Made by a program: the position numbers and the translations under genes. From Actinophytocola algeriensis (GTDB taxonomy: Bacteria; Actinomycetota; Actinomycetes; Mycobacteriales; Pseudonocardiaceae), in contig NZ_JACHJQ010000016.1 in assembly GCF_014203735.1 (NCBI RefSeq), positions 1-64,000 of the forward strand: a DNA stretch of 64,000 nt, given 5' to 3'. Positions 1-64,000 of this stretch are shown here, one piece after another. The notes under the pieces are model-generated. The model worked only from the letters and a program-made list of their open reading frames with translations, had not been told where the DNA came from and did not search any database. Within the stretch, counting starts at the first letter, position 1, and each line of letters starts with the position of its first letter.

Positions 1-90
1 GTCGACACCGTGAAGGACGGGCAGCACTGGGTGACCCTCTTCGACCCGGAGGGCAACGAGTTCTGTGTCCTGAGTGACCGGAAAAGCTGA
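1..90 (+). CDS. VOC/glyoxalase-superfamily protein, C-terminal end only
   Basis: The first 29 codons read in frame 1 to a TGA and end a protein that starts before the window. The tail HWVTLFDPEGNEFCV is the typical last beta-strand of vicinal-oxygen-chelate (glyoxalase/bleomycin-resistance) proteins, where the Glu of the DPEGNEFC motif is usually a metal ligand. Nothing can be said about substrate from this fragment. Confidence 0.7.
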   Translation, partial: VDTVKDGQHWVTLFDPEGNEFCVLSDRKS

Positions 91-179
91 GCGGGCACCG
101 AACAGTTGTCCGGGACTCCGACGACCCACGCAGCAACACGGACCAATGGGCTGCCGCCCGCCGCCAGGCGGTACCAACC

Positions 180-494
180 TCATGCGACAGCACAGCTAGG
201 GCTTCGCTTCGATTTGCCGCCAGAGGCGGAAACTTCGGGCCTGTTCTGTGAAGGAGAGAAATTCCCCGGCACGGGCCATGTCGTCCGTGACCCGCCCACG
301 GAACTCGCGTACGTGGTGGCCCAGATCAGTTCACACGGCAACGCGGCCAGCCGAAGCCCGAGTTGGGGGTTGAGCCGCTCCAGGTGCGAATCTGCCGCAG
401 CACCGGGTGGTTCGCGCTGCGTGTCGTTGCCGAACGGCAGCAGCGTTCCGTCAACATCGAGGAACAGCAACGGGCGTTGCTCATGCGGCGTCAT
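180..494 (-). pseudogene. HAD-like phosphatase fragment coupled to the IS256-type transposase
   Basis: The start ATG overlaps the transposase stop as ATGA, so the gene would be translated by coupling. The N-terminus LLFLDVDGTLLPFG is the HAD motif I (nucleophile Asp and general-acid Asp) and LIWATTY is the usual following strand. After about residue 62 the sequence stops looking like a HAD protein. A different frame then reads plausible coding sequence (from VREFRGRVTDD to a stop near 201), so the 3' part is either frameshifted or joined to foreign DNA. HAD motifs III and IV are absent, hence non-functional as it stands. It may be a passenger gene of the element or an interrupted host gene. 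Confidence 0.55.
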
Positions 495-1648
495 GCTGCG
501 GTGACCTCGTCGCGCTCGATCAGGACACCGCGCTCGAAGCGAGCTCCGGCGCGCACCAGTGCGACCAGGTGGGGTGCGTTGACCGCACGCCAGCGGGCCT
601 GGGCTGACTCGATCAGCTTGAATGCCATGGCCAGACCAGCCGCCCGCGAGCCTGGTCCCTTGGTGACCTTCGTCCGATGACGCACCGACGCGAACGTGGA
701 CTCGATCGGATTCGTGGTGCGCAAGTGGATCCAGTGCTCGGCCGGGTAGTCGTAGAACGCCAACAACTCGGCGACATCGTCGCTGATCTTGGAGACCGCC
801 TTGGGGAACTTCGCCCCGTAGGCGGCCTCGAAGGCTTTGACCGCGTCCAGGGCGTGCCGGTGGTCCTCGGCGTTCCATATCTCCGCGAGGGCTTCCTTCG
901 CCCCCGGATGGACCGATTTCGACATGGCCGACAACACGTTGGTGATCTTGTGGAACCAGCACCGTTGCTCGCGCGTGGCCGGGAAGACCTCGCGCAGCGC
1001 GCCCCAGAATCCCAGTGCGCCGTCACCCACCGCCAGCACCGGAGCGGTCATCCCTCGCCGGGCGCAGTCGCGCAGCAGATCTGCCCCACGACTCGGTCGA
1101 TTCCCACAGGTAGACGTAGTCCACTTGTGACAGATCCCGTTCGGCGAAAGCACGTTGCTCGGTCTTCCACTGCTCGGTCAGTTTCGTGATCACCGGCGCT
1201 GACAGACCCGCGGTCGAGCCCAGGAACTGGCCTAGCGCAGGCACGAAGTCACCCGAGGACAGGCCGTGCAGGTACAGCAACGGCAGCACTTCGGTGATCT
1301 TCGGCGTCTTGCGGGCCCAGGCGGGCAGGATGGCCGAGGCGAACCGCTTGCGCTCGCCGGTCGCGGGGTCGACGCGCTGGTCGTTGACTCGCGGCGCGGT
1401 GACGTCCACCGCGCCTGCGGCGGTGAGACTTCGCGGGGCTGGTGGTACCCGTTGCGCACGACCAGGCGGTGGCCGTGTTCGTCGCGCTCGTCGGCGAACG
1501 CGGCGATGTGGGCGTCGACCTCGGCGCGCAGTGCTTCGGCCAGCATCCGGCGGGAGCCGTCGCGGACGATCTGGTCGATCAGCGACGACTCGCCCGTGGT
1601 CGGATGGTCGTTGTCACCAGATGTGGGGTCAGGGACTACGGTGAGCAT
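491..1648 (-). pseudogene. IS256-family (mutator-type) transposase, frameshifted and internally deleted
   Basis: Three consecutive reading frames carry one transposase. The N-terminal part (1648 to about 1440) has MLAEALRAEVDAHIAAF and NGYHQPREV. The middle (about 1440-1108) has DVTAPRVNDQRVDPATGERK, PALGQFLG and VDYVYLW, the strand carrying the first catalytic Asp. The C-terminal part (about 1108-491) has LAVGDGALGFWGAL with the second Asp, QRCWFHKITNVL, and HWIHLRTTNPIESTF with the catalytic Glu. A frameshift lies near 1430. Near 1108 the frame changes again and roughly 40 residues normally found between VDYVYLW and the ESW motif are missing. The enzyme cannot be active without recoding and repair of the deletion. 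Confidence 0.88.
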
Positions 1649-1724
1649 GGGCGTACCTTCCCGACCGACGCGCCAACGTCGGCCTGCTCGAGACCAGTTA
1701 CTCGATCACCGGGAAGGTACGCCC
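1649..1724 (-). promoter_or_regulatory. Perfect 15-bp inverted repeat sequestering the transposase ribosome-binding site
   Basis: GGGCGTACCTTCCCG at 1649-1663 is exactly complementary to CGGGAAGGTACGCCC at 1710-1724, separated by 46 nt. In the minus-strand transcript the 3' arm contains GGAAGG and ends directly before the ATG of the transposase, so folding would hide the Shine-Dalgarno sequence. Such fold-back control against read-through transcription is known for other insertion sequences (IS10, IS50); its role here is inferred. Confidence 0.6.
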
Positions 1725-1955
1725 TTCACCGGCCGATCCACAGGTCTCAAGCATTGCTCGCCGGGCCGCCCAGGTCCGCCCGCGGGGCGAACGCGTTGGG
1801 CGCGCTGAGGATGTCCAGAGCGCGTGTGCATCCGGAACACTCTGGGTTGGTTGGAGCGCATTGCTCGATCCTTGACTCCGCTGAACGAGGGAACTCCCCA
1901 CGGCTGCTGACGTTCTGTTTCCACGGAGAGTCACACCTTCGGCGGCCGATTCAGC

Positions 1956-3188
1956 GTGCATCGTCACGGGACGTTTGACGCTGGTATGACGCGGAATACA
2001 GGTCACATCGACGATGTCGAACTCTTACGGATTGGGAGCCGTACTGTGCCAGCGTTACAAACTGCCGGGCCGGTAATCAACAACCCCGCACGATGGGTTT
2101 CGTGCCTGGTCAAAGACGTTCCACGCCCCAGCGATAGGCCCGCAGGTCCGCAGGTTTGGCAGTGGTCAGCGCAGCATTGGTCTGACGTGTGGCGACGCAC
2201 TTCTGGGCGTGGGCTGCCATCACGACGAGACGCGGTGGATCAGTTCACCGCGACGATGTGTAGCGAAGGCGATCTCTGCGACGAGCAGATCGAACAGGTT
2301 TGCAGCACAATCTTTTCACCGGGCGATCGGCCATTGGAGGTGTGGCTGGCGGACGCGATGGAAAGATTTGTGTGGCGGATCCGACCCTGGATTCCCCTAT
2401 GGGTATCCTTCGCGCATTGGTCGGTGCGCTGGTGCGTGCATCGCGAGCGCCAACAGTTGATCTTTCTGGCTCGAGACATGCTGTCGACGTACCTCACTGC
2501 GCGTCGACTTGATTCCCGGGTCGGGACGGGGCTGGACATCCGCTTGGCGCACGCGTCACGGAACCACCATGGCAGCGTGAGCAAGATCATGGGGACCGGC
2601 TCGACGGGCCACTTTGTGCCGAAACCATTCGCCGTGGTGGACTCGGGCTGTTATGGAACCGTGGTCTCCCGTCTGGTGGAGGATCTCGACTCTCCGGCGA
2701 CCCCCGCCGAGCACGCAGCGTGCCTGTTCTTCTTCAGCCGGAATCCAAGGATCTTCGGGTTTCTGAACTACCTGTTGAGCCCGAGCATTCTGGAAGCTGA
2801 CATCCTTGGTCATGACGTCGCTGACTTCGTGATCTACGCGGGCGATCTGCTGGAGGCTCTGCCCAAGCCATACCGGGTGGTCGACCATGGTGACATCTTC
2901 GCCGGTGAGATCCAGGACCTCTTGACATTCTGCTTGAGCATGGCGGTCCTCAAAGAGGTCGACGACTATGTCGACGCTGGTCCGTTGGCGTCCATCTCGC
3001 AAACCCAACGGAGGGCGCTGGAGCTCTACAACGTCTATGCCTACGCAGGCAGCAACCGTGCGCTCGGCGATTCTCTGCTCTTCCATGCCCCTGCTCCCCA
3101 GCAACTGCCGGCAAGTTACGGATTCGACGACCTGGACTTCCACAGCTTTCCACCGCAGAACGAAATTTTCGGGTCCGTTCCGGGATGA
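1956..3188 (+). CDS. Unknown protein with an LxRD-type motif; first gene of a three-gene operon
   Basis: I do not recognise this 410-residue protein with certainty. The middle contains QQLIFLARDMLSTYL, then ASRNH, then FAVVDSGCYGTVVSRLV and ACLFFFSRNP. This order recalls HAD-like proteins of glycan clusters (a FLARDG-like strand followed by VDIGW-like and a third strand), but the match is weak. No signal peptide or clear membrane segment is visible. The first possible start is GTG at 1956; ATG at 1986 is an alternative, and neither has a strong ribosome-binding site. Codon 24 is TTA (2025-2027), rare in high-GC actinomycetes. GC content is visibly lower than in the island downstream, which hints at transfer. 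It ends 19 nt before the next gene. Confidence 0.75.
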   Translation: MHRHGTFDAGMTRNTGHIDDVELLRIGSRTVPALQTAGPVINNPARWVSCLVKDVPRPSDRPAGPQVWQWSAQHWSDVWRRTSGRGLPSRRDAVDQFTATMCSEGDLCDEQIEQVCSTIFSPGDRPLEVWLADAMERFVWRIRPWIPLWVSFAHWSVRWCVHRERQQLIFLARDMLSTYLTARRLDSRVGTGLDIRLAHASRNHHGSVSKIMGTGSTGHFVPKPFAVVDSGCYGTVVSRLVEDLDSPATPAEHAACLFFFSRNPRIFGFLNYLLSPSILEADILGHDVADFVIYAGDLLEALPKPYRVVDHGDIFAGEIQDLLTFCLSMAVLKEVDDYVDAGPLASISQTQRRALELYNVYAYAGSNRALGDSLLFHAPAPQQLPASYGFDDLDFHSFPPQNEIFGSVPG

Positions 3189-3207
3189 CAAGGAAGGGGA
3201 ATCACCC

Positions 3208-4050
3208 ATGCGTCAGCACAACGTAGCGGCGTTCCTCGACCGGTGCCGCGATGAGTCAGGAAGATTCGTCGAGACCGACGAGGACCGACCGAGTCTGGAA
3301 GCGAGTCGCTTTGGCGCCGAAATTCTGCAACTGATTGGTAGCCGCCCCTCCGAGGCCGAGTTGCGGTTCGTCGCCGATCGTCACTGCGGTGCGGGATACG
3401 CCATGGACGACGATGCCGAAGAGCCCGCTCTGAGCGCCACCTACTACGCGCTTCGGTTGTTAGAACTGGCCGGACACCCACCATCCGACGCTCACGAGAT
3501 CGCGCGCTGGCTCGTCGACACACTGTTCGGCGAGGGCCGTGTCGTGGTGGACATGGACGATCTGTTCTACGGCATCCGTGCGCTCAACCTCGCCGGTGAG
3601 CGGCTCTCGTCAAGTGGGGAAGACGCGGTGCGCACCTTCCTGCAAACCTGTCAGCACGTCAATGGTGGGTACGGCTTGCTGCCTGATGCCGCGCCGGATA
3701 TCGAGCGGACGTACTGTGCGGTCGCCATTTCCTTGTGGATGGGCGGCGACAGTGATCACGAGGCCGCCCGAGCGCAGAAACCGTTCGTCCGCTCGTGCTA
3801 TGACGGCGGTGGACACATTAGGATGCGTCCGAGCAGTCCGGACTGGTCTTTGGCCAGTGGCTACTGGGGCAACCGTTGTGTTGAGTTGCTGGAGTTGGAC
3901 TGGCCGTGGGACGACGTACATGCTGCCACTGCGGCGTGCCGGCAACCTGACGGCGGTTTCACCTCCACTACCGGATCCTCCCTATGGGAGACCTACTGCG
4001 CTCTGCGGGTACTCGACATCGCCACCCAGCATCGGCAGGTGCACGCATGA
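3208..4050 (+). CDS. Prenyltransferase/squalene-cyclase-type repeat protein (alpha/alpha toroid)
   Basis: This 280-residue protein carries repeats of the kind found in protein prenyltransferase beta subunits and class II terpene cyclases: NGGYGLLPDAAPDIERTYCA in the middle, YDGGGHIRMRP later, and PDGGFTSTTGSSLWETYCAL at the C-terminus. The repeats suggest an alpha/alpha barrel that binds a lipid or isoprenoid. I see no DxDD motif of class II cyclases, and the zinc ligands of prenyltransferases cannot be assigned by eye, so the reaction is unknown. The ATG at 3208 follows AAGGAAGGGGA at a good spacing. Codon 85 is TTA (3460-3462). The stop overlaps the start of the next gene as ATGA, so the two are probably translationally coupled. 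Confidence 0.75.
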   Translation: MRQHNVAAFLDRCRDESGRFVETDEDRPSLEASRFGAEILQLIGSRPSEAELRFVADRHCGAGYAMDDDAEEPALSATYYALRLLELAGHPPSDAHEIARWLVDTLFGEGRVVVDMDDLFYGIRALNLAGERLSSSGEDAVRTFLQTCQHVNGGYGLLPDAAPDIERTYCAVAISLWMGGDSDHEAARAQKPFVRSCYDGGGHIRMRPSSPDWSLASGYWGNRCVELLELDWPWDDVHAATAACRQPDGGFTSTTGSSLWETYCALRVLDIATQHRQVHA

Positions 4051-4856
4051 GCCGCGCTTCGCTGCAAGACCTGGCCAGCGCTCCGCGACTGCGGCACCGT
4101 CTGGGATTCGGCCTGTACCTGATACCCGGGTACCCGACCTGGGAGGCCAGTGTTGACGCGGTGCGTGCGGCCGTGACGCAGGATGTCGACTTCATCGAGT
4201 TCCCGATCCTGCGTGACCGAACGTTCTCCGCACGCACCGGTGGCCCGGTGGCCGCCGCTCTCGCCAAAGCCCACCCGGACCTGCTCGATCTCGCCTCTCC
4301 CGCGCTGTATGAGTGGCTCGACGAGATCCCCGCGCCAGTCGGCGTGGTCTACGAGTCCGCCTGGCCGGCGTTGGACGACTGCCGAATCCCGCACACGCTC
4401 GCCGATCGTTGTGCCGGGCTGATCTGCGAGCACAACGCGACACCGTTTCAAGGGCACGCCCGGCATGCGCGAGTGTGGCGTACTCCATTGGTCGCGACTA
4501 TCCGGGCGACGCCGGACACCGTCGATGCTCACGACATCGACGTGCTCGAACATGGAGGCGGGTTCATCTATCTCGCACTCAGCGGCACCACCGGCGAACG
4601 CGGCAGCATCGATGATTCGGTCGCCAGAAAAATCCGCGCAGCACGCGACTACCGCGCCGATCTACCGGTGTATGCGGCGTTCGGTATCCGTACCCCCGAC
4701 GATGTGGCCGCCGTGGCAGCGGCCGGTGCCGACGGCTTCATCGTCGGCAGTCACGCCTTGCATCTACTCGGCACCGGCGGCCTCGGCGCCTATGAACACT
4801 GGCTGCGCAGCATGACCACCGCACGGGCGACCGCTCTGCCTGCACAATCACGCTGA
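4047..4856 (+). CDS. Tryptophan synthase alpha-like TIM-barrel protein with altered active site
   Basis: This 269-residue protein has the TrpA order of motifs: GLYLIPGYPTWEASV near residue 22 (TrpA has a YLxAGxP strand), VDFIEFPIL with Glu51 in the place of the catalytic TrpA Glu49, GGFIYLALSGTTGER at 171-185, YAAFGIRTPDDV at 209-220 and ADGFIVGSHAL at 229-238. The phosphate-binding GTTG, FGI and GS elements look intact. The segment matching SDPLADGP of TrpA reads RDRTFSARTGGP, so the catalytic Asp60 is missing. There is no trpB or other tryptophan gene next to it. It probably binds a phosphorylated ligand such as an indole-glycerol or pentulose phosphate and performs a different or simplified reaction. 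ATGA overlap with the upstream gene. Confidence 0.75.
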   Translation: MSRASLQDLASAPRLRHRLGFGLYLIPGYPTWEASVDAVRAAVTQDVDFIEFPILRDRTFSARTGGPVAAALAKAHPDLLDLASPALYEWLDEIPAPVGVVYESAWPALDDCRIPHTLADRCAGLICEHNATPFQGHARHARVWRTPLVATIRATPDTVDAHDIDVLEHGGGFIYLALSGTTGERGSIDDSVARKIRAARDYRADLPVYAAFGIRTPDDVAAVAAAGADGFIVGSHALHLLGTGGLGAYEHWLRSMTTARATALPAQSR

Positions 4857-4882
4857 CACCGCATACTCGTCGGTCGCACCGG

Positions 4883-4918
4883 CGCCGCTGTGGGAAAGAC
4901 CATTATTCCGCAGCGGCG
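4883..4918. terminator. Hairpin between convergent genes
   Basis: CGCCGCTGTGG (4883-4893) pairs with CCGCAGCGGCG (4908-4918) in 10 of 11 positions across a 14-nt loop. It sits between the TrpA-like gene and the convergent permease and overlaps the last codons of the permease. A bidirectional terminator is plausible. There is no U-tract, as is common in actinomycetes. Confidence 0.4.
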
Positions 4919-6219
4919 TCGGCGCTCCTGTTATGGTTGCCTCCGCTGGACCAGCGCCGGTAGGTCACCGCTCCGACAGCGAGCACGAGCGGGAACAGCA
5001 GGTACTCGCGAGCAAGGACCAGCACCACCAGCACCAGGCACAACGCGATCAGCGCGAGCCACCATCCCCAGCTGCCAGTGGGCAACAACCGTGTGCCGGC
5101 AGCCATGGCGATAGCGTAGATCCCGATCAGACAGGCGTTCTCCGCCAGGAGCAACGGTTCGATGTGGAAGCCGCTCAACATGGCTATCACGAAGCTCAGG
5201 GCTGTCCCGATGGTGACGACCAACAGGCTGCGTCGTGGCACTTCCCCGGCTTCGCTGCCGCTGGCGAGCCATCCCGGCAACGCACCATCGCGACCCAGCG
5301 CCGACCCCAGTTTGGACAAACTTGCGATGAACGCGTTCAACACACCCAAACTGACCACCACGGCGATTACCGCGGTGACCGTCCGCGCCGAGATCCCCGT
5401 TCCCTCGGCCAGCAGCAGCGCCAGAGGCGCGTCGGTTTGTGCGGCTTTTCTGCCGAGAACCAGGATCGTCACCCCCGCCACCGCCAGGGTCAACACACTG
5501 ATCACCGCCAACGAGATTCCCGTGGCCAACGGCAGGTCGCGTCGCGGATTTCGAAACTCAACCGCAAGGTGGGTCACGGTCTCCCAGCCAATGAACGCCC
5601 ACACCAACAAACTCATCGCCACGGCGAGCCCACTGATCCCATGTGGTGCGAACGGCTGCAGATTCGACACATCGGCACGTGGAACCGACACGACCACGGC
5701 CACGATCAGCAGCAACGCCAGCACGCCGGCAAACACCAGCTGCACACGTCCGGAAACACGCACCCCAAAAGCGTTGACGGTCACCGTGATCGCCACCAGT
5801 ATGACCGCCACCACGATCGTGGTGGTCTGGTCGCCCCCAATGAGTTCGGTGACATAGGCCGAGCCGAACGCGCTCGCCGCCGGCATCCCAGCCAACGCCC
5901 CGAAATAGAACCACCAGCCCGCGACAGCCGACACGCGCGGACCGAAAGCCCGCCGCGCGAACGTGGCGGGGCCACCGGCATCCGGATAACGCCCCGCCAA
6001 CGCGGCGAACGTCGCCGCCACCGGGATCGACACCACAATCAACCCCATCCACGCCAGCAACGACGCCGGTCCCGCAGCCTCAGCCGCTAACGATGGCAAC
6101 GCAAGCAAGCCCGTGCCCAGAACCGCCCCCACATACAGAGCAACACCCTGCACCACCGTCAGATGACCACCACCAGTCGACGTTGCCGAGTCAGTCCCGT
6201 CCCCGCGCGCTTCACCCAT
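4903..6219 (-). CDS. APC-superfamily amino acid/polyamine permease
   Basis: The 438-residue protein has about 12 hydrophobic segments. The first, GVALYVGAVLGTGLLALP, carries the APC motif G-x-x-x-GTG in TM1 that contacts the substrate backbone. The TM6 region LVWAFIGWETVTHLAVEFRN is also typical of the family. It should import, or exchange, amino acids or related amines across the cytoplasmic membrane. Substrate cannot be deduced. It is convergent with the three-gene operon, so co-regulation is not implied, although a transporter for a related metabolite is possible. Confidence 0.85.
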   Translation of the reverse strand: MGEARGDGTDSATSTGGGHLTVVQGVALYVGAVLGTGLLALPSLAAEAAGPASLLAWMGLIVVSIPVAATFAALAGRYPDAGGPATFARRAFGPRVSAVAGWWFYFGALAGMPAASAFGSAYVTELIGGDQTTTIVVAVILVAITVTVNAFGVRVSGRVQLVFAGVLALLLIVAVVVSVPRADVSNLQPFAPHGISGLAVAMSLLVWAFIGWETVTHLAVEFRNPRRDLPLATGISLAVISVLTLAVAGVTILVLGRKAAQTDAPLALLLAEGTGISARTVTAVIAVVVSLGVLNAFIASLSKLGSALGRDGALPGWLASGSEAGEVPRRSLLVVTIGTALSFVIAMLSGFHIEPLLLAENACLIGIYAIAMAAGTRLLPTGSWGWWLALIALCLVLVVLVLAREYLLFPLVLAVGAVTYRRWSSGGNHNRSADAAAE

Positions 6220-6480
6220 ACCAGCTATGTACCCGCAACCCCACCCCCCTTACACGCCGGACCCTGCGGTCTCACAGGTGGGTGGACAGCCGGCCCCGAC
6301 GCCGTTCCGTCGGCAGCGGGTTCATGAGCCCATCGAACAACCTCCATGCAGCGCCGCCGTCTGGTTGAGAGGATTGGCGAGGTCGGTGACGTTGGGTCAG
6401 GATGGCGGTGTGCCGACGTCGATCTGGCCGCCCCGCCCGCCGCTTTCGATACGCTGCGTAACGACCGCAGTTGCCTGAAG

Positions 6481-6513
6481 GGGGTCTGCCCAGGGTTGGT
6501 TGACACCTCTTCT
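6481..6513 (-). repeat. Solo copy of an IS3-type element end
   Basis: On the plus strand GGTCTGCCCAGGGTTGGTT followed by GACACCTCTTCTG matches, with only a few differences, the minus-strand end of the IS3 element at 61021-61054 (GGTCTGCTCAGGGTTTGGTT then GACACCTCATCTG). It lies where the helicase remnant stops, which suggests a past insertion or recombination with such an element. No transposase sequence accompanies this copy. Confidence 0.5.
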
Positions 6514-6533
6514 GCACAGTCACGGAAGCGGTG

Positions 6534-6911
6534 GGTGCGCAGGATCCGGTCGAGCTGCTGGCCCTCGGCGGGGTTCCAGCGGCCGTTGGCGTCCGCCCCG
6601 GCCACGTCGATCCACTTGGACGGCGGCGGGGTCGGGTAGGCCTCGGCGAACGCCGTGCCCGCGGCCGTGCCGGTGCCGGTGCCGGTGCCGGTGCCGTCGA
6701 TCATCAGGCCGTCGTAGACGACCGTGTTGACGATGTCGAACATCGCCTGGTCACAGCGCCGGTGCACGGTCAGCGGCACCCCGACCCAGGCCTTCTCCTC
6801 GCCGTCGGGGAGCCGGGTGCCGAGCGCGGTCTGCCGGTCGGCCAGGCGCTGCACCGACGTACGCGACGCCGACCACTGCACGTGCACGCCGAGGTCGTTG
6901 CGGATCGCCTG
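6534..6911 (-). pseudogene. Fragment of an AAA/DEAD-type helicase-like protein
   Basis: About 125 codons on the minus strand read as the interior of a large superfamily I helicase-like ATPase: SASRTSVQRLADRQTALGTR, VGVPLTVHRRCDQAMFDIVN, YDGLMIDG, PPSKWIDVAGAD and PAEGQQLDRILR. Similarity stops abruptly on both sides: the 3' side at the IS3-like end at 6481-6513 and the 5' side near 6911. No Walker A is present. The open frame itself continues to 7052 and 6225, but those flanks do not resemble the family. Confidence 0.6.
6667..6696 (-). repeat. Five tandem copies of a 6-bp unit
   Basis: GTGCCG is repeated five times without change inside the helicase remnant and encodes an alternating Gly-Thr run in the minus frame. 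The length is a multiple of three, so it does not shift the frame. It is a likely slippage-prone microsatellite. Confidence 0.8.
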
Positions 6912-7289
6912 CGAGCCGGCCCCCTCACGGTGGACGGATTCCGAACCCGTGTGCATCCCGCGCGCCGCCCGGGGTTCGAACGCACAACAACCACGTACGC
7001 GGATCGTGGTGACGTCGATCGCAAGCAGATGGCGAACTCGGCGGAGTACCACAAACCTACGTACCGCTACGTCCTCAGTTGTCAGTTAGATAGGCCGATC
7101 AAGTTGCGTGACGAACAGAACAAACTCCATCAAATGGCGAGCTGAATTGCGCCTTTGTGAAGCAAAAGAGATGGGTTCCCCTTTATTCCCAGGGTTCCGG
7201 GTCGACGTGAAGAGAGACTGTCAAAGTCAGAGGTGGACTAATTCGAGTGGATGGTTGACTTTGTGGTCACGGGCGGCTGAGTATGCGTT
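6912..7289 (+). promoter_or_regulatory. Gene-free, lower-GC region upstream of the LuxR regulator
   Basis: No convincing gene is present in these 378 bases, which are poorer in GC than their surroundings. A possible promoter for the regulator is TTGACT at 7255-7260 with GAGTAT at 7279-7284 (18-bp spacing), which would give a nearly leaderless transcript because the start ATG is at 7290. The promoter is an inference from two hexamers only. Confidence 0.35.
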
Positions 7290-10112
7290 ATGGCTTGCGC
7301 GTCGGACTTGGTCGAACGAGAACTCGAACTGGGCGTGCTCGACGATGAGTTGAGCGAGGCCGCCCGTGGGCGGGGCCGACTGGTTGCGGTGTGGGGTGTG
7401 GCCGGGATTGGGAAGTCGTCGTTGCTCACCGGGGTTGGGCGCTTGGCCGTTTCGCGTGGGTTGCTGATTGCCTCGTCTCGGGGAGCGGTTGTCGAGCGGA
7501 ACTTTGGCTATGGCGTGGTTCGTCAGCTGTTCGAGCCGATCCTCGTCGCCGCGTCGGCGGCCGAGCGGGTCGCCGTTCTCGGCGGGGCCGCAGCGCTGGC
7601 GGCGCCGCTGGTTGATCCGACGAACGCCATGCCGGGGGTGGTCGATCACGACGCGGTCGTCCACGGTCTGTACTGGTTGACGGCGAACCTCGCGGAGCGG
7701 TCCGGTTTGGTCCTCGTTGTTGACGATGCCCACCTGGTGGATCCGGCGTCGCTGACGTTCCTGCGTTACCTCGCCCGTCGGCTCGACGGATTGCGTCTGC
7801 TGCTCGTCGTGGCGGTGCGTACCGGTGATCCGGGTTCGGATGACCCGCTCCTGTCCGAGTTGCTGGCTTCTGGTCGGGTGCTCACGCCTGAACCGCTCTC
7901 GCCCGTCGGCGTCGGGCGGCTGGTGCACAGGACGTTCGGTGCCGGCGCGGACGTGTCGTTTGTCGAGGCGTGTCACCGGGTGAGCGGAGGGGTGCCGTTC
8001 CTGGTGGAAGAACTGCTGGCCACGCTGGCCGCTGAAGATGTGAGCCCGACGGACTCGGAGGTGTACCGCGTCGCTCGAACGGCTCCGGAGTCTGTGACTC
8101 GGGCCACAATGCTCCGGTTGTCGCACCTGTCCCCGGCTGCGATCGACGCCGCGCGGGCGATTGCGGTGCTTGACCGGCACGCGCGAGTGGATCGCGTCGC
8201 GGCTCTCGCGGGGCTGGCGGAACCGGAACTGTCGGTCGTCCTCGACGAGCTGGCGCGTATGCGCGTGCTCGCGCCGGACTGGCCGCCGCGGTTCGTCCAT
8301 CAACTGCTACGCGAGGCCATCTACAGTGCTCTGTCAGTACGGCAACGCGGTGCGGCACACGCGCGGGCGGCGCGGCAGCTCATCGCTGAGGACGCGCCGG
8401 CCGAGCAGGTCGCCGCACACCTGCTGCTGACCGAGCCGGCCGCCGACCCCGCCGTCACCGAGTGGTTGCGTGCGGCCGCCGTCTCGGCGACCGGCCGTGG
8501 CGCGGTGCGAAGCGGAATCGCGTATCTACGTCGCGCCGCCGTCGAGGGTGGCGATGTCGTCACGCGGGCGACAGTGCTGCACGAGCTCGGCCGGGCCGAG
8601 GCGCTGGTGCACGAGGAACGTGCGCTCGCCGATCTCGGCGAGGCACTGCGGCTCACGGCCGAGCCGCCGGCGCGGGCACAGCTCAACCTCGAAATCGCCG
8701 AGGTCCACCTCATGGCCGGCGACATGGCTGCGCGAGTCGACTGTTTACACCAGGCACTCGCCGATCTGGCCACCGACCAGGACACTGACACAGCCCTCCG
8801 GGTGCACGCGGCGCTGGCCGCAACCGAATGGAACGACCCGAAGCTCGCGCCGGATCTGGACAAACGACTGCCGGTGCTGATGGACCTCCTCGCGGCCGCT
8901 CGGCCCGCGGGCCGAGCCCTCGGGCTCGCGCTCGGCGCCCGCCTCGCCTTCCGCGGCGACTCCCTCGAGCAGGTACCGGTGCTGGTCGAGCAGGGGTTGG
9001 CCGGTGGGCGGTTCCTCAGTGACGAGGGCAGCTCGTCGATCTACCTCTCGCTCGCTGTCGGAGCGCTGCTGGGCGTCGACGATCTGGCTGGGGCGGCGGC
9101 GGCCGGAGCCGCCGTGCTGGCCGACGCGAGACGCCGGGGTTCGGTGTTCGGTTACGCCGCAGCCTCGTACCACGAGCTATGTGTCGGAGCCAGGCGCGGC
9201 GCGTTGTCGAGCGCAGCAGAGCACATCCGGACCCTATATCGGCTGTCGATCGAGCACGGCCTGACCTTTGCTCTGCCTTCCATGTACTTCTTTGGGATAG
9301 ACGTGTTGTTGGAGCGTCCGGACCTCGACGATGTCGCCGCGATGCTCGAAAGGGTCGATCTCGACCCGGCGTTCGCCGGTACCAGCGTCGGGGCCTATGT
9401 GCTCACGGCGCGTGGCCGGGTACGAGCCCGGCGCGGCGCACACGGGGTGGCGATCGCGGATATGCGCGCCGCGGGTGCGATCTTCACCGCACTCGAGTTC
9501 CGCAACCCCGTACTGGTCTTGTGGCGGTCGCCCCTGGCGCTGGTGCTTCCGCCGGAGATGCTCGACGAAGCCCGCGAACTGGTCGATGGCGAGCTACGGG
9601 ATGCTCGGTCGCCCCGGGCGAAGGGTGTCGCGGCTCGTGCGGCCGGTCTCCTGGCAGGCGGCACGGAGGGCCTTGACCTGCTCTGGGAGTCGCGGCGGTT
9701 GCTGGAACCGACAGAGGCGAACCTCGAACAGGCGCGGACGTTGGTCGAACTCGGTACAGCCCTCGGTCGGGCGGGGCATCGCGTTGCCGCGCGCGAGCAG
9801 TTGTGGGCCGGTCTCGGCCTGGCCACCGAGTGCGGGGCAGTGCGCCTGGCCGACCGGACCGAGCAGGAGTTGCGGGTCTGCGGGGCGCGGCCGAGGCGGC
9901 GGAGCGTGACCGGACCTGGTTCCCTAACGCCTGGCGAGACCAGGGTGGCGCGCATGGCGGCAGAGGGGATGACCAACCGCGAGATCGCGCAGGCACTGTT
10001 TGTCACGGTGAAGACGGTGGAGAACCAGCTCGGTGCCGTGTATCGGAAGCTGGCCGTGCGGTCACGAGAGCTACTGGCAGACGCGCTCCCGACCTCGCGC
10101 CGCCAAACTTAG
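7290..10112 (+). CDS. LAL-type LuxR-family transcriptional regulator
   Basis: The 940-residue protein has the three-part LAL plan. An N-terminal STAND/AAA ATPase has Walker A WGVAGIGKSSLL (about residues 35-46) and Walker B LVLVVDDAHLVD (about 140). A long alpha-helical TPR-like middle follows. The C-terminal LuxR helix-turn-helix reads LTPGETRVARMAAEGMTNRE and then IAQALFVTVKTVENQL (about 880-920). Such proteins usually activate nearby biosynthetic or metabolic genes after ligand and ATP binding. It is followed on the same strand by three small unknown genes that are candidates for its regulon. No frame defects were seen in 2.8 kb, which contrasts with the region beyond 12.7 kb. Confidence 0.95.
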   Translation: MACASDLVERELELGVLDDELSEAARGRGRLVAVWGVAGIGKSSLLTGVGRLAVSRGLLIASSRGAVVERNFGYGVVRQLFEPILVAASAAERVAVLGGAAALAAPLVDPTNAMPGVVDHDAVVHGLYWLTANLAERSGLVLVVDDAHLVDPASLTFLRYLARRLDGLRLLLVVAVRTGDPGSDDPLLSELLASGRVLTPEPLSPVGVGRLVHRTFGAGADVSFVEACHRVSGGVPFLVEELLATLAAEDVSPTDSEVYRVARTAPESVTRATMLRLSHLSPAAIDAARAIAVLDRHARVDRVAALAGLAEPELSVVLDELARMRVLAPDWPPRFVHQLLREAIYSALSVRQRGAAHARAARQLIAEDAPAEQVAAHLLLTEPAADPAVTEWLRAAAVSATGRGAVRSGIAYLRRAAVEGGDVVTRATVLHELGRAEALVHEERALADLGEALRLTAEPPARAQLNLEIAEVHLMAGDMAARVDCLHQALADLATDQDTDTALRVHAALAATEWNDPKLAPDLDKRLPVLMDLLAAARPAGRALGLALGARLAFRGDSLEQVPVLVEQGLAGGRFLSDEGSSSIYLSLAVGALLGVDDLAGAAAAGAAVLADARRRGSVFGYAAASYHELCVGARRGALSSAAEHIRTLYRLSIEHGLTFALPSMYFFGIDVLLERPDLDDVAAMLERVDLDPAFAGTSVGAYVLTARGRVRARRGAHGVAIADMRAAGAIFTALEFRNPVLVLWRSPLALVLPPEMLDEARELVDGELRDARSPRAKGVAARAAGLLAGGTEGLDLLWESRRLLEPTEANLEQARTLVELGTALGRAGHRVAAREQLWAGLGLATECGAVRLADRTEQELRVCGARPRRRSVTGPGSLTPGETRVARMAAEGMTNREIAQALFVTVKTVENQLGAVYRKLAVRSRELLADALPTSRRQT

Positions 10113-10160
10113 GGGGTCATCCCTCATGTGCCGGATCCGCTCCGTGGCGAGGCTTCCCCC

Positions 10161-10601
10161 ATGCAGAGCGACATCAAACTGGACAGCGAGAAAAACGGCT
10201 GGGTAACGGTCGAGGGTGCGGTTCTCAATGCGAAGATGTCGGACCTCATCCTCGAGGCGCCGGCGTACCGGACGGCCAAGGGCGGACCGTACCGCCGGGC
10301 ACTGGTTCACAATCCCGACGACGGCCTGACCGTGAACTTCAACGGCGATTATCCGGGCGGTGTCCGCATTGTCGGCGCCCGTCTCCGCCTCGCGGTTGAC
10401 CACCAGACGGGCGGGCTGAAGTTGCCGAAGGACGGGCAGGTCGGCGACCTGGTCGTTGTGCACAGCACGATCATGCGTGACGGGCTGATGCTCGGCGAGG
10501 AACTGACGCTGTGGATGTGCGTCGGTTTTCGGACGCTCGTCGGGGAGACCCCGGCCACCTGGGCTCAGATTCCCTTCGGGGATGTCGTCGACGGGAAGTG
10601 A
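10161..10601 (+). CDS. Hypothetical protein, 146 residues
   Basis: I do not recognise a family. The protein is soluble, starts MQSDIKLDSEKNGWVTVEG and contains HNPDDGLTVNFNGDYPGGV and GDLVVVHSTIMRDG. The many short beta-type stretches suggest a beta-sandwich. The ATG at 10161 has GCGAGG at a suitable distance and is preferred; an upstream in-frame GTG at 10128 would add 11 residues. It lies 48 nt after the LAL regulator and 9 nt before the next gene, so the three genes may share a transcript. Confidence 0.65.
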   Translation: MQSDIKLDSEKNGWVTVEGAVLNAKMSDLILEAPAYRTAKGGPYRRALVHNPDDGLTVNFNGDYPGGVRIVGARLRLAVDHQTGGLKLPKDGQVGDLVVVHSTIMRDGLMLGEELTLWMCVGFRTLVGETPATWAQIPFGDVVDGK

Positions 10602-10610
10602 GGGGCTGCC

Positions 10611-11552
10611 ATGACCGCCTCCCTGCGGGCCATGATGGCCAGGGACGTCTCGTCGACGACAAGCAGGCTGCGACAGCGGCTCAACGAGCACGGTACCGAC
10701 AGCGTCCGCGCGTTGATCGCCTCGATCGTCGCCACGGAGGAACACCGCAACAACTACTGCGCCGAGTTCGGTCCGCTCGGCGCAGTGACCCAACCCGTCA
10801 CCCCGGTCGCCGACGGCTTCCAGCTTCCCACGGTCAGCGGCAGGATCCTCATCCGCAGTGGGGGGTGGCAGCCGCATCCCGAGGTCACCTACGTGCCCAT
10901 CGTCGAGTACATCGGTCTACAGGTCATCGAGCCCAACGAGACCTACGACGACCCGTATGTGATCTTCAGCGTCACAACGCTCAACCCGAACCACACCGGT
11001 GACGACGACCTAGCCGCTGTTGCCAAGATCGGTCCGCTGGACGACATCGCGGAAGACGCGGTGGTTCCGGATACCATCACCATCTGGGAGGACCGGATCG
11101 TTGCCGGCACCGGAATCAAGGTGACCGCCGCTGTCTTTGACCAGGACCTCGGCGACCCCGACGAGGTACGCGAGAAGATCGAGGAAAAGGTCAAGGAATA
11201 TGCCCGTAAGGGGGCATCCGCCATCGCGACCGCGTTCGGGGCCGGTGGCGACGAGGCGGGGCAGATCGCCGGCTCGGAACTCGTAACGTGGGGTGCCAGG
11301 ATCATCTCGCTCGGGATCGTCGAGCTTTTCGGGCTCGGTGACGACGTCATCGGCAGGGACTCCAAGGAAATCGGCCTCGCGGAGCTCGTCCGTCTGCACG
11401 ACCAAGCGGCTTTCGACGCCGCCGTGAAGATCGGACCGGGAGGGATGAAGTACACCCACACACTGGAAGCCAAGGGCGACGGTCACTACATCGTCTACTT
11501 CCGCGTGCGGAGCGCGAAGGTCGGACCCATCGAGCCGCCACCCATGATCTGA
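10611..11552 (+). CDS. Hypothetical protein, 313 residues, possible C2-like domain
   Basis: No certain family. After a helical N-terminus (SSTTSRLRQRLNEHGTDS) comes a beta-rich half containing DDPYVIFSVTTLNPN, TITIWEDRI, IKVTAAVFDQDLGDPDEV and, after a helical insertion, LGDDVIGRDSKEIGL. The spacing of D-rich loops (FDQDLGDPDE and DDVIG) recalls the calcium-binding loops of C2 domains; this is a weak inference. The start ATG at 10611 is preceded by GAGGGG. It could be a surface or membrane-associated effector, but nothing in the sequence proves export. Confidence 0.65.
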   Translation: MTASLRAMMARDVSSTTSRLRQRLNEHGTDSVRALIASIVATEEHRNNYCAEFGPLGAVTQPVTPVADGFQLPTVSGRILIRSGGWQPHPEVTYVPIVEYIGLQVIEPNETYDDPYVIFSVTTLNPNHTGDDDLAAVAKIGPLDDIAEDAVVPDTITIWEDRIVAGTGIKVTAAVFDQDLGDPDEVREKIEEKVKEYARKGASAIATAFGAGGDEAGQIAGSELVTWGARIISLGIVELFGLGDDVIGRDSKEIGLAELVRLHDQAAFDAAVKIGPGGMKYTHTLEAKGDGHYIVYFRVRSAKVGPIEPPPMI

Positions 11553-11621
11553 CCGGTCGGCAGGCCGCGGCAACCCAACATTGTCCACGCCACCATCGCC
11601 AAAGCCAGGAATACCGCGCGG

Positions 11622-11987
11622 TTGAATATCGCCACATCACGTGAAGCGACGTGCAAAGCCGACCCCTACACCCCCCGGACCGGGACGGGAGCGACGCTGG
11701 CAGTCCGCACCGCCGTCGCGACCACGATCCGGGTCGCCGAACGCGGCACCGGGTTGATCCTCCTCCAAGTAACCTCACCGGCCAGCGCGCCACCGCCGCA
11801 CGACGGGGCGGTCATGCAAGTCGACTACGACGACGGTCAATCGGACCTCGTGACCGGCCCTGTCGAGAACAACGGGTTCGCTCGCCTGGAAGTGCGACCG
11901 GTTCCCGGCCAAGGCATCGCACATTTCTCCGGGACGCGCGGATACGCGCCCTCATTCGACAAGATCACGCTCCTGAACGACAGTTAG
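11622..11987 (+). CDS. Hypothetical protein, 121 residues
   Basis: A single open frame from TTG at 11622 to TAG. It contains TGLILLQVTSPASAPP, MQVDYDDGQSDLVTGPV and FSGTRGYAPSFDKITLLND, a beta-rich composition with no recognisable family and no signal peptide. Codon third positions are G/C-rich, which supports coding. It follows the preceding gene by 69 nt. The start is uncertain, and it could be the end of a decayed longer gene. Confidence 0.45.
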   Translation: MNIATSREATCKADPYTPRTGTGATLAVRTAVATTIRVAERGTGLILLQVTSPASAPPPHDGAVMQVDYDDGQSDLVTGPVENNGFARLEVRPVPGQGIAHFSGTRGYAPSFDKITLLNDS

Positions 11988-12250
11988 TCGTGTTTCCACC
12001 AATTTCCAAGCCTCCTGACTGGCCACTGACCTGCTGGATTCGCATTCCCGCAGGTCAGCACACTTCTTGAGCTACGTTGAGACGGTGGAGCTCATCCGAG
12101 TGATCTGCACCTTGCACGCCATCCACGTAACCTCTGGTCGAACGACGAAGGACGAGGCGTGTGGTTAGCGAGCACGACTCGGACACATCATTACCCCATG
12201 AACGATCTTCACGTTCCCGTCCGGGGTTCACGCGCTCATCGATCGACATA

Positions 12251-13661
12251 CTACGCCGTGGCTGCCGTCTCCACGCTCCACCCTGCGGTGTCACACACGA
12301 TTGTCAGATCGAACTTGCGCATCCGTTCAGCAAGGTCTCGGCGTTGCCCGCTGTCGCCACTCCCCCGCTCTTCGAGGTCCAGTTCATCGTCGAGCTCGAG
12401 GACGGCGAGTTGGACGGGGAGGTTGGCGAGGATGTGGTCCTCGCGGACGTAGAGGTTCTTCGCCCGGTGGGAAGTCGCTCGTTGAGCGCTGGTGTGGCCG
12501 TGGCGGCAGCGGTAGCCGGCCCGGTTGTTGACCCAGTGGGCGTCCATCCGCCGACCGCAGGGGCGGCACCGCACCAGCCCCGCGAGCAGGTACACACGGG
12601 TGGCGCCATCCTCGGTAGGGCGGGCGGCGCGGATAGCCTGCGCGGCAACGAAGTCCTGCTCGGTGACCAACGGCGGGTGCACAATCTGTTTGGAGATCAC
12701 CCAGTCCTGCACCGGGTTCCACCGATGCACCGGGCCCCGCCGTTGCTTACCGCGTGCCGCCTCGTAGTCACGCCCCTGCCGGTTCCACCTGACGACCCGT
12801 GTACCGCGGGTTCGCCAGAATCGCCGCCACCGTCCGCAACGTCCACACCTCACCACTGCGATGACTGTTCCGCTCCGGATCCACATGCGACGGACACGGC
12901 ACTCCCCTCTCGTTCAACTCCCGCGCGATACCAGCCACGCTCCTTCCCGCGAGACGTTGCGCGAACATCCACCGCACATGCTGTGCTGTCGCCGGATCAG
13001 GGTCGAGCCTCCGCAACCGTCGCCCCCACTGCGCGTGGGCACGGTTCGGATGCGGACCAACATCAACCAACCGATACCCATACGGCGGCCGACCACCCAA
13101 ATACCGACCCTGCTCACACACCTGCGCCCGCATCGCCGCAGTCACCCGATGACGGGACCGCAACACCTCACGCCGCGACTGCGCGCCCAGCAGCAGCATC
13201 AACGCCTGATGCGTCACATCATTCAGGTCAAGCGGACCGTCAGTCTCCGGCAACCCCAACTGCACCCCACACCGATCGAACACCTGCATCAACTGCTGCA
13301 ACTGGTTGCCGTAGAACGCCCGCTCGAACTCCCCCACCACAATCGCGTCGAACCCACGATCCGGATCAGCCACCGCATCGAGCAACGCCGCAGCCGCCGG
13401 ACGGTCCGCCCACGGCAAACGCCGCGAGTAGCCGCTGTCGAAGAACTCGGACACGATCACACCGTGGCCAGTGATGACGTTCTCGGCAACGTCGCGCTGC
13501 CAATACTCGGACGATGCCCGATCCTGGTAATCCTCTGTGGATGTACGGCCGTAGAACGCGAACCGCAACCCGTGCTGCCGGTACTTCTCCGTCCGTACCC
13601 TGCGGCGTGGTTGTTTCCCTGTCGCCCAACCCGCGAGCAGGTTCTCGTCTGCAATGTCCAC
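12251..13661 (-). pseudogene. Large serine recombinase, frameshifted
   Basis: The N-terminal part (13661 to about 12785) has the resolvase domain RFAFYGRTSTEDYQD with the catalytic Ser, GYSRRLPWADRPAAAALLDA and IVVGEFERAFYG. The recombinase domain follows with GGRPPYGYRLVD and ANPRYTGRQV. At about 12785 two bases (TG) appear to be lost: TGRQV should continue as WNRQGRDYEAARG, which is read in another frame. That frame continues through the zinc ribbon AGLVRCRPCGRRMDAHWVNN and YRCRHGH to a TAG at 12251. Family members of about 450 residues integrate or excise phages and conjugative elements. It marks the left edge of the stress island and resembles the truncated recombinase at 61 kb. Confidence 0.88.
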
Positions 13662-13770
13662 AGGCCACTCCGGCGTGTCGTCCCAGCACGTCCTTCACTG
13701 CTGAGACTCCAGCCACCTTCAGTCGTGACGTGAGGAGGGACAACTCCACAGCAGCACCTGCTCGCCGGGG

Positions 13771-14141
13771 TCAGTCCTCAGGTACGAGTCGTGAGCGTGG
13801 CACGGACAGCCGGACCCCGGAGTCGTTCACCTCGTGGATCTCATCTTCTCCGGCGTGCAGGTCGTGGGCGAAGAAGTCCTTCGCGTCGATCTTGACGTAT
13901 CCGGTGCGCAGCAACTGCGCGGCTCGCGGTTGTGGGACGTCCGGTTCGGCACACGACCGCGGCGATGACCCCGCCGAGCGGCCACCCGACTGCCGCTGCC
14001 CCTGCTCGATGGCCGCCTCGGGTCGCCCATCTTCAGGTCTGCCACCGTGCCCACCTGTTCACCGTCGCTGTCGACCACTCGCATGCCGACCTCCACCTGC
14101 GCGATGGGGCCAGCGGATCCACCTGGAGATGACATGCTCAC
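13771..14141 (-). pseudogene. DUF2171-like/PRC-barrel-like protein, frameshifted
   Basis: The N-terminal half reads AQVEVGMRVVDSDGEQVGTV then ADLKMGDP, typical of small actinobacterial DUF2171 proteins. Near 14015 one G seems to be missing (GACCCGAGG for GACCCGGAGG). The continuation in the next frame is EAAIEQGQRQSGG, then LLRTGYVKIDAKDFFAHDLH and VRLSVPRSRLVPED to a TGA at 13771. Function of the family is unknown; members are common in stress-related gene groups. A sequencing indel would restore a protein of about 120 residues. Confidence 0.7.
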
Positions 14142-14301
14142 TCCTTACGTCGTCGGGTGGCGCCCTTCCGTCGGCTACCCGTCCCGGCGGTCGTAACCGG
14201 AGGGCGTTCCCTCTCGGCTCCTGCTCACCACGCAGTGGCGGCGGGGCACGAACACAATGGTCGAGAGCAGTTGCCCAGTGATCTGGTACGGAGGCCGAGC
14301 C

Positions 14302-14712
14302 ATGTCATCGATCTCCATGCCCGATCTGCCTGCCGGGCCGCGGCGGCGCCTGGTGGTCGCGTTGTTCTCCTACTACGAGCAGGCCGGCCACCCCTCCCTC
14401 ACGGCGATCGAAGGATGGATCTCCCCCGAGCACGGGTTGCCCGCCACCGTAAGCAAGGAGACCGTACGGCGAATGCTGGTGGGCTTGAACGTACCCCTCC
14501 GATGGGAGATGGCTGAGGTCGTGTTCCTGGCGCTGTGCGGCATGGTGGGCCACGACCCGGAGTCACCGGACCGTGACGGGTGCGGCCAGCCAACCGGGAT
14601 GACGCGGAGGGAGGCGTTCCACCGCCTCTGGGCCGAAGCCGTGGCGACACCCCAGGTCTTTCCTCCCGTCGACGAGTGCTCGCCGCGGAAATCCGGTTCA
14701 CGTGATCAGTGA
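14302..14712 (+). CDS. Small helix-turn-helix-like protein
   Basis: The 136-residue protein begins MSSISMPDLPAGPRRRL after CGGAGG, a good ribosome-binding site. The segment LVVALFSYYEQAGHPSL, then VSKETVRRMLVGLNVPLRW and EMAEVVFLALCGM, has the helix pattern of the XRE-like N-terminal DNA-binding domains common in actinomycetes, in which a residue run like SKETVRRML forms the recognition helix. A role as a regulator or as part of a signalling protein is inferred. It is convergent with the zinc-ribbon gene. Confidence 0.6.
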   Translation: MSSISMPDLPAGPRRRLVVALFSYYEQAGHPSLTAIEGWISPEHGLPATVSKETVRRMLVGLNVPLRWEMAEVVFLALCGMVGHDPESPDRDGCGQPTGMTRREAFHRLWAEAVATPQVFPPVDECSPRKSGSRDQ

Positions 14713-14720
14713 CGTCGCCA

Positions 14721-14879
14721 TCACTTGTTGCCCGGCTCCTGGGTACGGCTGTTGAACTCGGTGTGGCCGTTCGGGCACTTCGGAATCTTCTCGCCTTCCT
14801 GCACCGAGACTTTCTCGTCGCACTTCGCGCAGTGGAACACCCCGGTCTTCTGTGCCTTGTCGCCGGCATGGGCGGACAT
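14721..14879 (-). CDS. Zinc-ribbon protein, 52 residues
   Basis: A short gene on the minus strand with start ATG preceded by GGAAGGAGAG. The protein reads FHCAKCDEKVSVQEGEKIP and KCPNGHTEFNSRTQEPGNK. CxxC plus a second knuckle (KCPNGH) forms a rubredoxin-like zinc ribbon. Proteins of this type are found in stress loci of Gram-positive bacteria; the exact function is unknown. It ends 8 nt from the convergent HTH-like gene. Confidence 0.75.
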   Translation of the reverse strand: MSAHAGDKAQKTGVFHCAKCDEKVSVQEGEKIPKCPNGHTEFNSRTQEPGNK

Positions 14880-14924
14880 GGTCGTCTCTCCTTCCTCAGC
14901 TGGTGATGACGAATAGCGTCCTGA

Positions 14925-15989
14925 TCAGCGGAGCCGGACGGCTCCGGCATCGATGGGTACGCGGAACAGGTGGTAGGGCTTCTCGCGCAGATCCTTGCCG
15001 CCCTGGTACTTCTCCTGGCGGTGCAGCTGGTTGGCGGTGACGTAGAGGTACCCGTCGGCAACGGACATGGTGTCCGGCCACAGCAGTCGCGGGTCGTGGG
15101 CGACGGTCTCGAACGTGCCGTCGGGTAGTCGGCGCAGGACGGCGTTGTGCTCGTAGTTCGTCAGGTACAGCCTGCCCTTGTCGTCGGTTTCCAGGCCATC
15201 CGCACCGCCGCCCTTGTCACCCTCGCCGACCACTTGCTCCCCCGCCTGGTCGTCGGTCAGCGAGCGGTCCACGAGGGCTTCGGTGGGCACGCTGTACCAG
15301 CGCCGGGACGCCAGCGGGCAGTAGTACAACCGTGCGCCGTCCGCGGCGATGGCGATGCCGTCCGCACCCATCGTGACCGGCTTCGCCTCGCCGTCATCCG
15401 GGCGCTCGAGGAACGGCCGGCCTTCCACGACAGGCCGGAAGACGGCGAGCGGCTCGGCCTTGGTGCTCGGGTGGTCGTGCAGCCGCCGCCACGACTCCCC
15501 CGACGCCAGGTCGACCACAATGATCCCGTTGCGTCCGGAGTCGGCCGAGTCGGTGATGAACGCGACCCCGGCCTCGCACCGCAGGTCGAACCGGACGTCG
15601 TTGAGGTAGGTCGTCTCCAGCGCCACGTCCGGTGGGAACGTGATGACCTGCCCGACGGTGTCGGTGTCCAGGTCGACCCGCACGAGCTTCGGGCCGCCCG
15701 GCTTGGTCGGCTGGAACATCGGGCTGCCGGTGTCGAGCACCCACAGCCGGTCCGCGGGGTCCACCACGATGCTCTGCACCGACACGAAGGCCTCGCTGTC
15801 GTCGTCCGAGGACGGCGAGTTCCACCGCTCGTCGGGGAACGGCATCTCCTGGCCGTCCCGCAGCTCCACCACCGTCGCGGGCACCTCGTCACCCCACTTG
15901 GGGAAGTTGACGAAGATCCGGCCGGTGTGCGAGACGCTGACCCCGGTCGGCATCGGTCCGGTGAACTCGTGCACCACGTCCAACGACAT
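14925..15989 (-). CDS. Yellow/major-royal-jelly-family beta-propeller protein
   Basis: This 354-residue protein has the repeated strand pattern of the yellow/MRJP and SMP-30 propellers: TGVSVSHTGRIFVNFPKW, IVVDPADRLWVLDTGSPMF, LNDVRFDLRCEAGVAFITDS, ADGIAIAADGARLYYCPLAS and DTMSVADGYLYVTANQLHR. The closing motif NQLHR with a preceding Asn is usual in these proteins. The family includes L-dopachrome-converting and lactonase-like enzymes, but substrate cannot be predicted. No signal peptide is visible, so a cytoplasmic location is likely. The start follows GAGGAGGG. It is divergent from the ChaB gene. Confidence 0.8.
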   Translation of the reverse strand: MSLDVVHEFTGPMPTGVSVSHTGRIFVNFPKWGDEVPATVVELRDGQEMPFPDERWNSPSSDDDSEAFVSVQSIVVDPADRLWVLDTGSPMFQPTKPGGPKLVRVDLDTDTVGQVITFPPDVALETTYLNDVRFDLRCEAGVAFITDSADSGRNGIIVVDLASGESWRRLHDHPSTKAEPLAVFRPVVEGRPFLERPDDGEAKPVTMGADGIAIAADGARLYYCPLASRRWYSVPTEALVDRSLTDDQAGEQVVGEGDKGGGADGLETDDKGRLYLTNYEHNAVLRRLPDGTFETVAHDPRLLWPDTMSVADGYLYVTANQLHRQEKYQGGKDLREKPYHLFRVPIDAGAVRLR

Positions 15990-16221
15990 GGGACCCTCCT
16001 CGACGGCGGACTTCCGTGCCGCAGGGCCTACCCACCCGCCACCGGTTGAACCCGGTCGACGACGTCGCTGGCCGAAGCCTGGTCCTGTCCTGGTTGCGAA
16101 TTTCGCGTGTTTGGTTCGACTTCACCTGTCGGAGCAGCGGAAACACGCCCTCGCGGAGGTTTGAACCACGGAGGGTGGGAAACCCGACGGCGTCTTGATC
16201 GAGTGGCGACGGGAGATCACC

Positions 16222-16623
16222 ATGCCGGGCGAGGAGGCCATGCCGGACACGTTGCGGCGTTCGCCGAAGAAGGCGCAGCGGACGTGGGTGAAGGCGCACG
16301 ACTCCGCGGTGGAGACCTACGGCGAGGGCCGACGAGCGCACCAGACCGCGTTCGCGGCGCTGAAGCACTCCTTCGAGAAGGTCGGCGACCACTGGGAGCC
16401 CAAGCAGGAGAGCGGTCCCTCGGACAAGCAGGCCAAGCGCGGCGCCGGCGACAAGCGCACCAGCACCGCGAGCGGCGTGGACGCCAACGCGTCCAAGCAG
16501 CACCTCTACGACCTCGCCAAGCAGCTGGACGTACCCGGTCGTTCGTCGATGACCAAGCAGGAACTCGTGGACGCGCTCCAGAAGGCGAACAAGAAGAAGA
16601 CCGCCAAGGCCCGCGCCAAGTAA
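16222..16623 (+). CDS. ChaB-domain protein with C-terminal Rho_N/SAP-like motif
   Basis: The N-terminal half, MPDTLRRSPKKAQRTWVKAH and then DSAVETYGEGRRAHQTAFAA, is a ChaB domain. The C-terminal half, KQHLYDLAKQLDVPGRSSMT followed by KQELVDALQKANKK, is a Rho_N/SAP-like helix-extended-loop-helix that in other proteins binds nucleic acid. The tail is Lys-rich. The start ATG at 16222 follows GACGGGAG; an upstream in-frame TTG is less likely. Function is unknown. It lies 11 nt before the molybdopterin oxidoreductase. Confidence 0.85.
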   Translation: MPGEEAMPDTLRRSPKKAQRTWVKAHDSAVETYGEGRRAHQTAFAALKHSFEKVGDHWEPKQESGPSDKQAKRGAGDKRTSTASGVDANASKQHLYDLAKQLDVPGRSSMTKQELVDALQKANKKKTAKARAK

Positions 16624-16634
16624 CGGGAGGACCT

Positions 16635-19148
16635 GTGGCAGACCGCATCGCGGACATCTGGGGCGCCCGGACACCGCACGCCCGCGACACCCCCTGGCCG
16701 GTGCGGGTTGACCAGCACCTCGACCAGGGCCTCGACGAGTCCGATGTGGACCGGTGGGTGCAGTCGGCGTGCGTGTTGTGCAGCAACGGGTGCGCGTGCG
16801 ACATCGCGGTGAAGGACGGCCGGATGGTGGGCGTGCGTGGCCGTGCGGGGGACGTGGTCAACCACGGGCGGCTCGGGCCCAAGGGGCTGTACGGGTCGTG
16901 GCAGTGGCAGGACCGCGACCGGCTCACCCGCCCGCTGGTGCGCGAGGGCGGCAGGCTCGTGGAGTCCGACTGGGACACCGCCATGGGACCGGATCGTGGC
17001 GCGCTCGCGGCAGCTGCTCGACGAGACCGGCCCGCTCTCGCACGGCTTCTACACCAGCGGGCAGCTGTTCCTCGAGGAGTACTACACCCTCGGCGTCATC
17101 GGGAAGGCCGGGCTCGGCACACCGCACATGGACGGCAACACCCGGCTGTGCACGGCCACCGCCGCGGCGGCGATGAAGGAGAGCTTCGGCTCCGACGGCC
17201 AGCCCGGCAGCTACACCCACATCGAGTCCTGCGACGCACTGTTCCTGTTCGGGCACAACATGGCCGAGACCCAAACAGTGCTGTGGGCCCGGGTGCTCGA
17301 CCGGCTGCACGGACCCGACCGGCCGGTGGTGGTGGCGGTGGACCCGCGCCGCGCGAAGGTCGCCGAGGCCGCGGTGGAGTCCGGGGGTGTCCACCTGGCA
17401 CCGCTGCCCGGCACTAACCAGGCGCTGATGAACTGCCTGGTGCGCGAACTGATCGAGCACGACTGGGTCGACCACGACTACCTCGGCGCCCACACCCTCG
17501 GCTTCGCCGACCTCGCGGCCACCGTCGCGCCCTACACCCCCGAGCACACCGCCGAGATCTGCCGGGTCCCCGCGGCGGACCTGCGGCGCGCGGCGGAGAT
17601 CTTCGGCACCTCCGGCCGCGTCCTGTCGACCGTGCTGCAGGGCTTCTACCAGTCCCACCAGGCCACCGCCGCGTCCTGCCAGGTGAACAACCTGCACCTG
17701 CTGCGCGGCCTGATCGGCCGGCCCGGCTGCGGGGTCCTGCAGATGAACGGACAGCCGACCGCGCAGAACACCCGCGAGTGCGGCGCCGACGGCGACCTGC
17801 CCGGGTTCCGCAACTGGAGCAACCCCGACCATATCGACGAGCTGGCGCGCCTGTGGAACGTCGACCCCCTCACCATCCCGCACTGGGCGCCGCCCACCCA
17901 CGCCATGCAGATCTGGCGCTACGCCGAACAAGGCTCCATCAAGTTCCTGTGGATCTCCGCGACCAACCCCGCGGTCTCGCTGCCGGACCTGTCCCGCATC
18001 CGCGACATCCTGCGCCGCGAGGACCTGTTCGTCGTCGCGCAGGACGGTCACCGAGACCACCGAGACCACCGAGCTGGCCGACGTGGTCCTGCCCGCCGCG
18101 CTGTGGGGCGAGAAGCAGGGCAGCTTCACCAACGTCAACCGCACCGTGCACCTGTCGGAGAAGGCGGTCGAACCGCCCGGCGAGGCACGCAGCGACCTGG
18201 ACATCTTCCTCGACTACGCGCGACGCATGGACTTCCGCGACAAAGGACGGCAACCCCCTGATCCGGTGGTCCGACCCCGAGGGCGCGTTCCGGGCCTGGC
18301 AGGAGTGCAGCCGCGGCAGGCCCTGCGACTACACCGGGCTGTCCTACGACAAGCTGCGCGGTGGCAGCGGCATCCCGTGGCCCTGCGACGAGGACCACCC
18401 CGACGGCTGCGACCGGCTCTACGCCGACGGCGTGTTCCCCACCGACCCGACCGTGTGCGAGGCCTTCGGCCACGACCTGATCACCGGCGGCGCGGTCGAA
18501 CCCGACCGGTACAAAGCCATGCGGCCCAACGGGAGGGCGTTCCTCAAGGCCGCCCCGTACCTGCCGCTGCCGGAAGGCCCCGACGACGAGCACCCGCTGC
18601 TGGCCACCAGCGGCCGCACCGCCTACCACTTCCACACCCGCACCAAGACCGGCCGCTCCCGGCGGCTGCACCGGGCCGCGCCCGGCCCGTGGGTCGAGCT
18701 GTCCGCCCACGACGCCGCCGAACTCGGGGTCACCGAGGGGGACGTGGTCCGCGTGACCTCCCCGCGCGGCACCGTCGAGGCCCCCGCCCGCATCGGCCGC
18801 GGACGCGACGGCGTGGTCTTCCTCCCCTTCCACTTCGGCTACTGGGACACCGCCGGCGAGGACCACACGCGGGCCGCGAACGAGCTGACCATCACCGAGT
18901 GGGACCCGGTCTCCAAGCAACCGCTGTTCAAGCTCGCGGCCGTCCGGGTCGAGAAGGTCGCCGACGGCCGGAGCCCGGCGCCCGCACCCACCACGACCGC
19001 GTCGGCCCCCGCCGACGGATCGGCCGTTCCCCCGACCCGTGGCGATGACGACGTGCGGGAGGACATCGACGTGGCGGAACCGCCGGAATCGCCACCCACC
19101 CCCGGTCACGTCCCGAACGTGCCCCAGCCCGCGACCAGGGAGGCGTGA
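16635..19148 (+). pseudogene. Molybdopterin oxidoreductase (formate dehydrogenase/nitrate reductase type), three frameshifts
   Basis: The gene encodes a bis-MGD oxidoreductase with SACVLCSNGCACDIAV (the N-terminal Cys cluster region of the 4Fe-4S domain), GRLGPKGLYGS, then GFYTSGQLFLEEYY, LGTPHMDGNTRLCTA, VDPRRAKVAEAA, LLRGLIGRPGCGVLQMNGQP and the C-terminal MoCo-binding segment HPLLATSGRTAYHFHTRTKT. The frame breaks near 16985 (one extra G after ATG), near 18050 (in a CCGAGA direct-repeat tract) and at 18243 (AAA for AA). Removing single bases restores a protein of about 835 residues. The start is GTG after GGGAGGACCT. The C-terminal 70 residues are an unusual Pro/Asp-rich tail. Confidence 0.8.
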
Positions 19149-19151
19149 GCG

Positions 19152-19609
19152 ATGCACCTGGCGACCTACCTCGGCCTGCTGCACACGTCACTGGAGACCC
19201 TTGCCGACGCCTATCGGGAGGTGGGCTGCGGCCACCGCGAGGAACCGGACGTCGCCCACACCTGCGCGGTGCTCGCCGGCCGGATCGACGACCAGCTGGC
19301 ACAGCTCGGCCCCGTGGTGGAACGCTACGGCGAGCACCGCGAACAGGAACCGGAACGCCTGCACGCCACCGGCCTCGAGTCCATCGCACCGGCCCCGTCG
19401 GCCTGTTGCGCGACCTCCAGGACCTGTACATGCTCACCTCGCTCACCGAGATGACCTGGACCGTCGTCGGGCAGGCCGCCCAAGGGCTGCGCGACCACGA
19501 ACTGCTCGACATCGTCAGTGCCGCGGAACAGGACACCACCCGCCACCTGGGGTGGCTGCGCACTCGCATCAAGCAGAGCGCACCCCAGGCCCTGATCGCG
19601 GCGAGGTGA
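19152..19609 (+). pseudogene. Hypothetical helical protein, frameshifted
   Basis: The start ATG follows GGGAGGCGTGA directly behind the oxidoreductase. The first frame gives LATYLGLLHTSLETLADAYR and HTCAVLAGRIDDQLAQLGPV. Near 19385 the frame changes and continues GPVGLLRDLQDLYMLTSLTE and AEQDTTRHLGWLRTRIKQSA to a TGA at 19609. The helical composition suggests a four-helix bundle. Function is unknown; the operon position suggests a partner or accessory of the oxidoreductase. Confidence 0.6.
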
Positions 19610-19613
19610 GCTG

Positions 19614-20156
19614 ATGGCCGACGACCCTGGCGGTGCCCTGGGCGCCGCGGAACGCCGCGCGGGTCGCTTGGGCGCCGCGGGCTACGCCTTCGCCCTCTGC
19701 CTGGTCGCCCTGGCCGCGGCCGGCGCGATCGGGCTGCTCGTGAAACAGCCCTACCTGTTCCCCAGCCTCGGCCCGACCGTGATGCTGTTCTTCGAGTCCC
19801 CGACCCACAAGTCCGCGACACCCCGCAGCACCCTCATCGGCCACGGTGTCGCACTGCTGGCCGGAGTGGGTTGTCTCGTGGTGTTCGGGCTCACCGACCA
19901 CCCACCGGTGATCCAGGAGGGACTCACCCCGGCACGCATCGGCGCCGCCGCACTGTCAGTCGCGCTCACCGCACTGGTCCTGCGGCTCCTCAGCTGCCCG
20001 CACCCACCGGCCGGGGCGACCACGCTGATCGTCAGCCTCGGCCTGCTCACCTCGACCAGTGAACTGCTCGCCATCGCCGCCGGCGTCGTCCTGGTCACCG
20101 TCCTGGCCGTCGCCCTCAACCGGGTCCTCGGCGTACGACAACCGATCTGGTCCTGA
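19614..20156 (+). CDS. HPP-family integral membrane protein
   Basis: The 180-residue protein has four hydrophobic segments and the signature CPHPPAGATTLIVSLG near residue 124. Segments FALCLVALAAAGAIGLLV, GVALLAGVGCLVVFGL and ELLAIAAGVVLVTVLAVAL are transmembrane helices. HPP proteins are implicated in anion (nitrite) transport in some organisms. It starts 4 nt after the stop of the preceding gene. A decayed second copy lies at 22.6 kb. Confidence 0.85.
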   Translation: MADDPGGALGAAERRAGRLGAAGYAFALCLVALAAAGAIGLLVKQPYLFPSLGPTVMLFFESPTHKSATPRSTLIGHGVALLAGVGCLVVFGLTDHPPVIQEGLTPARIGAAALSVALTALVLRLLSCPHPPAGATTLIVSLGLLTSTSELLAIAAGVVLVTVLAVALNRVLGVRQPIWS

Positions 20157-20260
20157 AACTCGCACCCGCGAGCCAGCGCGCCGTTCAGGAAACCGAGGAC
20201 CGCGTGAGGGCCTGGCCGCGACCGGCTCGTCATCCCGACCGGACAGCGGCGCACGTTCCG

Positions 20261-20831
20261 TCAAGCGTCCTCGCGGTCAGGGTTCTCCAGGCGGAAGAAG
20301 TTGCTGGGTGAGCCGTCGCTGCGTTCCTCCTGGTAGATGAAGTTCAGCCGGCGCTGGTCGAACGTGGCGAACCACTCGTCCCAGTCGACCTGGCGCAACT
20401 TGTCCCCGCCGTAGCCGGGGAAGTCGAACCGCAGCACCCCGGGGTGGTCACCGTGCTCGGTGCCCTCCACCGTTGCCGGCACCGCGTCACGCTGCTCCGC
20501 CCACTGCCGGATCACGTCGTGGCCGGTGGTCACCAGGCTGCGGCCGGCGCTCCGGGTCGTCGTCGGTCGAGGTGATCTCCTGGGAGTACTTCAGCGACTT
20601 CGACGTGCCGGGGTCAGTGCGCACACCGCCGCCCCCACCGCCACCGGTGTCGTCCCCACCGCCACCCCGGCCGCCGACGGCGTGCACGAGTTCCTCCTTG
20701 CGCAGGTCGGAGACACCGAAGACGTCGAGTTCCCAGGCCTTGGACCGCAGCTCGTCGACCTTCATCTCCCGCAGGTCAGTCTCGTTGACGTCGAGGGTGT
20801 TCGGGGTCTGGTTCCCTGGTTGTTCAGCCAT
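20261..20831 (-). pseudogene. Rho_N-like domain protein with Gly-rich linker, frameshifted
   Basis: The first frame from ATG at 20831 gives NTLDVNETDLREMKVDELRS and WELDVFGVSDLRKEELVHAV, a Rho_N/SAP-like motif. A run of Gly follows, then KSLKYSQEITSTDDDPER. Near 20550 the frame changes and continues SLVTTGHDVIRQWAEQRDAV, VLRFDFPGYGGDKLRQVDWD and RLNFIYQEERSDGSPSNFFR to the stop at 20261. Joined, the protein would be about 189 residues. It is a known but uncharacterised actinobacterial architecture. Nucleic-acid binding is inferred from the first motif. Confidence 0.7.
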
Positions 20832-20977
20832 GGCACCGGCGTGCCCGAGGGCCCTCGACGTATGCCAGCCATGCGACCCGTGTGGAAACCTCACACCTTC
20901 GGGGAGTTGTGACCCATCCCGGTACAGGAGCTGAGCCACTGCTCCGGCAAGCTGTGTGGCACAGGGTCCGTCCTTTC

Positions 20978-21385
20978 TCAACTGATGGTGGCGAGCAGGT
21001 CGCGGCAGGCCTGCTCACATGCCCGGCACGCTTCGGCGCAGATCCGGCAGTGCTCGTGCATCCCGGCGTGCGATCCGCACTCGTCGCCGCAGGACTTGCA
21101 CACGGTGGCACAGGTCTCCAGCAGCGTGCGGCTGATGTTGGCGTCGTAGCCGGTGTGCCGGGACAGCACCCGTGCGGTCGCGGCGCAGACGTCCGCGCAG
21201 TCCATGTTGGTCCGTATGCACTTGGTCAGGTCGGCGACCGACTTCTCGCTGAGGCAGGCGTCCGCGCAGGCGGTGCAGGCCGCAGCGCAGGCGACGATGG
21301 CGTCGATCGTGGCCGCGAGCTTCGCACGGTCCAGGTTGATCTCCGCGGGGTAGGTCTCGAGCATCGGCATGGTCGTGCTGGTCAT
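20978..21385 (-). CDS. Four-helix-bundle copper-binding protein (Csp-type)
   Basis: The 135-residue protein contains 16 cysteines spaced along helices: VACAAACTACADACL, KCIRTNMDCADVC, CATVCKSCGDECGSH and HCRICAEACRACEQACRD. This is the pattern of the copper storage proteins, in which Cys residues line the core of a helical bundle and bind many Cu(I) ions. No signal peptide is visible, so it should be the cytosolic type, which buffers copper inside the cell. The start follows AGAGGAGAGCC. Confidence 0.9.
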   Translation of the reverse strand: MTSTTMPMLETYPAEINLDRAKLAATIDAIVACAAACTACADACLSEKSVADLTKCIRTNMDCADVCAATARVLSRHTGYDANISRTLLETCATVCKSCGDECGSHAGMHEHCRICAEACRACEQACRDLLATIS

Positions 21386-21548
21386 GGCTCTCCTCTGTCG
21401 GTGACGTTCCGAGATGCCTTCCTGGCTCCGCCTGCGCTTCCGGGCCTACCCGGTCCCGAGCCGGGTGAACCGCGCGACTACCTGGCGGTTGCCTGACGAT
21501 CCCGTTCCCCGAGGGGGTAGGCCGTCGGACGTCGGGTAGTCCGGCAGG

Positions 21549-21978
21549 ATGCGTGCATCGACGGTCGAACCCGGTCAGAGCGGACCCAGCAGGTCGCCGA
21601 GGTACCGGAACCGCACCCGGGTGAGGCGCGGTGCTGGCGGAGGGCCTGGCATTGGGTGTGTGCGGCACGGACAAGGAGATCGCGCGGGGCGAGTACGGTC
21701 TCGCCGGCACCGGCCGTCACCAGGAAGCGCGGGCGCTGTTCGACAGGCTGCTCGACCTGCGCAACGACGTCGGCCTGCTCAGCGAGAAGTACGACCCGGC
21801 CACCGGCAGACAGGTCGGCAACACCCCGCAGGCGTTCAGCATGGTCGGGTTGATCAACAGCGCCCGCCAGCTCACCGGGAGCCACACCACCACCTCCGCC
21901 TCCCGGGAACGACAACACCTCGACCCCCACCGGGAACGCCCCTCCACCCCGCCCTTGACCGAACCAGTTCCGGAGTGA
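21549..21978 (+). pseudogene. Chimeric remnant: glucose dehydrogenase N-terminus joined to GH15 C-terminus
   Basis: The 5' part reads, with frame changes, MRASTVEPGQSG, VAEVPEPHPGEA and EGLALGVCGTDKEIARGEYG, the N-terminus of a zinc-dependent medium-chain dehydrogenase of the glucose 1-dehydrogenase type (GVCGTD carries the first zinc ligand). Directly after residue GEYG the sequence becomes EARALFDRLLDLRNDVGLLS and TPQAFSMVGLINSARQLTGS, the C-terminal end of a glycoside hydrolase family 15 glucoamylase-like protein. The centres of both enzymes are missing. The junction is near 21702. It is most simply a deletion between two neighbouring genes or an assembly collapse. Confidence 0.7.
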
Positions 21979-21985
21979 GCCAACG

Positions 21986-22509
21986 ATGTTCTTCGACAGC
22001 TGGTCCGGCGTCGGCCGCGTCGCCCTTCTCGGCGCCCTCGCCTACCTGGCCGTAGTGGTCGCGCTCCGCCTGTCCGGCAAACGGACGTTGGCGAAGATGA
22101 ACGCCTTCGACCTCGTGGTCACCGTCGCCCTGGGGTCGACCCTCGCGACCATCCTGCTCACCCAACAGGTCGCCCTCCTGGAAGGCGTTACCGCACTGGC
22201 CGTCCTCGTGGTCCTGCAGTTCCTGGTCGCGTGGCTCGCGGCCCGGTCGTCCACCGTAAGGAAGGCGGTCAAGTCACAGCCCTCCTACCTCCTCCACCGA
22301 GGCCGACTCCTGCCCGAAGCACTGCGCGCCCACCGCGTGACCGAGGACGAGGTGCACCAGCAGTCCGTGCACAGGGCATCGGCGACCTCGACACCGTCGA
22401 CGCCGTGGTCCTGGAGACCGACGGCAGCTTCAGCGTGATCACCACCAGCAGCGCCGGATCCCGCAGCGCCCTCGCGAACGTGGCGGTCCCGGCGGAGCGA
22501 CCGCGTTGA
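21986..22509 (+). pseudogene. DUF421/YetF-type membrane protein, frameshifted
   Basis: Three transmembrane segments (RVALLGALAYLAVVVALRL, AFDLVVTVALGSTLATILL and VTALAVLVVLQFLVAWLAA) are followed by a cytoplasmic domain: SQPSYLLHRGRLLPEALRAH and RVTEDEV. Near 22360 the frame shifts and the domain continues RAQGIGDLDTVDAVVLETDG and SFSVI. DUF421 proteins form small membrane dimers with a soluble domain of unknown function. It starts 7 nt after the chimeric remnant. Confidence 0.75.
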
Positions 22510-22559
22510 GCCCCGTCGGCGATACGTCGGCTCGTAGGCCTCTCCCCCGAACACGAGGC

Positions 22560-22813
22560 ACGACCGCACACTGATCGGCCACGGTGTCGCGCTGCTGGCC
22601 CGGGGCCGGGTGCCTTGTGGTGTTCGAGCTCACCGACCACCCACCGGTCATCTAGAAGGCCTCACCCCAGCACTCATCGGCACCGCCGCCCTGTCGGTCG
22701 CGCTCATCTCGACCGACGAACTGCTCGCCATCGCCGCCAGCGTCGGCCTGGTCACCCTCCTGTCCGTCGCCCTCAACCGGGCCCTCGGCATGCGACAACC
22801 CTTCTGGTCCTGA
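22560..22813 (+). pseudogene. Decayed second HPP gene lacking the HPP signature
   Basis: The sequence repeats the 3' half of the HPP gene at 19.6 kb: LIGHGVALLA, a frame-changed stretch over the motif HRPPTGH, then LTPALIGTAALSVAL and DELLAIAASVGLVTLLSVAL to RQPFWS and TGA. Between ALSVAL and the STDELLA motif about 28 codons are missing in frame, and these would include the whole CPHPPAGATT signature. The 5' half is also absent. Confidence 0.75.
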
Positions 22814-22906
22814 CCTCCGTCGTCTGACGACCGGAGTGTCGGTGGCCTATGGTGTGTGATCACGACGAGGGAAGGCTCGTGATCGGACGGAGGGAGTTGA
22901 CACGTC

Positions 22907-23659
22907 GTGCCCGCCGACATGAGCGATGACGATCGTGTGCGCACCGGCCACGAGGAGGACGCCGCGCTGGACGGCGGTCGGTGGAACGAGATCGCGGTCC
23001 AGCTCACCGACGTGGCGCGGGCACTGCACGACCAGGACAATCCGCAGGACACACTGGACGAGATCGTCCGCAGCGCGGTGGCCCTCATCCCCGGGGCCCG
23101 GCACGCGGGGATCATGATGGTTCTCGGTCGGCAGGAGGTCCGGACCGTCGCCGGAGACGACGACATCGTCGGCAAGGTCGACCAGGCCCAGTACGAGACC
23201 AGCCAGGGCCCGTGCCTGGACGCGCTGTACGAACACAAGACCGTCAGCATGCCGGATCTGGCGGCCGAGGGCCGGTGGCCGGCGTTCACGGAACGGGCAC
23301 GCGCGCTCGGGGTGGCGAGCATGCTGTCCTTCCAGCTCTTCGTCACCGAACGTGACCTCGGCGCGCTCAACCTCTACTCGGCCGAGCAGCACGGTTTCGA
23401 CGACGAGTCCGAGCAGGTCGGACTGATGTTCGCCGCCCATGCCGCGGTCGCCCTGTCCAACGCACAACAACAGCAGCAGTTGGGTCGGGCCGTCCACACC
23501 CGCGACATCATCGGCCAGGCCAAGGGCATCCTCATGGAACGCTACAAGATCAACGCCGAGCAGGCGTTCACGCTGCTGGTCCGCACCAGCCAGCATGCCA
23601 ACGTCAGGCTCCGTGAGCTCGCCGAGAAACTCGTGCAGACCGGCGAGCTGACCATCTGA
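22907..23659 (+). CDS. GAF-ANTAR regulator
   Basis: The 250-residue protein has an N-terminal GAF domain (LDEIVRSAVALIPGARHAGI, YETSQGPCLDALYEH, LGALNLYS) and a C-terminal ANTAR domain (HTRDIIGQAKGILMERYKIN, AEQAFTLLVRTSQHANVRLR). ANTAR domains bind paired hairpins in RNA leaders and prevent termination; the GAF domain would sense a ligand or redox change. The start is GTG at 22907, with ATG at 22919 possible. It stands alone here, about 20 kb before a cluster of the same family. The codon use is normal and the frame is intact. Confidence 0.9.
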   Translation: MPADMSDDDRVRTGHEEDAALDGGRWNEIAVQLTDVARALHDQDNPQDTLDEIVRSAVALIPGARHAGIMMVLGRQEVRTVAGDDDIVGKVDQAQYETSQGPCLDALYEHKTVSMPDLAAEGRWPAFTERARALGVASMLSFQLFVTERDLGALNLYSAEQHGFDDESEQVGLMFAAHAAVALSNAQQQQQLGRAVHTRDIIGQAKGILMERYKINAEQAFTLLVRTSQHANVRLRELAEKLVQTGELTI

Positions 23660-23683
23660 TCTGAACCGGCACCACGCCGTCCC

Positions 23684-24924
23684 TCACCGGTTGTGACCAC
23701 GCGTCTCGTCACCTGGATGTGCGGGCGTCGAGGGGTCGCCCTCGTCGGGGGTGCCGGGCAGGTTGTCGGGGGGTTCGACGCGCAGGGCCTTGGCGATCGG
23801 CACGTCGGTCGACGAGTGGAGCACGATCGAGAGTGCGATGGTGACCGCGACGAGGTCGAACACGTGGTGGGCGTCCGGGATGCCCGCCTGGACGGCGAGC
23901 AGGCCGTAGACGACCGAGGCGAACCCCTTGGGACCGAACCAGGCCGCGACCGTGCGCTGCTGCCACGGGAGCGAGGTGCGCAGCAGCGACAGGAGCATGG
24001 CGGCCGGTCGCACCACCAGGATGGCGAGCACGGCGATCGCCCAGTCCCCGACCGACAGGTCCGCGATGCGGTCCGTGGTGATAAGCGCTCCGAACACGAG
24101 CAGCGCGGCGAATTTGGTGGTCTCCGACAGCAGGTCGCCGAAGCGTTCGAACCGTTCGGCGGCCACCGGGTCGAGGCTCGCCATCGTCGAGCCCGCGGCG
24201 AACGCGGCCAGGTAGGGGTTGGCGTGGGTGAGGTCGCAGGCCGCGTACACGACCACACCGATCGCAGGGGGCCGAGTGCCTGGAGCCGCGGTTCGGCGGT
24301 GAGGACCGGCAACCGCCAGGCCAGGGTCACCGCCGCCGGGACGGCGAGGCCGATTGCCAGGCCGATCAGCAGTTCCAGCGCGACGGTGCCGAGGTGTGGC
24401 TGGTGGTGGGTGGCGGTGGCGAGGAAGATCAGCACGAACGGCAGCGCGAGGCCGTCGTTGAGGCCGGACTCGACGTTGAGCAGGCGCCGCAGCCGCAGCG
24501 GCACGTCCGCGCGGCCCACGATCGCGGCGGCGAACACCGGGTCGGTCGGCGAGAGGATCGCACCGACGAGGAACGCCGTGGGCCAGTCCAGCCCGGCGAG
24601 GAAGTGGGCGGGGACGGCGATGCCGACCATCGTGAGCGGCATGGCCAGCCCGAGTGCCCGCCCCGACAGCCGCCACGCGTCGCGCAGCGCGGGCAGGCAG
24701 GCGCGTTGGCCGTCGGTGAACAGCACCGTGAACAGCGCGATGTCGGCGAACGCCGCGACGAACGGGCTGTCGGAGGGGATGTCGACGACGCCGAACCCGC
24801 CCTGGCCGAGCAACGCGCCCGCCGCGAGGAACAGCAGTGCGGTCGACAGGATGGTCCTGGCCGCGAGTCCCGACAGTGACACACTGATCAGCAGCACGAT
24901 CCCGAACGCCAGCACCAGCGCCAC
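23684..24924 (-). pseudogene. Cation:proton antiporter (CPA1 type), frameshifted
   Basis: The protein would have about 12 transmembrane segments. The first frame (24924 to about 24266) contains GAILSPTDPVFAAAIVGRAD, RRLLNVESGLNDGLALPFVL, the Asp-containing motifs of sodium/proton antiporters. At about 24266 one base is missing (CCCCTGCG for CCCCTCGCG), and the second half, AIGVVVYAACDLTHANPYLA, FAAGSTMASLDPVAAERFER and WFGPKGFASVVYGLLAVQAG, lies in another frame, ending at 23684. It should exchange Na+ or K+ for H+ across the cytoplasmic membrane. The start is likely GTG at 24924. Confidence 0.8.
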
Positions 24925-25041
24925 CGGCCACCCCTCTCCACGTCCGCGCACAGCGGGTTCCGGGGACGGGGCTTCCCGGGTCCGGGCGACGGAAACCGGG
25001 CGCGGGGGTTGGGTGGGCCCGCACCGGGAACTGCTGACCGC

Positions 25042-25554
25042 ATGGACGCCGCCATCTCCCTGACCGTGGACGGCGAGGGCTACCGCCTCACCGTGGACAC
25101 GAGGACCACCCTGCTCGACGCGCTGCGGGACCGGCTGGGCAACATTAGCCCGAAGAAGGGCTGCGACCACGGCCAGTGCGGTGCCTGCACAGTGCTGCTG
25201 GATGGGCGGCGGGTGCTGGCCTGTCTCGTCCTCGCCGCCACCGTGGGCGGCGCCGAGGTCACCACCGCCTCGGGACTGGCCGAAGGGGACACCCCGCACC
25301 CGGTGCAGCGCGCGTTCCTGGACCACGACGCGTTCCAGTGCGGCTACTGCACGCCGGGCCAGGTCTGCTCCGCGGTCGGCATGCTGGACGAGGTCGCCGC
25401 CGGGTGGCCCAGCCACGCCACCACCGACCTCACCGCCGAACCGCGGCTCTCGCAGGCCGAGATCAGCGAGCGGATGGCCGGCAACCTGTGCCGGTGCGCC
25501 GCCTACGTCAACATCGTGCCCGCGATCGAGCAGGCGGCAGGGGAGGTCCGGTGA
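25042..25554 (+). CDS. paoA: (2Fe-2S) subunit of a xanthine-dehydrogenase-family aldehyde oxidoreductase
   Basis: The 170-residue small subunit carries both iron-sulfur clusters: GCDHGQCGACTVLLDG with the plant-ferredoxin-type motif, and CGYCTPGQ plus GNLCRCAAYVNI for the second cluster. The order and spacing match PaoA/YagT-type subunits. There is no Tat signal, so the enzyme is probably cytoplasmic, unlike E. coli PaoABC. Electrons pass from the MoCo subunit through these clusters to FAD. It overlaps the next gene as GTGA. Start ATG at 25042. Confidence 0.9.
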   Translation: MDAAISLTVDGEGYRLTVDTRTTLLDALRDRLGNISPKKGCDHGQCGACTVLLDGRRVLACLVLAATVGGAEVTTASGLAEGDTPHPVQRAFLDHDAFQCGYCTPGQVCSAVGMLDEVAAGWPSHATTDLTAEPRLSQAEISERMAGNLCRCAAYVNIVPAIEQAAGEVR

Positions 25555-26555
25555 AACCGTTCACCCTGGCCACGCCAACCGACGCGGATGAGGCCGTCCG
25601 GCTGGTGGCGGACGACCCGGACGCCGCGTTCCTCGGCGGCGGCACGAACCTCGTCGACCACCTCAAGCTCGGTGTCGCGACCCCCGGCGCCCTCGTCGAC
25701 ATCACCCGCGCCACCTCGGCGGAGATCACCGACCTGCCGGACGGCGGCCCGCGGGTCGGCGCCGCGGTCCGCAACGGCGACTTCACGGCCGACCGGCGGG
25801 CCCGCGAGCGCTACCCGCTGATCGTGCAGTCGGTGCTGGCCGGTGCGTCCGGGCAGCTGCGCAACATGGCCACGATCGGCGGGAACCCTTTGCAGCGCAC
25901 CCGCTGCGTCTACTTCCAGGACGTGACCACCCCCTGCAACAAGCGCGAACCGGGCTCCGGGTGCGGCGCGCACGGCGGCTACACCCGCTACCACGCCATC
26001 CTCGGCGCCTCCGAGCACTGCATCGCGACGCACCCGTCGGACCTGGCGGTCGCGCTGGCCGCGGTCGACGCCACCGTGCGCGTGCTCGGTGCCGACGGCG
26101 AACGCACGATCCCGTTCACCGACCTGCACCGCCTGCCCGGCGACGCACCGGAGCGGGACACCACCCTCGCGCACGGCGAGCTGATCACGGCCATCGACCT
26201 GCCCGCCCTGCCCATGGCCCGCCGCTCGCTGTACCGGAAGGTGCGCGACCGCGCCTCCTACGCCTTCGCGCTGGTCAGCGTCGCCGCCGCGATCGAGCTG
26301 GACGGCGATCGGATCAGTGACGTGCGCATCGCCCTCGGCGGGGTCGCGCACAAGCCCTGGCGGGCCCACCGCGCCGAGGCCGTGCTCCGCGGCGCGCGAC
26401 CGCTCGAGGAGACCTTCGAGACGGCGGCCGCGGCGGAACTCGCCGACGCCCGCCCGCTGGACGGTGTCGACGGCGGCAACGGCTTCAAGACCACCCTCGC
26501 CGCCCGGACGATCGTCGCCGCCCTGCGCGACCTGACCGAAGGAGCCCGGTCATGA
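25551..26555 (+). CDS. paoB: FAD-binding subunit of the aldehyde oxidoreductase
   Basis: The 334-residue middle subunit has FLGGGTNLVDHLKLGVATPG (the FAD-binding GGT loop) and SGQLRNMATIGGNPLQRTRC. The insertion CVYFQDVTTPCNKREPGSGC is the additional Cys-rich loop that in PaoB holds a 4Fe-4S cluster, so this is the PaoABC type rather than a plain xanthine dehydrogenase. The start GTG overlaps the TGA of the small subunit; the stop overlaps the next ATG as ATGA. All three subunits are therefore translationally coupled. Confidence 0.9.
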   Translation: MKPFTLATPTDADEAVRLVADDPDAAFLGGGTNLVDHLKLGVATPGALVDITRATSAEITDLPDGGPRVGAAVRNGDFTADRRARERYPLIVQSVLAGASGQLRNMATIGGNPLQRTRCVYFQDVTTPCNKREPGSGCGAHGGYTRYHAILGASEHCIATHPSDLAVALAAVDATVRVLGADGERTIPFTDLHRLPGDAPERDTTLAHGELITAIDLPALPMARRSLYRKVRDRASYAFALVSVAAAIELDGDRISDVRIALGGVAHKPWRAHRAEAVLRGARPLEETFETAAAAELADARPLDGVDGGNGFKTTLAARTIVAALRDLTEGARS

Positions 26556-28636
26556 GCGACCTGCTGCGCCCCGTCGCCATCGGCCGCGACCTGGTCCGCC
26601 GGGACGGCATGGACAAGGTCACCGGCCGCGCCCGTTACGCCTACGAGGCCGACGTCCCCAACGCCTCCTACTGCCGCCTCGTGCAGACCACCGTCGCCCG
26701 CGGCCGAGTCGAGGCGATGCACACCGACGCCGCCCGGCAGGTCGACGGGGTGCGGGCGGTCATCACCCCGTTCACCGCCGAGTCGCTGCACACCGACGGG
26801 GGCGAGCTGGCCGTGCTGCAGGACCAGGAGATCGCCTTCCGCGGGCAGGTGATCGGTCTGGTCGTCGCCGACACCGCCGAGGCCGCCCTGCGAGCAGCCG
26901 AACTCGTCGAGGTCACCTGCTCGACCGCCCCGCACGACGTGGCGCTGTCGGCGGACCGGGACGACCTGTACAAGCCGGAGAAGGTCAACCCGTCCTACGA
27001 GACCGACACCAGCGACGGCGACGTCGACGTCGCGATGGCGGCCGCCGAGGTCACGGTCGAGCAGACCTACACCACGGCGATGTACCACAACAACCCGCTC
27101 GAACCTCACGCCACGACCGCGTTCTGGGACGGCGAGCACCTCACCGTGTGGGACTCCACGCAAGGCGTCCACCCCACCCGTGCCGTGCTCGCGGACCTGT
27201 TCGACCTCGACAAGGAACACGTCCGGGTGATCTGCCCGTACGTCGGCGGCGGGTTCGGCTCCAAGGGCGAACCGCACGTCCACGTCGTCCTCGCGGCCAT
27301 GGCCGCCCGCGCCGTCCCCGGACGTCACGTCAAGCTCGCGCTCACCCGCCAGCAGATGTTCTCCCTCGCCGGGCACCGCACCCCGACCATCCAGCGCATG
27401 CGCCTGGCCGCCGACCGGATCGGCCACCTGTCCGGGATCGCGATCGACGTGGTCGAGCACACCGCGAAGATGAAGGAGTACGCCGAGCAGACCGGCGTGC
27501 CCACCCGCATGATGTACGCCGCCCCCAACCGCGCCACCACCCACCGCCTCGCCGCGCTCGACGTCCCCGCGCCGTCCTGGATGCGCGCCCCCGGCGAGTG
27601 CCCCGGCATGTTCGGGCCCGAGGTCGCCATGGACGAACTCGCCGAGGCCCTCGGCATCGACCCGATCGAACTGCGGATCCGCAACGAACCCGACGTCGAC
27701 CCCGAGACCGGCCACCCGTTCTCCAGCCGCAACCTCGTCACCTGCCTCCGCGAGGGCGCGGCCCGCTTCGGGTGGGCCGACCGCGATCCCCGGCCCCGCG
27801 CGCGGGAGGAGGACGGCTGGTACGTGGGCACCGGTGTCGCGTCCTCGGTGTACCCGGTCAACCGGATGGCCGAGTCGACGGCCACCATCCGGTTCGAACG
27901 GGGCGCCTACGTCGTGGAGATCGGCGCGGCGGATCTGGGCACCGGCACGTGGACCACCCTGGCCCAGATCGCCGCCGACGCCCTCGGCGTGGACGTCGAG
28001 GACGTGTCGGTGCGCATCGGCGACACCCGCTACCCGGTCGCGTCCGTCGCGGGCGGGTCGTCGGGCATGACCACGTGGGGTTCCGCCGTCGTCAACGCCG
28101 CCCGCGCCTTCCGCGACAAACACGGCAGCGCACCCGCCGACGGTGCCGAGGCCGACGGCAGCACCGAGGACAACCCGGCCACCGAGCAGTACGCGATGTA
28201 CGCCTTCGGCGCCCAGTTCGTCGAAGCCCACGTCCACCGCGACACCGGCGAGATCCGCGTGCCGCGCCTGCTCGGCGTGTTCGCTGCCGGCCGCATCATC
28301 AACCCCCGCACCGCCCGCTCCCAGTTCATCGGCGGCATGACCATGGGCCTGTCCATGGCGCTGCACGAGAACAGCGTGCTCGATCCGCGCCACGGCCACG
28401 TCGTCAACCACGACCTGGCCGAGTACCACATCACCACCTGCGCCGACGTCACCGACATCGAGGCCACCTGGCTCGACGAGCACGACCCCCACGTCAACCC
28501 CATGGGCACCAAGGGCATCGGCGAGATCGGCATCGTCGGCACCGCCGCCGCGGTCGTCAACGCCGTCCACCACGCCATCGGCATCCGCGTCCGCGACCTC
28601 CCCGTCACCCTCGACAAGCTCCTACCTGGGCTGTGA
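26552..28636 (+). CDS. paoC: Molybdopterin-binding catalytic subunit of the aldehyde oxidoreductase
   Basis: The 694-residue subunit has the substrate/MoCo motifs MYHNNPLEPHATTAFWDGEH, ICPYVGGGFGSKGEPHVHVV, APSWMRAPGECPGMFGPEVA, VASVAGGSSGMTTWGSAVVN and the C-terminal NPMGTKGIGEIGIVGTAAAV, which contains the catalytic Glu of the xanthine oxidase family (GxGE). The enzyme oxidises aldehydes, especially aromatic ones in the known Pao enzymes, to acids. No MoCo sulfurase or cytosine-transferase gene lies next to it. The frame is intact over all three subunits, unlike many neighbours. Confidence 0.92.
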   Translation: MSDLLRPVAIGRDLVRRDGMDKVTGRARYAYEADVPNASYCRLVQTTVARGRVEAMHTDAARQVDGVRAVITPFTAESLHTDGGELAVLQDQEIAFRGQVIGLVVADTAEAALRAAELVEVTCSTAPHDVALSADRDDLYKPEKVNPSYETDTSDGDVDVAMAAAEVTVEQTYTTAMYHNNPLEPHATTAFWDGEHLTVWDSTQGVHPTRAVLADLFDLDKEHVRVICPYVGGGFGSKGEPHVHVVLAAMAARAVPGRHVKLALTRQQMFSLAGHRTPTIQRMRLAADRIGHLSGIAIDVVEHTAKMKEYAEQTGVPTRMMYAAPNRATTHRLAALDVPAPSWMRAPGECPGMFGPEVAMDELAEALGIDPIELRIRNEPDVDPETGHPFSSRNLVTCLREGAARFGWADRDPRPRAREEDGWYVGTGVASSVYPVNRMAESTATIRFERGAYVVEIGAADLGTGTWTTLAQIAADALGVDVEDVSVRIGDTRYPVASVAGGSSGMTTWGSAVVNAARAFRDKHGSAPADGAEADGSTEDNPATEQYAMYAFGAQFVEAHVHRDTGEIRVPRLLGVFAAGRIINPRTARSQFIGGMTMGLSMALHENSVLDPRHGHVVNHDLAEYHITTCADVTDIEATWLDEHDPHVNPMGTKGIGEIGIVGTAAAVVNAVHHAIGIRVRDLPVTLDKLLPGL

Positions 28637-28639
28637 ACC

Positions 28640-28843
28640 ATGACGAACTCATCCGACGACGGACCGACCCTGCCGGTCAGCGACGAGGAGTTGGCGCGGC
28701 TGCGGCAGCGCGCTGATCAGGTCGGCATCCAGGGACATGCGGAGATGTCCGCCGAACAGCTCCGGAAGGCGATAGCCGAGCGGCACCGGGGCGCCGACCC
28801 GCACCAGGCCGAAATCGTGGCCCGGCGCGAGGACAGCGGTTGA
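28640..28843 (+). CDS. Small hypothetical protein with Rho_N-like motif
   Basis: A 67-residue protein beginning 3 nt after the MoCo subunit. DEELARLRQRADQVGIQGHA followed by EMSAEQLRKAIAERHRG has the helix-loop-helix form of the Rho_N/SAP-like motif seen in the ChaB protein and in the gene at 20.3-20.8 kb. Function is unknown. Confidence 0.6.
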   Translation: MTNSSDDGPTLPVSDEELARLRQRADQVGIQGHAEMSAEQLRKAIAERHRGADPHQAEIVARREDSG

Positions 28844-28866
28844 ATCCGTTACGGAACGAGGGCCCC

Positions 28867-30322
28867 ATGGGCCTGCTCGACAAGGACGTGTGGGCCGGGA
28901 AGGTCTTCACCGGCAGCTGGGTCGACACCGGCGCGACGATGCAGTCGACCGAACCCGCGACCGGGGATGTCCTCGGGGAGGTCGGCACCGCTTCCGCCGA
29001 CGAGCTGTCCCGCTCGGCCGCCGCGGCGTCCGAGGCGGGCCGGGCGTGGGCGGCTGCGGACTACCGGGAGCGGGCCGCGGTGCTGCGGCGCGCGGCGGAG
29101 CTGTTCGCCGAGCACCGCGACGAGATCACCACCTGGCTGGTCCGGGAGGCCGGAAAAGCCAGGGGCGCGGCCCAGCTGGACATGGACCTCGCGCTGGACG
29201 AACTGCGCGAGGCCGCCGCACTGCCCAGCAACGCGTGGGGCGCGCTGCTGCCCACCACCCAGCCCGGCGGATCAGCATCGCCCGGCGCGTCCCTTACGGG
29301 GTGGTGGCCGTGATCGCGCCGTGGAACTTCCCGATGGTGCTCGCGATGCGGTCCGTGGCACCGGCGCTCGCGACCGGGAACGCCGTGGTGCTCAAGCCGG
29401 CGAGCGAGACCGCGATCTGCTGCGGGGTGGTGATCGCGCGCGTGTTCGAGGAGGCCGGGTTGCCCGCGGGAGTGCTGCACATGCTGCCCGGCAAGGGCAG
29501 CGAGCTGGGCACGGCGGTCGCCGAGGACCCGAACATCGGCATGATCTCGTTCACCGGCTCCACCCCGGTCGGCCGCACCCTGTCCGAGGCGGCGGGCAAG
29601 CACCTCAAGAAGATGGTGTCCGAGCTGGGCGGCAACAACGCGTTCGTGGTCCTCGACGACGTCGACGTAACGGCCGCCGCGGCCGCCGGCGCGTTCGGCA
29701 GCTTCGTCCACCAGGGACAGGTGTGCATGGCCGTCGGCCGCCACCTGGTGGCCGAGTCCATCGCCGAGGACTACGTCGCCGCACTGGCCGAGCGGGCGGA
29801 CAGCCTGACCGTCGGCGACCCCCGCGAGGACGTCCACCTCGGACCGGTCATCAACTCCTCGCAGGTGGAGCACATCGAGGACATCTTCGGCCGGACCAGG
29901 GACGCGGGCGCCACCGTCGCCGCGGGCGGCACCCGCGACGGCCTGTTCATGCGGCCCACCGTGCTCTCCGGTGTCACCCCGGACATGCCGGCGTTCACCG
30001 AGGAGATCTTCGGGCCCGTCGCGGTGGTGACGACATTCCGCACCGAGGAGGAGGCGATCCGGCTGGCCAACTCGACCCCCTACGCCTCGTCGCCGGTGTC
30101 CACAGTGGATCCGCGGCACGCGCCCGAGCGTTCGGGGAGCTACTACACGCCGGAATGGTCCACATCAACGACCAGACCGTGAACGACGAGACCATCGCGC
30201 CGTTCGGCGGCATCGGCGACTCCGGCGGCACCAGTCGGTTCGGCGCGTTCGTCAACCTCGACGAGTTCACCCGCTGGCAGTGGCTCACCCTCCGCGACGA
30301 GCAAAGCACACCACAGCTCTGA
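28867..30322 (+). pseudogene. NAD(P)-dependent aldehyde dehydrogenase (benzaldehyde type), two frameshifts
   Basis: The N-terminal frame gives VWAGKVFTGSWVDTGATMQS and LREAAALPSNAWGALLP. Near 29268 one C is missing and the sequence continues ISIARRVPYGVVAVIAPWNF, SFTGSTPVGRTLSEAAGKHL, VSELGGNNAFVVLDD (catalytic Glu) and HQGQVCMAVGRHLV (catalytic Cys). Near 30084 one G is missing and the end LVAGVHSGSAARARAFGELL, GMVHINDQTVNDETIAPFGG reads in a third frame to TGA. The restored protein is about 485 residues. The substrate is probably an aromatic or aliphatic aldehyde, which fits the PaoABC genes upstream. Both breaks look like single-base losses. Confidence 0.85.
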
Positions 30323-30360
30323 CCGGTTTCGCGGGTTCGGCGCCGGGTAGCCGAACGGCC

Positions 30361-31310
30361 ATGGCACGTGCGGTGGTGATCGAGGAGTTCGGCGGCCCGG
30401 AGGTGCTCACCCTCAGCGAGGTCGAACGACCCCAACCGGGGCCGGGGCAGATGCTCGTCCGGGTGATGGCGTCGGGCACCAACCCGGTGGAGGCCAAGAT
30501 CCGCCAGGGCAAGGCCATCCCCGCCCTGCCCCTGCCCGCGGTGCTCGGCGGCGACGTGTCCGGAGTGGTCGAGTCGGTCGGTGCTGGTGTCACGGACCTG
30601 ACCCCCGGCGACGAGGTCTATTACACCCCGGAGATGAACTCCCGCGCCGGCAGCTACGCCGACTACAACGTCGCCGCCGCCGACATCGTGGCGCTCAAGC
30701 CGCACAACCTGAGCCACACCGAGGCCGTCGCGATCCCCCTCGCCGGCGGCACCGCGTGGGAGGCGATCGTGCGCCGCCTGGCCGTGCGTCCCGGCGAGAC
30801 CGTCCTGATCCACGCGGGCGCGGGCGGCGTCGGGTCGTTCGCGGTGCAGTTCGCCGTAGCCGCGGGCGCGCAGGTCCTCGCGACCGTCGGCACCGACGAC
30901 CAACAGCTGCTCACCGACCTCGGCGCCACCGCCATCGACTACACGACCCAGGACGTCGTCGACGCCGCCCTCGACCACACCGACGGGTCCGGGGTGGACG
31001 CCGTCCTCGACCTCGTCGGCGGCGAGAACCTGGTCACCAGCGCGACCGCCACCCGCCCGTTCGGCCGAATCGCCACCGTGCTCGCCCCCCCGCCGGCGAG
31101 CTCGCCCCGCTCTACCAGCGCAACCAGCAACTGCACGGCATCATGCTCACCCGCGAACGCCGCCGCCTCGACGAGATGCGGCCCGTGTTCGAACGCGGCC
31201 AGGTGCGTCCCGTGATCTCCGAGGTGCTCCCGCTCGAGGAGGTCCGCCGCGCCCACGAACGCCTCGACTCCGGGCACGGCACCGGCAAGACCGTCCTCGA
31301 CCTCAGCTGA
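30361..31310 (+). pseudogene. Quinone oxidoreductase-like MDR enzyme, frameshifted
   Basis: The sequence has the MDR fold: VEAKIRQGKAIPALPLPAVL, GGDVSGVVESVGAGVTDL, AIPLAGGTAWEAIVRRLAV and the Rossmann motif VLIHAGAGGVGSFAVQFAVA. Near 31090, in a run of seven C, the frame changes. The C-terminus AGELAPLYQRNQQLHGIMLT and EVLPLEEVRRAHERLDSGHG then continues to the stop at 31310. No zinc-binding Cys/His set is visible, so it is the zinc-free NADPH:quinone reductase type. It could reduce quinones or enones in oxidative defence. Confidence 0.82.
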
Positions 31311-31340
31311 CCCACCCCGAACCCCAGGAGGAGAACCCGC

Positions 31341-32258
31341 ATGGCGCCACTCGCGTCCGGGAAGCAGTTCGAGATCGGCAGCGGCGACCAGCACGCCGTG
31401 ATCGTCGAGGTCGGTGGCGGGATACGCGAGTACACCCACCGGAACCGGCCGGTCCTGGACCCCTACCCACCGGACGCGATGGCCGACGGCGCACACGGCG
31501 CACCACTGATCCCCTGGCCCAACCGCATCGGCCACGGCCAGTACCGCTTCGGCGACACCGACTACCAGCTCGCGCTGACCGAACCGGAGAAGAACAACGC
31601 CATCCACGGGCTCCTGCTCTGGCGGCCGTGGGAAGTGGCGGACCACCGCGCCGACGAGGTGACGGTGGGTGCCCACATTCACCCGATGCAGGGCTACCCG
31701 TTCCACCTCGAGGTGACCGTGCGCTACGCCCTGTCCGCCGACGGGCTGACCGTCACCACCACCGCGACCAACACCGGTGACACCACCGCGCCCTACGGCT
31801 GCGGCCAGCACCCCTACCTCTCCCCCGGCACCGGCCACATCGACGACGCCCACCTCCAGCTCGACGCCGCCACCCGGATCGTCACCGACCCCGAACGCCA
31901 GCTCCCCACCGGCACCGAACCGGTCGACGGCACCCCCTACGACTTCCGCCGCCCCCGGCCGGTCGGCGACCTCGCCATCGACTACCCGTTCACCGACCTC
32001 GCCCGGGACGACCAGGGCCGGGCCCGGGTCCGCCTCCAGGGCACCGACGGCGCGACCGCCGAACTCTGGGTCGACCACACCTACCCGATCATCGAGCTTT
32101 TCACCGGCGACACCCTCGTCCCCGACCGCCGCCGACGAGGCCTGGGCGTCGAACCCATGACCTGCCCACCAGACGCCTTCCGCACCGGCGACCGATTGCG
32201 GCACCTCGAACCAGGCGACACCGCCACCACCACATGGGGCGCACGGCTCTCCGGCTAG
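31341..32258 (+). CDS. Aldose 1-epimerase-family protein
   Basis: The 305-residue protein has the galactose mutarotase motifs PLIPWPNRIGHGQYRFGDTD, KNNAIHGLLLWRPW with the catalytic His, and YGCGQHPYLSPGTGHI with the second His, followed by a Glu-bearing C-terminal region. It should interconvert alpha and beta anomers of hexoses in the cytoplasm. The start ATG follows CAGGAGGAGAAC, a strong ribosome-binding site. Frame intact. Confidence 0.88.
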   Translation: MAPLASGKQFEIGSGDQHAVIVEVGGGIREYTHRNRPVLDPYPPDAMADGAHGAPLIPWPNRIGHGQYRFGDTDYQLALTEPEKNNAIHGLLLWRPWEVADHRADEVTVGAHIHPMQGYPFHLEVTVRYALSADGLTVTTTATNTGDTTAPYGCGQHPYLSPGTGHIDDAHLQLDAATRIVTDPERQLPTGTEPVDGTPYDFRRPRPVGDLAIDYPFTDLARDDQGRARVRLQGTDGATAELWVDHTYPIIELFTGDTLVPDRRRRGLGVEPMTCPPDAFRTGDRLRHLEPGDTATTTWGARLSG

Positions 32259-32273
32259 CGACCCGGCAAAGGG

Positions 32274-32759
32274 TCACTTCATCACGGTCACCCCGGCACC
32301 CACGACCATGACCTCCCGCTGGGACAGCACATCGGGGGTGACCTCCGCCACCAGCGGACCGGCGGCGAGGATGACGCGACGCGCGGTGTAAGCAGCGTTC
32401 TGCCACACCTCGTCGGCGCTCAAGTCGTAGTCGCCGCGTAACCGCAGATCGGGGCGGACCGTCGCCACGGGCGCGGATGTCGGCGCGAACGGGCAGCTGA
32501 AGACCATCAGCGTCATGCCGTGCGCATCAGTCGTGACATCGACGGCCAGGTAGCGCGAGATCGGCAGCCGTACTGCCTGGTCGTGCCCGGGAGCACGCAC
32601 GAAGCCGATCGCCTCGAACAGGGTGCGGTCCAGCCCCGCGATCGGGATGTAGACCGCCGGCGCGGGCAGGCCCAACCGGCGATAGTCCAGACGAACCCAC
32701 GGCTCGCGGCCGAGCTGTCGTGATGCCTCTGGTGAAGCCAATGGTCGTTCCTCTTTCAC
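32274..32759 (-). CDS. Hypothetical protein, 161 residues
   Basis: No family recognised. The sequence WVRLDYRRLGLPAPAVYIPI, FVRAPGHDQAVRLPISRYLA and MTLMVFSCPFAP is beta-rich and soluble. It is convergent with the epimerase gene and is followed on the same strand, upstream, by the metallothionein-like gene, with which it may share a transcript. Confidence 0.6.
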   Translation of the reverse strand: MKEERPLASPEASRQLGREPWVRLDYRRLGLPAPAVYIPIAGLDRTLFEAIGFVRAPGHDQAVRLPISRYLAVDVTTDAHGMTLMVFSCPFAPTSAPVATVRPDLRLRGDYDLSADEVWQNAAYTARRVILAAGPLVAEVTPDVLSQREVMVVGAGVTVMK

Positions 32760-32783
32760 CGGGTCGCGCGGCGTGTGCGGTGG

Positions 32784-33035
32784 TCAGGCCCGGTCCCGGA
32801 TCTCCTCGGCGCCGGCCTGCCTGGCGCAGTGCGCGCAGCAGAAGAACTGCCCGCCGGCCTGCACCCCGTGTCCGATCACCTTGCACTGGCAGTGCTCACA
32901 GATCGGGGCGAGCTTGTGGATCGCGCACTCGAAGCTGTCGAAGACGTGCACCGCACCCTGCGCGTGGACCTCGAAGGCGAGGTCGTAGTCGTTGCCGCAC
33001 ACTTCGCACCGGGTGCCGGTGTTGGTGGTGTCCAT
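32784..33035 (-). CDS. Metallothionein-like/zinc-knuckle protein
   Basis: The 83-residue protein contains nine Cys in CEVCGNDYDLAFEVHAQG, FECAIHKLAPICEHCQCKV and GQFFCCAHCARQAG, with a His next to several of them. This resembles the small prokaryotic metallothionein/zinc-ribbon proteins that occur in stress loci. Metal buffering or a structural zinc site are both possible. The start ATG at 33035 (MDTTNTGTRC) is preferred over an in-frame start 11 codons upstream. Confidence 0.75.
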   Translation of the reverse strand: MDTTNTGTRCEVCGNDYDLAFEVHAQGAVHVFDSFECAIHKLAPICEHCQCKVIGHGVQAGGQFFCCAHCARQAGAEEIRDRA

Positions 33036-33117
33036 GCACCGGGACGTACCCGACGCCGGGCGGTTCATTCGCCGTCGATCAGGGCATGGTGGCGGCTACC
33101 TGGGGTAACCGGCTCGC

Positions 33118-35454
33118 ATGACGACCACGGCGAGGTCCGCCACCGACGTGTCCAGCCGCTACCGGCGTGCGGCCGACTACGCCGCCGCCGCGATGATCTA
33201 CCTGAAGGACAACGTGCTGCTGCGCGAGCCGTTGCGGCGCGAGCACCTCAAGCCGCGGCTGCTGGGGCACTGGGGAACCTGTCCCGGCATCACGTTCCTC
33301 TACGCCGGGCTCAACGGGCTGGTGCGGCGGACCGGGCGGCGGACGTTGCTCGTCACCGGCCCCGGGCACGGGGCGCCCGCGGTGCACGCGAACCTGTGGC
33401 TGGAAAGCACCCACGCCGAGCTGGACCCCGCGCTGGGCCGGGACGGTAACGGGCTGGCGGAGCTGGTGCGGCGGTTCTCCTGGCCGGGCGGTTTCCCCAG
33501 CCACCTCTCCCCCGAGGTGCCCGGGGTGATCCACGAGGGCGGCGAGCTGGGCTACGCCCTGGCCACCGCGTTCGGCGCGGCACTCGACAACCCCGACCTC
33601 ACGGTCGCCTGCCTGGTCGGCGACGGCGAGGCCGAGACCGGCCCTACCGCGGGCTCGTGGCACGCGAGCAAGTTCCTCGACCCGAGGACCGACGGCGCGG
33701 TGCTGCCGGTCCTGCACGTCAACGGCTACAAGATCTCCTCACCGACGATCTACGGCTGCATGAGCGACGAGGAACTCACCGCGTACTTCTCCGGCGCGGG
33801 CTGGTCCCCCTACGTCCTCGACGTCACGACCACCGACGACCCGGACGCGCTGCTGGCCGAGACGCTCGACCTGGCGCACGCCGAGATCGCGGCGGTGCGG
33901 GAGCGCTGGACGCCAGGGGAACGGGCGGTGTGGCCGATGATCGTGCTGCGCTCCCCGAAGGGCTGGGGCGTGCCCGCCGAGGACACCGAGGGACAGCCCC
34001 TGGAGGGCACGTTCCACGCACACCAGGTGCCCCTCGGCGGCGTGCACGACGACGACGCGGAACTCGCCCTGCTGGAGCGGTGGCTGCGGTCCTACCGGCC
34101 TGACGAGCTGTTCGACGACGACGGCCGCCCGCACGACGACCTGCTCGCCGACCTGCCGCCCGAGCACCTGCGGCTGGGCCGGGTACCCGAGGCGAACGGC
34201 GGGCAGCTGCGCCGCGACCTGCCACTGCCCGACGTCGCACGGTTCGCCGTCGACGTGCCGGCCCCGGGCGCTGGTTCGGCGAGCCCCACCGGCACGACGG
34301 GGACGTGGCTCGCCGAGCTGATGTCCGCGACCGAGGACCAGCGCGACTTCCGCGTGCTGTGCCCGGACGAGCTCGCCTCCAACAAGCTCGACGCGCTCCT
34401 CGAGGCCACCGACCGGGCGTTCACCTGGCCGGTGCCCGGCTACGCCGAGCACCTCGCCCCCGGCGGCCGGGTCATGGAGGTCCTCTCCGAGCACCTGTGC
34501 CAGGGCTGGCTGCAGGGCTACCTGCTCACCGGCCGCCACGCCCTGTTCCCCTGCTACGAGGCGTTCGCCTCGATCGTCGACAGCATGGTCAACCAGTACG
34601 CCAAGTTCCTCAAGATCGCGGGCGAGGTGCCGTGGCGGGCCTCCGTCGCGAGCGCGAACTACCTGCTGACCAGCGAAGGGTGGCGCCAGGAGCACAACGG
34701 CTACAGCCACCAGGGCCCGGGCTTCCTGAACAACCTGCTCACCAAGAAGGCCTCCGTCGCACGCGTCTACCTGCCGCCGGACGCCAACACCCTGCTGGTC
34801 ACCCTGCGGCACTGCCTCACCTCCACCGACCGGATCAACCTGGTGATCGCCGGCAAGAACACCGGATCGCAGTGGCTGGACCTCGACACCGCGGAACGCC
34901 ACTGCGCGGCGGGCGCGGGCGTGTGGGAGTGGGCCGGCAACGGGACCGGCGACCCGCACGTCGTGCTCGCGTGCGCCGGCGGCATCCCCACCGTCGAGGT
35001 GCTGGCGGCAGCGTCGATCCTGCGGGAACGAGCACCCGACCTCGTCGTGCGGGTGGTCAACGTCGTCGACCTGCTGAGCCTCGCACCCGACACCCGGCAC
35101 CCGCACGGGATGAGCGAGGCCGATTTCACCGCCTGCTACGGGCAGCGCACACCGGTGGTGTTCGGGTTCCACGGCTACCCCTCAGCGGTGCACGAGGTGC
35201 TGCACGGCAGGCCGGACACGCAGCGGTTCCACGTCCACGGCTACCAGGAGGAAGGAACCACCACCACCCCGTACGACCTGCTGGTCAGCAACGGCATGAG
35301 CCGCCACGACCTGGCCGCCGACACCCTGCGCCGCTCAGGCCGCGGTGACCAGCTCGCCGACGAACTGCTCGCGGAGCGGGACGAGCTACGTGCCGCCGCC
35401 CACCGCGACGGCGTCGACCCAGCCGAGATCACCGACTGGCGGTGGGGCGCGTGA
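33118..35454 (+). CDS. xfp: Xylulose-5-phosphate/fructose-6-phosphate phosphoketolase
   Basis: The 778-residue thiamine-diphosphate enzyme has HWGTCPGITFLYAGLN (51-66), GPGHGAPAVHANLWLE (81-96), VGDGEAETGPTAGSWH (167-182, the Mg-ThDP motif), VNGYKISSPTIYG, and the C-terminal segments EHNGYSHQGPGFLNNLLTKK and FHGYPSAVHEVLHGR. It splits xylulose 5-phosphate (or fructose 6-phosphate) with phosphate into acetyl phosphate and glyceraldehyde 3-phosphate (or erythrose 4-phosphate). Its stop overlaps the start of acetate kinase by 4 nt, so the acetyl phosphate can be turned directly into acetate and ATP. The frame is intact. Confidence 0.95.
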   Translation: MTTTARSATDVSSRYRRAADYAAAAMIYLKDNVLLREPLRREHLKPRLLGHWGTCPGITFLYAGLNGLVRRTGRRTLLVTGPGHGAPAVHANLWLESTHAELDPALGRDGNGLAELVRRFSWPGGFPSHLSPEVPGVIHEGGELGYALATAFGAALDNPDLTVACLVGDGEAETGPTAGSWHASKFLDPRTDGAVLPVLHVNGYKISSPTIYGCMSDEELTAYFSGAGWSPYVLDVTTTDDPDALLAETLDLAHAEIAAVRERWTPGERAVWPMIVLRSPKGWGVPAEDTEGQPLEGTFHAHQVPLGGVHDDDAELALLERWLRSYRPDELFDDDGRPHDDLLADLPPEHLRLGRVPEANGGQLRRDLPLPDVARFAVDVPAPGAGSASPTGTTGTWLAELMSATEDQRDFRVLCPDELASNKLDALLEATDRAFTWPVPGYAEHLAPGGRVMEVLSEHLCQGWLQGYLLTGRHALFPCYEAFASIVDSMVNQYAKFLKIAGEVPWRASVASANYLLTSEGWRQEHNGYSHQGPGFLNNLLTKKASVARVYLPPDANTLLVTLRHCLTSTDRINLVIAGKNTGSQWLDLDTAERHCAAGAGVWEWAGNGTGDPHVVLACAGGIPTVEVLAAASILRERAPDLVVRVVNVVDLLSLAPDTRHPHGMSEADFTACYGQRTPVVFGFHGYPSAVHEVLHGRPDTQRFHVHGYQEEGTTTTPYDLLVSNGMSRHDLAADTLRRSGRGDQLADELLAERDELRAAAHRDGVDPAEITDWRWGA

Positions 35455-36569
35455 CCACGGTCCTGACCGTCAACGCCGGCTCCGGCAGCCTCAAGGCGCA
35501 CCTGGTCGATGCCGGCACCGAGCGGGTGCGCGACGCCGTGGAGGTCGAGCAGCCACCGGACTCCGACGAGGCCGGGCAGGTGCTGGACAAGCTCCTCGAC
35601 CAGGCGGACCGCGACGTGGCCGCGGTGGGGCACCGCCTCGTGCACGGCGGCCCCGACCTGCGCGCCGCCGCCGTCGTCGACGAGGACGCCGTGGCGGCCG
35701 CCCGGCGTGCGGAGTCGCTGGCGCCGCTGCACCTGCCACCCGCGTTGCGCCTCCTCGAGAAGCTGCGCGAGCGCCTGCCGGACGTACCGCACGTGCTGTG
35801 CCCGGACACCGCCTTCCACGCCGACCTCCCCGACGTCGCCGCCACCTACCCACTCCCCCTGGCGTGGCGGGAACGGCACGGCCTGCGCCGCTACGGCTTC
35901 CACGGCCTGTCCTACCGCTGGACGCTCGACCGCACCGCCCGCATCCTCGACCGGTCATCCACCGAGCTGTGCCTGCTCCTCACCCACCTGGGTGGCGGCT
36001 GCTCGGTCTGCGCGGTGCGCGAGGGCCGCAGCGTCGACACCTCCATGGGCTTCACCCCGCTGGAGGGCGTGCCCATGGCGAAGCGGTCCGGCAGCGTCGA
36101 CCCCGGCATGCTGCTGTGGCTCCTGCGTCACGGCGGACTCGACGCCGACACCCTCGAAGACGGCCTCAACCACGAGTCCGGCCTGCTCGGCCTGTCCGGC
36201 GGCCGCTCCGACGACACCCGCGACCTGGTCGCCGCCGCCGCGGACGGCGACGACACCGCCGACCTCGCACTGCGCGTGTTCACCCACAGGGTCCGCCGCG
36301 AACTCGCCGCCGCCGCGACCTCCCTACCCCGGATCGACGCACTCGTGTTCACCGGCGAGATCGGCTGGGACCAACCAGAAGTCCGGACCGGCATCGTCGA
36401 AGGCCTGTCACTGCTCGGCATCCCCACCGACCTGACCTCCACCACCGACGGCGACGGCCTGGTCAGCCCGTCGGACGCCACGGTCCCGGTGCTCGTCGTG
36501 CAGCCCCGGGAGGAGCTCCAACTGTGCCGCGACACCATGACCGCCCTCAACCAGCAGCACGACGGATGA
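35451..36569 (+). CDS. ackA: Acetate kinase
   Basis: The 372-residue protein starts with GTG overlapping the phosphoketolase TGA. It has VLTVNAGSGSLKAHLVD (the ATPase core N-xxx-S-S/G-KxxL motif), VGHRLVHGGPDLR, CPDTAFHADLPDVAATYPLP, RYGFHGLSYRW, THLGGGCSVCAVREGRSVDT, GFTPLEGVPMAKRSGSVDPG and VFTGEIGWDQPEVR. The first motif has Gly in place of the usual Ser-Ser pair, and it is slightly shorter than E. coli AckA. It makes ATP and acetate from acetyl phosphate. Together with phosphoketolase it forms a short bypass of lower glycolysis. Confidence 0.92.
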   Translation: MTTVLTVNAGSGSLKAHLVDAGTERVRDAVEVEQPPDSDEAGQVLDKLLDQADRDVAAVGHRLVHGGPDLRAAAVVDEDAVAAARRAESLAPLHLPPALRLLEKLRERLPDVPHVLCPDTAFHADLPDVAATYPLPLAWRERHGLRRYGFHGLSYRWTLDRTARILDRSSTELCLLLTHLGGGCSVCAVREGRSVDTSMGFTPLEGVPMAKRSGSVDPGMLLWLLRHGGLDADTLEDGLNHESGLLGLSGGRSDDTRDLVAAAADGDDTADLALRVFTHRVRRELAAAATSLPRIDALVFTGEIGWDQPEVRTGIVEGLSLLGIPTDLTSTTDGDGLVSPSDATVPVLVVQPREELQLCRDTMTALNQQHDG

Positions 36570-37215
36570 CCAGCGACGAGCCGCCGAACTGCATGCCGTT
36601 CGCGATCACCGCAGCTCGTCACCGGTGCCGGACGCCGTCACCGGTGCGACCGGCGCGGGAATCTCGCCACAGCGCGAACACGAGATCGAGGTCGGCCCCA
36701 CCGGGCCGCGTCGGCCGACGGTCGAAGTGCAGTGGTTGGGCCGGGCGAAGAGGAGAAGTCCCGCCGTCTGTGTGTTCAACCGGCGGGACCTTGACCGTCC
36801 ACTCGGTGATGGACGGCCCAAAGGAAATTGCCCCGCCCCAGGGAAATCAAACACCCGATCGGGTGGACCGGTCCTGGTCCGCAGCGAGTAGTCGAGGCGG
36901 CTGAGACAAAGGGGACGTCGAGGAACGCCTTCTCGATCCTCGCCGCCGTCTTTCGCGCAAACATGGATCACCCGCACCACGTGCGCCAGCCGGGTGGCCA
37001 GTAACAGTCGGTACGGCAGCGACCGCCGCGGCCCCTCGCCCATAACCTCGCCCTGACCACGAAAGTGGTGTCACCGGCGCTGACTGTCCTACGCAGAGTA
37101 GAGTTCAATGCATCTTGCGGGTTGAGCAACCAGCCTGGACAACCATCGCCTCCCGGCGGAGTGGAGTGTTCAGTGGCAGGCCTTCCAGACGCCTTCCCAT
37201 GACTCGACCGACATC
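36570..37215. other. Region of about 650 bases without a convincing gene
   Basis: Two overlapping open frames exist here (plus 36625-36891, minus 36606-37043). The plus frame has coding-like third positions only in its first 40 codons and matches no family I know. The region lies between acetate kinase and the STAS gene and probably holds the STAS promoter. No hairpin or repeat stands out. Confidence 0.4.
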
Positions 37216-37557
37216 ATGTGGGTGCGGGACATCGACAACCACACGGTGATCCTCCGGGTGCACGGCGAAGTGGACATGCTCACCACACCGGTTCTCGTGG
37301 AGCAGCTGCGTGCCGCCGAGGCGCTCCTGTCGCCACCCGTACCGGTGCTGGTCGACCTCACCGGAGTCACGTTCCTCGCGTCCGCAGGCCTGTCAGCCCT
37401 CGTCGAGTACGGGGAGCGCTACGCCGAACTCGGCAGCCAGCTACGCGTGGTCGCCACCGACCGAGCGGTGATCCGGCCGATCACCGTGACCGGGCTGCAC
37501 GAGCTCCTGCCTGTGTTCCCCACCGAGCAGGAGGCGCTGCAGAGGTTCCCAGGCTGA
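37216..37557 (+). CDS. STAS-domain anti-sigma factor antagonist
   Basis: The 113-residue protein is a single STAS domain: TVILRVHGEVDMLTTPVLVE at the N-terminus and VLVDLTGVTFLASAGLSALV in the centre, where SAGL is the loop with the serine phosphorylated by anti-sigma kinases (usually D-S-S/A-G-L). It should bind a RsbW-like kinase and release a SigB-type sigma factor under stress. No kinase or sigma gene is adjacent. The ATG at 37216 is the only suitable start found. Confidence 0.9.
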   Translation: MWVRDIDNHTVILRVHGEVDMLTTPVLVEQLRAAEALLSPPVPVLVDLTGVTFLASAGLSALVEYGERYAELGSQLRVVATDRAVIRPITVTGLHELLPVFPTEQEALQRFPG

Positions 37558-37645
37558 GCTGTCCGCGCCACCGATGTCACCCGAAGCCCAGGTCATGCGG
37601 CGGTACCGGAGGCGTTGAGCCGGATTGGCGCGGAGAGCGCTGGGT

Positions 37646-38629
37646 ATGTCCGAGCCCATGCGGGCGAGGAATCGTGTGGTCGTGGTAACCGGGGCGTCGA
37701 GTGGCATCGGACGGGCGACCGCCCTCGCGTTCGCCGACCGAGGTTGTTCCCTCGTCCTGGCGGCCCGGCGGGAGACGGCCTTGGCGGAGGTCGCCGAGGA
37801 GTGCACGACCCGGGGCGGGCAGGCTCTCGCCGTCCCGACGGACGTGACCGATCCGGAGGCGGTGCAGCGGCTGGCCGGGCGCACACTCGACCGGTTCGAC
37901 CGGATCGACGTGTGGGTCAACGCCGCCGCCGTCACCGTCTTCAGCCCGTTCGAGGACGTTCCGCTCGAGGACTTCCGGCGCGTGCTGGACGTGAACGTGA
38001 TGGGTTACGTGCACGGAGCGCGCGCCGCCCTGCCCGTCATGCGTGGACAACGCCGGGGCGTGCTCGTCAACGTGTCCTCGATCGTCGCCGCGATACCCCA
38101 GCCCTACACCCACGTCTACGGCATGTCGAAGGCCGCGGTCCGGGCACTGAGCACCAGTCTGCGCCAGGAGCTTCGGGTCGCCGGGGTGCGCGGCGTCGCG
38201 GTGTGCTCGGTGCTCCCCGCGAGCATCGACACCCCGCTGTTCCAGCACGCCGCCAACTACACCGGCCGCCGGGCGATCGCGATGCCACCGGTGTACCCCG
38301 TGGAACGGGTCGCGCGCGGCATCGTGAACCTGGTCCGGTTGCCCCGCCGCGAGGTGGTCGTCGGCCCGATGGGACGCAACCTGCTGATGATGGCGAAGCT
38401 GACACCCGGGCTGACCGAGAAGCTGATGGCCGTCCAGGTGAACCAGACCCACCTCTCCCGCCGGCAGCAGGCACCGCACACGGCGGGCAACCTCCACGAA
38501 CCCTCCGCCGACGGCTCCGGCTCGGCCGACGGGGGCTGGCACGGCAGGCGGCGGACAGCCGTCCGACGTGCCGCCACTGTCGCACTGCTCGCGGGAGCGG
38601 CAGCCGCCAGCCGACGGCGGACGCGCTGA
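37646..38629 (+). CDS. Short-chain dehydrogenase/reductase with extended C-terminus
   Basis: The 327-residue protein has the cofactor motif VVVVTGASSGIGRATALAFA, NAAAVTVFSPFEDV (NAG-type motif), VNVSSIVAAIPQP with the catalytic Ser and YTHVYGMSKAAVRALSTSLR with YxxxK. It should be an NAD(P)H-dependent oxidoreductase of the classical SDR type. The C-terminal 60 residues are Pro/Gly/Arg-rich and end in a hydrophobic stretch (AATVALLAGAAAAS), which may attach the enzyme to the membrane. Start ATG at 37646. Confidence 0.88.
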   Translation: MSEPMRARNRVVVVTGASSGIGRATALAFADRGCSLVLAARRETALAEVAEECTTRGGQALAVPTDVTDPEAVQRLAGRTLDRFDRIDVWVNAAAVTVFSPFEDVPLEDFRRVLDVNVMGYVHGARAALPVMRGQRRGVLVNVSSIVAAIPQPYTHVYGMSKAAVRALSTSLRQELRVAGVRGVAVCSVLPASIDTPLFQHAANYTGRRAIAMPPVYPVERVARGIVNLVRLPRREVVVGPMGRNLLMMAKLTPGLTEKLMAVQVNQTHLSRRQQAPHTAGNLHEPSADGSGSADGGWHGRRRTAVRRAATVALLAGAAAASRRRTR

Positions 38630-38677
38630 CCGGACTGTGCTCACCGGACCACTGATCGGACGGCAGGTGCCACCAGG

Positions 38678-39290
38678 TCAGCGGAGCTGGGGCAGCACGC
38701 GGTCGCCGAACACGTCGAGGAAGCGTTCCTGGTCGCGACCCACCTGGTGCAGGTAGACGCGCTCGATGCCCAGCTCGGCGTAGGAGGCCAGCACCTCGGC
38801 GTGCCGGCCGGGGTCGGCGGACATCAGGACGCTGCTCTCGAGCGCCTCGCTCGGCACGTGCTCGGTGGCCGCGTCGAACTGCTCCGGCAGCTCCAGTTCC
38901 TCGGTGAGCGCCGGTGGTAGGGCGTTGAGGCGCCACTGGTCCATGGCCTGGGCCCGCACCTCCTCGTCGGTCTCCGCCCACGACAGGTGCACCTGCAGGT
39001 GCACGGGTTTGCCCTCCCCGCCGCCGTCGCGGAACGCGTCGAGGATCTGCCGCAGCGCGTCCCGGGGAGCGTTGACCGTGATGAGACCGTCCGCCCACGA
39101 CGCGACCTCTCGCGCGGTCTGTGGCGTCATCGCCGCGGCGAACAGCGGCGGGCTCGCCGTGGGCCGGGTGTACAGCCGTGCCGCCCGCACCGTGACCACG
39201 TGGTCCTCGTCGACGGTGTCGCCGGCCAGGAGGCGCCGCACGATGTCCGCGCACGTGGCCGAATGCCGCGTTCTCGCCGTCGGTGGTCAG
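38678..39290 (-). pseudogene. LLM-class flavin oxidoreductase, 5'-truncated
   Basis: The 3' two-fifths to half of an F420/FMN-dependent luciferase-like monooxygenase: CADIVRRLLAGDTVDEDHVV, PPLFAAAMTPQTAREVASWA, DGLITVNAPRDALRQILDAF, VHLQVHLSWAETDEEVRAQA and LGIERVYLHQVGRDQERFLD. A small frame change lies near 39270. About 130 N-terminal residues are missing and the remnant starts exactly at the stop of the upstream gene, so a deletion joined the two. It is not expected to be active. Confidence 0.72.
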
Positions 39291-40681
39291 CGCACGGTGG
39301 TGTAGCCGACCGCGGGGTGCTCGTGGGTGGTGAGCCGTTCGCGCACCCAGTCCCAGGGCGCCGTGCCGGGCAGGACCGGCACCTCCGGCAGTGCGGCGGC
39401 GGCGCGGTGGAAGCGGCCGTTGCTCGCGAAGTCCTGGGGATAGGCGTCGGTGTCCGCGCCGCAGTAGGCGCCGTGCCGGCGGGCGTGGCCGAGAACCCTG
39501 TCCCAGTCCTCGATGCCGGCCCTGCCGATGGAGCAGGTGCCGTGCGAGAACAGGCCGAGGTGGATCTCGTCGTACGGTTCCGCCTCCCGGACGTACTTCT
39601 CGAGCGTGTCGCGGGCGGCGCAGGTGCCGAACAGCGTCCAGTACGGCACGAGCCCCCGCGCGAGCGGCAGGTGGGCGTCGATCACCGCGAAGCAGCTGAC
39701 CAGCAGCCGGTCCGCGGGCGTGCCCTGCTCGGCGTACCAGGACCGGTACAGCTCGGCGACCGGGCCGCTGAGCGCGTCGGCGCGCGGGAAGGTCAGCCGG
39801 TCCAGCCGCCGGTCCTCCGCACGGCACAGGTCCTCCAGGTCGCCCAGCAGCGCGGGGTCGAAACCCCACTCCGCCTCGGGGCTGTCCCCGTCCGCGGGCG
39901 GTGGGTCCCACGCCCGTCGTTCCGCGCCCTGCTCGGCGAGGAACTCGGCGACCCGCGGACCGCCTTTCGCGTACTCCTCGGCGGTGGCGTCGCCGACGGC
40001 GCCGTGCTGGAAGACCTGCCGGGACCCGGTTGCCGTGGTGGGCCAGCGTTCCGTGCAGTCGGTCACCACGACGGTGCCGCCCGGAGCCAGGTTCTCGCGG
40101 AGGAACTCCCGGTAGGCGTCGGGCAGCTGCTGGTACTTGAACCGGAAGTAGCCCATGCGGCGGATCATCAGCCGGTCCTGGTTGGCGTCGTGCATGTGGT
40201 GCAGCGCCACCCCCGGATTCGCTTCGGTGAACGCGTCCCGGGCGTCGGCGAGTTCGGTCACGGCCTTGGCCGGGTCGTCGGGGTCGAGGCCGTGGTGGCG
40301 CACCGGGACGAGGAAGGTTTGGGGCAGCCAGGGAATCCCGGCCAGCGCGGCGAGGTGGGCGACCGCGCCGGAGGACGAGCCGACGAGCACCGCCGGGTAC
40401 TGCCCGCGCGGGTACTGCGAGCAGGCCCACTCCGCGATCGCGTCCGTGTCCACCATGCCCACGCGGCTCGGTTGGACCGCCTCGGACCAGCCCGACCAGA
40501 TGTAGAGGGCCTCGCGGACGCGGAGCGGCATGTGGTTCACCAGCGGCAGCAGCCGGCTGACCGCACGCGCGGCGGGACCGAGCCCGAGCGCCGGGCTGCT
40601 CGACCCGTGGAGGTGCTGCGCGAGCACCCGGTGAAAGGTGGACGCGGAGTCGAACGACGCGACGGCACGCTTCGGCCTCAT
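39287..40681 (-). CDS. Hypothetical protein, 464 residues, coupled to an alpha/beta hydrolase
   Basis: I do not recognise the fold with certainty. YPAVLVGSSSGAVAHLAALA looks like a GxSxG nucleophile elbow and FLVPVRHHGLDPDDPAKAVT, CTERWPTTATGSRQVFQHGA and RLLVSCFAVIDAHLPLARGL follow. The length and the GSSSG motif suggest a diverged hydrolase. The start ATG at 40681 overlaps the stop of the alpha/beta hydrolase upstream as ATGA, so both are made together. No signal peptide is visible. Confidence 0.7.
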   Translation of the reverse strand: MRPKRAVASFDSASTFHRVLAQHLHGSSSPALGLGPAARAVSRLLPLVNHMPLRVREALYIWSGWSEAVQPSRVGMVDTDAIAEWACSQYPRGQYPAVLVGSSSGAVAHLAALAGIPWLPQTFLVPVRHHGLDPDDPAKAVTELADARDAFTEANPGVALHHMHDANQDRLMIRRMGYFRFKYQQLPDAYREFLRENLAPGGTVVVTDCTERWPTTATGSRQVFQHGAVGDATAEEYAKGGPRVAEFLAEQGAERRAWDPPPADGDSPEAEWGFDPALLGDLEDLCRAEDRRLDRLTFPRADALSGPVAELYRSWYAEQGTPADRLLVSCFAVIDAHLPLARGLVPYWTLFGTCAARDTLEKYVREAEPYDEIHLGLFSHGTCSIGRAGIEDWDRVLGHARRHGAYCGADTDAYPQDFASNGRFHRAAAALPEVPVLPGTAPWDWVRERLTTHEHPAVGYTTVR

Positions 40682-41565
40682 GACGCCGCCTTCCGGACCT
40701 CGGCGGCCAGGTCGCGCAGCGGCTCCGACCACGCGGTGGGATCGCGCCAGAGGAACGTGTGCGGGCCTGGGAAGGTCAGCAGCCGCCCGTCCTCGGCGAC
40801 GTCGGCCAGGTGCCGGGCCCAGCGGTCCGTGCACAGGGCGTCCTCCCGGCCGCGGAGCACGAGCAGCGGACCGCGGATTCGCGGGACCGTCTCCTCGAGA
40901 CGGTCCCGCAGGTGCGCGCGGAGCAGGTGCACGATCTGCCGCACGCCCGCGCGGCGCCACTCGGGGCGGTGGATCTCGTCCAGTCCGGGCATGGGGTAGG
41001 CGGAGTCCCGGCGCCAGAAGTACAGGGCACGCGGCACGGACCTGGCCTTCGGGTCCAGGGTGGGACTGGCGAGGACCGTCGCGGCGACGAGGTCCGGCCG
41101 GGACGCGGCGACGTGGGCGGCCACCTGTGTTCCGCTGGAGTGCCCGGCCATGATCACCGGAGGCAGGCCGGCCGCGTCCAGCCAGTCGCCCACCGCTTCG
41201 GCGAACTCCGGCACCTCCAGCCGCCGGGGCGGGTCACCGCTGCCGGCCAACCCTGGCAGGTCGACCAGGAACGACCGGGTCCAGCCGAGTGCGGCCTGCG
41301 CAGGCGTCAGGTAGTCCGAGACCGCCATGCCCATCACGGTCACCACCGGCGGCTCGTCCCCCGGCGACCCGAACACGCGGGCACGAACGCGGCCGTACCG
41401 GGTGTCGGCGAACCGCACCGAGTACTCGTCAGGCAGGTCCGGTGGCATGCTCGGCGTCCCGGAAGTGTCGACCATGATCTCGGATGCCCGGCCAGCCCTA
41501 CCCGAAACGTCCGCATACCCCCTCTCGATGACCGCTGTTCGGGTGCTCGGCAGCACATCCATCAC
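40678..41565 (-). CDS. Alpha/beta hydrolase
   Basis: The protein of up to 295 residues has VVTVMGMAVSDYLTPAQAAL, FLVDLPGLAGSGDPPR, PVIMAGHSSGTQVAAHVAA with the nucleophile Ser of the GxSxG elbow, LLVLRGREDALCTDRWARHL with the acid Asp and FPGPHTFLWRDP with the catalytic His. Substrate cannot be predicted. The first start is used here; a start further downstream would remove about 30 poorly conserved residues. It is coupled to the following gene. Confidence 0.85.
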   Translation of the reverse strand: MMDVLPSTRTAVIERGYADVSGRAGRASEIMVDTSGTPSMPPDLPDEYSVRFADTRYGRVRARVFGSPGDEPPVVTVMGMAVSDYLTPAQAALGWTRSFLVDLPGLAGSGDPPRRLEVPEFAEAVGDWLDAAGLPPVIMAGHSSGTQVAAHVAASRPDLVAATVLASPTLDPKARSVPRALYFWRRDSAYPMPGLDEIHRPEWRRAGVRQIVHLLRAHLRDRLEETVPRIRGPLLVLRGREDALCTDRWARHLADVAEDGRLLTFPGPHTFLWRDPTAWSEPLRDLAAEVRKAAS

Positions 41566-41623
41566 GCGCTGTTGACCGGTGGAGTGGTGAGGGCTCCCAC
41601 GAGGTTGGGGCGGTGCGGAGTTG

Positions 41624-42237
41624 TCATTGAGCGGGCGGGTACTGGTCCTGCTTCAGCAGCCGTGCGAGGTGTACCGCGTTCGCCGCGAGCTTCTTGTTGG
41701 TGCTGGCGACCGCGTCGGGGGTGCTGTCCAGGTCCAGGTAGTCCTTCGGGTTCATTGCCTCGGAGTTCCAGTAGGTGCGCCGCTCGCTGGGATGGTGAAC
41801 CCGATGTCGTTGAGGGCCTGGAAGCAGTCGGCGATGATCTTGTGGGCGCCGTCCTCGTTGCCGACGACCGCCACCACGGCCACCTTGCCGTACATGGACG
41901 GCCGTCCCTGATCGTCGGTCTCGGACAGTTCGGCGTCCAGCCGCTCCATGACCCGCTGCGCGACGCTGGAGGGATGTCCAACCCAGGTCGGGGTCGACAG
42001 CACCAGGATGTCCGCGGCGAGGATCCGCTCCCGCAGCTGGGGCCACTGGTCGCCGTTGCCCATGTCGGTCTTGACGCCGGGGCGCACGTCGAAGTCCACG
42101 ACGCGGACCAGGCCACCGGTGACGCCGTGGCCGCGGAGCTCGTCGAGGACCTGGGTGGCGATCTTATCGCTGCTCGACGGCTCCGGCGACGGCTTGAGGG
42201 TGCAGGTCAACGCGAGCGCGGTCAGTGTCGATGCCAT
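41624..42237 (-). pseudogene. NAD(P)H-dependent FMN reductase/flavodoxin-fold protein, frameshifted
   Basis: The first frame contains ALALTCTLKPSPEPSSSDKI (phosphate-binding loop for FMN), ILVLSTPTWVGHPSSVAQRV, and VAVVAVVGNEDGAHKIIADC. Near 41783 one G is missing from GGCGGCACC and the end TYWNSEAMNPKDYLDLD and NKKLAANAVHLARLLKQ is in another frame to the TGA at 41624. The restored protein is about 204 residues. It should be a cytoplasmic flavin or quinone reductase. Confidence 0.8.
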
Positions 42238-42383
42238 GCCGTGGGCCTACCCACCGGTCGCCGCTGAATCTCGCACACGCACGATCAGTCGTCAGGTTGA
42301 TGCCTGGCACTGACGTGGTTGATGACGGCGAGGCCGGTTACCCAGTGGTTCGGTCCCGAGCGGGCCGTGGGAGGTGGTGGACG

Positions 42384-43190
42384 GTGGGCTACCGGGACGA
42401 CGCCGTCGCGCTGTCACGGCCGCTGACCGACGCCGGGGACCTCGACGCGGTGCTGAAGCGGGTGGGCGCGGCGCGGGTGGTGATGCTGGGCGAGGCCAGC
42501 CACGGCACCCACGAGTTCTACCGGTGGCGCGCCCTGCTCACCCAGCGCCTGATCACCGAGAAGGGGTTCTCCTTCGTCGCGGTCGAGGGCGACTGGCCCG
42601 ACTGCGACCGGATCGACCGCGCCGTGCGCTGCCTGCCGGACGCACCCGGCGACCCCCGCGCGGCGCTGTCCGCGTTCGAGCGGTGGCCGACCTGGATATG
42701 GGCCAACGAGGAGGTCCTGGACTTCTGCCGGTGGCTGCGCTCGCACAACCTGCGCCAGGACCCTGCCGACCGGGTCGGGTTCCACGGCCTGGACGTCTAC
42801 TCCCTGTGGGAGTCGCTGCGCGAGATCCTCACCTACCTGCGCGAGCACGACCCCGACCAGGTCCCGGTCGCGCTGGCCGCCTACCGCTGCTTCCAACCGT
42901 ACGACGAGGACCCCCAGACCTACGCTGCCGCCACCCGATTCGCCTCCGCGAGCTGTGAGACCGAGGTCTTGGACCTGCTCGTGCGGCTGCGCGAGCAGGC
43001 CGCGACCGACGGCGCGAACCGCTTCGGAGCCTGGCAGAACGCCGAGATCGTCGCCGGCGCCGAACGGTACTACCGGGCCATGATCGGCGGCGGGCGCCAG
43101 TCCTGGAACGTGCGCGACCAGCACATGGACAACACCCTCGACCGGCTCCTCACCCACTACGGCCCGACCGCCAAGGCCGAGAAGCGGGCC
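42384..43190 (+). pseudogene. Erythromycin esterase-family protein, 3'-truncated
   Basis: The segment carries ARVVMLGEASHGTHEFYRWR (catalytic EASHG region), GFSFVAVEGDWPDCDRIDRA, FERWPTWIWANEEVLDFCRW, GFHGLDVYSLWESLREILTY and NAEIVAGAERYYRAMI, all typical of the Ere-like family of about 430 residues. After AKAEKR (about 43190) the family sequence stops; the AHN/HxG part and the C-terminus are missing. The open frame continues without a stop into the GAF-ANTAR gene. Start GTG at 42384 or ATG at 42300. Activity is unlikely. The family includes hydrolases unrelated to macrolides, so no resistance is claimed. Confidence 0.75.
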
Positions 43191-43340
43191 GGTCGACGGT
43201 CGCGGCACACGCCGCACCGTCAGGTGGCCGGGTGGTCGCGACCCTGGCCTTCGACAGCGCAGGGCCAATGCTCCGGTCACCGCCGCGGCCACCGAGCCGC
43301 CGACGAAGGACAGAGCAAGACGAGCGACGGAGAGACGCAC

Positions 43341-44156
43341 GTGCAGGACGACATCTGGCGCCGGGACAAGGCCGCGTTCGTCGCCGAACCGGCGGACGCA
43401 CCCCACCCGGTCGCCGACGACCCGGACCACAGCCCGCTGGCCCGCCAGTTCGCGGTCCTCACCAGGACACTGCTGCACACCGAGACCGTGGCCTCGGCCC
43501 TGGAGCTCGTGGTGCGCGCCACGCACGCCATCGTCCCGGACGCTGACCTCGTCAGCCTCACCCTCCGCTCGACCGACGGGCAGCTGCACACGCCACTGGA
43601 GACCGACCCCGTCGGCAGCGAGCTCGACGGCCTGCAGTACACCCACGAGGAAGGCCCGTGCCTCGACGCGGCCCGTGAGGACGGCATCGCCTACACCCAC
43701 AGCGGTGACCTCGCCGCCTCTCCCGACTGGCCGCGCTTCGGACCGCTGGCGGCGGACCGCGGTTACCGCTCGGTGCTCTCCACCGCGCTCGTGGTCGACG
43801 CCAACCCGCCACGGCTGTCCGGCGCACTGAACATCTACTCCCGCGAACTCGGCAGGCTCGGCGACGAGACGACCCGTGACCGCGCCCTGCTGCTCGCGAC
43901 CCACGCCTCCCTGGCCCTGGCCCGCACCGAAGCGGTCCGGCTCGCCGAACTCCGCGAGGCCCAGCTGCGCCGCGCACTCGACACCCGCGACGTCATCGGA
44001 CAGGCCAAGGGCATCCTCATGCAGCGCCGCGGCATCACCGCTGACCAAGCGTTCGACCTGCTGCGGCGAACCTCACAGGACCTCAACGTCAAGCTCGCCG
44101 AACTCGCGCACACCCTCGCCTCCAGGCACACCGAACTCGACCTGCCGCGGAGCTGA
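43341..44156 (+). CDS. GAF-ANTAR regulator
   Basis: The 271-residue protein probably starts at GTG 43341 behind ACGGAGAGACG, although the same frame is open from the truncated esterase upstream. The GAF domain has LELVVRATHAIVPDADLVSL, QYTHEEGPCLDAAREDG and LSGALNIYSREL. The ANTAR domain has DTRDVIGQAKGILMQRRGIT and ADQAFDLLRRTSQDLNVKLA. It should bind RNA and relieve termination in response to a signal. It is the first of five clustered members. Confidence 0.85.
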   Translation: MQDDIWRRDKAAFVAEPADAPHPVADDPDHSPLARQFAVLTRTLLHTETVASALELVVRATHAIVPDADLVSLTLRSTDGQLHTPLETDPVGSELDGLQYTHEEGPCLDAAREDGIAYTHSGDLAASPDWPRFGPLAADRGYRSVLSTALVVDANPPRLSGALNIYSRELGRLGDETTRDRALLLATHASLALARTEAVRLAELREAQLRRALDTRDVIGQAKGILMQRRGITADQAFDLLRRTSQDLNVKLAELAHTLASRHTELDLPRS

Positions 44157-44347
44157 GCCCACAAGGAGGGGGAGGCCGGCGGACGGTGGGCGCTGGGGTC
44201 GTACGGCACGCCCGCGCCGGGCGTGCGGTGCACCTCGCAGCACCAGGAACAATGCCGCGGCGTCCCGGCATGTCCGGGCGGGGTGACCGGACTAGTGTCG
44301 CGCGTGTGCGCTTGTCATCGGCGCGATTTGCAAGCACGGGAGTGGGG

Positions 44348-45097
44348 ATGGATCGGATCCAGGAGACGTCAGTCGCGTTGGCGGAGCTGACGGACTCCAT
44401 CCGGCCCGACGAGCCACGCGAGGTGTTGCTGGCGCGGGTCGCCTCCCGCGTCGTGAGGTTGATGCCCGGTGCGGACGCCGTGACGGTCACGCTGGTCGTC
44501 GACGGCACACCGAACACCGTGGCGGCGACCGAGGAGTCGCTGGTGCCTCTGGACCAGATCCAGTACACCACCGGGACCGGCCCGTGTCTCGACGCGCTCC
44601 GCACCGAGACCCTCGTCCGAGCCGAACGCGCCGACATGGCGCAGCGCTGGCCGGCGTTCGCGGACGTGGCCGAGACAACCGGTGTCCTCACCTCGTTGTC
44701 GTGTCCGCTGTTCCTGCCCGCCGACGGCGCCGCCTCGAGCAGGCGGGCACTCGACCACCGGCTGTCCGGTGCGCTCAACGTGTGGAGCTTCCAGCCCGAC
44801 GCCTTCGCCCCGGCCGAGGCCACGCTCATCGCGATGTTCACCTCCGCACTGTCCTCGATCATCCTCACCGCGACCCGCTGGGCTGCCGCCGAGAAGCAGA
44901 CCGATCAACTGCTGGTCGCCCTCGAGACCCGCGATGCCATCGCGACCGCGAAGGGCATCGTCATGGTCTACCACCGCCTGGGCGTCGATGAGGCGTTCCA
45001 GTGGCTGGTGGACGCGTCCCAGCGGACCAACCGGAAGATCCGTGACCTGGCCCGGTTGATCATCGACGATCCCGACGTCGTCAACGGCAAGGTCTGA
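44348..45097 (+). CDS. GAF-ANTAR regulator
   Basis: The 249-residue protein starts at ATG 44348 after GGGAGTGGGG. The GAF domain contains VVRLMPGADAVTVTLVVDGT, QYTTGTGPCLDALRTET and LSGALNVWSF. The ANTAR domain contains ETRDAIATAKGIVMVYHRLG and VDEAFQWLVDASQRTNRKIR. The GPCLDA motif is shared by all full-length members here except the third. Probably an RNA-binding antiterminator under its own promoter, since the gap to the previous gene is 191 nt. Confidence 0.9.
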   Translation: MDRIQETSVALAELTDSIRPDEPREVLLARVASRVVRLMPGADAVTVTLVVDGTPNTVAATEESLVPLDQIQYTTGTGPCLDALRTETLVRAERADMAQRWPAFADVAETTGVLTSLSCPLFLPADGAASSRRALDHRLSGALNVWSFQPDAFAPAEATLIAMFTSALSSIILTATRWAAAEKQTDQLLVALETRDAIATAKGIVMVYHRLGVDEAFQWLVDASQRTNRKIRDLARLIIDDPDVVNGKV

Positions 45098-45238
45098 GGC
45101 CCGACCCGGTGCGCAGGCGACCACGTGATGTACCAGGCACCTGCGGTCAGCGTCGCGACCCGCGTTGGACGAAGATGAACACCGAGAAGAGCCCAGGACG
45201 GCAGCTGCCGACGGTGGAGCACGGAGGTAGGTGCAGCG

Positions 45239-45943
45239 GTGGATGATGAACGCCGTCAGCGGCTCTGGCGGCTCGTCACCGCACGAGCCACCGGTGACGG
45301 GCCCGGCTGGGGGTCGATGGTCTGCGCGGTCGCCGTCGACCGGCTCGACGTCGACGGCGCGGCCATCTCGGTCCGCACGTCGGGACGTGCCCAGGACCTG
45401 ATCGCGGTCAACGGCACCTGGGCGCAGCGGCTCGAGGAGCTGCAGTACACCCTCGGGGAGGGCCCCGGGGTCGAGGCGTACACCACCGCCGGTCCCGTAC
45501 TCGTCGCCGACCTGTCCGACGCCGCCCCGCGGTGGCCAGGATTCGCCAGGTCAGCGGCCGAGGAGGGACTCGCCGCGGTGTTCGCCCTGCCTCTGCAGGA
45601 AGGCGCGATCCGGCTGGGCGCGCTCGACCTGTACCGCCGCCGGACCGGCGGGTTGTCGACCGAGGAACTCGCCGACGCGGCCGTCCTGGCCGACCTCGCC
45701 ACCACCGCACTGCTGACCGACACCTCCCCCGACACGACGGGACCGTCGAGGAGCGCCGACGGGGCCGGGCACTACGACGACGTCAACATCGCCATTGGCA
45801 TGCTCGCCGCCGAACTGCACATCAGCATCGCCGACGCATCACTCCGCCTCCGCGCGCACGCCTACAGCACCGGCACACCACTGCTCGAGATCGCCCACGC
45901 CGTACTCACCCGGAAGTTGCGAGCCGACGCCTTCCAGGACTGA
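45239..45943 (+). CDS. GAF-ANTAR regulator, diverged
   Basis: The 234-residue protein begins with GTG behind CGGAGGTAGG. The GAF domain reads QYTLGEGPGVEAYTTAGPVL, where the usual GPCLDA is GPGVEA, so the conserved Cys is replaced. The C-terminal NIAIGMLAAELHISIADASL, then RLRAHAYSTGTPLLEIA, is a shortened ANTAR-like helix bundle. The loss of the Cys might change redox or ligand sensing. Confidence 0.82.
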   Translation: MDDERRQRLWRLVTARATGDGPGWGSMVCAVAVDRLDVDGAAISVRTSGRAQDLIAVNGTWAQRLEELQYTLGEGPGVEAYTTAGPVLVADLSDAAPRWPGFARSAAEEGLAAVFALPLQEGAIRLGALDLYRRRTGGLSTEELADAAVLADLATTALLTDTSPDTTGPSRSADGAGHYDDVNIAIGMLAAELHISIADASLRLRAHAYSTGTPLLEIAHAVLTRKLRADAFQD

Positions 45944-45993
45944 CCCCACCCGCCACCCGGCGAAAGCGTCAGCCCCGGTCGTATGCTGGCCCG

Positions 45994-46737
45994 GTGCCCC
46001 CCACGCAGGACGTCGTCAGCGACACCATCGCGGCCATCACCGCCCGGCTCGCGGCCCGCCACGACGGCATGGCCGTTCTGCGTGCCGTCACCGACGCCTG
46101 CGGGACGTTACTCTCCGCCGACGCCACCGGTGTCCTGATCGCCGACCCCCGCGGTGGCGTCGAGGTCATCGCCGCCTCCGACGAACCGACGCGGTTCGTC
46201 GAACGGCTGCAGGCAGAGCTGCGGGAAGGCCCCTGCCTGGCGTGCATCGACGACAACACCGAGGTCGCCGTCCCCGACCCCGACACCGAGCGGGAACGCT
46301 GGCCGCGCTTTGCCGACGCGATGACCGAGGCCGGGTTCCGGTCCATGTACGCCCACCCGCTACGCCTGATGAACCGCGCCGTCGGCGGCCTCAACATCTT
46401 CTACACCACGCGGACCGACCTGCCGCCGACCGCCCGGCGACTCGCTCAGGCACTCGCCGACCTGGCCGTGCTCGGCCTGACCCAGGAGCGGGACCAGCGC
46501 CGGGTCGAACGGCTCGCGGAACAGACCCTCACCACCCTCAACGACCGCACCCACCTCGGCCATGCCGTCGGCGTCGTCGCGAGCACCCTGGGCGTCACCC
46601 CGGATGTCGCACGAGCCATGTTCGTGGCAGCCAGCACGCAGGGTGGCCGATCGATCCGAGACCTGGCGAACGCCATTACCAGCGGCGCCCTCGCCCCCGC
46701 CGACCTCCACGACACGTCGCGCACCGGCCGCGGCTGA
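45994..46737 (+). CDS. GAF-ANTAR regulator
   Basis: The 247-residue protein starts at GTG 45994, 50 nt after the preceding gene. The GAF domain has LLSADATGVLIADPRGGVEV, AELREGPCLACIDDNT and AVGGLNIFYTTR. The C-terminal NDRTHLGHAVGVVASTLGVT, then TPDVARAMFVAASTQGGRS, is an ANTAR domain. Same family role as its neighbours. Confidence 0.85.
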   Translation: MPPTQDVVSDTIAAITARLAARHDGMAVLRAVTDACGTLLSADATGVLIADPRGGVEVIAASDEPTRFVERLQAELREGPCLACIDDNTEVAVPDPDTERERWPRFADAMTEAGFRSMYAHPLRLMNRAVGGLNIFYTTRTDLPPTARRLAQALADLAVLGLTQERDQRRVERLAEQTLTTLNDRTHLGHAVGVVASTLGVTPDVARAMFVAASTQGGRSIRDLANAITSGALAPADLHDTSRTGRG

Positions 46738-46940
46738 TCCCTCACTGGACCGCGCCCCCGCCACGGGTGCGGTAGCGTGGGGACATCGCTTGATCGTCGG
46801 CACTCCTGGCAGCCCGGCCACGGCAGGATCGTCAACCTCGCAGGGTCAACGTCCCGTCACCGCCTCACCCCGCATACGTCGGGTGGAGCCGGAGGTCGCC
46901 GCCTCCCTGCGGACACATCGCGGCGATGGAGGAGTTGCCC

Positions 46941-47192
46941 ATGTCGACACCCGACCAGGCCGCCCGGGAGCAAGCAGCTCGCCGAGTCCTGCACCGCCTG
47001 CAGCAGCGCACCACGCTAAACGAGGGCATCGGCATCCTCCAGACCTGGAACGACTGCGAACAGCAACAAGCCCGTGACCAGCTCCGCACCGACAACGGCA
47101 GCAATGGCCAGAACGTCGAGGCGGACAGGATGATCGCGGTCGTCAACGCCACCGCCGACGCCACCACCGACCCCGACGCGGACTGGGACTGA
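46941..47192 (+). CDS. Small ANTAR-only protein
   Basis: An 83-residue protein whose ATG at 46941 is 6 nt behind GGAGGAG. This decides the start over the ATG at 46926, which lies before that ribosome-binding site. RVLHRLQQRTTLNEGIGILQ followed by TWNDCEQQQARDQLR has the length and helix pattern of an ANTAR domain, but no GAF or receiver domain is present. It could compete with the full-length proteins for RNA targets; this is an inference. Confidence 0.6.
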   Translation: MSTPDQAAREQAARRVLHRLQQRTTLNEGIGILQTWNDCEQQQARDQLRTDNGSNGQNVEADRMIAVVNATADATTDPDADWD

Positions 47193-47377
47193 CCCGGTCC
47201 CTCCCCAGCGGCCCCGCCGGCCATCGCGCGCGTCTCCACGAGCACGTGGTGATCCACCGCGATGCGCGTTCCCGGATCGGCCACGAACGTGTGCGCGTCC
47301 TGATCATCGGGTATCCGCGCAGTCTGACGTCGACCGGCGGCTCCTCCGCGGTCGATCCACGGAAGGAGGCGCTGCAC

Positions 47378-47809
47378 ATGCGGAAGAACATGCACCGACG
47401 GGGACGGCCGCCGTTCAGCAAGGCGTACTCGTTCGCGCTCGTGACGCTGGCGTTGTTCCTGCTCAGCTGGATCGGCCAGTTCATCACGCAGATGATCGAG
47501 GTGTCCAACGACGCCGAAGAACACGGCCAGGTCTTCACCTGGGCGCAGTTCCTCCCCCAGTTCCTCTCCGCGACCTTCGAGAACTGGCAGTCGGAGTTCC
47601 TGCAACTGGTCTGGCAGGCAGTGGGACTGTCGATGCTGTTCTACTGGGGCTCGTCACAGTCCCGTGAGGGCGACGACCGGCTCGAGGCCAAAGTGGACGC
47701 ACTCCTGCGAGAACGCGGCATCGACGTGGAAGCCATCGACGCCGCCATCGTCGACGACGTCAGCGGACGCTCCACCCAACGCGACCCGGCTGCGGAGGCC
47801 ACGCGCTGA
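47378..47809 (+). CDS. DUF6766-type small membrane protein
   Basis: The 143-residue protein has AYSFALVTLALFLLSWIGQF as first transmembrane segment and LQLVWQAVGLSMLFYWGSSQ as second, with TWAQFLPQFLSATFENWQSE between them. These match small actinobacterial membrane proteins of the DUF6766 type. The C-terminal 40 residues are charged and cytoplasmic. The start follows GGAAGGAGG at a good spacing. Function is unknown. Confidence 0.75.
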   Translation: MRKNMHRRGRPPFSKAYSFALVTLALFLLSWIGQFITQMIEVSNDAEEHGQVFTWAQFLPQFLSATFENWQSEFLQLVWQAVGLSMLFYWGSSQSREGDDRLEAKVDALLRERGIDVEAIDAAIVDDVSGRSTQRDPAAEATR

Positions 47810-47814
47810 CCTCG

Positions 47815-48069
47815 TCATCCGCGGAACACCTGTTCCTGCACCGGCCACGGCACCGCGCTGTGCCGCCGCATGCGGTCCTCGTCCTGGAAGAACCGGCCAC
47901 GTCCGCCACGGACAAACCACCGCATGTCGCCCCAGCGCTCGGGTGCGCCACCCCCGACGCCGACCGAGCGCCGTCGCCGGAACGCTTCGGTCAGCGTCTG
48001 ACGTGCCGCCGTCGCCCGCTTGATCGGAACAGATTCAGACCGTCCGCGCTTCCTCGGTTGACCGCACAC
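47815..48069 (-). CDS. Small hypothetical protein, 84 residues
   Basis: No family recognised. The frame has about 85% G/C in third codon positions from residue 25 on, which supports coding. The end reads RWGDMRWFVRGGRGRFFQDE and RMRRHSAVPWPVQEQVFRG. It is convergent with the DUF6766 gene, 5 nt apart. The N-terminus is uncertain and it may be the end of a larger decayed gene. Confidence 0.45.
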   Translation of the reverse strand: MCGQPRKRGRSESVPIKRATAARQTLTEAFRRRRSVGVGGGAPERWGDMRWFVRGGRGRFFQDEDRMRRHSAVPWPVQEQVFRG

Positions 48070-48142
48070 AGACGCGGGTACTGACCAGGTACGTCAAACA
48101 GTCGGCGTACTTCACCCGAACCGGGCAGAGGACGGCGACGAC

Positions 48143-48649
48143 ATGATGGATCTGGACTTCGACGACACCATGCTGTGCGGCCTACGTCGGTACGTGCGAC
48201 TCGTCGCCCAATCCCTGGGACTGCACGGCGAGTGCTCCTACATCCAGGCCGACGAGTCCGCCTGCGCCTACATCGCCCTGGACGCACGGCTCAGCCGCTT
48301 CCCCGACCGCGACGTGGCGCTCCTGTGGGACGAGGAACCCGGATGGTCCGCAGCACTCGAGACCCACAGCGGCGAGGACCTGTTGGCCGTGGCCTACCTC
48401 GAGCACGAGGTACTACCCCACCACCGACAGTGGCGACATGGGTCGAGAACCTCTTCCGCCCTGGCGATGCTCCCGCTTACGTCGAGCCCGGCGGCCGGCC
48501 ACCCAAGTTCGACAACACCGAAGACCTGCTGCCCCGCCTGGCGGCCTACACCATCCGGTACCGCCGGCCAGGCAGAACAGCCGCGGAGAGCCAGATCGCC
48601 GAAGCCGCGGCCGTCGGCCTGCCTGCCACCGGCAACCCGCTGAGAACAG
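48143..48649 (+). pseudogene. DUF6292-like protein, frameshifted and cut at a junction
   Basis: The N-terminal frame has GLRRYVRLVAQSLGLHGECS, ALLWDEEPGWSAALETHSGE and VAYLEHEVLP, the DUF6292 pattern. Near 48412 the frame changes, and PTVATWVENLFRPGDAPAYV and TEDLLPRLAAYTIRYRRPGR follow. Near 48650 this sequence runs head-on into the truncated FAD oxidoreductase. Function of the family is unknown. Confidence 0.65.
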
Positions 48650-49176
48650 CGCTCGACGACCTTCTCTGCGCCTGCCTTGCGGGCCACCAGCGACCGCATG
48701 CCGTCCGCGCCGACGACCAGCCGCGCCCGTTCCGTCGCCTCGGCGCCTCGTGGCGTGGTGTACCGCACCCCGACGACCCGGTCGTCCTCGTGGACGAGGT
48801 CGTTGACCGTGCACGACTCCTGGAAGTCCACACCGGACGCCACGGCACCGTCGGCGAGAACCGGGTCGAGCACGAAACGCCTCGGCGCGTACGTGGTCCG
48901 GTGGCCGTCGGCGGGCAGGGAGAAGCCGTCGAGACGGACACCGAGCGCCTCGTAGCTCTGGTGGTCGATCGGCCGGCAACCCGCGTCGCGGAGCCTGTCC
49001 AGCAGCCCCCACCCGTCGAGCAGCGCCACGCCCGGCTGGTGGATGTAGTGCGACGACAGGGTGTCCTGTGGGAAACACACCTTCTCCAGGAGCAGGACGC
49101 GGTAACCCTGTCTGGCGAACAGCATCGCCGCAGGCGAACCCGCGCAACGGGCGCCTATGACAACTACGTCGTACAT
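48650..49176 (-). pseudogene. FAD-dependent oxidoreductase, N-terminal part only
   Basis: The first 175 residues match a flavin monooxygenase or halogenase-like enzyme: YDVVVIGARCAGSPAAMLFA (Rossmann fold for FAD), VLLLEKVCFPQDTLSSHYIH, RTTYAPRRFVLDPVLADGAV and RLVVGADGMRSLVARKAGA (the GD motif). The remaining 230 or so residues are missing; beyond 48650 the minus frame is only the antisense of the DUF6292 gene. It begins 9 nt after the A-T NRPS gene and clearly belonged to that operon as a tailoring or precursor-modifying enzyme. Confidence 0.75.
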
Positions 49177-49185
49177 GGCCCTCGC

Positions 49186-51028
49186 TTACTGTTGAGTTAC
49201 GGCACCCTTGGATTCGATGTACGCGGCAATGGAGGCGACCGTCGAGTTGCGGAACATCTGGTCCATCGGGACTTCGACGCCCAGTTCCTCGATGAGAAAT
49301 CCCTGGATTCTGGCCATGATCACGGACTGGCCGCCAAGAGCGAAGAAGTCGTCGTCGATCGCTATGTCGTCGCGTTGGAGTTCCCGGCACCAGATGGCGT
49401 GCACTCCGTCGACAATCATCGCAGTACTCCCGTTCGCCTTCAACGGCCGGTCGACGATGTCGGCGTTTTGGTTCCCGAAATCCGCAACCAGTGCCGCGCG
49501 GTCCACTTTTCCGTGCGGACTCAGCGGAATACGAGGAATGTCGACGAACCTGGTGGGCACCATGTTCCTCGGCAGCGTCTCGAGGAGGCCGGCGCGCAGG
49601 CCGCCACCGTCGAGGCCGTCCCCAGCCGGGACGACGAACGCGATCAGCTCCGTCTCGCCCGAGTCGCTCTTCCAGGGCACCACGGCGGCCTGCCTGACCC
49701 CGTCCAGCCTGCAGAGCGCGCGCTCGACGTCGTTGGGGTCGATACGCATGCCCCGCACCTTCACCTGCGCGTCCATGCGGCCGACGACGACGAGCTGCCC
49801 GGACTCGGTGACGTAGCCGAGGTCACCCGTGCGGTACAGCCTGCGCGGCACACCGTCGACGAGGGTCGTCGTGAAGCGCTCCGACTCGGGTCCCTCACCG
49901 TTCAGGTAGCCGGCGCCGACGCTGGTTCCGGAGATGCAGATCTCGCCGTACTCCCCCGTCCCGACACCACTGCCCCGCTCGTCGCGGAGGTGGATCTCGG
50001 TGTTGTGGACCGGCAGGCCGACCGGGGCGATGTCGTGTCCGCCCTGCCGGATGCCAGCGAGGTCGTACGACGAGGCGACATCCGTGCACTCGGCGACGCC
50101 GTACTGGTGCAGGAGTGTGCAGGTGTTCCCCTCGCGCCCCGCCCAGTCCGCGATCCTCCCGACGAGCAGCGGCTCCCCGCCGAAGAGCACGTAGTCCAGC
50201 CCGGCGAGCGTCTCACCCCCACGTGCGGTCTCCCAGTCCACCAGGAGGTACAGCGTGCTCGACGCGCAGTGCACCGTGCGTATTCCGTGCTCGTCCAGCA
50301 GGCGGTAGGCCATCGCCACGTCGAAGTTGCGGCTCGCCATCAGGTGCAGGGTCGCGCCGCAGAACAACGGCATCATCAGGCTGCGCTGGGAGAGGTCGAA
50401 GCCGAAGGCACTGACGACCAGGTTGGCGGACCCTTGGTGCAGGCCGTACTCGAGCCGCAGCCAGTTCAGCAGGTTGAACCAGCCCTCGTGCCGCACCCCG
50501 GTGAGCTTCGGCGTACCCGTCGACCCGGACGTGAAGACCGCGTAGCACAGGTCGTCCCCGGTGATCAGGACGTCGGGACCGGTCGCCGGAAGATCGCCGA
50601 GGCAGTCGGAAAGCCGGCCGGGGGCGACCACCTCGACCGCCGGGGACGCCACCAGCCCCGGCCGTCGCCGGGGACGCCACGACGAGGGCCAGACCGGGGT
50701 TCTGCCGCAGCAGCTCCCGGAGCCTCGCCGCGGGATAGGCCGGATCGAACGGCACGTAGGCCGCGCCCGCCTTGAGCGTGCCGAGGATCGCGATGACCAG
50801 GTCGACCGAATAGTCGAGACAGAGGCCGACCCTGGCGCCCCGGCCCAGTCCGCGCCTGGTGAGGAAGTGCGCGAACCGGTTGGCCGCGGCGTCCAGCTCC
50901 GCGTAGGTCAACCGCTCCCCAGCACAGCTGACGGCGACGGCATCCGGGGTGGTCCTTGCGTGCGCCTCGAACCGCGCGTGGACGACGGGCGTCGGAGGCA
51001 GAGCGACGCGCTTTCCCCGGAGAATCAT
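49186..51028 (-). pseudogene. NRPS loading-type protein (adenylation plus carrier domain), one frameshift
   Basis: The protein would have about 613 residues: an adenylation domain with RLTYAELDAAANRFAHFL, GTLKAGAAYVPFDPAYP, YAVFTSGSTGTPKLTGV (A3), LLHQYGVAECTDV (A5), RRLYRTGDLGYV (A7), GRMDAQVKVRGMRI (A8) and RIPLSPHGKVDRAAL (A10 with the catalytic Lys), and a carrier domain DDFFALGGQSVIMARIQGFL with the phosphopantetheine Ser. The A4 region FGFDLSQRSLMMPL has the substrate Asp. Near 50657 one extra G in a GGGG run splits the frame between A2 and A3. The A domain otherwise looks functional. No condensation domain, so it probably starts the assembly line. MbtH lies just upstream. Confidence 0.88.
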
Positions 51029-51045
51029 GTGCGTGCTCAGCGCCT

Positions 51046-51261
51046 TCAGTCCGTGGCCATGGCTTCCCGCAGGCTCTTCGGCCGCAGGTCGGTCCAGTTC
51101 CGCTCGACGTACTGCAGGCACTCGGCCCTGGCCGCCTCACCGAAGACCACCCGCCAGCCCGCGGGGACCTCCACGAACACCGGCCACAGGGAGTGCTGGT
51201 CCTCGTCGTTCACCACGACGTAGAAGCTGCCGTTCTCGTCATCGAAAGGGTTCGTACTCAC
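51046..51261 (-). CDS. mbtH: MbtH-like NRPS accessory protein
   Basis: The 71-residue protein from GTG reads [40 protein letters not shown] and [15 protein letters not shown], matching the MbtH family with its conserved NxxD, SLWP and WTDLRP motifs. MbtH proteins bind the adenylation domain and raise its solubility and activity. It is the first gene of the A-T/FAD operon and lies 17 nt upstream of the A-T gene. The start is decided by the conserved STNPFDD beginning. Confidence 0.93.
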
Positions 51262-51577
51262 TGCCACCGTCCTCAACAGACACGACGCGACCCAGCGTGC
51301 AAACGAAGCGACACAATGCGAAAAGAACACCGAAGCCGGACAGCTCACCGATCACGAGTGTCCTGGCGACGGGACATCCGGCACTCGCGGACACCCAGAA
51401 CGCTGACGCCGGCGTTTGAGACGCTAGGACCCGACCTCCACGACCCACAAGACCAGCGAAATCGCCCGGCCGCCCGCCACCCACCCGAACCTTTATCCCA
51501 CCGGCGTTCTGTGCCAGCATGACCGGGAGGACACCCACGAACAGGCTTGTCGAGAATTGAATCCGGCCAGTTCAGCA

Positions 51578-51647
51578 CAACAACCCCGCCTGGCCTGGAT
51601 CGGTTTCCTGTCGCGGAACACGATCCAGCCGGGACGGGGCTGTTGTG
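51578..51647 (-). terminator. Long imperfect hairpin downstream of the exporter operon
   Basis: A 26-nt arm (51578-51603) pairs with 51622-51647 in about 21 positions; CGATCCAG and CGGGG with GTTGT are the paired blocks. The inner TTCC and GGAA can extend it to a six-base loop. It lies about 30 nt after the permease stop on the minus strand and upstream of MbtH, so it could end the exporter transcript and insulate the NRPS operon. Confidence 0.45.
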
Positions 51648-51675
51648 GTTCGAGCCTACGTTCTGTGTCGACTTC

Positions 51676-52443
51676 TCAGGAGATCTTACGGCGGTAGATC
51701 GCCGTGGCGAACACGAACGCGACGACGAGAATGCCGACACACCAGGCCAGTGCGACCCAGATGTCGTTGCCGACCGACTGCTCGGTGAACAGTGCGCGGA
51801 TCGTGTTGACGATCGATGTGACCGGCTGGTTCTCGGCGAAGGCACGCACCGGCCCTGGCATGCCGTCGGTCGGTACGAATGCCGAGCTGAGGAACGGCAG
51901 GAAGATCAGCGGGTAAGAGAACACGCTCGCGCCCTCGACCGACTTCGCGGACAGGCCGGGGATGACGGCGATCCAGGTCAACGCCAGGGTGAACAGGAGC
52001 AGGATGCCGGCGACCGCGAGCCAGGCCGGCACTTCGGCTCCCGTGCGGAAGCCCATGATCAGCGCGACGCCCAGGACGACCACGAGCGAGATCAGGTTGG
52101 CGACCAACGAGGTCAGCACGTGCGCCCACAGGACGGCCGATCGCGCGATCGGCATGGAGTGGAACCGCTCGAACACGCCACTCTTCATGTCCACGAACAG
52201 CCGGAAAGCGGTGTAGGAGATGCCCGACGCGATGGTGATGAGCAGGATGCCGGGCAGCAGGTAGTTCACATAGGACTCTCCGCTACCCGTGTCGATCGCG
52301 CCGCCGAACACGAAGACGAACATCAGCATCATGGCGATCGGCATGACCGCGGTCGTGATGATGGTGTCCGGGCTGCGCGCGATGTGACGCAGGGAGCGGC
52401 CGAGCAGGACAGTGCTGTCGCCGAGGAAATGCCTGTTCATCAT
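51676..52443 (-). CDS. ABC-2 type exporter permease (DrrB-like)
   Basis: The 255-residue protein has six hydrophobic segments, for example IITTAVMPIAMMLMFVFVFG, YLLPGILLITIASGISYTAF and LAWCVGILVVAFVFATAIY. The segment VFERFHSMPIARSAVLWAHV is the conserved loop of DrrB-type permeases (coupling helix near ERFHSMPI). Together with the ATPase whose stop overlaps its start it should export the NRPS product or a related toxic compound. Confidence 0.92.
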   Translation of the reverse strand: MMNRHFLGDSTVLLGRSLRHIARSPDTIITTAVMPIAMMLMFVFVFGGAIDTGSGESYVNYLLPGILLITIASGISYTAFRLFVDMKSGVFERFHSMPIARSAVLWAHVLTSLVANLISLVVVLGVALIMGFRTGAEVPAWLAVAGILLLFTLALTWIAVIPGLSAKSVEGASVFSYPLIFLPFLSSAFVPTDGMPGPVRAFAENQPVTSIVNTIRALFTEQSVGNDIWVALAWCVGILVVAFVFATAIYRRKIS

Positions 52444-53255
52444 CGCTCCTTGGTCATCGTACCGACGCTGTGGTCATCGCCGGCATCCTCCTTGCCGTTT
52501 TCCCCGACGAGGGCGAAGAAGACGTCTTCGAGAGTCGGCTTCTTCTCGACGTACTCGACTTTCGGAGCCGGAAGCAGTGCCTGCAGCTCGGCGAGGGTGC
52601 CGTTCACGAGGATCCGGCCCTCGTGGAGGATCGCGATCCGGTCCGCGAGTTGCTCGGCCTCGTCCAGGTACTGAGTCGTGAGCAGCACCGTCGTGCCGCG
52701 TCCGGCCAGTTCCCTGACGACCTCCCACACCTCGAGGCGCCCCTGGGGGTCGAGCCCGGCTGTCGGCTCGTCAAGGAAGATGACCGGCGGGCTCGCGACA
52801 AGGCTCATCGCGATGTCGAGGCGGCGGCGCATACCACCCGAGTACGTCAGCGCCCGCCGCGAGCTCGCCTCGGTCAGTGAGAAGCGTTCGAGCATCTCGT
52901 CCGCGACCCGTCCCGGGTCGGCGAGGTGCCGCAGCTTCGCGACCAGTACGAGGTTCTCCCGCCCGGTCAGGATGTCGTCGACGGCCGCGAACTGCCCGGT
53001 GAGGCTGATGGACTCCCGCACGTCCGCGGCCTGCGTGGCGACATCGAAGCCGTTGACAATTACGGTCCCCGCGTCGGGTCGGAGCAGCGTGGACAGGATC
53101 CGCACGAGCGTGGTCTTGCCTGCCCCGTTCGACCCGAGCAGGGCGAAGATACCGCCTCGCGACACCTCGAAGTCCACGCCGCGCAGCACCTTCAGGTCCT
53201 TGTACGACTTCTCCAAGCCCTGCACGCGGATCGCCGGACCTTGGTGCGTTGTCAT
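52440..53255 (-). CDS. ABC transporter ATP-binding protein (DrrA-like)
   Basis: The 271-residue ATPase has Walker A GIFALLGSNGAGKTTLVRIL, the signature YSGGMRRRLDIAMSLV, Walker B PPVIFLDEPTAGLDPQGR and the H-loop region TTVLLTTQYLDEAEQL with Gln in the place of the usual His (TTQYLDEA is the DrrA type). The C-terminal part is the DrrA-like extension. It powers the adjacent permease. It overlaps the permease by 4 nt. Confidence 0.93.
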   Translation of the reverse strand: MTTHQGPAIRVQGLEKSYKDLKVLRGVDFEVSRGGIFALLGSNGAGKTTLVRILSTLLRPDAGTVIVNGFDVATQAADVRESISLTGQFAAVDDILTGRENLVLVAKLRHLADPGRVADEMLERFSLTEASSRRALTYSGGMRRRLDIAMSLVASPPVIFLDEPTAGLDPQGRLEVWEVVRELAGRGTTVLLTTQYLDEAEQLADRIAILHEGRILVNGTLAELQALLPAPKVEYVEKKPTLEDVFFALVGENGKEDAGDDHSVGTMTKER

Positions 53256-53377
53256 CAGACCGCCCTCTCTTCACTTCCTGTGCGTTCTCCGGCGGCACTG
53301 ATCATCCGGCAGCGCCACTTCTGCCTGATCCACTCTCTGGTCATGTCGTGACCACCTCCCTGATGGATCGACGGGTG

Positions 53378-53704
53378 TTACTTGCCGGCCGTGCCGGTCT
53401 CTCCGCTGATGGACTCCTGATAGACGTCCGCGTTGGTGCGCGAGTCCTTCACCAGGTCGTCGACGAAGGCGGCGACGTCAGTGCCGAGGAGTTCCAGAAC
53501 TCCCTTGCCGGACGCGACGCCCTCCTCGAAGAAGTCGACGATCTTCGAGAGCACCGGGCCGTCAGGCAGGTCGATCGGTCCGACCTTGAAGAGGTACCGC
53601 TGAATCTCCTTGTAAACGATCTGGTAGTCCTGCGGCAGTGCCTTGACCCGCGCCATGTGCGCACGCCACTGCTTCTTGCCCTGGATGATGTCCTGGATCC
53701 CCAC
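53378..53704 (-). CDS. DUF1048-family protein 1
   Basis: The 108-residue helical protein reads QDIIQGKKQWRAHMARVKAL, QDYQIVYKEIQRYLFKVGPI and VDFFEEGVASGKGVLELLGT, then DVAAFVDDLVKD, the DUF1048 pattern. Such proteins occur next to PadR regulators and ABC exporters, often in two copies. Start GTG 53704, 1 nt beyond the stop of the second copy's frame. Function unknown. Confidence 0.85.
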   Translation of the reverse strand: MGIQDIIQGKKQWRAHMARVKALPQDYQIVYKEIQRYLFKVGPIDLPDGPVLSKIVDFFEEGVASGKGVLELLGTDVAAFVDDLVKDSRTNADVYQESISGETGTAGK

Positions 53705-53705
53705 T

Positions 53706-54062
53706 TCAGCCTCCCAACTGGCCCAGCTTCTTCGCGACGTTCCTGTTCAGCTGCTCGCGCCACCGGTCGCGATAGCTCGGAGCCTCTTCTCCGCCGGTCA
53801 GCGCCCCGCAGAAGCCGTCGATGTCGTCACCGAGCACCTCCTGGACGCTCAGCCCGTCCGCCGCCGTCTCCTCGAGCAGCCCCAGGACGCCATCGAGAAT
53901 CGGGATCAGGTTGCGGCCCGTGAAGTCCGAGTGCGGGGATATGTTGACCTTGATCCGTTCCCAGGCCGCCCGGTATTCGGCCGGCAGTTTCTCGGCCCGC
54001 GCCTCGAACGCCTTCCATTCCCTCGTGAGGTCACTGCCTGTCACGGTCTCCCAGAAGCTCAT
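53706..54062 (-). CDS. DUF1048-family protein 2
   Basis: The 118-residue protein begins MSFWETVTGSDLTREWKAFE and has AEYRAAWERIKVNISPHSDF, LIPILDGVLGLLEETAADGL and QEVLGDDIDGFCGAL. It is a paralogue of the previous gene. The start ATG overlaps the PadR stop as ATGA, so expression is tied to the regulator. Function unknown. Confidence 0.85.
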   Translation of the reverse strand: MSFWETVTGSDLTREWKAFEARAEKLPAEYRAAWERIKVNISPHSDFTGRNLIPILDGVLGLLEETAADGLSVQEVLGDDIDGFCGALTGGEEAPSYRDRWREQLNRNVAKKLGQLGG

Positions 54063-54385
54063 CGCCCGCCCTCTTTGAGATTGTCTATTCGTGATGAGAG
54101 GTACTCCCATTTCGTCCAGAACGTCGCGAGCCGTTCACGGCCCGCGTCGTTGAGCGCGAAGAACTTGCGCGGCGGCCCCTGTCCGGATGGCCTTTTCGTC
54201 ACCTGGACGAGCCCGTTCCTCTCCAGTCGCACCAGAATGGTGTAGATCGTTCCCTCCACGACGTCGGTGAAGCCGAGTTCGTTCAGCTGACGCGTGATGG
54301 CATACCCGTAGGTCTCCTCGTTGCCGATGATGTGGAGCACGCAGCCTTCGAGCGTGCCCTTGAGCATCTCCGTCAGGTCATCCAT
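54059..54385 (-). CDS. PadR-family transcriptional repressor
   Basis: The 108-residue protein begins MDDLTEMLKGTLEGCVLHII and has GNEETYGYAITRQLNELGFT, VVEGTIYTILVRLERNGLVQ and PPRKFFALNDAGRERLATFW, the winged-helix pattern of PadR with the GTIYTIL recognition helix. PadR proteins repress nearby exporter operons until a ligand binds. It is the first gene of the PadR-DUF1048-DUF1048 and probably DrrAB group. A palindrome lies just upstream. Start chosen because GAAGAGGATC precedes it. Confidence 0.92.
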   Translation of the reverse strand: MDDLTEMLKGTLEGCVLHIIGNEETYGYAITRQLNELGFTDVVEGTIYTILVRLERNGLVQVTKRPSGQGPPRKFFALNDAGRERLATFWTKWEYLSSRIDNLKEGGR

Positions 54386-54410
54386 CGCGGATCCTCTTCG
54401 CGCCCCTGGT

Positions 54411-54446
54411 ACTACGTAGTGCCGAGTACCACTACACGTTATCACG
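54411..54446 (-). promoter_or_regulatory. Putative PadR operator and promoter region
   Basis: ACTACGTAGT at 54411-54420 is a perfect 10-bp palindrome, 25 nt upstream of the PadR start. It is flanked by related half-sites (TACCACTACAC after it). The AT-rich stretch to 54446 (CACGTTATCACGG) may be the promoter. Autorepression by PadR at this site is an inference. Confidence 0.5.
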
Positions 54447-54501
54447 GAGTAGCGACAAGTCCAGGACCGCTCGGAAGTGGCGGCTGGGAGACGGACGACG
54501 C

Positions 54502-57500
54502 TCAGAGAACCTGGCCGTCCCTGGTCTTCCTGCGCAGAGCCGGTCTGCTGGACTTGGCGAGGTTGTTCCACATGTCGGAAAGGCCGGTGACGGTGCGCAC
54601 CGCGAACAGCGTGCGGATGGATACTTCCTGGTCCAGCTCCGACCTGATCAGGCCGACCAGCCTGATCGCACGCAGCGAGTTGCCACCGAGGTCAAAGAAG
54701 TCGTCGTCGATGCCCACCTGGTCCAGCTCGAGCACGTCGGCGAACGCCTCGGCCAGAACCCGTTCGGTGTCGTTGCGTGGCGCCCGGTACTGCCTGCCGC
54801 CGAACTCGGGTTCGGGCAGCGACGCCAGGTCCACTCTCCCGCCGGGCGTCAGCGGCAGGTGTTCAAGCACCGTGAACACCGACGGCACCAGGAACTCCGG
54901 CAACCGCCCCACGGTGAACCGGCGCAGCTCGTCACCCGAAGGGCCTGCCTCGTCGTCGACGGCCTCGCCGCTCACCGGGACCACATAGGCCACCAGACAC
55001 CGCCGCCCGGCGGGGTCCTCCCCACCGACCACCACCGACCGCACCAGCCTGGGGTGCTCGGACAGTGCTTCCTCGACCTCCGCCACGTCGACCCCGAAAC
55101 CACGTACCTCCGCCCTGGCGTCGACCCGGCCCACGTACTCGAGCCTGGCGACATCGTCGCCGTCGGCAGCCCACCGCACCCGGTCCCCGGTCCGGTACAT
55201 GCGCCCGCCGGCCGGACCGAAGGGACAGGGCACGAACCGCTCCGCCGTCCGGCCGGGTCGTCCGGGATATCCCCGCACCACGCCGGGCCCGGCCACATAC
55301 AGGTCTCCGGTCACGCCGACGGGGACCGGCGCCAGTCCGGGGCCCAGCACGTAGAGGGCGGTGTTGTCCATCGGGCGGCCGATCATGCCAGGACGTGCGG
55401 CATCGGCGCCGTGGCACGCGGCGAACACGGTCGACTCCATCGGACCGTGACCGTTGACGATCGTCAGCTCGGGGCACGCCGCCCGCACCCGTCGCACCGC
55501 GGTCGAGGACACGCGGTCACCACCGGTCCACACCTCGCGCAGCCCGGCCAGGCGCTCGGGACGTTCCGCCGCGACCGAGGAGAACAGCTCAGCGGACAGC
55601 CACACCGTCGAGACGTCGTCCGCCGTTCGCGACTCGGCCAGGTCGTCGACGTCGAGCCTCCCTGGAGGCGCCACGACCACCCGGCCGCCGTTCAGCAACG
55701 GCACCCACAGCTCGAGGGCAAGCGCGTCGGACGTGTGCGGCGAATGCCACAACACGGCGCCGTGGCCACCATCCCGCCAGCGGCGATCCATGACGAGCCG
55801 GAGCATGTTCCGGTGCGTCACCGCGGCTCCGGTGGCCGTACCGGACGATCCGGAGCCGTACATGACGGCCATCAGGTTGTCCTGGTGCGACGGGACCGGA
55901 ACCTCCCGCGCGCCGTCGTCGGCGGTGTCCGACCGGAGCTCGCCGAACACGATCGCCGGGACGCCCAGTTCGGCGGAGAGCTCCTCGGCCGTCGCCGCGT
56001 CGGTGAGCAGTGCGCGCACCGAGCAGTCACCGACCACCGGCATGATCTGCTCCACGGGGCAGGTGGGGTCGACTGGCAGGTAGGCGCCGCCCGCCTTGAC
56101 CACTCCCAGCAGGGCAACGGCCAGGTCCACCGACCGGGGCAGCGCCACCGCCACGACCGCCTCGGCTCCGACTCCCCTGCGCCGCAGTGACCCGGCGATG
56201 CGGGTCGACCGCTCGTCCAGCTCCCGGTACGAGACCGCTGAGCCCCAGGACACGATCGCGTCGGCACCGGGAGCCCTCTCCACCTGGCGGGAGAACAGCT
56301 CGGAAACCGTCAGCTCCGGCAGCGGCACGTCCGTGTCGTTCGGCGCGGTCAGCACCACGTCCCGCTCGGCACCGGACACGACGTCGATGGCACCGACCGG
56401 AAGCCGCGGATCGGCGGCCATCACGGTCCGGACGAACGCGACCAGATCCGCACTGATGAACCCCAGCTCCGCGCGGGAGTACAGGCCCGAGGGGGCGTCG
56501 AGCCGGAAGTACAGGTCGCTGTCGGCGCTTCCGTCGGTGCCGACGCTGATCGACAGCTCGTTGAAGGCCCCGTTGATCCCGCCGAAGGAGCGCGCCGGGC
56601 TACCCGCGAAGTGGAGTTGCTCCGCGAACCCGACGACGTTCATGACAGCACCGAAGCTGCCGCGTCCACTCAGGACGGTTCCGCTCGCCTGCTGGATGTC
56701 CGAGTAGTGGCAGGCCGTGTGATCGAAGATCTCGTAGGTCTGGTCGCCGACCGCCTCGGCGATCTCGGCGAAGGTCGCGTCGAGCGGAACCCTCACCCGC
56801 ACCGGCACGACGTTCACCGCCAGACCGGGCGTCCTGCTCGCGACCCCGACCCGGTTGCCAACGGCCAGCGACAGGAGGAACTCCGGATGATCGCAGCGGT
56901 GCCGGAAGTACACCGCCGCGGCCGCGGTCAACATCGACGACATCCACATACCCGTGGACGTCGCGACCTCGGTCCACGCGTCCGCCTCGGCACGCGGGAC
57001 GGTCACCGTCCTGCTCACCACGCCAATGGCGTCGGCCAGCTCCGACCAGCGATCGGCGCTGCCCATCGGTTCGGACAGGGCGACTCGCGCCGCGTCGGAC
57101 AGGGCCACACGCGGAACCTGTGCGGGCGGGGGCGCGTCCTTCAGATAGTCGCGCCAGAACTCCTTGTCGTCGGCGAACCTCTGGGAGGCGAGGTACTCCG
57201 TCGCACCGGCCGCGAACGAGCCGGTGTCCCACGGGTGCGGCAACTCCGGCACCGCCGCCCCCCGCGTCAGCGCCGTGTACACCTCGGCGAGGCGGCGCGA
57301 CAGCAGACCACCCACACCGTAGCCATCCGAGATGAGGTGGTGGTACGCGATGACCACGAGCGAGCGGGCCGCCGACAGCGTGACCACGCCCAGCCGGAAC
57401 AGCAGATCGTGCTCCAGGTCGAACGGCTGCCTGATCATGTCGGCCAACGCCTCGCGCGCCGACCGCTCGGGATCGACAGCGTCGCTGACGTCGAGGAAGA

Positions 57501-57738
57501 ACGGCCGCCAGTCCCCCAGATCCCTTGGCACCAAACGCAGGCCGCTGTCCTCGTCGACGAAGCTGACACGCAGCACTTCCGCCTCGTCCAACACATGCCG
57601 GAACGCGGACTCCATGACCGCCGCGTCCAGCGCGCCGTCCACATCCCACATGGTCAGCGCATGGTTCATCGTGTCGGCGGACACCTTCTGCGCCAGCCAC
57701 AGTCCTTTGTGCGCAGATGACGCATCGAACGAACGCAC
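54502..57738 (-). CDS. NRPS elongation protein (condensation, adenylation, carrier domains) with degenerate A domain
   Basis: The 1078-residue protein starts at GTG 57738 behind CGAGAGGGGC. Residues about 1-420 are a condensation domain with VVIAYHHLISDGYGVGGLLS (HHxxxDG intact). Residues about 460-930 are an adenylation domain: VSYRELDERSTRIAGSLRRR, VKAGGAYLPVDPTCP, VMYGSGSSGTATGAAVTHRN (A3 without the usual PKG), NGHGPMESTV (A5), MYRTGDRVRW (A7), GRVDARAEVRGFGV (A8) and PLTPGGRVDLASL (A10, Lys replaced by Arg). Residues about 990-1060 are a carrier domain DDFFDLGGNSLRAIRLVGLI with the Ser. No thioesterase or reductase follows. The changes suggest that the A domain no longer activates an amino acid. 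Confidence 0.9.
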   Translation of the reverse strand: MRSFDASSAHKGLWLAQKVSADTMNHALTMWDVDGALDAAVMESAFRHVLDEAEVLRVSFVDEDSGLRLVPRDLGDWRPFFLDVSDAVDPERSAREALADMIRQPFDLEHDLLFRLGVVTLSAARSLVVIAYHHLISDGYGVGGLLSRRLAEVYTALTRGAAVPELPHPWDTGSFAAGATEYLASQRFADDKEFWRDYLKDAPPPAQVPRVALSDAARVALSEPMGSADRWSELADAIGVVSRTVTVPRAEADAWTEVATSTGMWMSSMLTAAAAVYFRHRCDHPEFLLSLAVGNRVGVASRTPGLAVNVVPVRVRVPLDATFAEIAEAVGDQTYEIFDHTACHYSDIQQASGTVLSGRGSFGAVMNVVGFAEQLHFAGSPARSFGGINGAFNELSISVGTDGSADSDLYFRLDAPSGLYSRAELGFISADLVAFVRTVMAADPRLPVGAIDVVSGAERDVVLTAPNDTDVPLPELTVSELFSRQVERAPGADAIVSWGSAVSYRELDERSTRIAGSLRRRGVGAEAVVAVALPRSVDLAVALLGVVKAGGAYLPVDPTCPVEQIMPVVGDCSVRALLTDAATAEELSAELGVPAIVFGELRSDTADDGAREVPVPSHQDNLMAVMYGSGSSGTATGAAVTHRNMLRLVMDRRWRDGGHGAVLWHSPHTSDALALELWVPLLNGGRVVVAPPGRLDVDDLAESRTADDVSTVWLSAELFSSVAAERPERLAGLREVWTGGDRVSSTAVRRVRAACPELTIVNGHGPMESTVFAACHGADAARPGMIGRPMDNTALYVLGPGLAPVPVGVTGDLYVAGPGVVRGYPGRPGRTAERFVPCPFGPAGGRMYRTGDRVRWAADGDDVARLEYVGRVDARAEVRGFGVDVAEVEEALSEHPRLVRSVVVGGEDPAGRRCLVAYVVPVSGEAVDDEAGPSGDELRRFTVGRLPEFLVPSVFTVLEHLPLTPGGRVDLASLPEPEFGGRQYRAPRNDTERVLAEAFADVLELDQVGIDDDFFDLGGNSLRAIRLVGLIRSELDQEVSIRTLFAVRTVTGLSDMWNNLAKSSRPALRRKTRDGQVL

Positions 57739-57838
57739 GCGGCTGCCCCTCTCGGTAGTTCGAGAAACGGGTCTCCTGACGACTTCGCGGTGTCCCGCCG
57801 CCGGGACGGTCGAGGCGACCGACCTCGCCGGCTCGCGG

Positions 57839-58480
57839 TCACACGTCCCAGGTGACGCGTGGGTATGCGTGATGCTCGTCCTGTAGTTCGTCGGCGCCGA
57901 AGCGGAAGACTTCATAACCGCTGAGTTTGAGGTCGCGGTCGGCACGCATGTTCTCGGCGTAGACGGCCGGGGAAGGGCGGCCTTCCTTCGCGTAGTGGTG
58001 TTGGCCATCGACCTCGATCACGACTCGACTGTGGTTCGGGAGCAGGAGGAGGAAGTCCATGCGGAACCGGAACAGTGCGTCCTTCCCGCGAAGGCGAATA
58101 GTCTGAGGATCCCAGTGCACCCAATACCTCGGGCAACAGAGCGGGCAGGTCGGGGATGTTCGCCTTGAAGATCGAGTGGTAGAGGTGGAAGAAGGTCCGT
58201 TGCGGGTGGGGGCCGTCATAGTCAGGCGAGTTTGCCGGAAGGCTAGTCACGAGCCTGCTGTAGAGGGTGCGCTTGGCCTCGTCAGCCACAGTTGCGCCCT
58301 GCTCCGCCACAGGGCCGCACTGGCCTCCGCATCCCCACGTGCGCGGCGCAGTTGCCGCTCGATGACAGCGTCTTCTTGGTGAGTGTTCCCGGTGAAGATC
58401 GCTCTCGACCGCTCCAGCATCCCGCCGACACTTCGCTCGGCGGCGTCGTTCACCACTAACAGGTCGACGAAACCGATCAC
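57839..58480 (-). pseudogene. AbiJ-like/DUF559-type endonuclease remnant
   Basis: Three frames give pieces of one protein. The N-terminal part has ARGDAEASAALWRSRAQLWL, the middle EAKRTLYSRLVTSLPANSPD, FHLYHSIFKANIPDLPALLP, and the C-terminal part LFRFRMDFLLLLPNHSRVVI then EVDGQHHYAKEGRPSPAVYA and LKLSGYEVFRFGADELQD. The last piece contains the E-V-D-G-x-x-H motif of PD-(D/E)xK-like nucleases that is typical of abortive-infection AbiJ-type proteins. The usual C-terminal helix after ELQD is replaced by unrelated sequence. A decayed defence gene. Confidence 0.65.
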
Positions 58481-58495
58481 GGTAGGAAGTCCCCG

Positions 58496-58852
58496 TGTCT
58501 GAAACGATCATCGACCTCTATCACACACGGCCTGACCTGCTCGACCACGAATCAGCACTGTCTATCGACGGCCATGCTGTTCTCCAGCGTGTCGGCGGTA
58601 CACACCGTGCCGCTCATTCGAAGCGGAGTCTGTCAAACGTTCGGCTCTGTCCTGTGGTCGGTGGTGACGTCGAGTAGCCGTTCCCGGTCATGGTCTCGTG
58701 ATGGATGTCGATTCCCTTGTACGGACCGTGTTTCCGGACTGTCGGCGTTGGTCGTTGAGGACGTGGCAGATAGTGGGGGGCACGGTGGAGCAGGTCAAGC
58801 GCGGACGTCATCGCGATACTCCCCTCCGGATCCCAGGGAGGGGAGTCGAAAC
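58496..58852. other. Region of about 350 bases without a convincing gene
   Basis: Short frames on both strands (plus 58495-58677, minus 58614-58811) show no family and no ribosome-binding site. The minus frame ends in KHGPYKGIDIHHETMTGNGY, which looks coding but is not recognised. The region joins the nuclease remnant to the unknown gene. Confidence 0.35.
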
Positions 58853-59977
58853 TCAGTCCAGCACGGCCTCCCGCGACAGGAATACGAACGCCTCACCATT
58901 CCACTGGAACCGGTCGGTCAACTCCGAAGTAGGCCCGGTGTCCTCCGGGCCCGGGCTTGACACGACCGTGAGCGTGTCAGAGGCGAGCGTCATGCGGTAC
59001 GGTCTCAGAGAGTAAAAATAGTCTCCAAACGACTGCATCAGCCGCGGCGAATCAGATGGAGAACGGCCGTCGTAGACCCGCACATCCTCCCATATGCCAT
59101 CATCGCTCAAGGTACAGGCGATTAACAGCACCGGGTCGGGATATCCGTCGCCGGTGAGATCCTGGAAATGCGCCTCCGTAATCGTCGAGGATGTGTCGTC
59201 CGCTGCGCACCCCTCTTCGGAAAGTAGGTCGTGCCAATCCGTGCCGCCGAGCGGACCGTAGGGATCGGGTCCGCATTGCTGCGCCGCCCGCCCTGTCGCC
59301 GTCGAGCACTGACGCACATAGGCGTCCCACAAGGAATAATCGTTGCGGTATGTGGAGAACACCACTACGGAATCGTTGAATTGGTACCTCACCGCACCGT
59401 GTCGATAAATTCCACGGGATTCAAGGACTTTCTCCAGGCCGGCCTGACGGCCGAAATCGGATAACTCGTCTGCAACGAATCCGTTGTCGATAATCAGTCC
59501 CTGTGGTACGGCGCCCCGCACATGTTGGGTGTCTGCGCGGCAAGCCAAATCGTGTATAGCTTGCACCTCGGAAAGTATATCGATGGAGAACTTGGTCGAC
59601 GGCAGATTCGCGATGGCGAGGTTCACGGGACGGCAACCACCGACTGATTCATTCGGTTGCAGGAACGCCGTGTCCAACTCGCGGTCAAATTCCGCGACAA
59701 TTTGCGGGTAGACCTCGGCCACTGTCTCCAGCGTGACCAAGTGTGCATGGATCATCACCAAATACTCGCCTGATGTGGCGAACGCCCATACGTCTCCGCC
59801 AGAGGGGTGGATGCTTCCGCCAATGAAGGTTCGGGTCACAGTAAACAGCGCCGATGCATCGGCGAACCACGGTCGGGCGATCTTAGTCCAAAAAACCTCT
59901 TCTTCTTCGTCGGACCACCGGCAGTGGGTCGCCGAACGCAGCGATCCCTGGACCTTGTCAACGTCGTCTGGATTCAT
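58853..59977 (-). CDS. Unknown protein with a DxxGDGxPD element
   Basis: No family recognised for this 374-residue protein. It begins MNPDDVDKVQGSLRSATHCR, continues VFWTKIARPWFADASALFTV and VVFSTYRNDYSLWDAYVRQC, and near residue 300 has EAHFQDLTGDGYPDPVLLIA, which resembles the calcium-binding loop of FG-GAP or integrin-like repeats. No signal peptide is seen. It contains several Cys. GC content is lower than in its surroundings and it lies beside mobile DNA, which suggests transfer. The start could also be 15 codons upstream. Confidence 0.6.
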   Translation of the reverse strand: MNPDDVDKVQGSLRSATHCRWSDEEEEVFWTKIARPWFADASALFTVTRTFIGGSIHPSGGDVWAFATSGEYLVMIHAHLVTLETVAEVYPQIVAEFDRELDTAFLQPNESVGGCRPVNLAIANLPSTKFSIDILSEVQAIHDLACRADTQHVRGAVPQGLIIDNGFVADELSDFGRQAGLEKVLESRGIYRHGAVRYQFNDSVVVFSTYRNDYSLWDAYVRQCSTATGRAAQQCGPDPYGPLGGTDWHDLLSEEGCAADDTSSTITEAHFQDLTGDGYPDPVLLIACTLSDDGIWEDVRVYDGRSPSDSPRLMQSFGDYFYSLRPYRMTLASDTLTVVSSPGPEDTGPTSELTDRFQWNGEAFVFLSREAVLD

Positions 59978-60060
59978 CTGGAGTGACGACCGCAGCACTG
60001 AACAGCAGACCCCGCAAGACACTCAGCTGGAAAACACCAGCCGAAACACTGAACGAAATG

Positions 60061-60700
60061 CTACTCTCGCACAAATAAGCGGTGTTGCGACGACCAGTTG
60101 AACCTGGTCTGGGCTCCGCGGTCGGAGTGGACGATGGTCTCGCGCGGGTCGCGGAGCGCGATCGCGTTACGCAGCGCCGTGAGAGCGAGTGCGGCTCTCA
60201 TGTGCGAGGCGATGGAGTATCCGACGATCTTGTTGGAGTAGCCAGTCCTTGATCGCACACAGATACAGCTTGCCCTCGCCGGTGGGATGCTCGGTGATAT
60301 CGGTCAGCCACTTGGTATTCGGTGTGTCAGCGGTGAAATCACGGCGGACCAGGTCGTCGTGCACCGGCGGCCCCGCCGTGCGGGAACGCCCTCTTTTCCT
60401 GGCGTGCAGCGAGAAGATCTGCTGCATCGAGCAGATCCGCCACACCCGGTTCTCCGACGCGGCGAACCCGCGCCGGGCGAGTTCGTCGGCGATGAACCGG
60501 TACCCGTCGGCCGGGTCGTCGGCGTGGACCTCGAGCGCGGCGTTGATCAGATGCGCGTCGTCCCAGTCCCGCTGGGAGACCGGATCACGAACCCACTGGT
60601 AGTAAGCCTGCCGGGAGATCCCCAGCACCCTGCACGTCACCGCGACCGGCACCCTGATCGGTGCGCCGGCCGCGGCCAGTTCACGGACGAGCGGGAACAC
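60061..60700 (-). pseudogene. IS3-family transposase OrfB, frameshifted and 3'-truncated
   Basis: The first frame from GTG 60700 has CRVLGISRQAYYQWVRDPVS, ELARRGFAASENRVWRICSM and VRRDFTADTPNTKWLTDITE (first catalytic Asp). Near 60240 the frame changes, and the continuation ALRNAIALRDPRETIVHSDR then GAQ carries the second Asp. After SDRGAQ the family sequence ends and the DDE Glu domain is missing, so the element is inactive unless helped in trans. Confidence 0.88.
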
Positions 60701-60987
60701 TATTTTCCCGGCAAATTGCCCTGCGCCAGGTAGGCAGCGGCCTTACGCAGCACCTCGTTCTCCTGCTCCAGCAGACGGTTGCGCTTACGCAACTCGCGTA
60801 GCTCAGCGGACTCCTCGCGGGTCACGCCAGGCCGAGCACCGTCCTCGACGTCGGCAGCGCGCAGCCAGTTGGCCAGACAGGACTCGGAGATCCCGAAATC
60901 CTTCGCGACCTGCCTCAACGGTGTCTCACCACGACGAGCCACAGCGACCACGTCGTCACGGAACTCACGCGGGTAGGGCTTGGGCAC
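60700..60987 (-). CDS. IS3-family transposase OrfA (helix-turn-helix)
   Basis: The 95-residue protein from GTG is intact: PKPYPREFRDDVVAVARRGE, LRQVAKDFGISESCLANWLR (HTH) and LRELRKRNRLLEQENEVLRK (leucine zipper). It recognises the element ends. Its stop overlaps the OrfB start, typical of the frameshift-linked IS3 organisation. Confidence 0.92.
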   Translation of the reverse strand: MPKPYPREFRDDVVAVARRGETPLRQVAKDFGISESCLANWLRAADVEDGARPGVTREESAELRELRKRNRLLEQENEVLRKAAAYLAQGNLPGK

Positions 60988-61020
60988 GATGACATCCTCT
61001 CAACCGAGGCCGAAGCCTCA

Positions 61021-61054
61021 CAGATGAGGTGTCAACCAAACCCTGAGCAGACCC
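61021..61054 (-). repeat. IS3-type element end
   Basis: GGTCTGCTCAGGGTTTGGTT followed by GACACCTCATCTG on the minus strand marks the terminal segment of the element. It is nearly identical to the solo copy at 6481-6513. Confidence 0.6.
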
Positions 61055-61555
61055 CACCACCTCACGCTGTGCCTGCGCACCCAACAACACCATCAACGCC
61101 TCATGCACCGGACTACCCAACTCCACCGGACCACCCGCTTCCGGCAACCACACCTGCACCCCTGCCGCGTTCAACCGAGCAACCACCTGCCGGAACTGAT
61201 CACCGTAGAACGCGCGCTCGTACTCCCCCACCACCACCGCATCGAACCCACGACCCGGGTCCGCAACAGCCGCAAGCAACGCTGCAGCAGCCGGACGATC
61301 CGACCACGACCACCGACGCGAACACCCCTCATCGAAGAACTCCACCACGATGGCGCCGAAACCCTCGACCAACTCCTCCGACACCGACCGCTGCCACCCC
61401 CGCGACGTCACCGCATCCTGAAACTCACTCGTCGACATCCGCCCATAAAACGCGAAACGCAACCCAACCTGCGCTACCGAACCGGAATCCAGTCGAGAAC
61501 CACGACGCCGACCCGCGACTGCCGACACGAACGCCCTACCGCCCAACACCGCCAT
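61055..61555 (-). pseudogene. Serine recombinase N-terminal part, truncated by the IS3 element
   Basis: The resolvase domain reads LRFAFYGRMSTSEFQD with the catalytic Ser, CSRRWSWSDRPAAAALLAAV, VVVGEYERAFYGDQFRQVVA and VHEALMVLLGAQAQREVV. It is clearly related to the recombinase at 12.25-13.66 kb. The recombinase and zinc-ribbon domains are missing. Start ATG at 61555. Confidence 0.82.
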
Positions 61556-61923
61556 CCCGACTCCTTCACGTGGACTCGGTCCGGGAGACCGCAAACCCTC
61601 GAAGCTCCTGACGTCATAAGGGTCGACACCACCCGAACAGACCAGTCCATTCAGCAGGGCACGGTCGCACCCGGGGATCCCTCACCTCGTTCACCTATAA
61701 GCACAGGCTGAGTCCCAGAACAAACAAGGCAGGCCACAGCCGTCTCCGGATCGTCGACCGCTATCGTCGCGGCCTCGATGAGATCAGCAACGTGACGCTG
61801 GCATTGCCGACGAGGTGAGCACGACAGCGAACGCCGTCACCAACTCCTCATCAGCGGTGACGCCGACCGCGCCGACGAAGACGACCGCACCAGCCGAAGA
61901 CGCCGACACATCGGCTACAGCCG
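61556..61923. other. Region of about 370 bases between decayed genes
   Basis: No gene was found. It contains the upstream region of the truncated recombinase and the join to the cut 3' end of the P450 gene near 61925. A GACGCCGACC-rich stretch at 61850-61900 is the only repetitive part. Confidence 0.35.
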
Positions 61924-62220
61924 TCAGCGCCTGACCCTCCCCTTGCCGACGGGGACAAGTGGCGCAGCCCTTTCGACGAGTATCTCCGCGACCCGGTCCT
62001 CGGCCGAGGCGTGCGCGCTTCGCGTGCTGACCGCCATGAGGTCGTCCAGGTCGCTGTCCCGGACGCCGAGGATGCCACCGATGACCGTGAGGGGGAACCG
62101 GTAGCAGAACTCCCGCATCAGGTCGGCGGGCCGGTTCTCTTGCCGGCAGCGGGCGTCGATCTCCGCCAGCAGTGTCCGCGCGATCCCCTCGATCCGGGAC
62201 TGCTGGTTCCGGACCACGGC

Positions 62221-62246
62221 CGGGGAGAGCAGCCGGGGAGAGCAGC
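62221..62246. repeat. 13-bp tandem duplication in the P450 gene
   Basis: CGGGGAGAGCAGC occurs twice in a row. As 13 is not divisible by three, it breaks the P450 frame; deleting one copy rejoins RRMQARLLSP to AVVRNQQS. Confidence 0.75.
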
Positions 62247-62397
62247 CGGGCCTGCATCCGCCGCAGCAGCAGGTGCGCGGACCGTCCGCCGTGGTGATGG
62301 AACGTTGCTCCTCGTAGGCCGGTTCGAGCGAGATCACCTTGCCCAGCCAGGAACATGGTGCGAAGCCCGGGTTCTTCACGAAGCGCGGGTCGGTCAG

Positions 62398-62439
62398 AAG
62401 GGCGCGGGCCGCGGCCGGAAGGGCGCGGGCCGCGGCCGG
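62398..62439. repeat. 21-bp tandem duplication in the P450 gene
   Basis: The unit beginning AAGGGCGCGGGCCGC and ending GGCCGG occurs twice. It keeps the frame and repeats seven residues of the protein. Confidence 0.8.
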
Positions 62440-62589
62440 ATCGGTGACCACGTAGGCGGTCTCACCCGAGCGGGCCATCGACCGCGACCACCGGCCCTTC
62501 GGCGACCAGCGCGCGGTGCAGGTCCGCGTTCGGTGCACGGGCCGCGTCGAAGGGCCTCAGCTGCCAGGACGCGGCCGAACCGAAGGCTG

Positions 62590-64000
62590 TCATCTTTTGT
62601 CTCCGTCCTTCTGATGGGAGCGGAACAACGCGGTGGAGCCGAGGGCGACGACGAGGAAGGCAGTGCCCCACAGGATCGAGTCCCGCGTGGCGGCCGAGAA
62701 CGCGACCTCGCCCGCCGCCCGCAGCTCCGGGTCCTCGATGCCCGGGATGAGCGTCCCCGCGCTGGTGACCACCCGGCCGGCGAGCGAGGCCAGCTCCTCG
62801 CCGGCGAGGCCCGCGGCGGCGAGCTGTTCGGTGGCGTGCGAGGCGAGGGTCGAGAACAACACGGTGCCGAGCACCGCCACCCCGACCGCGGACCCGACCT
62901 CCTGGGCGGTGCTCTGGACGCCGGCGGCCTGTCCGCTCTGCGACACGGGCACCGAGGAGAGCAGGAAGTTGGGCAGCTGCGCGTCGACCGTGCCGACCCC
63001 GAAGCCGTAGACGACCAGTAGCGGCACGATGACCCACGCCGAGGTGTCCTGGCTCGCCGAGAACGCCAGCGTGGCGAGCGCGAGGATCTCCGCGACCAGA
63101 CCCAGTCGAACGACCCCCACCGCACCCCGCCGCTGCGCGAGTGGCGGCGTGGCCCCGGCCGCCGCGAAGGCCCCGACCGCGATGGCGGCGATCAGGCCAC
63201 CGCTCCCGAGCGGCGAGTAGCCGAGCACGTTCTGCAGCCACAGCGGCAGAACGAACAGCAGCCCCAGCTGTCCAAGGGCCACGGCGAACACCACGAAGTT
63301 GCCCTGTGCGAAGGTCGGGATGCGGAACAACGAGACGTCGAGGAGGACCGGCCGTCCCCGCCCGCGCCTGCGTACCTGCCACCCGACGAACGCGGCGAGC
63401 GTCAGCACGGCACCGATCAGGACGACGGGCACCGGGGACAACTCGGCGACCAGTGCGTCCCTCGGGTCCCGCGCCAGCCACCAGCCCTGGTCGCGCCCCT
63501 CGACGAGCGCGAACACGATGCCGACGAACGCGGCCGCCGAGAGCACCAGGCCGACCGGGTCGAGGCCGCGCGCCGCGTCCTCGTCCCGCGACTCCCGCAC
63601 GGTGACGACGATCACCACCGCGACCCCCATGCCGATCACCAGGTTGACCCAGAACACCCACGGCCATGACAGCGCCTTGGTGATCCACCCGCCGGCCAGC
63701 GGGCCGACGGCGGAGACGGCGCCGATGGTCGAACCCCAGATCGCGAACGCCGTGGCGCGCTGCGGGCCGGTGAAGGTCGCGTTGATCAGGGAGAGCGTGG
63801 TCGGCAGGATGGTCGCGCCACCCGCGCCCTGCACCACCCGCGCGGCGATGAGCGCGGTCCCGCTGTCCGCGAGGGCGGCCAGCACGCTGCCCGCGACGAA
63901 CACCAGCAGGCCGATCAGCAGGAGCCGCCGCCTGCCGACGAGGTCGGCGATGCGCCCGGCGGGCAGCAGCAGACCGGCCAGGGTGAGCGTGTAGGCCTCC
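62590..64000 (-). CDS. MFS drug exporter (DHA2, 14-TM type), N-terminus outside the window
   Basis: The visible part has about 470 residues: LLLPAGRIADLVGRRRLLLI (the cytoplasmic loop 2-3 motif A), ARVVQGAGGATILPTTLSLI (motif C region), IWGSTIGAVSAVGPLAGGWI, WPWVFWVNLVIGMGVAVVIV and many further hydrophobic segments to the charged end SHQKDGDKR. The 5' end lies beyond 64000. DHA2 transporters export drugs and metabolites by proton antiport. It is translationally coupled to the decayed P450, so both may have belonged to a biosynthetic locus. Confidence 0.9.
   Translation of the reverse strand, partial: EAYTLTLAGLLLPAGRIADLVGRRRLLLIGLLVFVAGSVLAALADSGTALIAARVVQGAGGATILPTTLSLINATFTGPQRATAFAIWGSTIGAVSAVGPLAGGWITKALSWPWVFWVNLVIGMGVAVVIVVTVRESRDEDAARGLDPVGLVLSAAAFVGIVFALVEGRDQGWWLARDPRDALVAELSPVPVVLIGAVLTLAAFVGWQVRRRGRGRPVLLDVSLFRIPTFAQGNFVVFAVALGQLGLLFVLPLWLQNVLGYSPLGSGGLIAAIAVGAFAAAGATPPLAQRRGAVGVVRLGLVAEILALATLAFSASQDTSAWVIVPLLVVYGFGVGTVDAQLPNFLLSSVPVSQSGQAAGVQSTAQEVGSAVGVAVLGTVLFSTLASHATEQLAAAGLAGEELASLAGRVVTSAGTLIPGIEDPELRAAGEVAFSAATRDSILWGTAFLVVALGSTALFRSHQKDGDKR

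Follow-up and report, generated by a model that had tools for sequence, protein, structure and literature searches.

Glycan phosphoribosyltransferases act on sugar acceptors where acceptors are known, and the available parts of three reports do not include a TrpA-like barrel among the described systems (PMC10299916, PMC12096443, PMC11127046). For Bcs3 CriT, the accessible part of the source gives S678, R679 and D680, S707 and R708, E818 and T825 as loop residues, in an enzyme that has no vicinal Asp pair (PMC10299916). Azoxy metabolites form a second group of relevant systems. Five genes are common to valanimycin, KA57-A and azodyrecins, and proteins P1-P3 of the present study are not among them in the portion of the report available (PMC9379638). 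For VlmO, the residues D51, H82, H110 and D114 are named in the accessible section of the source (PMC11705231).

The locus described here is situated near the start of the window, a stretch of 64,000 nucleotides of Actinophytocola algeriensis DNA (contig NZ_JACHJQ010000016.1), and encodes proteins designated P1, P2 and P3 (Table 1).

Organisation and conservation of the three-gene unit

The three reading frames are intact. The frames and their coordinates bear out the original prediction of three co-directional genes, with a gap of 19 nt between P1 and P2 and an ATGA overlap between P2 and P3. Of the two start candidates of P1, ATG 1986 is more probable than GTG 1956, because the Met at 1986 aligns with a Met of the Actinosynnema copy. 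The promoter and terminator scan and the Rfam search gave nothing useful. The GC content of the operon is 0.629 versus 0.691 in the remaining window, and 4.2% of 306 operon-sized sliding windows have GC as low or lower. The other nine copies are within 0.03 of their own surroundings, so the deviating base composition pointed out earlier is a feature of the window copy and does not extend to the other nine.

Nine further loci (five in Amycolatopsis, two in Actinomadura, one in Actinosynnema and one in a Streptosporangiaceae MAG) keep the gene order and the overlap, and the linkage of the trio therefore exceeds chance. The genes, first pointed out as an undescribed three-gene unit, are thus found together, in conserved order, elsewhere among actinomycetes. 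The ATGA overlap is present in 10/10 loci, the gap between P1 and P2 ranges from 19 to 41 nt, and the genes contain no internal stops. The dN/dS values, 0.09-0.41 over the 24 comparisons made and 0.20-0.31 for the window copy versus L007, indicate purifying selection on P1, P2 and P3, and the pairwise distances of the three proteins correlate at 0.97-0.99 (45 pairs). P1-P2-P3 is a conserved and constrained unit.

No P1 or P3 relative was found in plasmids at E 1e-5, and none of eight pattern matches in viral contigs was confirmed as a P1 relative. Wider sampling, with four candidates scored per genome, gave at least 1 of 397 genomes for the taxonomic order (the central genome itself) and at least 1 of 394 for the class (again the central genome alone); sampling of the phylum of L016 gave 1 of 286, only the central genome. 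The G004 match (30% over 133 aa) is located inside a 1351-aa frame and was left out of the trio count.

Table 1. Features of the three-gene locus and the adjacent permease gene, in window positions
Feature	Position	Strand	Basis or conservation
P1, glycan-phosphoribosyltransferase-like protein, 400 aa	1986..3188 (alternative start GTG 1956)	+	Sequence, models, Foldseek
P1 Arg163-Asp164, proposed loop 1 behind first strand of alpha/beta core	2472..2477	+	Invariant in 13/13 aligned P1 sequences
P1 Ser191-Arg192, proposed loop 2	2556..2561	+	Invariant in 10/10 actinomycete copies
P1 D219-S-G-C-Y-G-T225, proposed PRPP 5-phosphate loop	2640..2660	+	Invariant in 13/13
P2, zinc-less alpha/alpha toroid protein, 280 aa	3208..4050	+	Pfam Prenyltrans in 10/10 members; PDB profile search
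P2 D115-M-D117-D118	3550..3561	+	Family form D-x-D-[DE]
P3, TrpA-like (beta/alpha)8 barrel protein, 269 aa	4047..4856	+	Pfam Trp_syntA in 10/10 members; PDB profile search, E 1.6e-20
P3 Glu51, counterpart of TrpA catalytic Glu49	4197..4199	+	Invariant in 10/10
Convergent amino-acid permease	4903..6219	-	Relative downstream of trio in 5/5 Amycolatopsis loci, 68-71% identity

Features of the encoded proteins

No Pfam or NCBIfam match to P1 was found at E <= 1. As was found by a Foldseek search of the PDB with the improved model (mean pLDDT 74.6, pTM 0.81), Bcs3 chains take six of the top seven rows, representing two entries of one enzyme; this is a chain-level match to a three-enzyme chain, with E 1.6e-3 to 1e-2, probability 1.00 and TMq 0.35-0.38. 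None of the fold matches reaches E <= 0.001, and their TM-scores are low, with an rmsd of 10-13 A. Rank 6 is occupied by an SRP GTPase (probability 0.84), rank 27 by the Thermobacillus composti ribofuranosyl transferase 7shg (E 0.32, probability 0.89) and rank 33 by the purine PRTase 1vdm (probability 0.84). Four P1 profiles found no phosphoribosyltransferases among PDB sequences, and the viral structure library contained nothing convincing. A borderline similarity to the thymidylate synthase ThyX (E 1.4e-3 for A7 and 3.9e-3 for A9, over 67 residues partly in a low-confidence model region) was set aside because ThyX is absent among the 50 fold matches listed. The assignment of P1 as a HAD phosphatase was judged against, as the protein lacks the DxD start and its matches are PRTase-like.

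According to the alignment and the model, the R-D, S-R, DSGCYGT and SRNP motifs of P1 each follow a core strand, the last three being placed in a weak part of the model (model residues 161-260, P1 190-289, ten-residue mean pLDDT 41-73). A by-eye comparison with the CriT residues given in the accessible text (PMC10299916) suggests A162, R163 and D164, S191 and R192, D219 and T225 as counterparts, and Ser191 stands 27 residues past Asp164, like S707 past D680 in CriT. The Ser191-Arg192 pair is not common to three short relatives, as aligned. The vicinal Asp pair of classical PRTases is missing from P1. It appears from the predicted fold and these motifs that P1 most resembles PRPP-using glycan phosphoribosyltransferases.

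P2 matches Pfam Prenyltrans with E 1.2e-11. The prenyltransferase-fold protein expected from the original prediction is therefore present as regards the toroid, but the zinc triad is missing. The residues D238, C240 and H290 of RabGGTase-beta, the Asp/Cys/His zinc triad of protein prenyltransferases, align with S214, A216 and E261, invariant in 10/10 members (for E261 the collinear alignment was extended as far as the C-terminus). P2 was thus rejected as a protein prenyltransferase, its toroid repeats notwithstanding. The acidic motif reads D-x-D-D in 6/10 members and D-x-D-E in 4/10, and the invariant residues are largely polar, with five arginines, nine acids and also many tyrosines.

P3 matches Pfam Trp_syntA with E 4.3e-15, and in the PDB profile search BX1 and TrpA matched over the full length, at E 3.8e-19 to 1.6e-20. 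The glycines of the phosphate loops are invariant, and the TrpA-like phosphate-binding barrel foreseen in the original prediction is upheld. The position of TrpA Asp60 is gapped in the alignment with one TrpA, the only one taken (six of seven TrpA loci, without a motif match, were left out), or is opposite the invariant Thr64 in the LBCATS-a alignment; Asp occurs there in 0/10 P3 members. The score of P3 (48.7 bits) is below the NCBIfam trpA equivalog cut-off of 102.35, and a separate strong TrpA match is located elsewhere in 5/5 actinomycete genomes tested, including that of the window.

Gene neighbourhoods

In three relatives (L011, L012 and L013) the trio is surrounded by a complete predicted set of azoxy (N-N bond) genes, which are VlmA-, VlmD-, VlmH-, VlmO-, VlmR- and VlmB-like. 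The VlmA-, VlmH-, VlmR- and VlmB-like assignments rest on domain matches of one copy each, with 3/3 loci at 78-86% identity to that copy, and the match of the VlmB-like protein to AurF is weak (E 1e-3, under the Pfam cut-off). The four VlmO residues have the same numbering in L012 and L013 and are shifted by 5 in L011. In four Amycolatopsis the trio is upstream of acyl-CoA dehydrogenase/adenylation genes; the substrate code of the adenylation motifs, read by eye, allowed no confident assignment. L007 contains the trio and the permease without azoxy or dehydrogenase/thioesterase partners, and the permease may be a mere chromosomal neighbour. In three small-genome MAGs, two of them named as CPR, a short P1 relative directly precedes a BtpA barrel gene (3/3 loci).

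Because the contig starts at window base 1, whatever lay further upstream is missing. On the minus strand, an ORF at 180-494 of the window shows, by eye, a DVDGTLL motif; no Pfam domain matches it at E <= 0.01. Apparently broken remains of a Mutator-type transposase lie about 340 nt upstream of the operon. Azoxy and dehydrogenase/thioesterase partners were not found in the window, and a search without a positive control found no VlmO relative in its genome (98% complete). The neighbour proteins scanned, a part of all neighbours, included no isoprenoid genes; no HAD phosphatase was found among them or in the operons.

Possible function and relation to described systems

It is tentatively suggested, as a quite possible reading, that the trio is a self-contained PRPP-dependent cassette making a precursor of a specialised metabolite. 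Judging by fold and motifs, P1 would use PRPP as the donor of a 5-phosphoribosyl group for a small acceptor. P2, from its conserved residues, might act on the phosphorylated adduct by acid/base chemistry and isomerise, cyclise or dehydrate it. P3, by homology, might cleave a carbon-carbon bond of the adduct in the manner of TrpA, or rearrange the adduct. The neighbours in relatives suggest that the cassette may supply either an azoxy (N-N) pathway that includes a PLP decarboxylase or a module of adenylation and acyl-CoA-dehydrogenase genes; the probable product is therefore a precursor in the form of an unusual amino acid or an amine. The similarity of P1 to enzymes that use PRPP, together with the phosphate loops retained in P3, makes the processing of a pentose phosphate ligand the most fitting of the early suggestions. 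A more specific and doubtful version transfers the logic of the tryptophan pathway to another acceptor: P1 would attach phosphoribose, P2 would rearrange it and P3 would cleave it, releasing glyceraldehyde 3-phosphate, so that an unusual amino acid with part of the ribose still attached becomes available to azoxy/adenylation pathways. In this tryptophan-like scheme the association between the P1 family and a phosphate-binding barrel would have an ancient origin, because small-genome bacteria keep the P1-BtpA pair.

Other explanations give the proteins more conventional roles. P2 could be an isoprenoid enzyme, resembling a class II terpene cyclase or acting as a small-molecule prenyltransferase, with a prenylated or terpenoid product; in favour are its toroid fold in 10/10 members and the invariant D-x-D-[DE], a motif that recalls DxDD, the acid motif of class II terpene cyclases. 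However, these cyclases carry a second domain whereas P2 has just 280 aa, its invariant arginines and acids suit a polar ligand, and the lack of the zinc triad, and of isoprenoid genes among the neighbours scanned, also speaks against the prenylated metabolite proposed originally, which makes this role improbable. Least probable is a role of P3 as an indole-releasing TrpA, with an indole-derived product: the full-length match to BX1 and TrpA and the retained Glu49 favour it, but Asp60 is not kept and the genomes tested show a separate strong TrpA match. The indole lyase was judged against, and the indole-derived metabolite is disfavoured.

That P1 is a true glycan or O-phosphoribosyltransferase, putting ribofuranose on a metabolite or cell-surface glycan with P2 and P3 tailoring the sugar, agrees with the top fold matches and seems rather unlikely given the neighbours scanned, which lack the usual HAD phosphatase companion, and given those identified, which are amine/N-N and adenylation genes with no glycan genes; the accessible parts of the accounts cited above, moreover, describe no TrpA-like barrel. 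It is also unlikely that the window copy is what remains of a larger cluster, left stranded after its arrival with a mobile element and unlinked from its pathway. The transposase remains, the contig edge, the low GC, the partners not found in the window and the VlmO relative not found in its genome would fit such an origin, but the intact frames, the dN/dS versus L007 and the similarly partnerless trio and permease of L007 argue against it.

If the PRPP-dependent cassette is true, glycan-type phosphoribosyl transfer, recently described, would enter small-molecule biosynthesis, the P1 family, without any Pfam match here, would receive a role, and the toroid and the TrpA barrel would appear in new ones. 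The trio would then stand out as a module that provides building blocks to orphan azoxy-type clusters in rare actinomycetes. With three small genes and one candidate co-substrate (PRPP), it is directly testable.

The best predicted-fold matches of P1 are among glycan phosphoribosyltransferases, namely Bcs3 with its CriT domain and 7shg; compared by eye, P1 resembles CriT in the spacing of R-D and S-R and appears to have a like Asp before the proposed phosphate loop. It differs in that profile searches of PDB sequences found no similarity to these enzymes, in having no HAD phosphatase partner seen, and in standing alone in a metabolite-type operon. P2 belongs to the same Prenyltrans fold family as the toroids of prenyltransferase beta-subunits and squalene cyclases, whereas its Ser/Ala/Glu in place of the zinc triad and its many polar invariants set it apart, and it is shorter than the solved toroid relatives among the PDB matches listed (from 330 aa). 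P3 is a full-length relative of TrpA and BX1 that retains Glu49 and the phosphate loops; it differs in the loss of Asp60, the absence of a TrpB partner from the operon and the separate strong TrpA of the genomes. Unlike the barrel of the BtpA/SgcQ family, P3 is TrpA-like, and its direct profile comparison with one BtpA was not significant, but the order of a short P1 and a BtpA barrel parallels that of P1 and, past P2, the P3 barrel. With valanimycin-type azoxy clusters, the surroundings of the trio in L011-L013 have Vlm-like genes in common; azoxy genes are not seen in the window.

The three-gene locus and its distribution

The window (G000:C16:1-64000) begins at base 1 of its contig of 81,471 nt, and by eye its leftmost ~90 bases resemble the tail of a truncated gene. 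The transposase remains found close to this edge match Pfam Transposase_mut with E-values of 1e-26 (491-1153) and only 0.14 (1232-1648), and the ORF beyond them gave no Pfam matches at E <= 0.01. Rightward of the inverted repeat, the gene order is P1, P2, P3 (the trio), followed by a convergent permease gene. The 19-nt gap between P1 and P2 and the ATGA overlap of P2 and P3, described in the original prediction, were both confirmed at this locus.

Features of the window and of related loci
Feature	Position	Strand	Remark
Short ORF	180-494	-	HAD-like DVDGTLL motif, by eye; beyond transposase remains
Mutator-type transposase remains	491-1648	-	scattered over several frames, apparently broken, close to contig start
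Perfect 15-bp inverted repeat	1649-1663 / 1710-1724		just outside transposase remains, before P1
P1	1986-3188	+	start probably at 1986
P2	3208-4050	+	
P3	4047-4856	+	
Amino-acid permease	4903-6219		convergent to trio
NRPS-like gene	54502-58008	-	~50 kb away from trio
Separate TrpA, own genome	G000:C7:156683-157405		224 bits
Copper amine oxidase	L006:5473-7569		Pfam Cu_amine_oxid 2.4e-151
Azoxy-type gene sets	L011:8606-18960, L012:8555-17430, L013:8643-19648		
3-methyladenine DNA glycosylase	L014:9286-9996, L013:15655-16269		
Two-gene units of short P1 and BtpA-family barrel	L015:2100-3790, L016:9623-11317, L017:4097-5872		three small-genome MAGs

A scan with the P1 alignment, run over a genome collection described as covering 84,980 species, produced 42 pattern matches, which yielded 12 confirmed loci, nine with long and three with short relatives of P1. 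The long relatives belong to five Amycolatopsis (58-61% identity) and, at 33-35%, to two Actinomadura, Actinosynnema sp. ALI-1.44 and one Streptosporangiaceae MAG; L013 and L002/L004 are one Actinosynnema contig, entered once in the counts. The gene order, whose conservation elsewhere the original prediction had named as a point to check, was retained, with P1 preceding P2 and P3 in all nine long loci. The 4-nt ATGA overlap is present in 10/10 loci, and the P1-P2 spacing is 19-41 nt. No trio copy contains internal stops, and dN/dS was 0.09-0.41 over the 24 comparisons made. The pairwise distances of P1, P2 and P3 show correlations of 0.97-0.99, values that common descent by itself also lifts.

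The trio is a rare unit. It was found in 5 of 80 genomes of the Amycolatopsis group and 2 of 65 of the Actinomadura group, all of them already among the carriers above, and a P2 search of 200 related genomes gave three matches, namely the own genome, a clear relative in G116 (34%) and a weak one. No description of the trio was found in the open-access literature listings searched or in excerpts of PMC9379638, PMC11705231, PMC12945691, PMC10299916, PMC12096443 and PMC11127046.

The TrpA-like barrel and the toroid

The ten-member P3 profile finds TrpA proteins from plants and bacteria as well as designed ones, and these matches cover most of the profile (BX1, E 3.8e-19; LBCATS-a, E 1.6e-20). Glu51, at the position of the catalytic Glu49 of TrpA, is invariant, as are glycines 213 and 234; TrpA Asp60 meets a gap in the alignment of P3 with one TrpA and invariant Thr64 in that with LBCATS-a. 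Since a separate strong TrpA match lies elsewhere in all five actinomycete genomes tested, P3 is an additional paralogue and not the housekeeping TrpA. No separate TrpA match was found in the genome of L016, one of the short-P1 MAGs. Contigs C39, C51 and C48 of the Actinosynnema genome (G818) contain five Trp_syntA match segments, one of which is P3.

All ten P2 members match the Prenyltrans fold. In the HMMER alignment, the zinc ligands D238 and C240 of RabGGTase-beta (numbered by counting) stand opposite S214 and A216 of P2, and extending the alignment onward places H290 opposite E261; these three P2 residues are invariant in 10/10. By the letter set used, 28 invariant residues are polar or aromatic, among them E31, R34, R83, D115, D117, R124, D164, E166, R223, E261 and R267, which points to a ligand that is polar and perhaps phosphorylated; their presumed location in the toroid follows that of the family.

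Genomic neighbourhoods

Four Amycolatopsis loci (L006, L008, L009, L010) continue after the trio with genes for an acyl-CoA dehydrogenase, a dehydrogenase-adenylation-carrier protein, a thioesterase and a GYD protein. The fifth, L007, has the permease directly after the trio, as in the window, and a permease 68-71% identical to that of the window lies downstream in 5/5. A copper amine oxidase gene is located upstream of the Amycolatopsis rubida trio (L006). The NRPS-like gene of the window, for which no link to the trio is shown, encodes a product that matches the Amycolatopsis protein in its adenylation-carrier part at 36%.

In the two Actinomadura loci (L011 of A. rudentiformis, L012 of A. 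barringtoniae) and in Actinosynnema (L013), the trio is flanked by a divergent VlmA-like LPG_synthase_C gene and a PLP decarboxylase gene, and the row continues with genes for an acyl-CoA-dehydrogenase-fold protein, a small membrane protein, a flavin reductase and an AurF-like protein. The membrane protein has D51, H82, H110 and D114 at exact positions in L012 and L013 and shifted by five in L011; an excerpt of PMC11705231 names these four as the residues essential to VlmO, a hydrazine-forming enzyme. Judged by their gene content against the five shared azoxy-cluster genes listed in an excerpt of PMC9379638, the three clusters are predicted to be azoxy-type; no description of them was found in the literature listing. 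They adjoin large NRPS-like genes, and L012 and L013 also an MFS-type transporter gene. The Streptosporangiaceae locus (L014) has the VlmA-like and decarboxylase-like genes, the remaining azoxy set being absent from its 15 kb examined. Two neighbourhoods contain a gene for 3-methyladenine DNA glycosylase, which could provide self-protection against DNA alkylation; the L014 copy matches Pfam Adenine_glyco at 1.5e-66, and the L013 copy is 64% identical to it. A search of the window's own genome, run without a positive control, found no VlmO relative.

The short P1 relatives, which share 55-57% identity with the first of the three, occur in MAGs of Parcubacteria, Candidatus Nomurabacteria and one named only 'bacterium', two of the three carrying CPR lineage names. 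Each is followed by a BtpA-family gene (Pfam E 6.5e-56, 5.9e-52 and 2.1e-52 in L015, L016 and L017), and the three-sequence short-P1 profile recovers P1 in Actinosynnema (E 1.2e-4) and one Actinomadura genome (4.2e-4), missing that of the other Actinomadura genome. So the P1 family adjoins phosphate-binding-type barrels in two distant groups, the similarity of P3 and BtpA being not significant in direct comparison.

P1 and the proposed cassette

P1 had no Pfam matches at E <= 1 in any of ten members. In its first AlphaFold2 model (10 sequences, pLDDT 68.2), Bcs3 chains took fold-match ranks 1-3; including the three short relatives raised the confidence (pLDDT 74.6, pTM 0.81), and the top seven PDB matches then included six chains from two Bcs3 entries (probability 1.00, E 1.6e-3 to 1e-2, rmsd 10-13 A). 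An SRP GTPase ranked 6, 7shg, the second solved enzyme of the Bcs3 kind, 27, and a purine phosphoribosyltransferase 33. Because no match reaches E 0.001 and the Bcs3 domain matched is not displayed, the modelled resemblance makes P1 a probable, not proven, Bcs3-type glycan phosphoribosyltransferase-like protein.

The most economical account of the trio is a PRPP-dependent cassette. P1 would form a phosphoribosyl adduct for P2 and P3 to process. Different downstream modules would then use what results, probably an amino acid or amine; each separate reaction step is one that we infer.

The CriT domain of Bcs3, as described in an excerpt of PMC10299916, takes the ribose-5-phosphate that it transfers from PRPP; its core is PRTase-like, and docking puts PRPP near S678-R679-D680, S707-R708, E818 and T825. 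In the improved P1 model (numbering plus 29), R163-D164, S191-R192 and SRNP (251-254) follow strands 157-161, 184-188 and 245-248, and DSGCYGT (219-225) begins where strand 215-219 ends; the last three loops sit in regions of modest confidence (ten-residue means 56-73). R163, D164 and the whole DSGCYGT are invariant in 13/13 aligned sequences, and S191-R192 in 10/10 actinomycete copies but, in the alignment used, missing from the short relatives. With the correspondence of residues set by eye, D164 and S191 of P1 are 27 residues apart, as are D680 and S707 of CriT.
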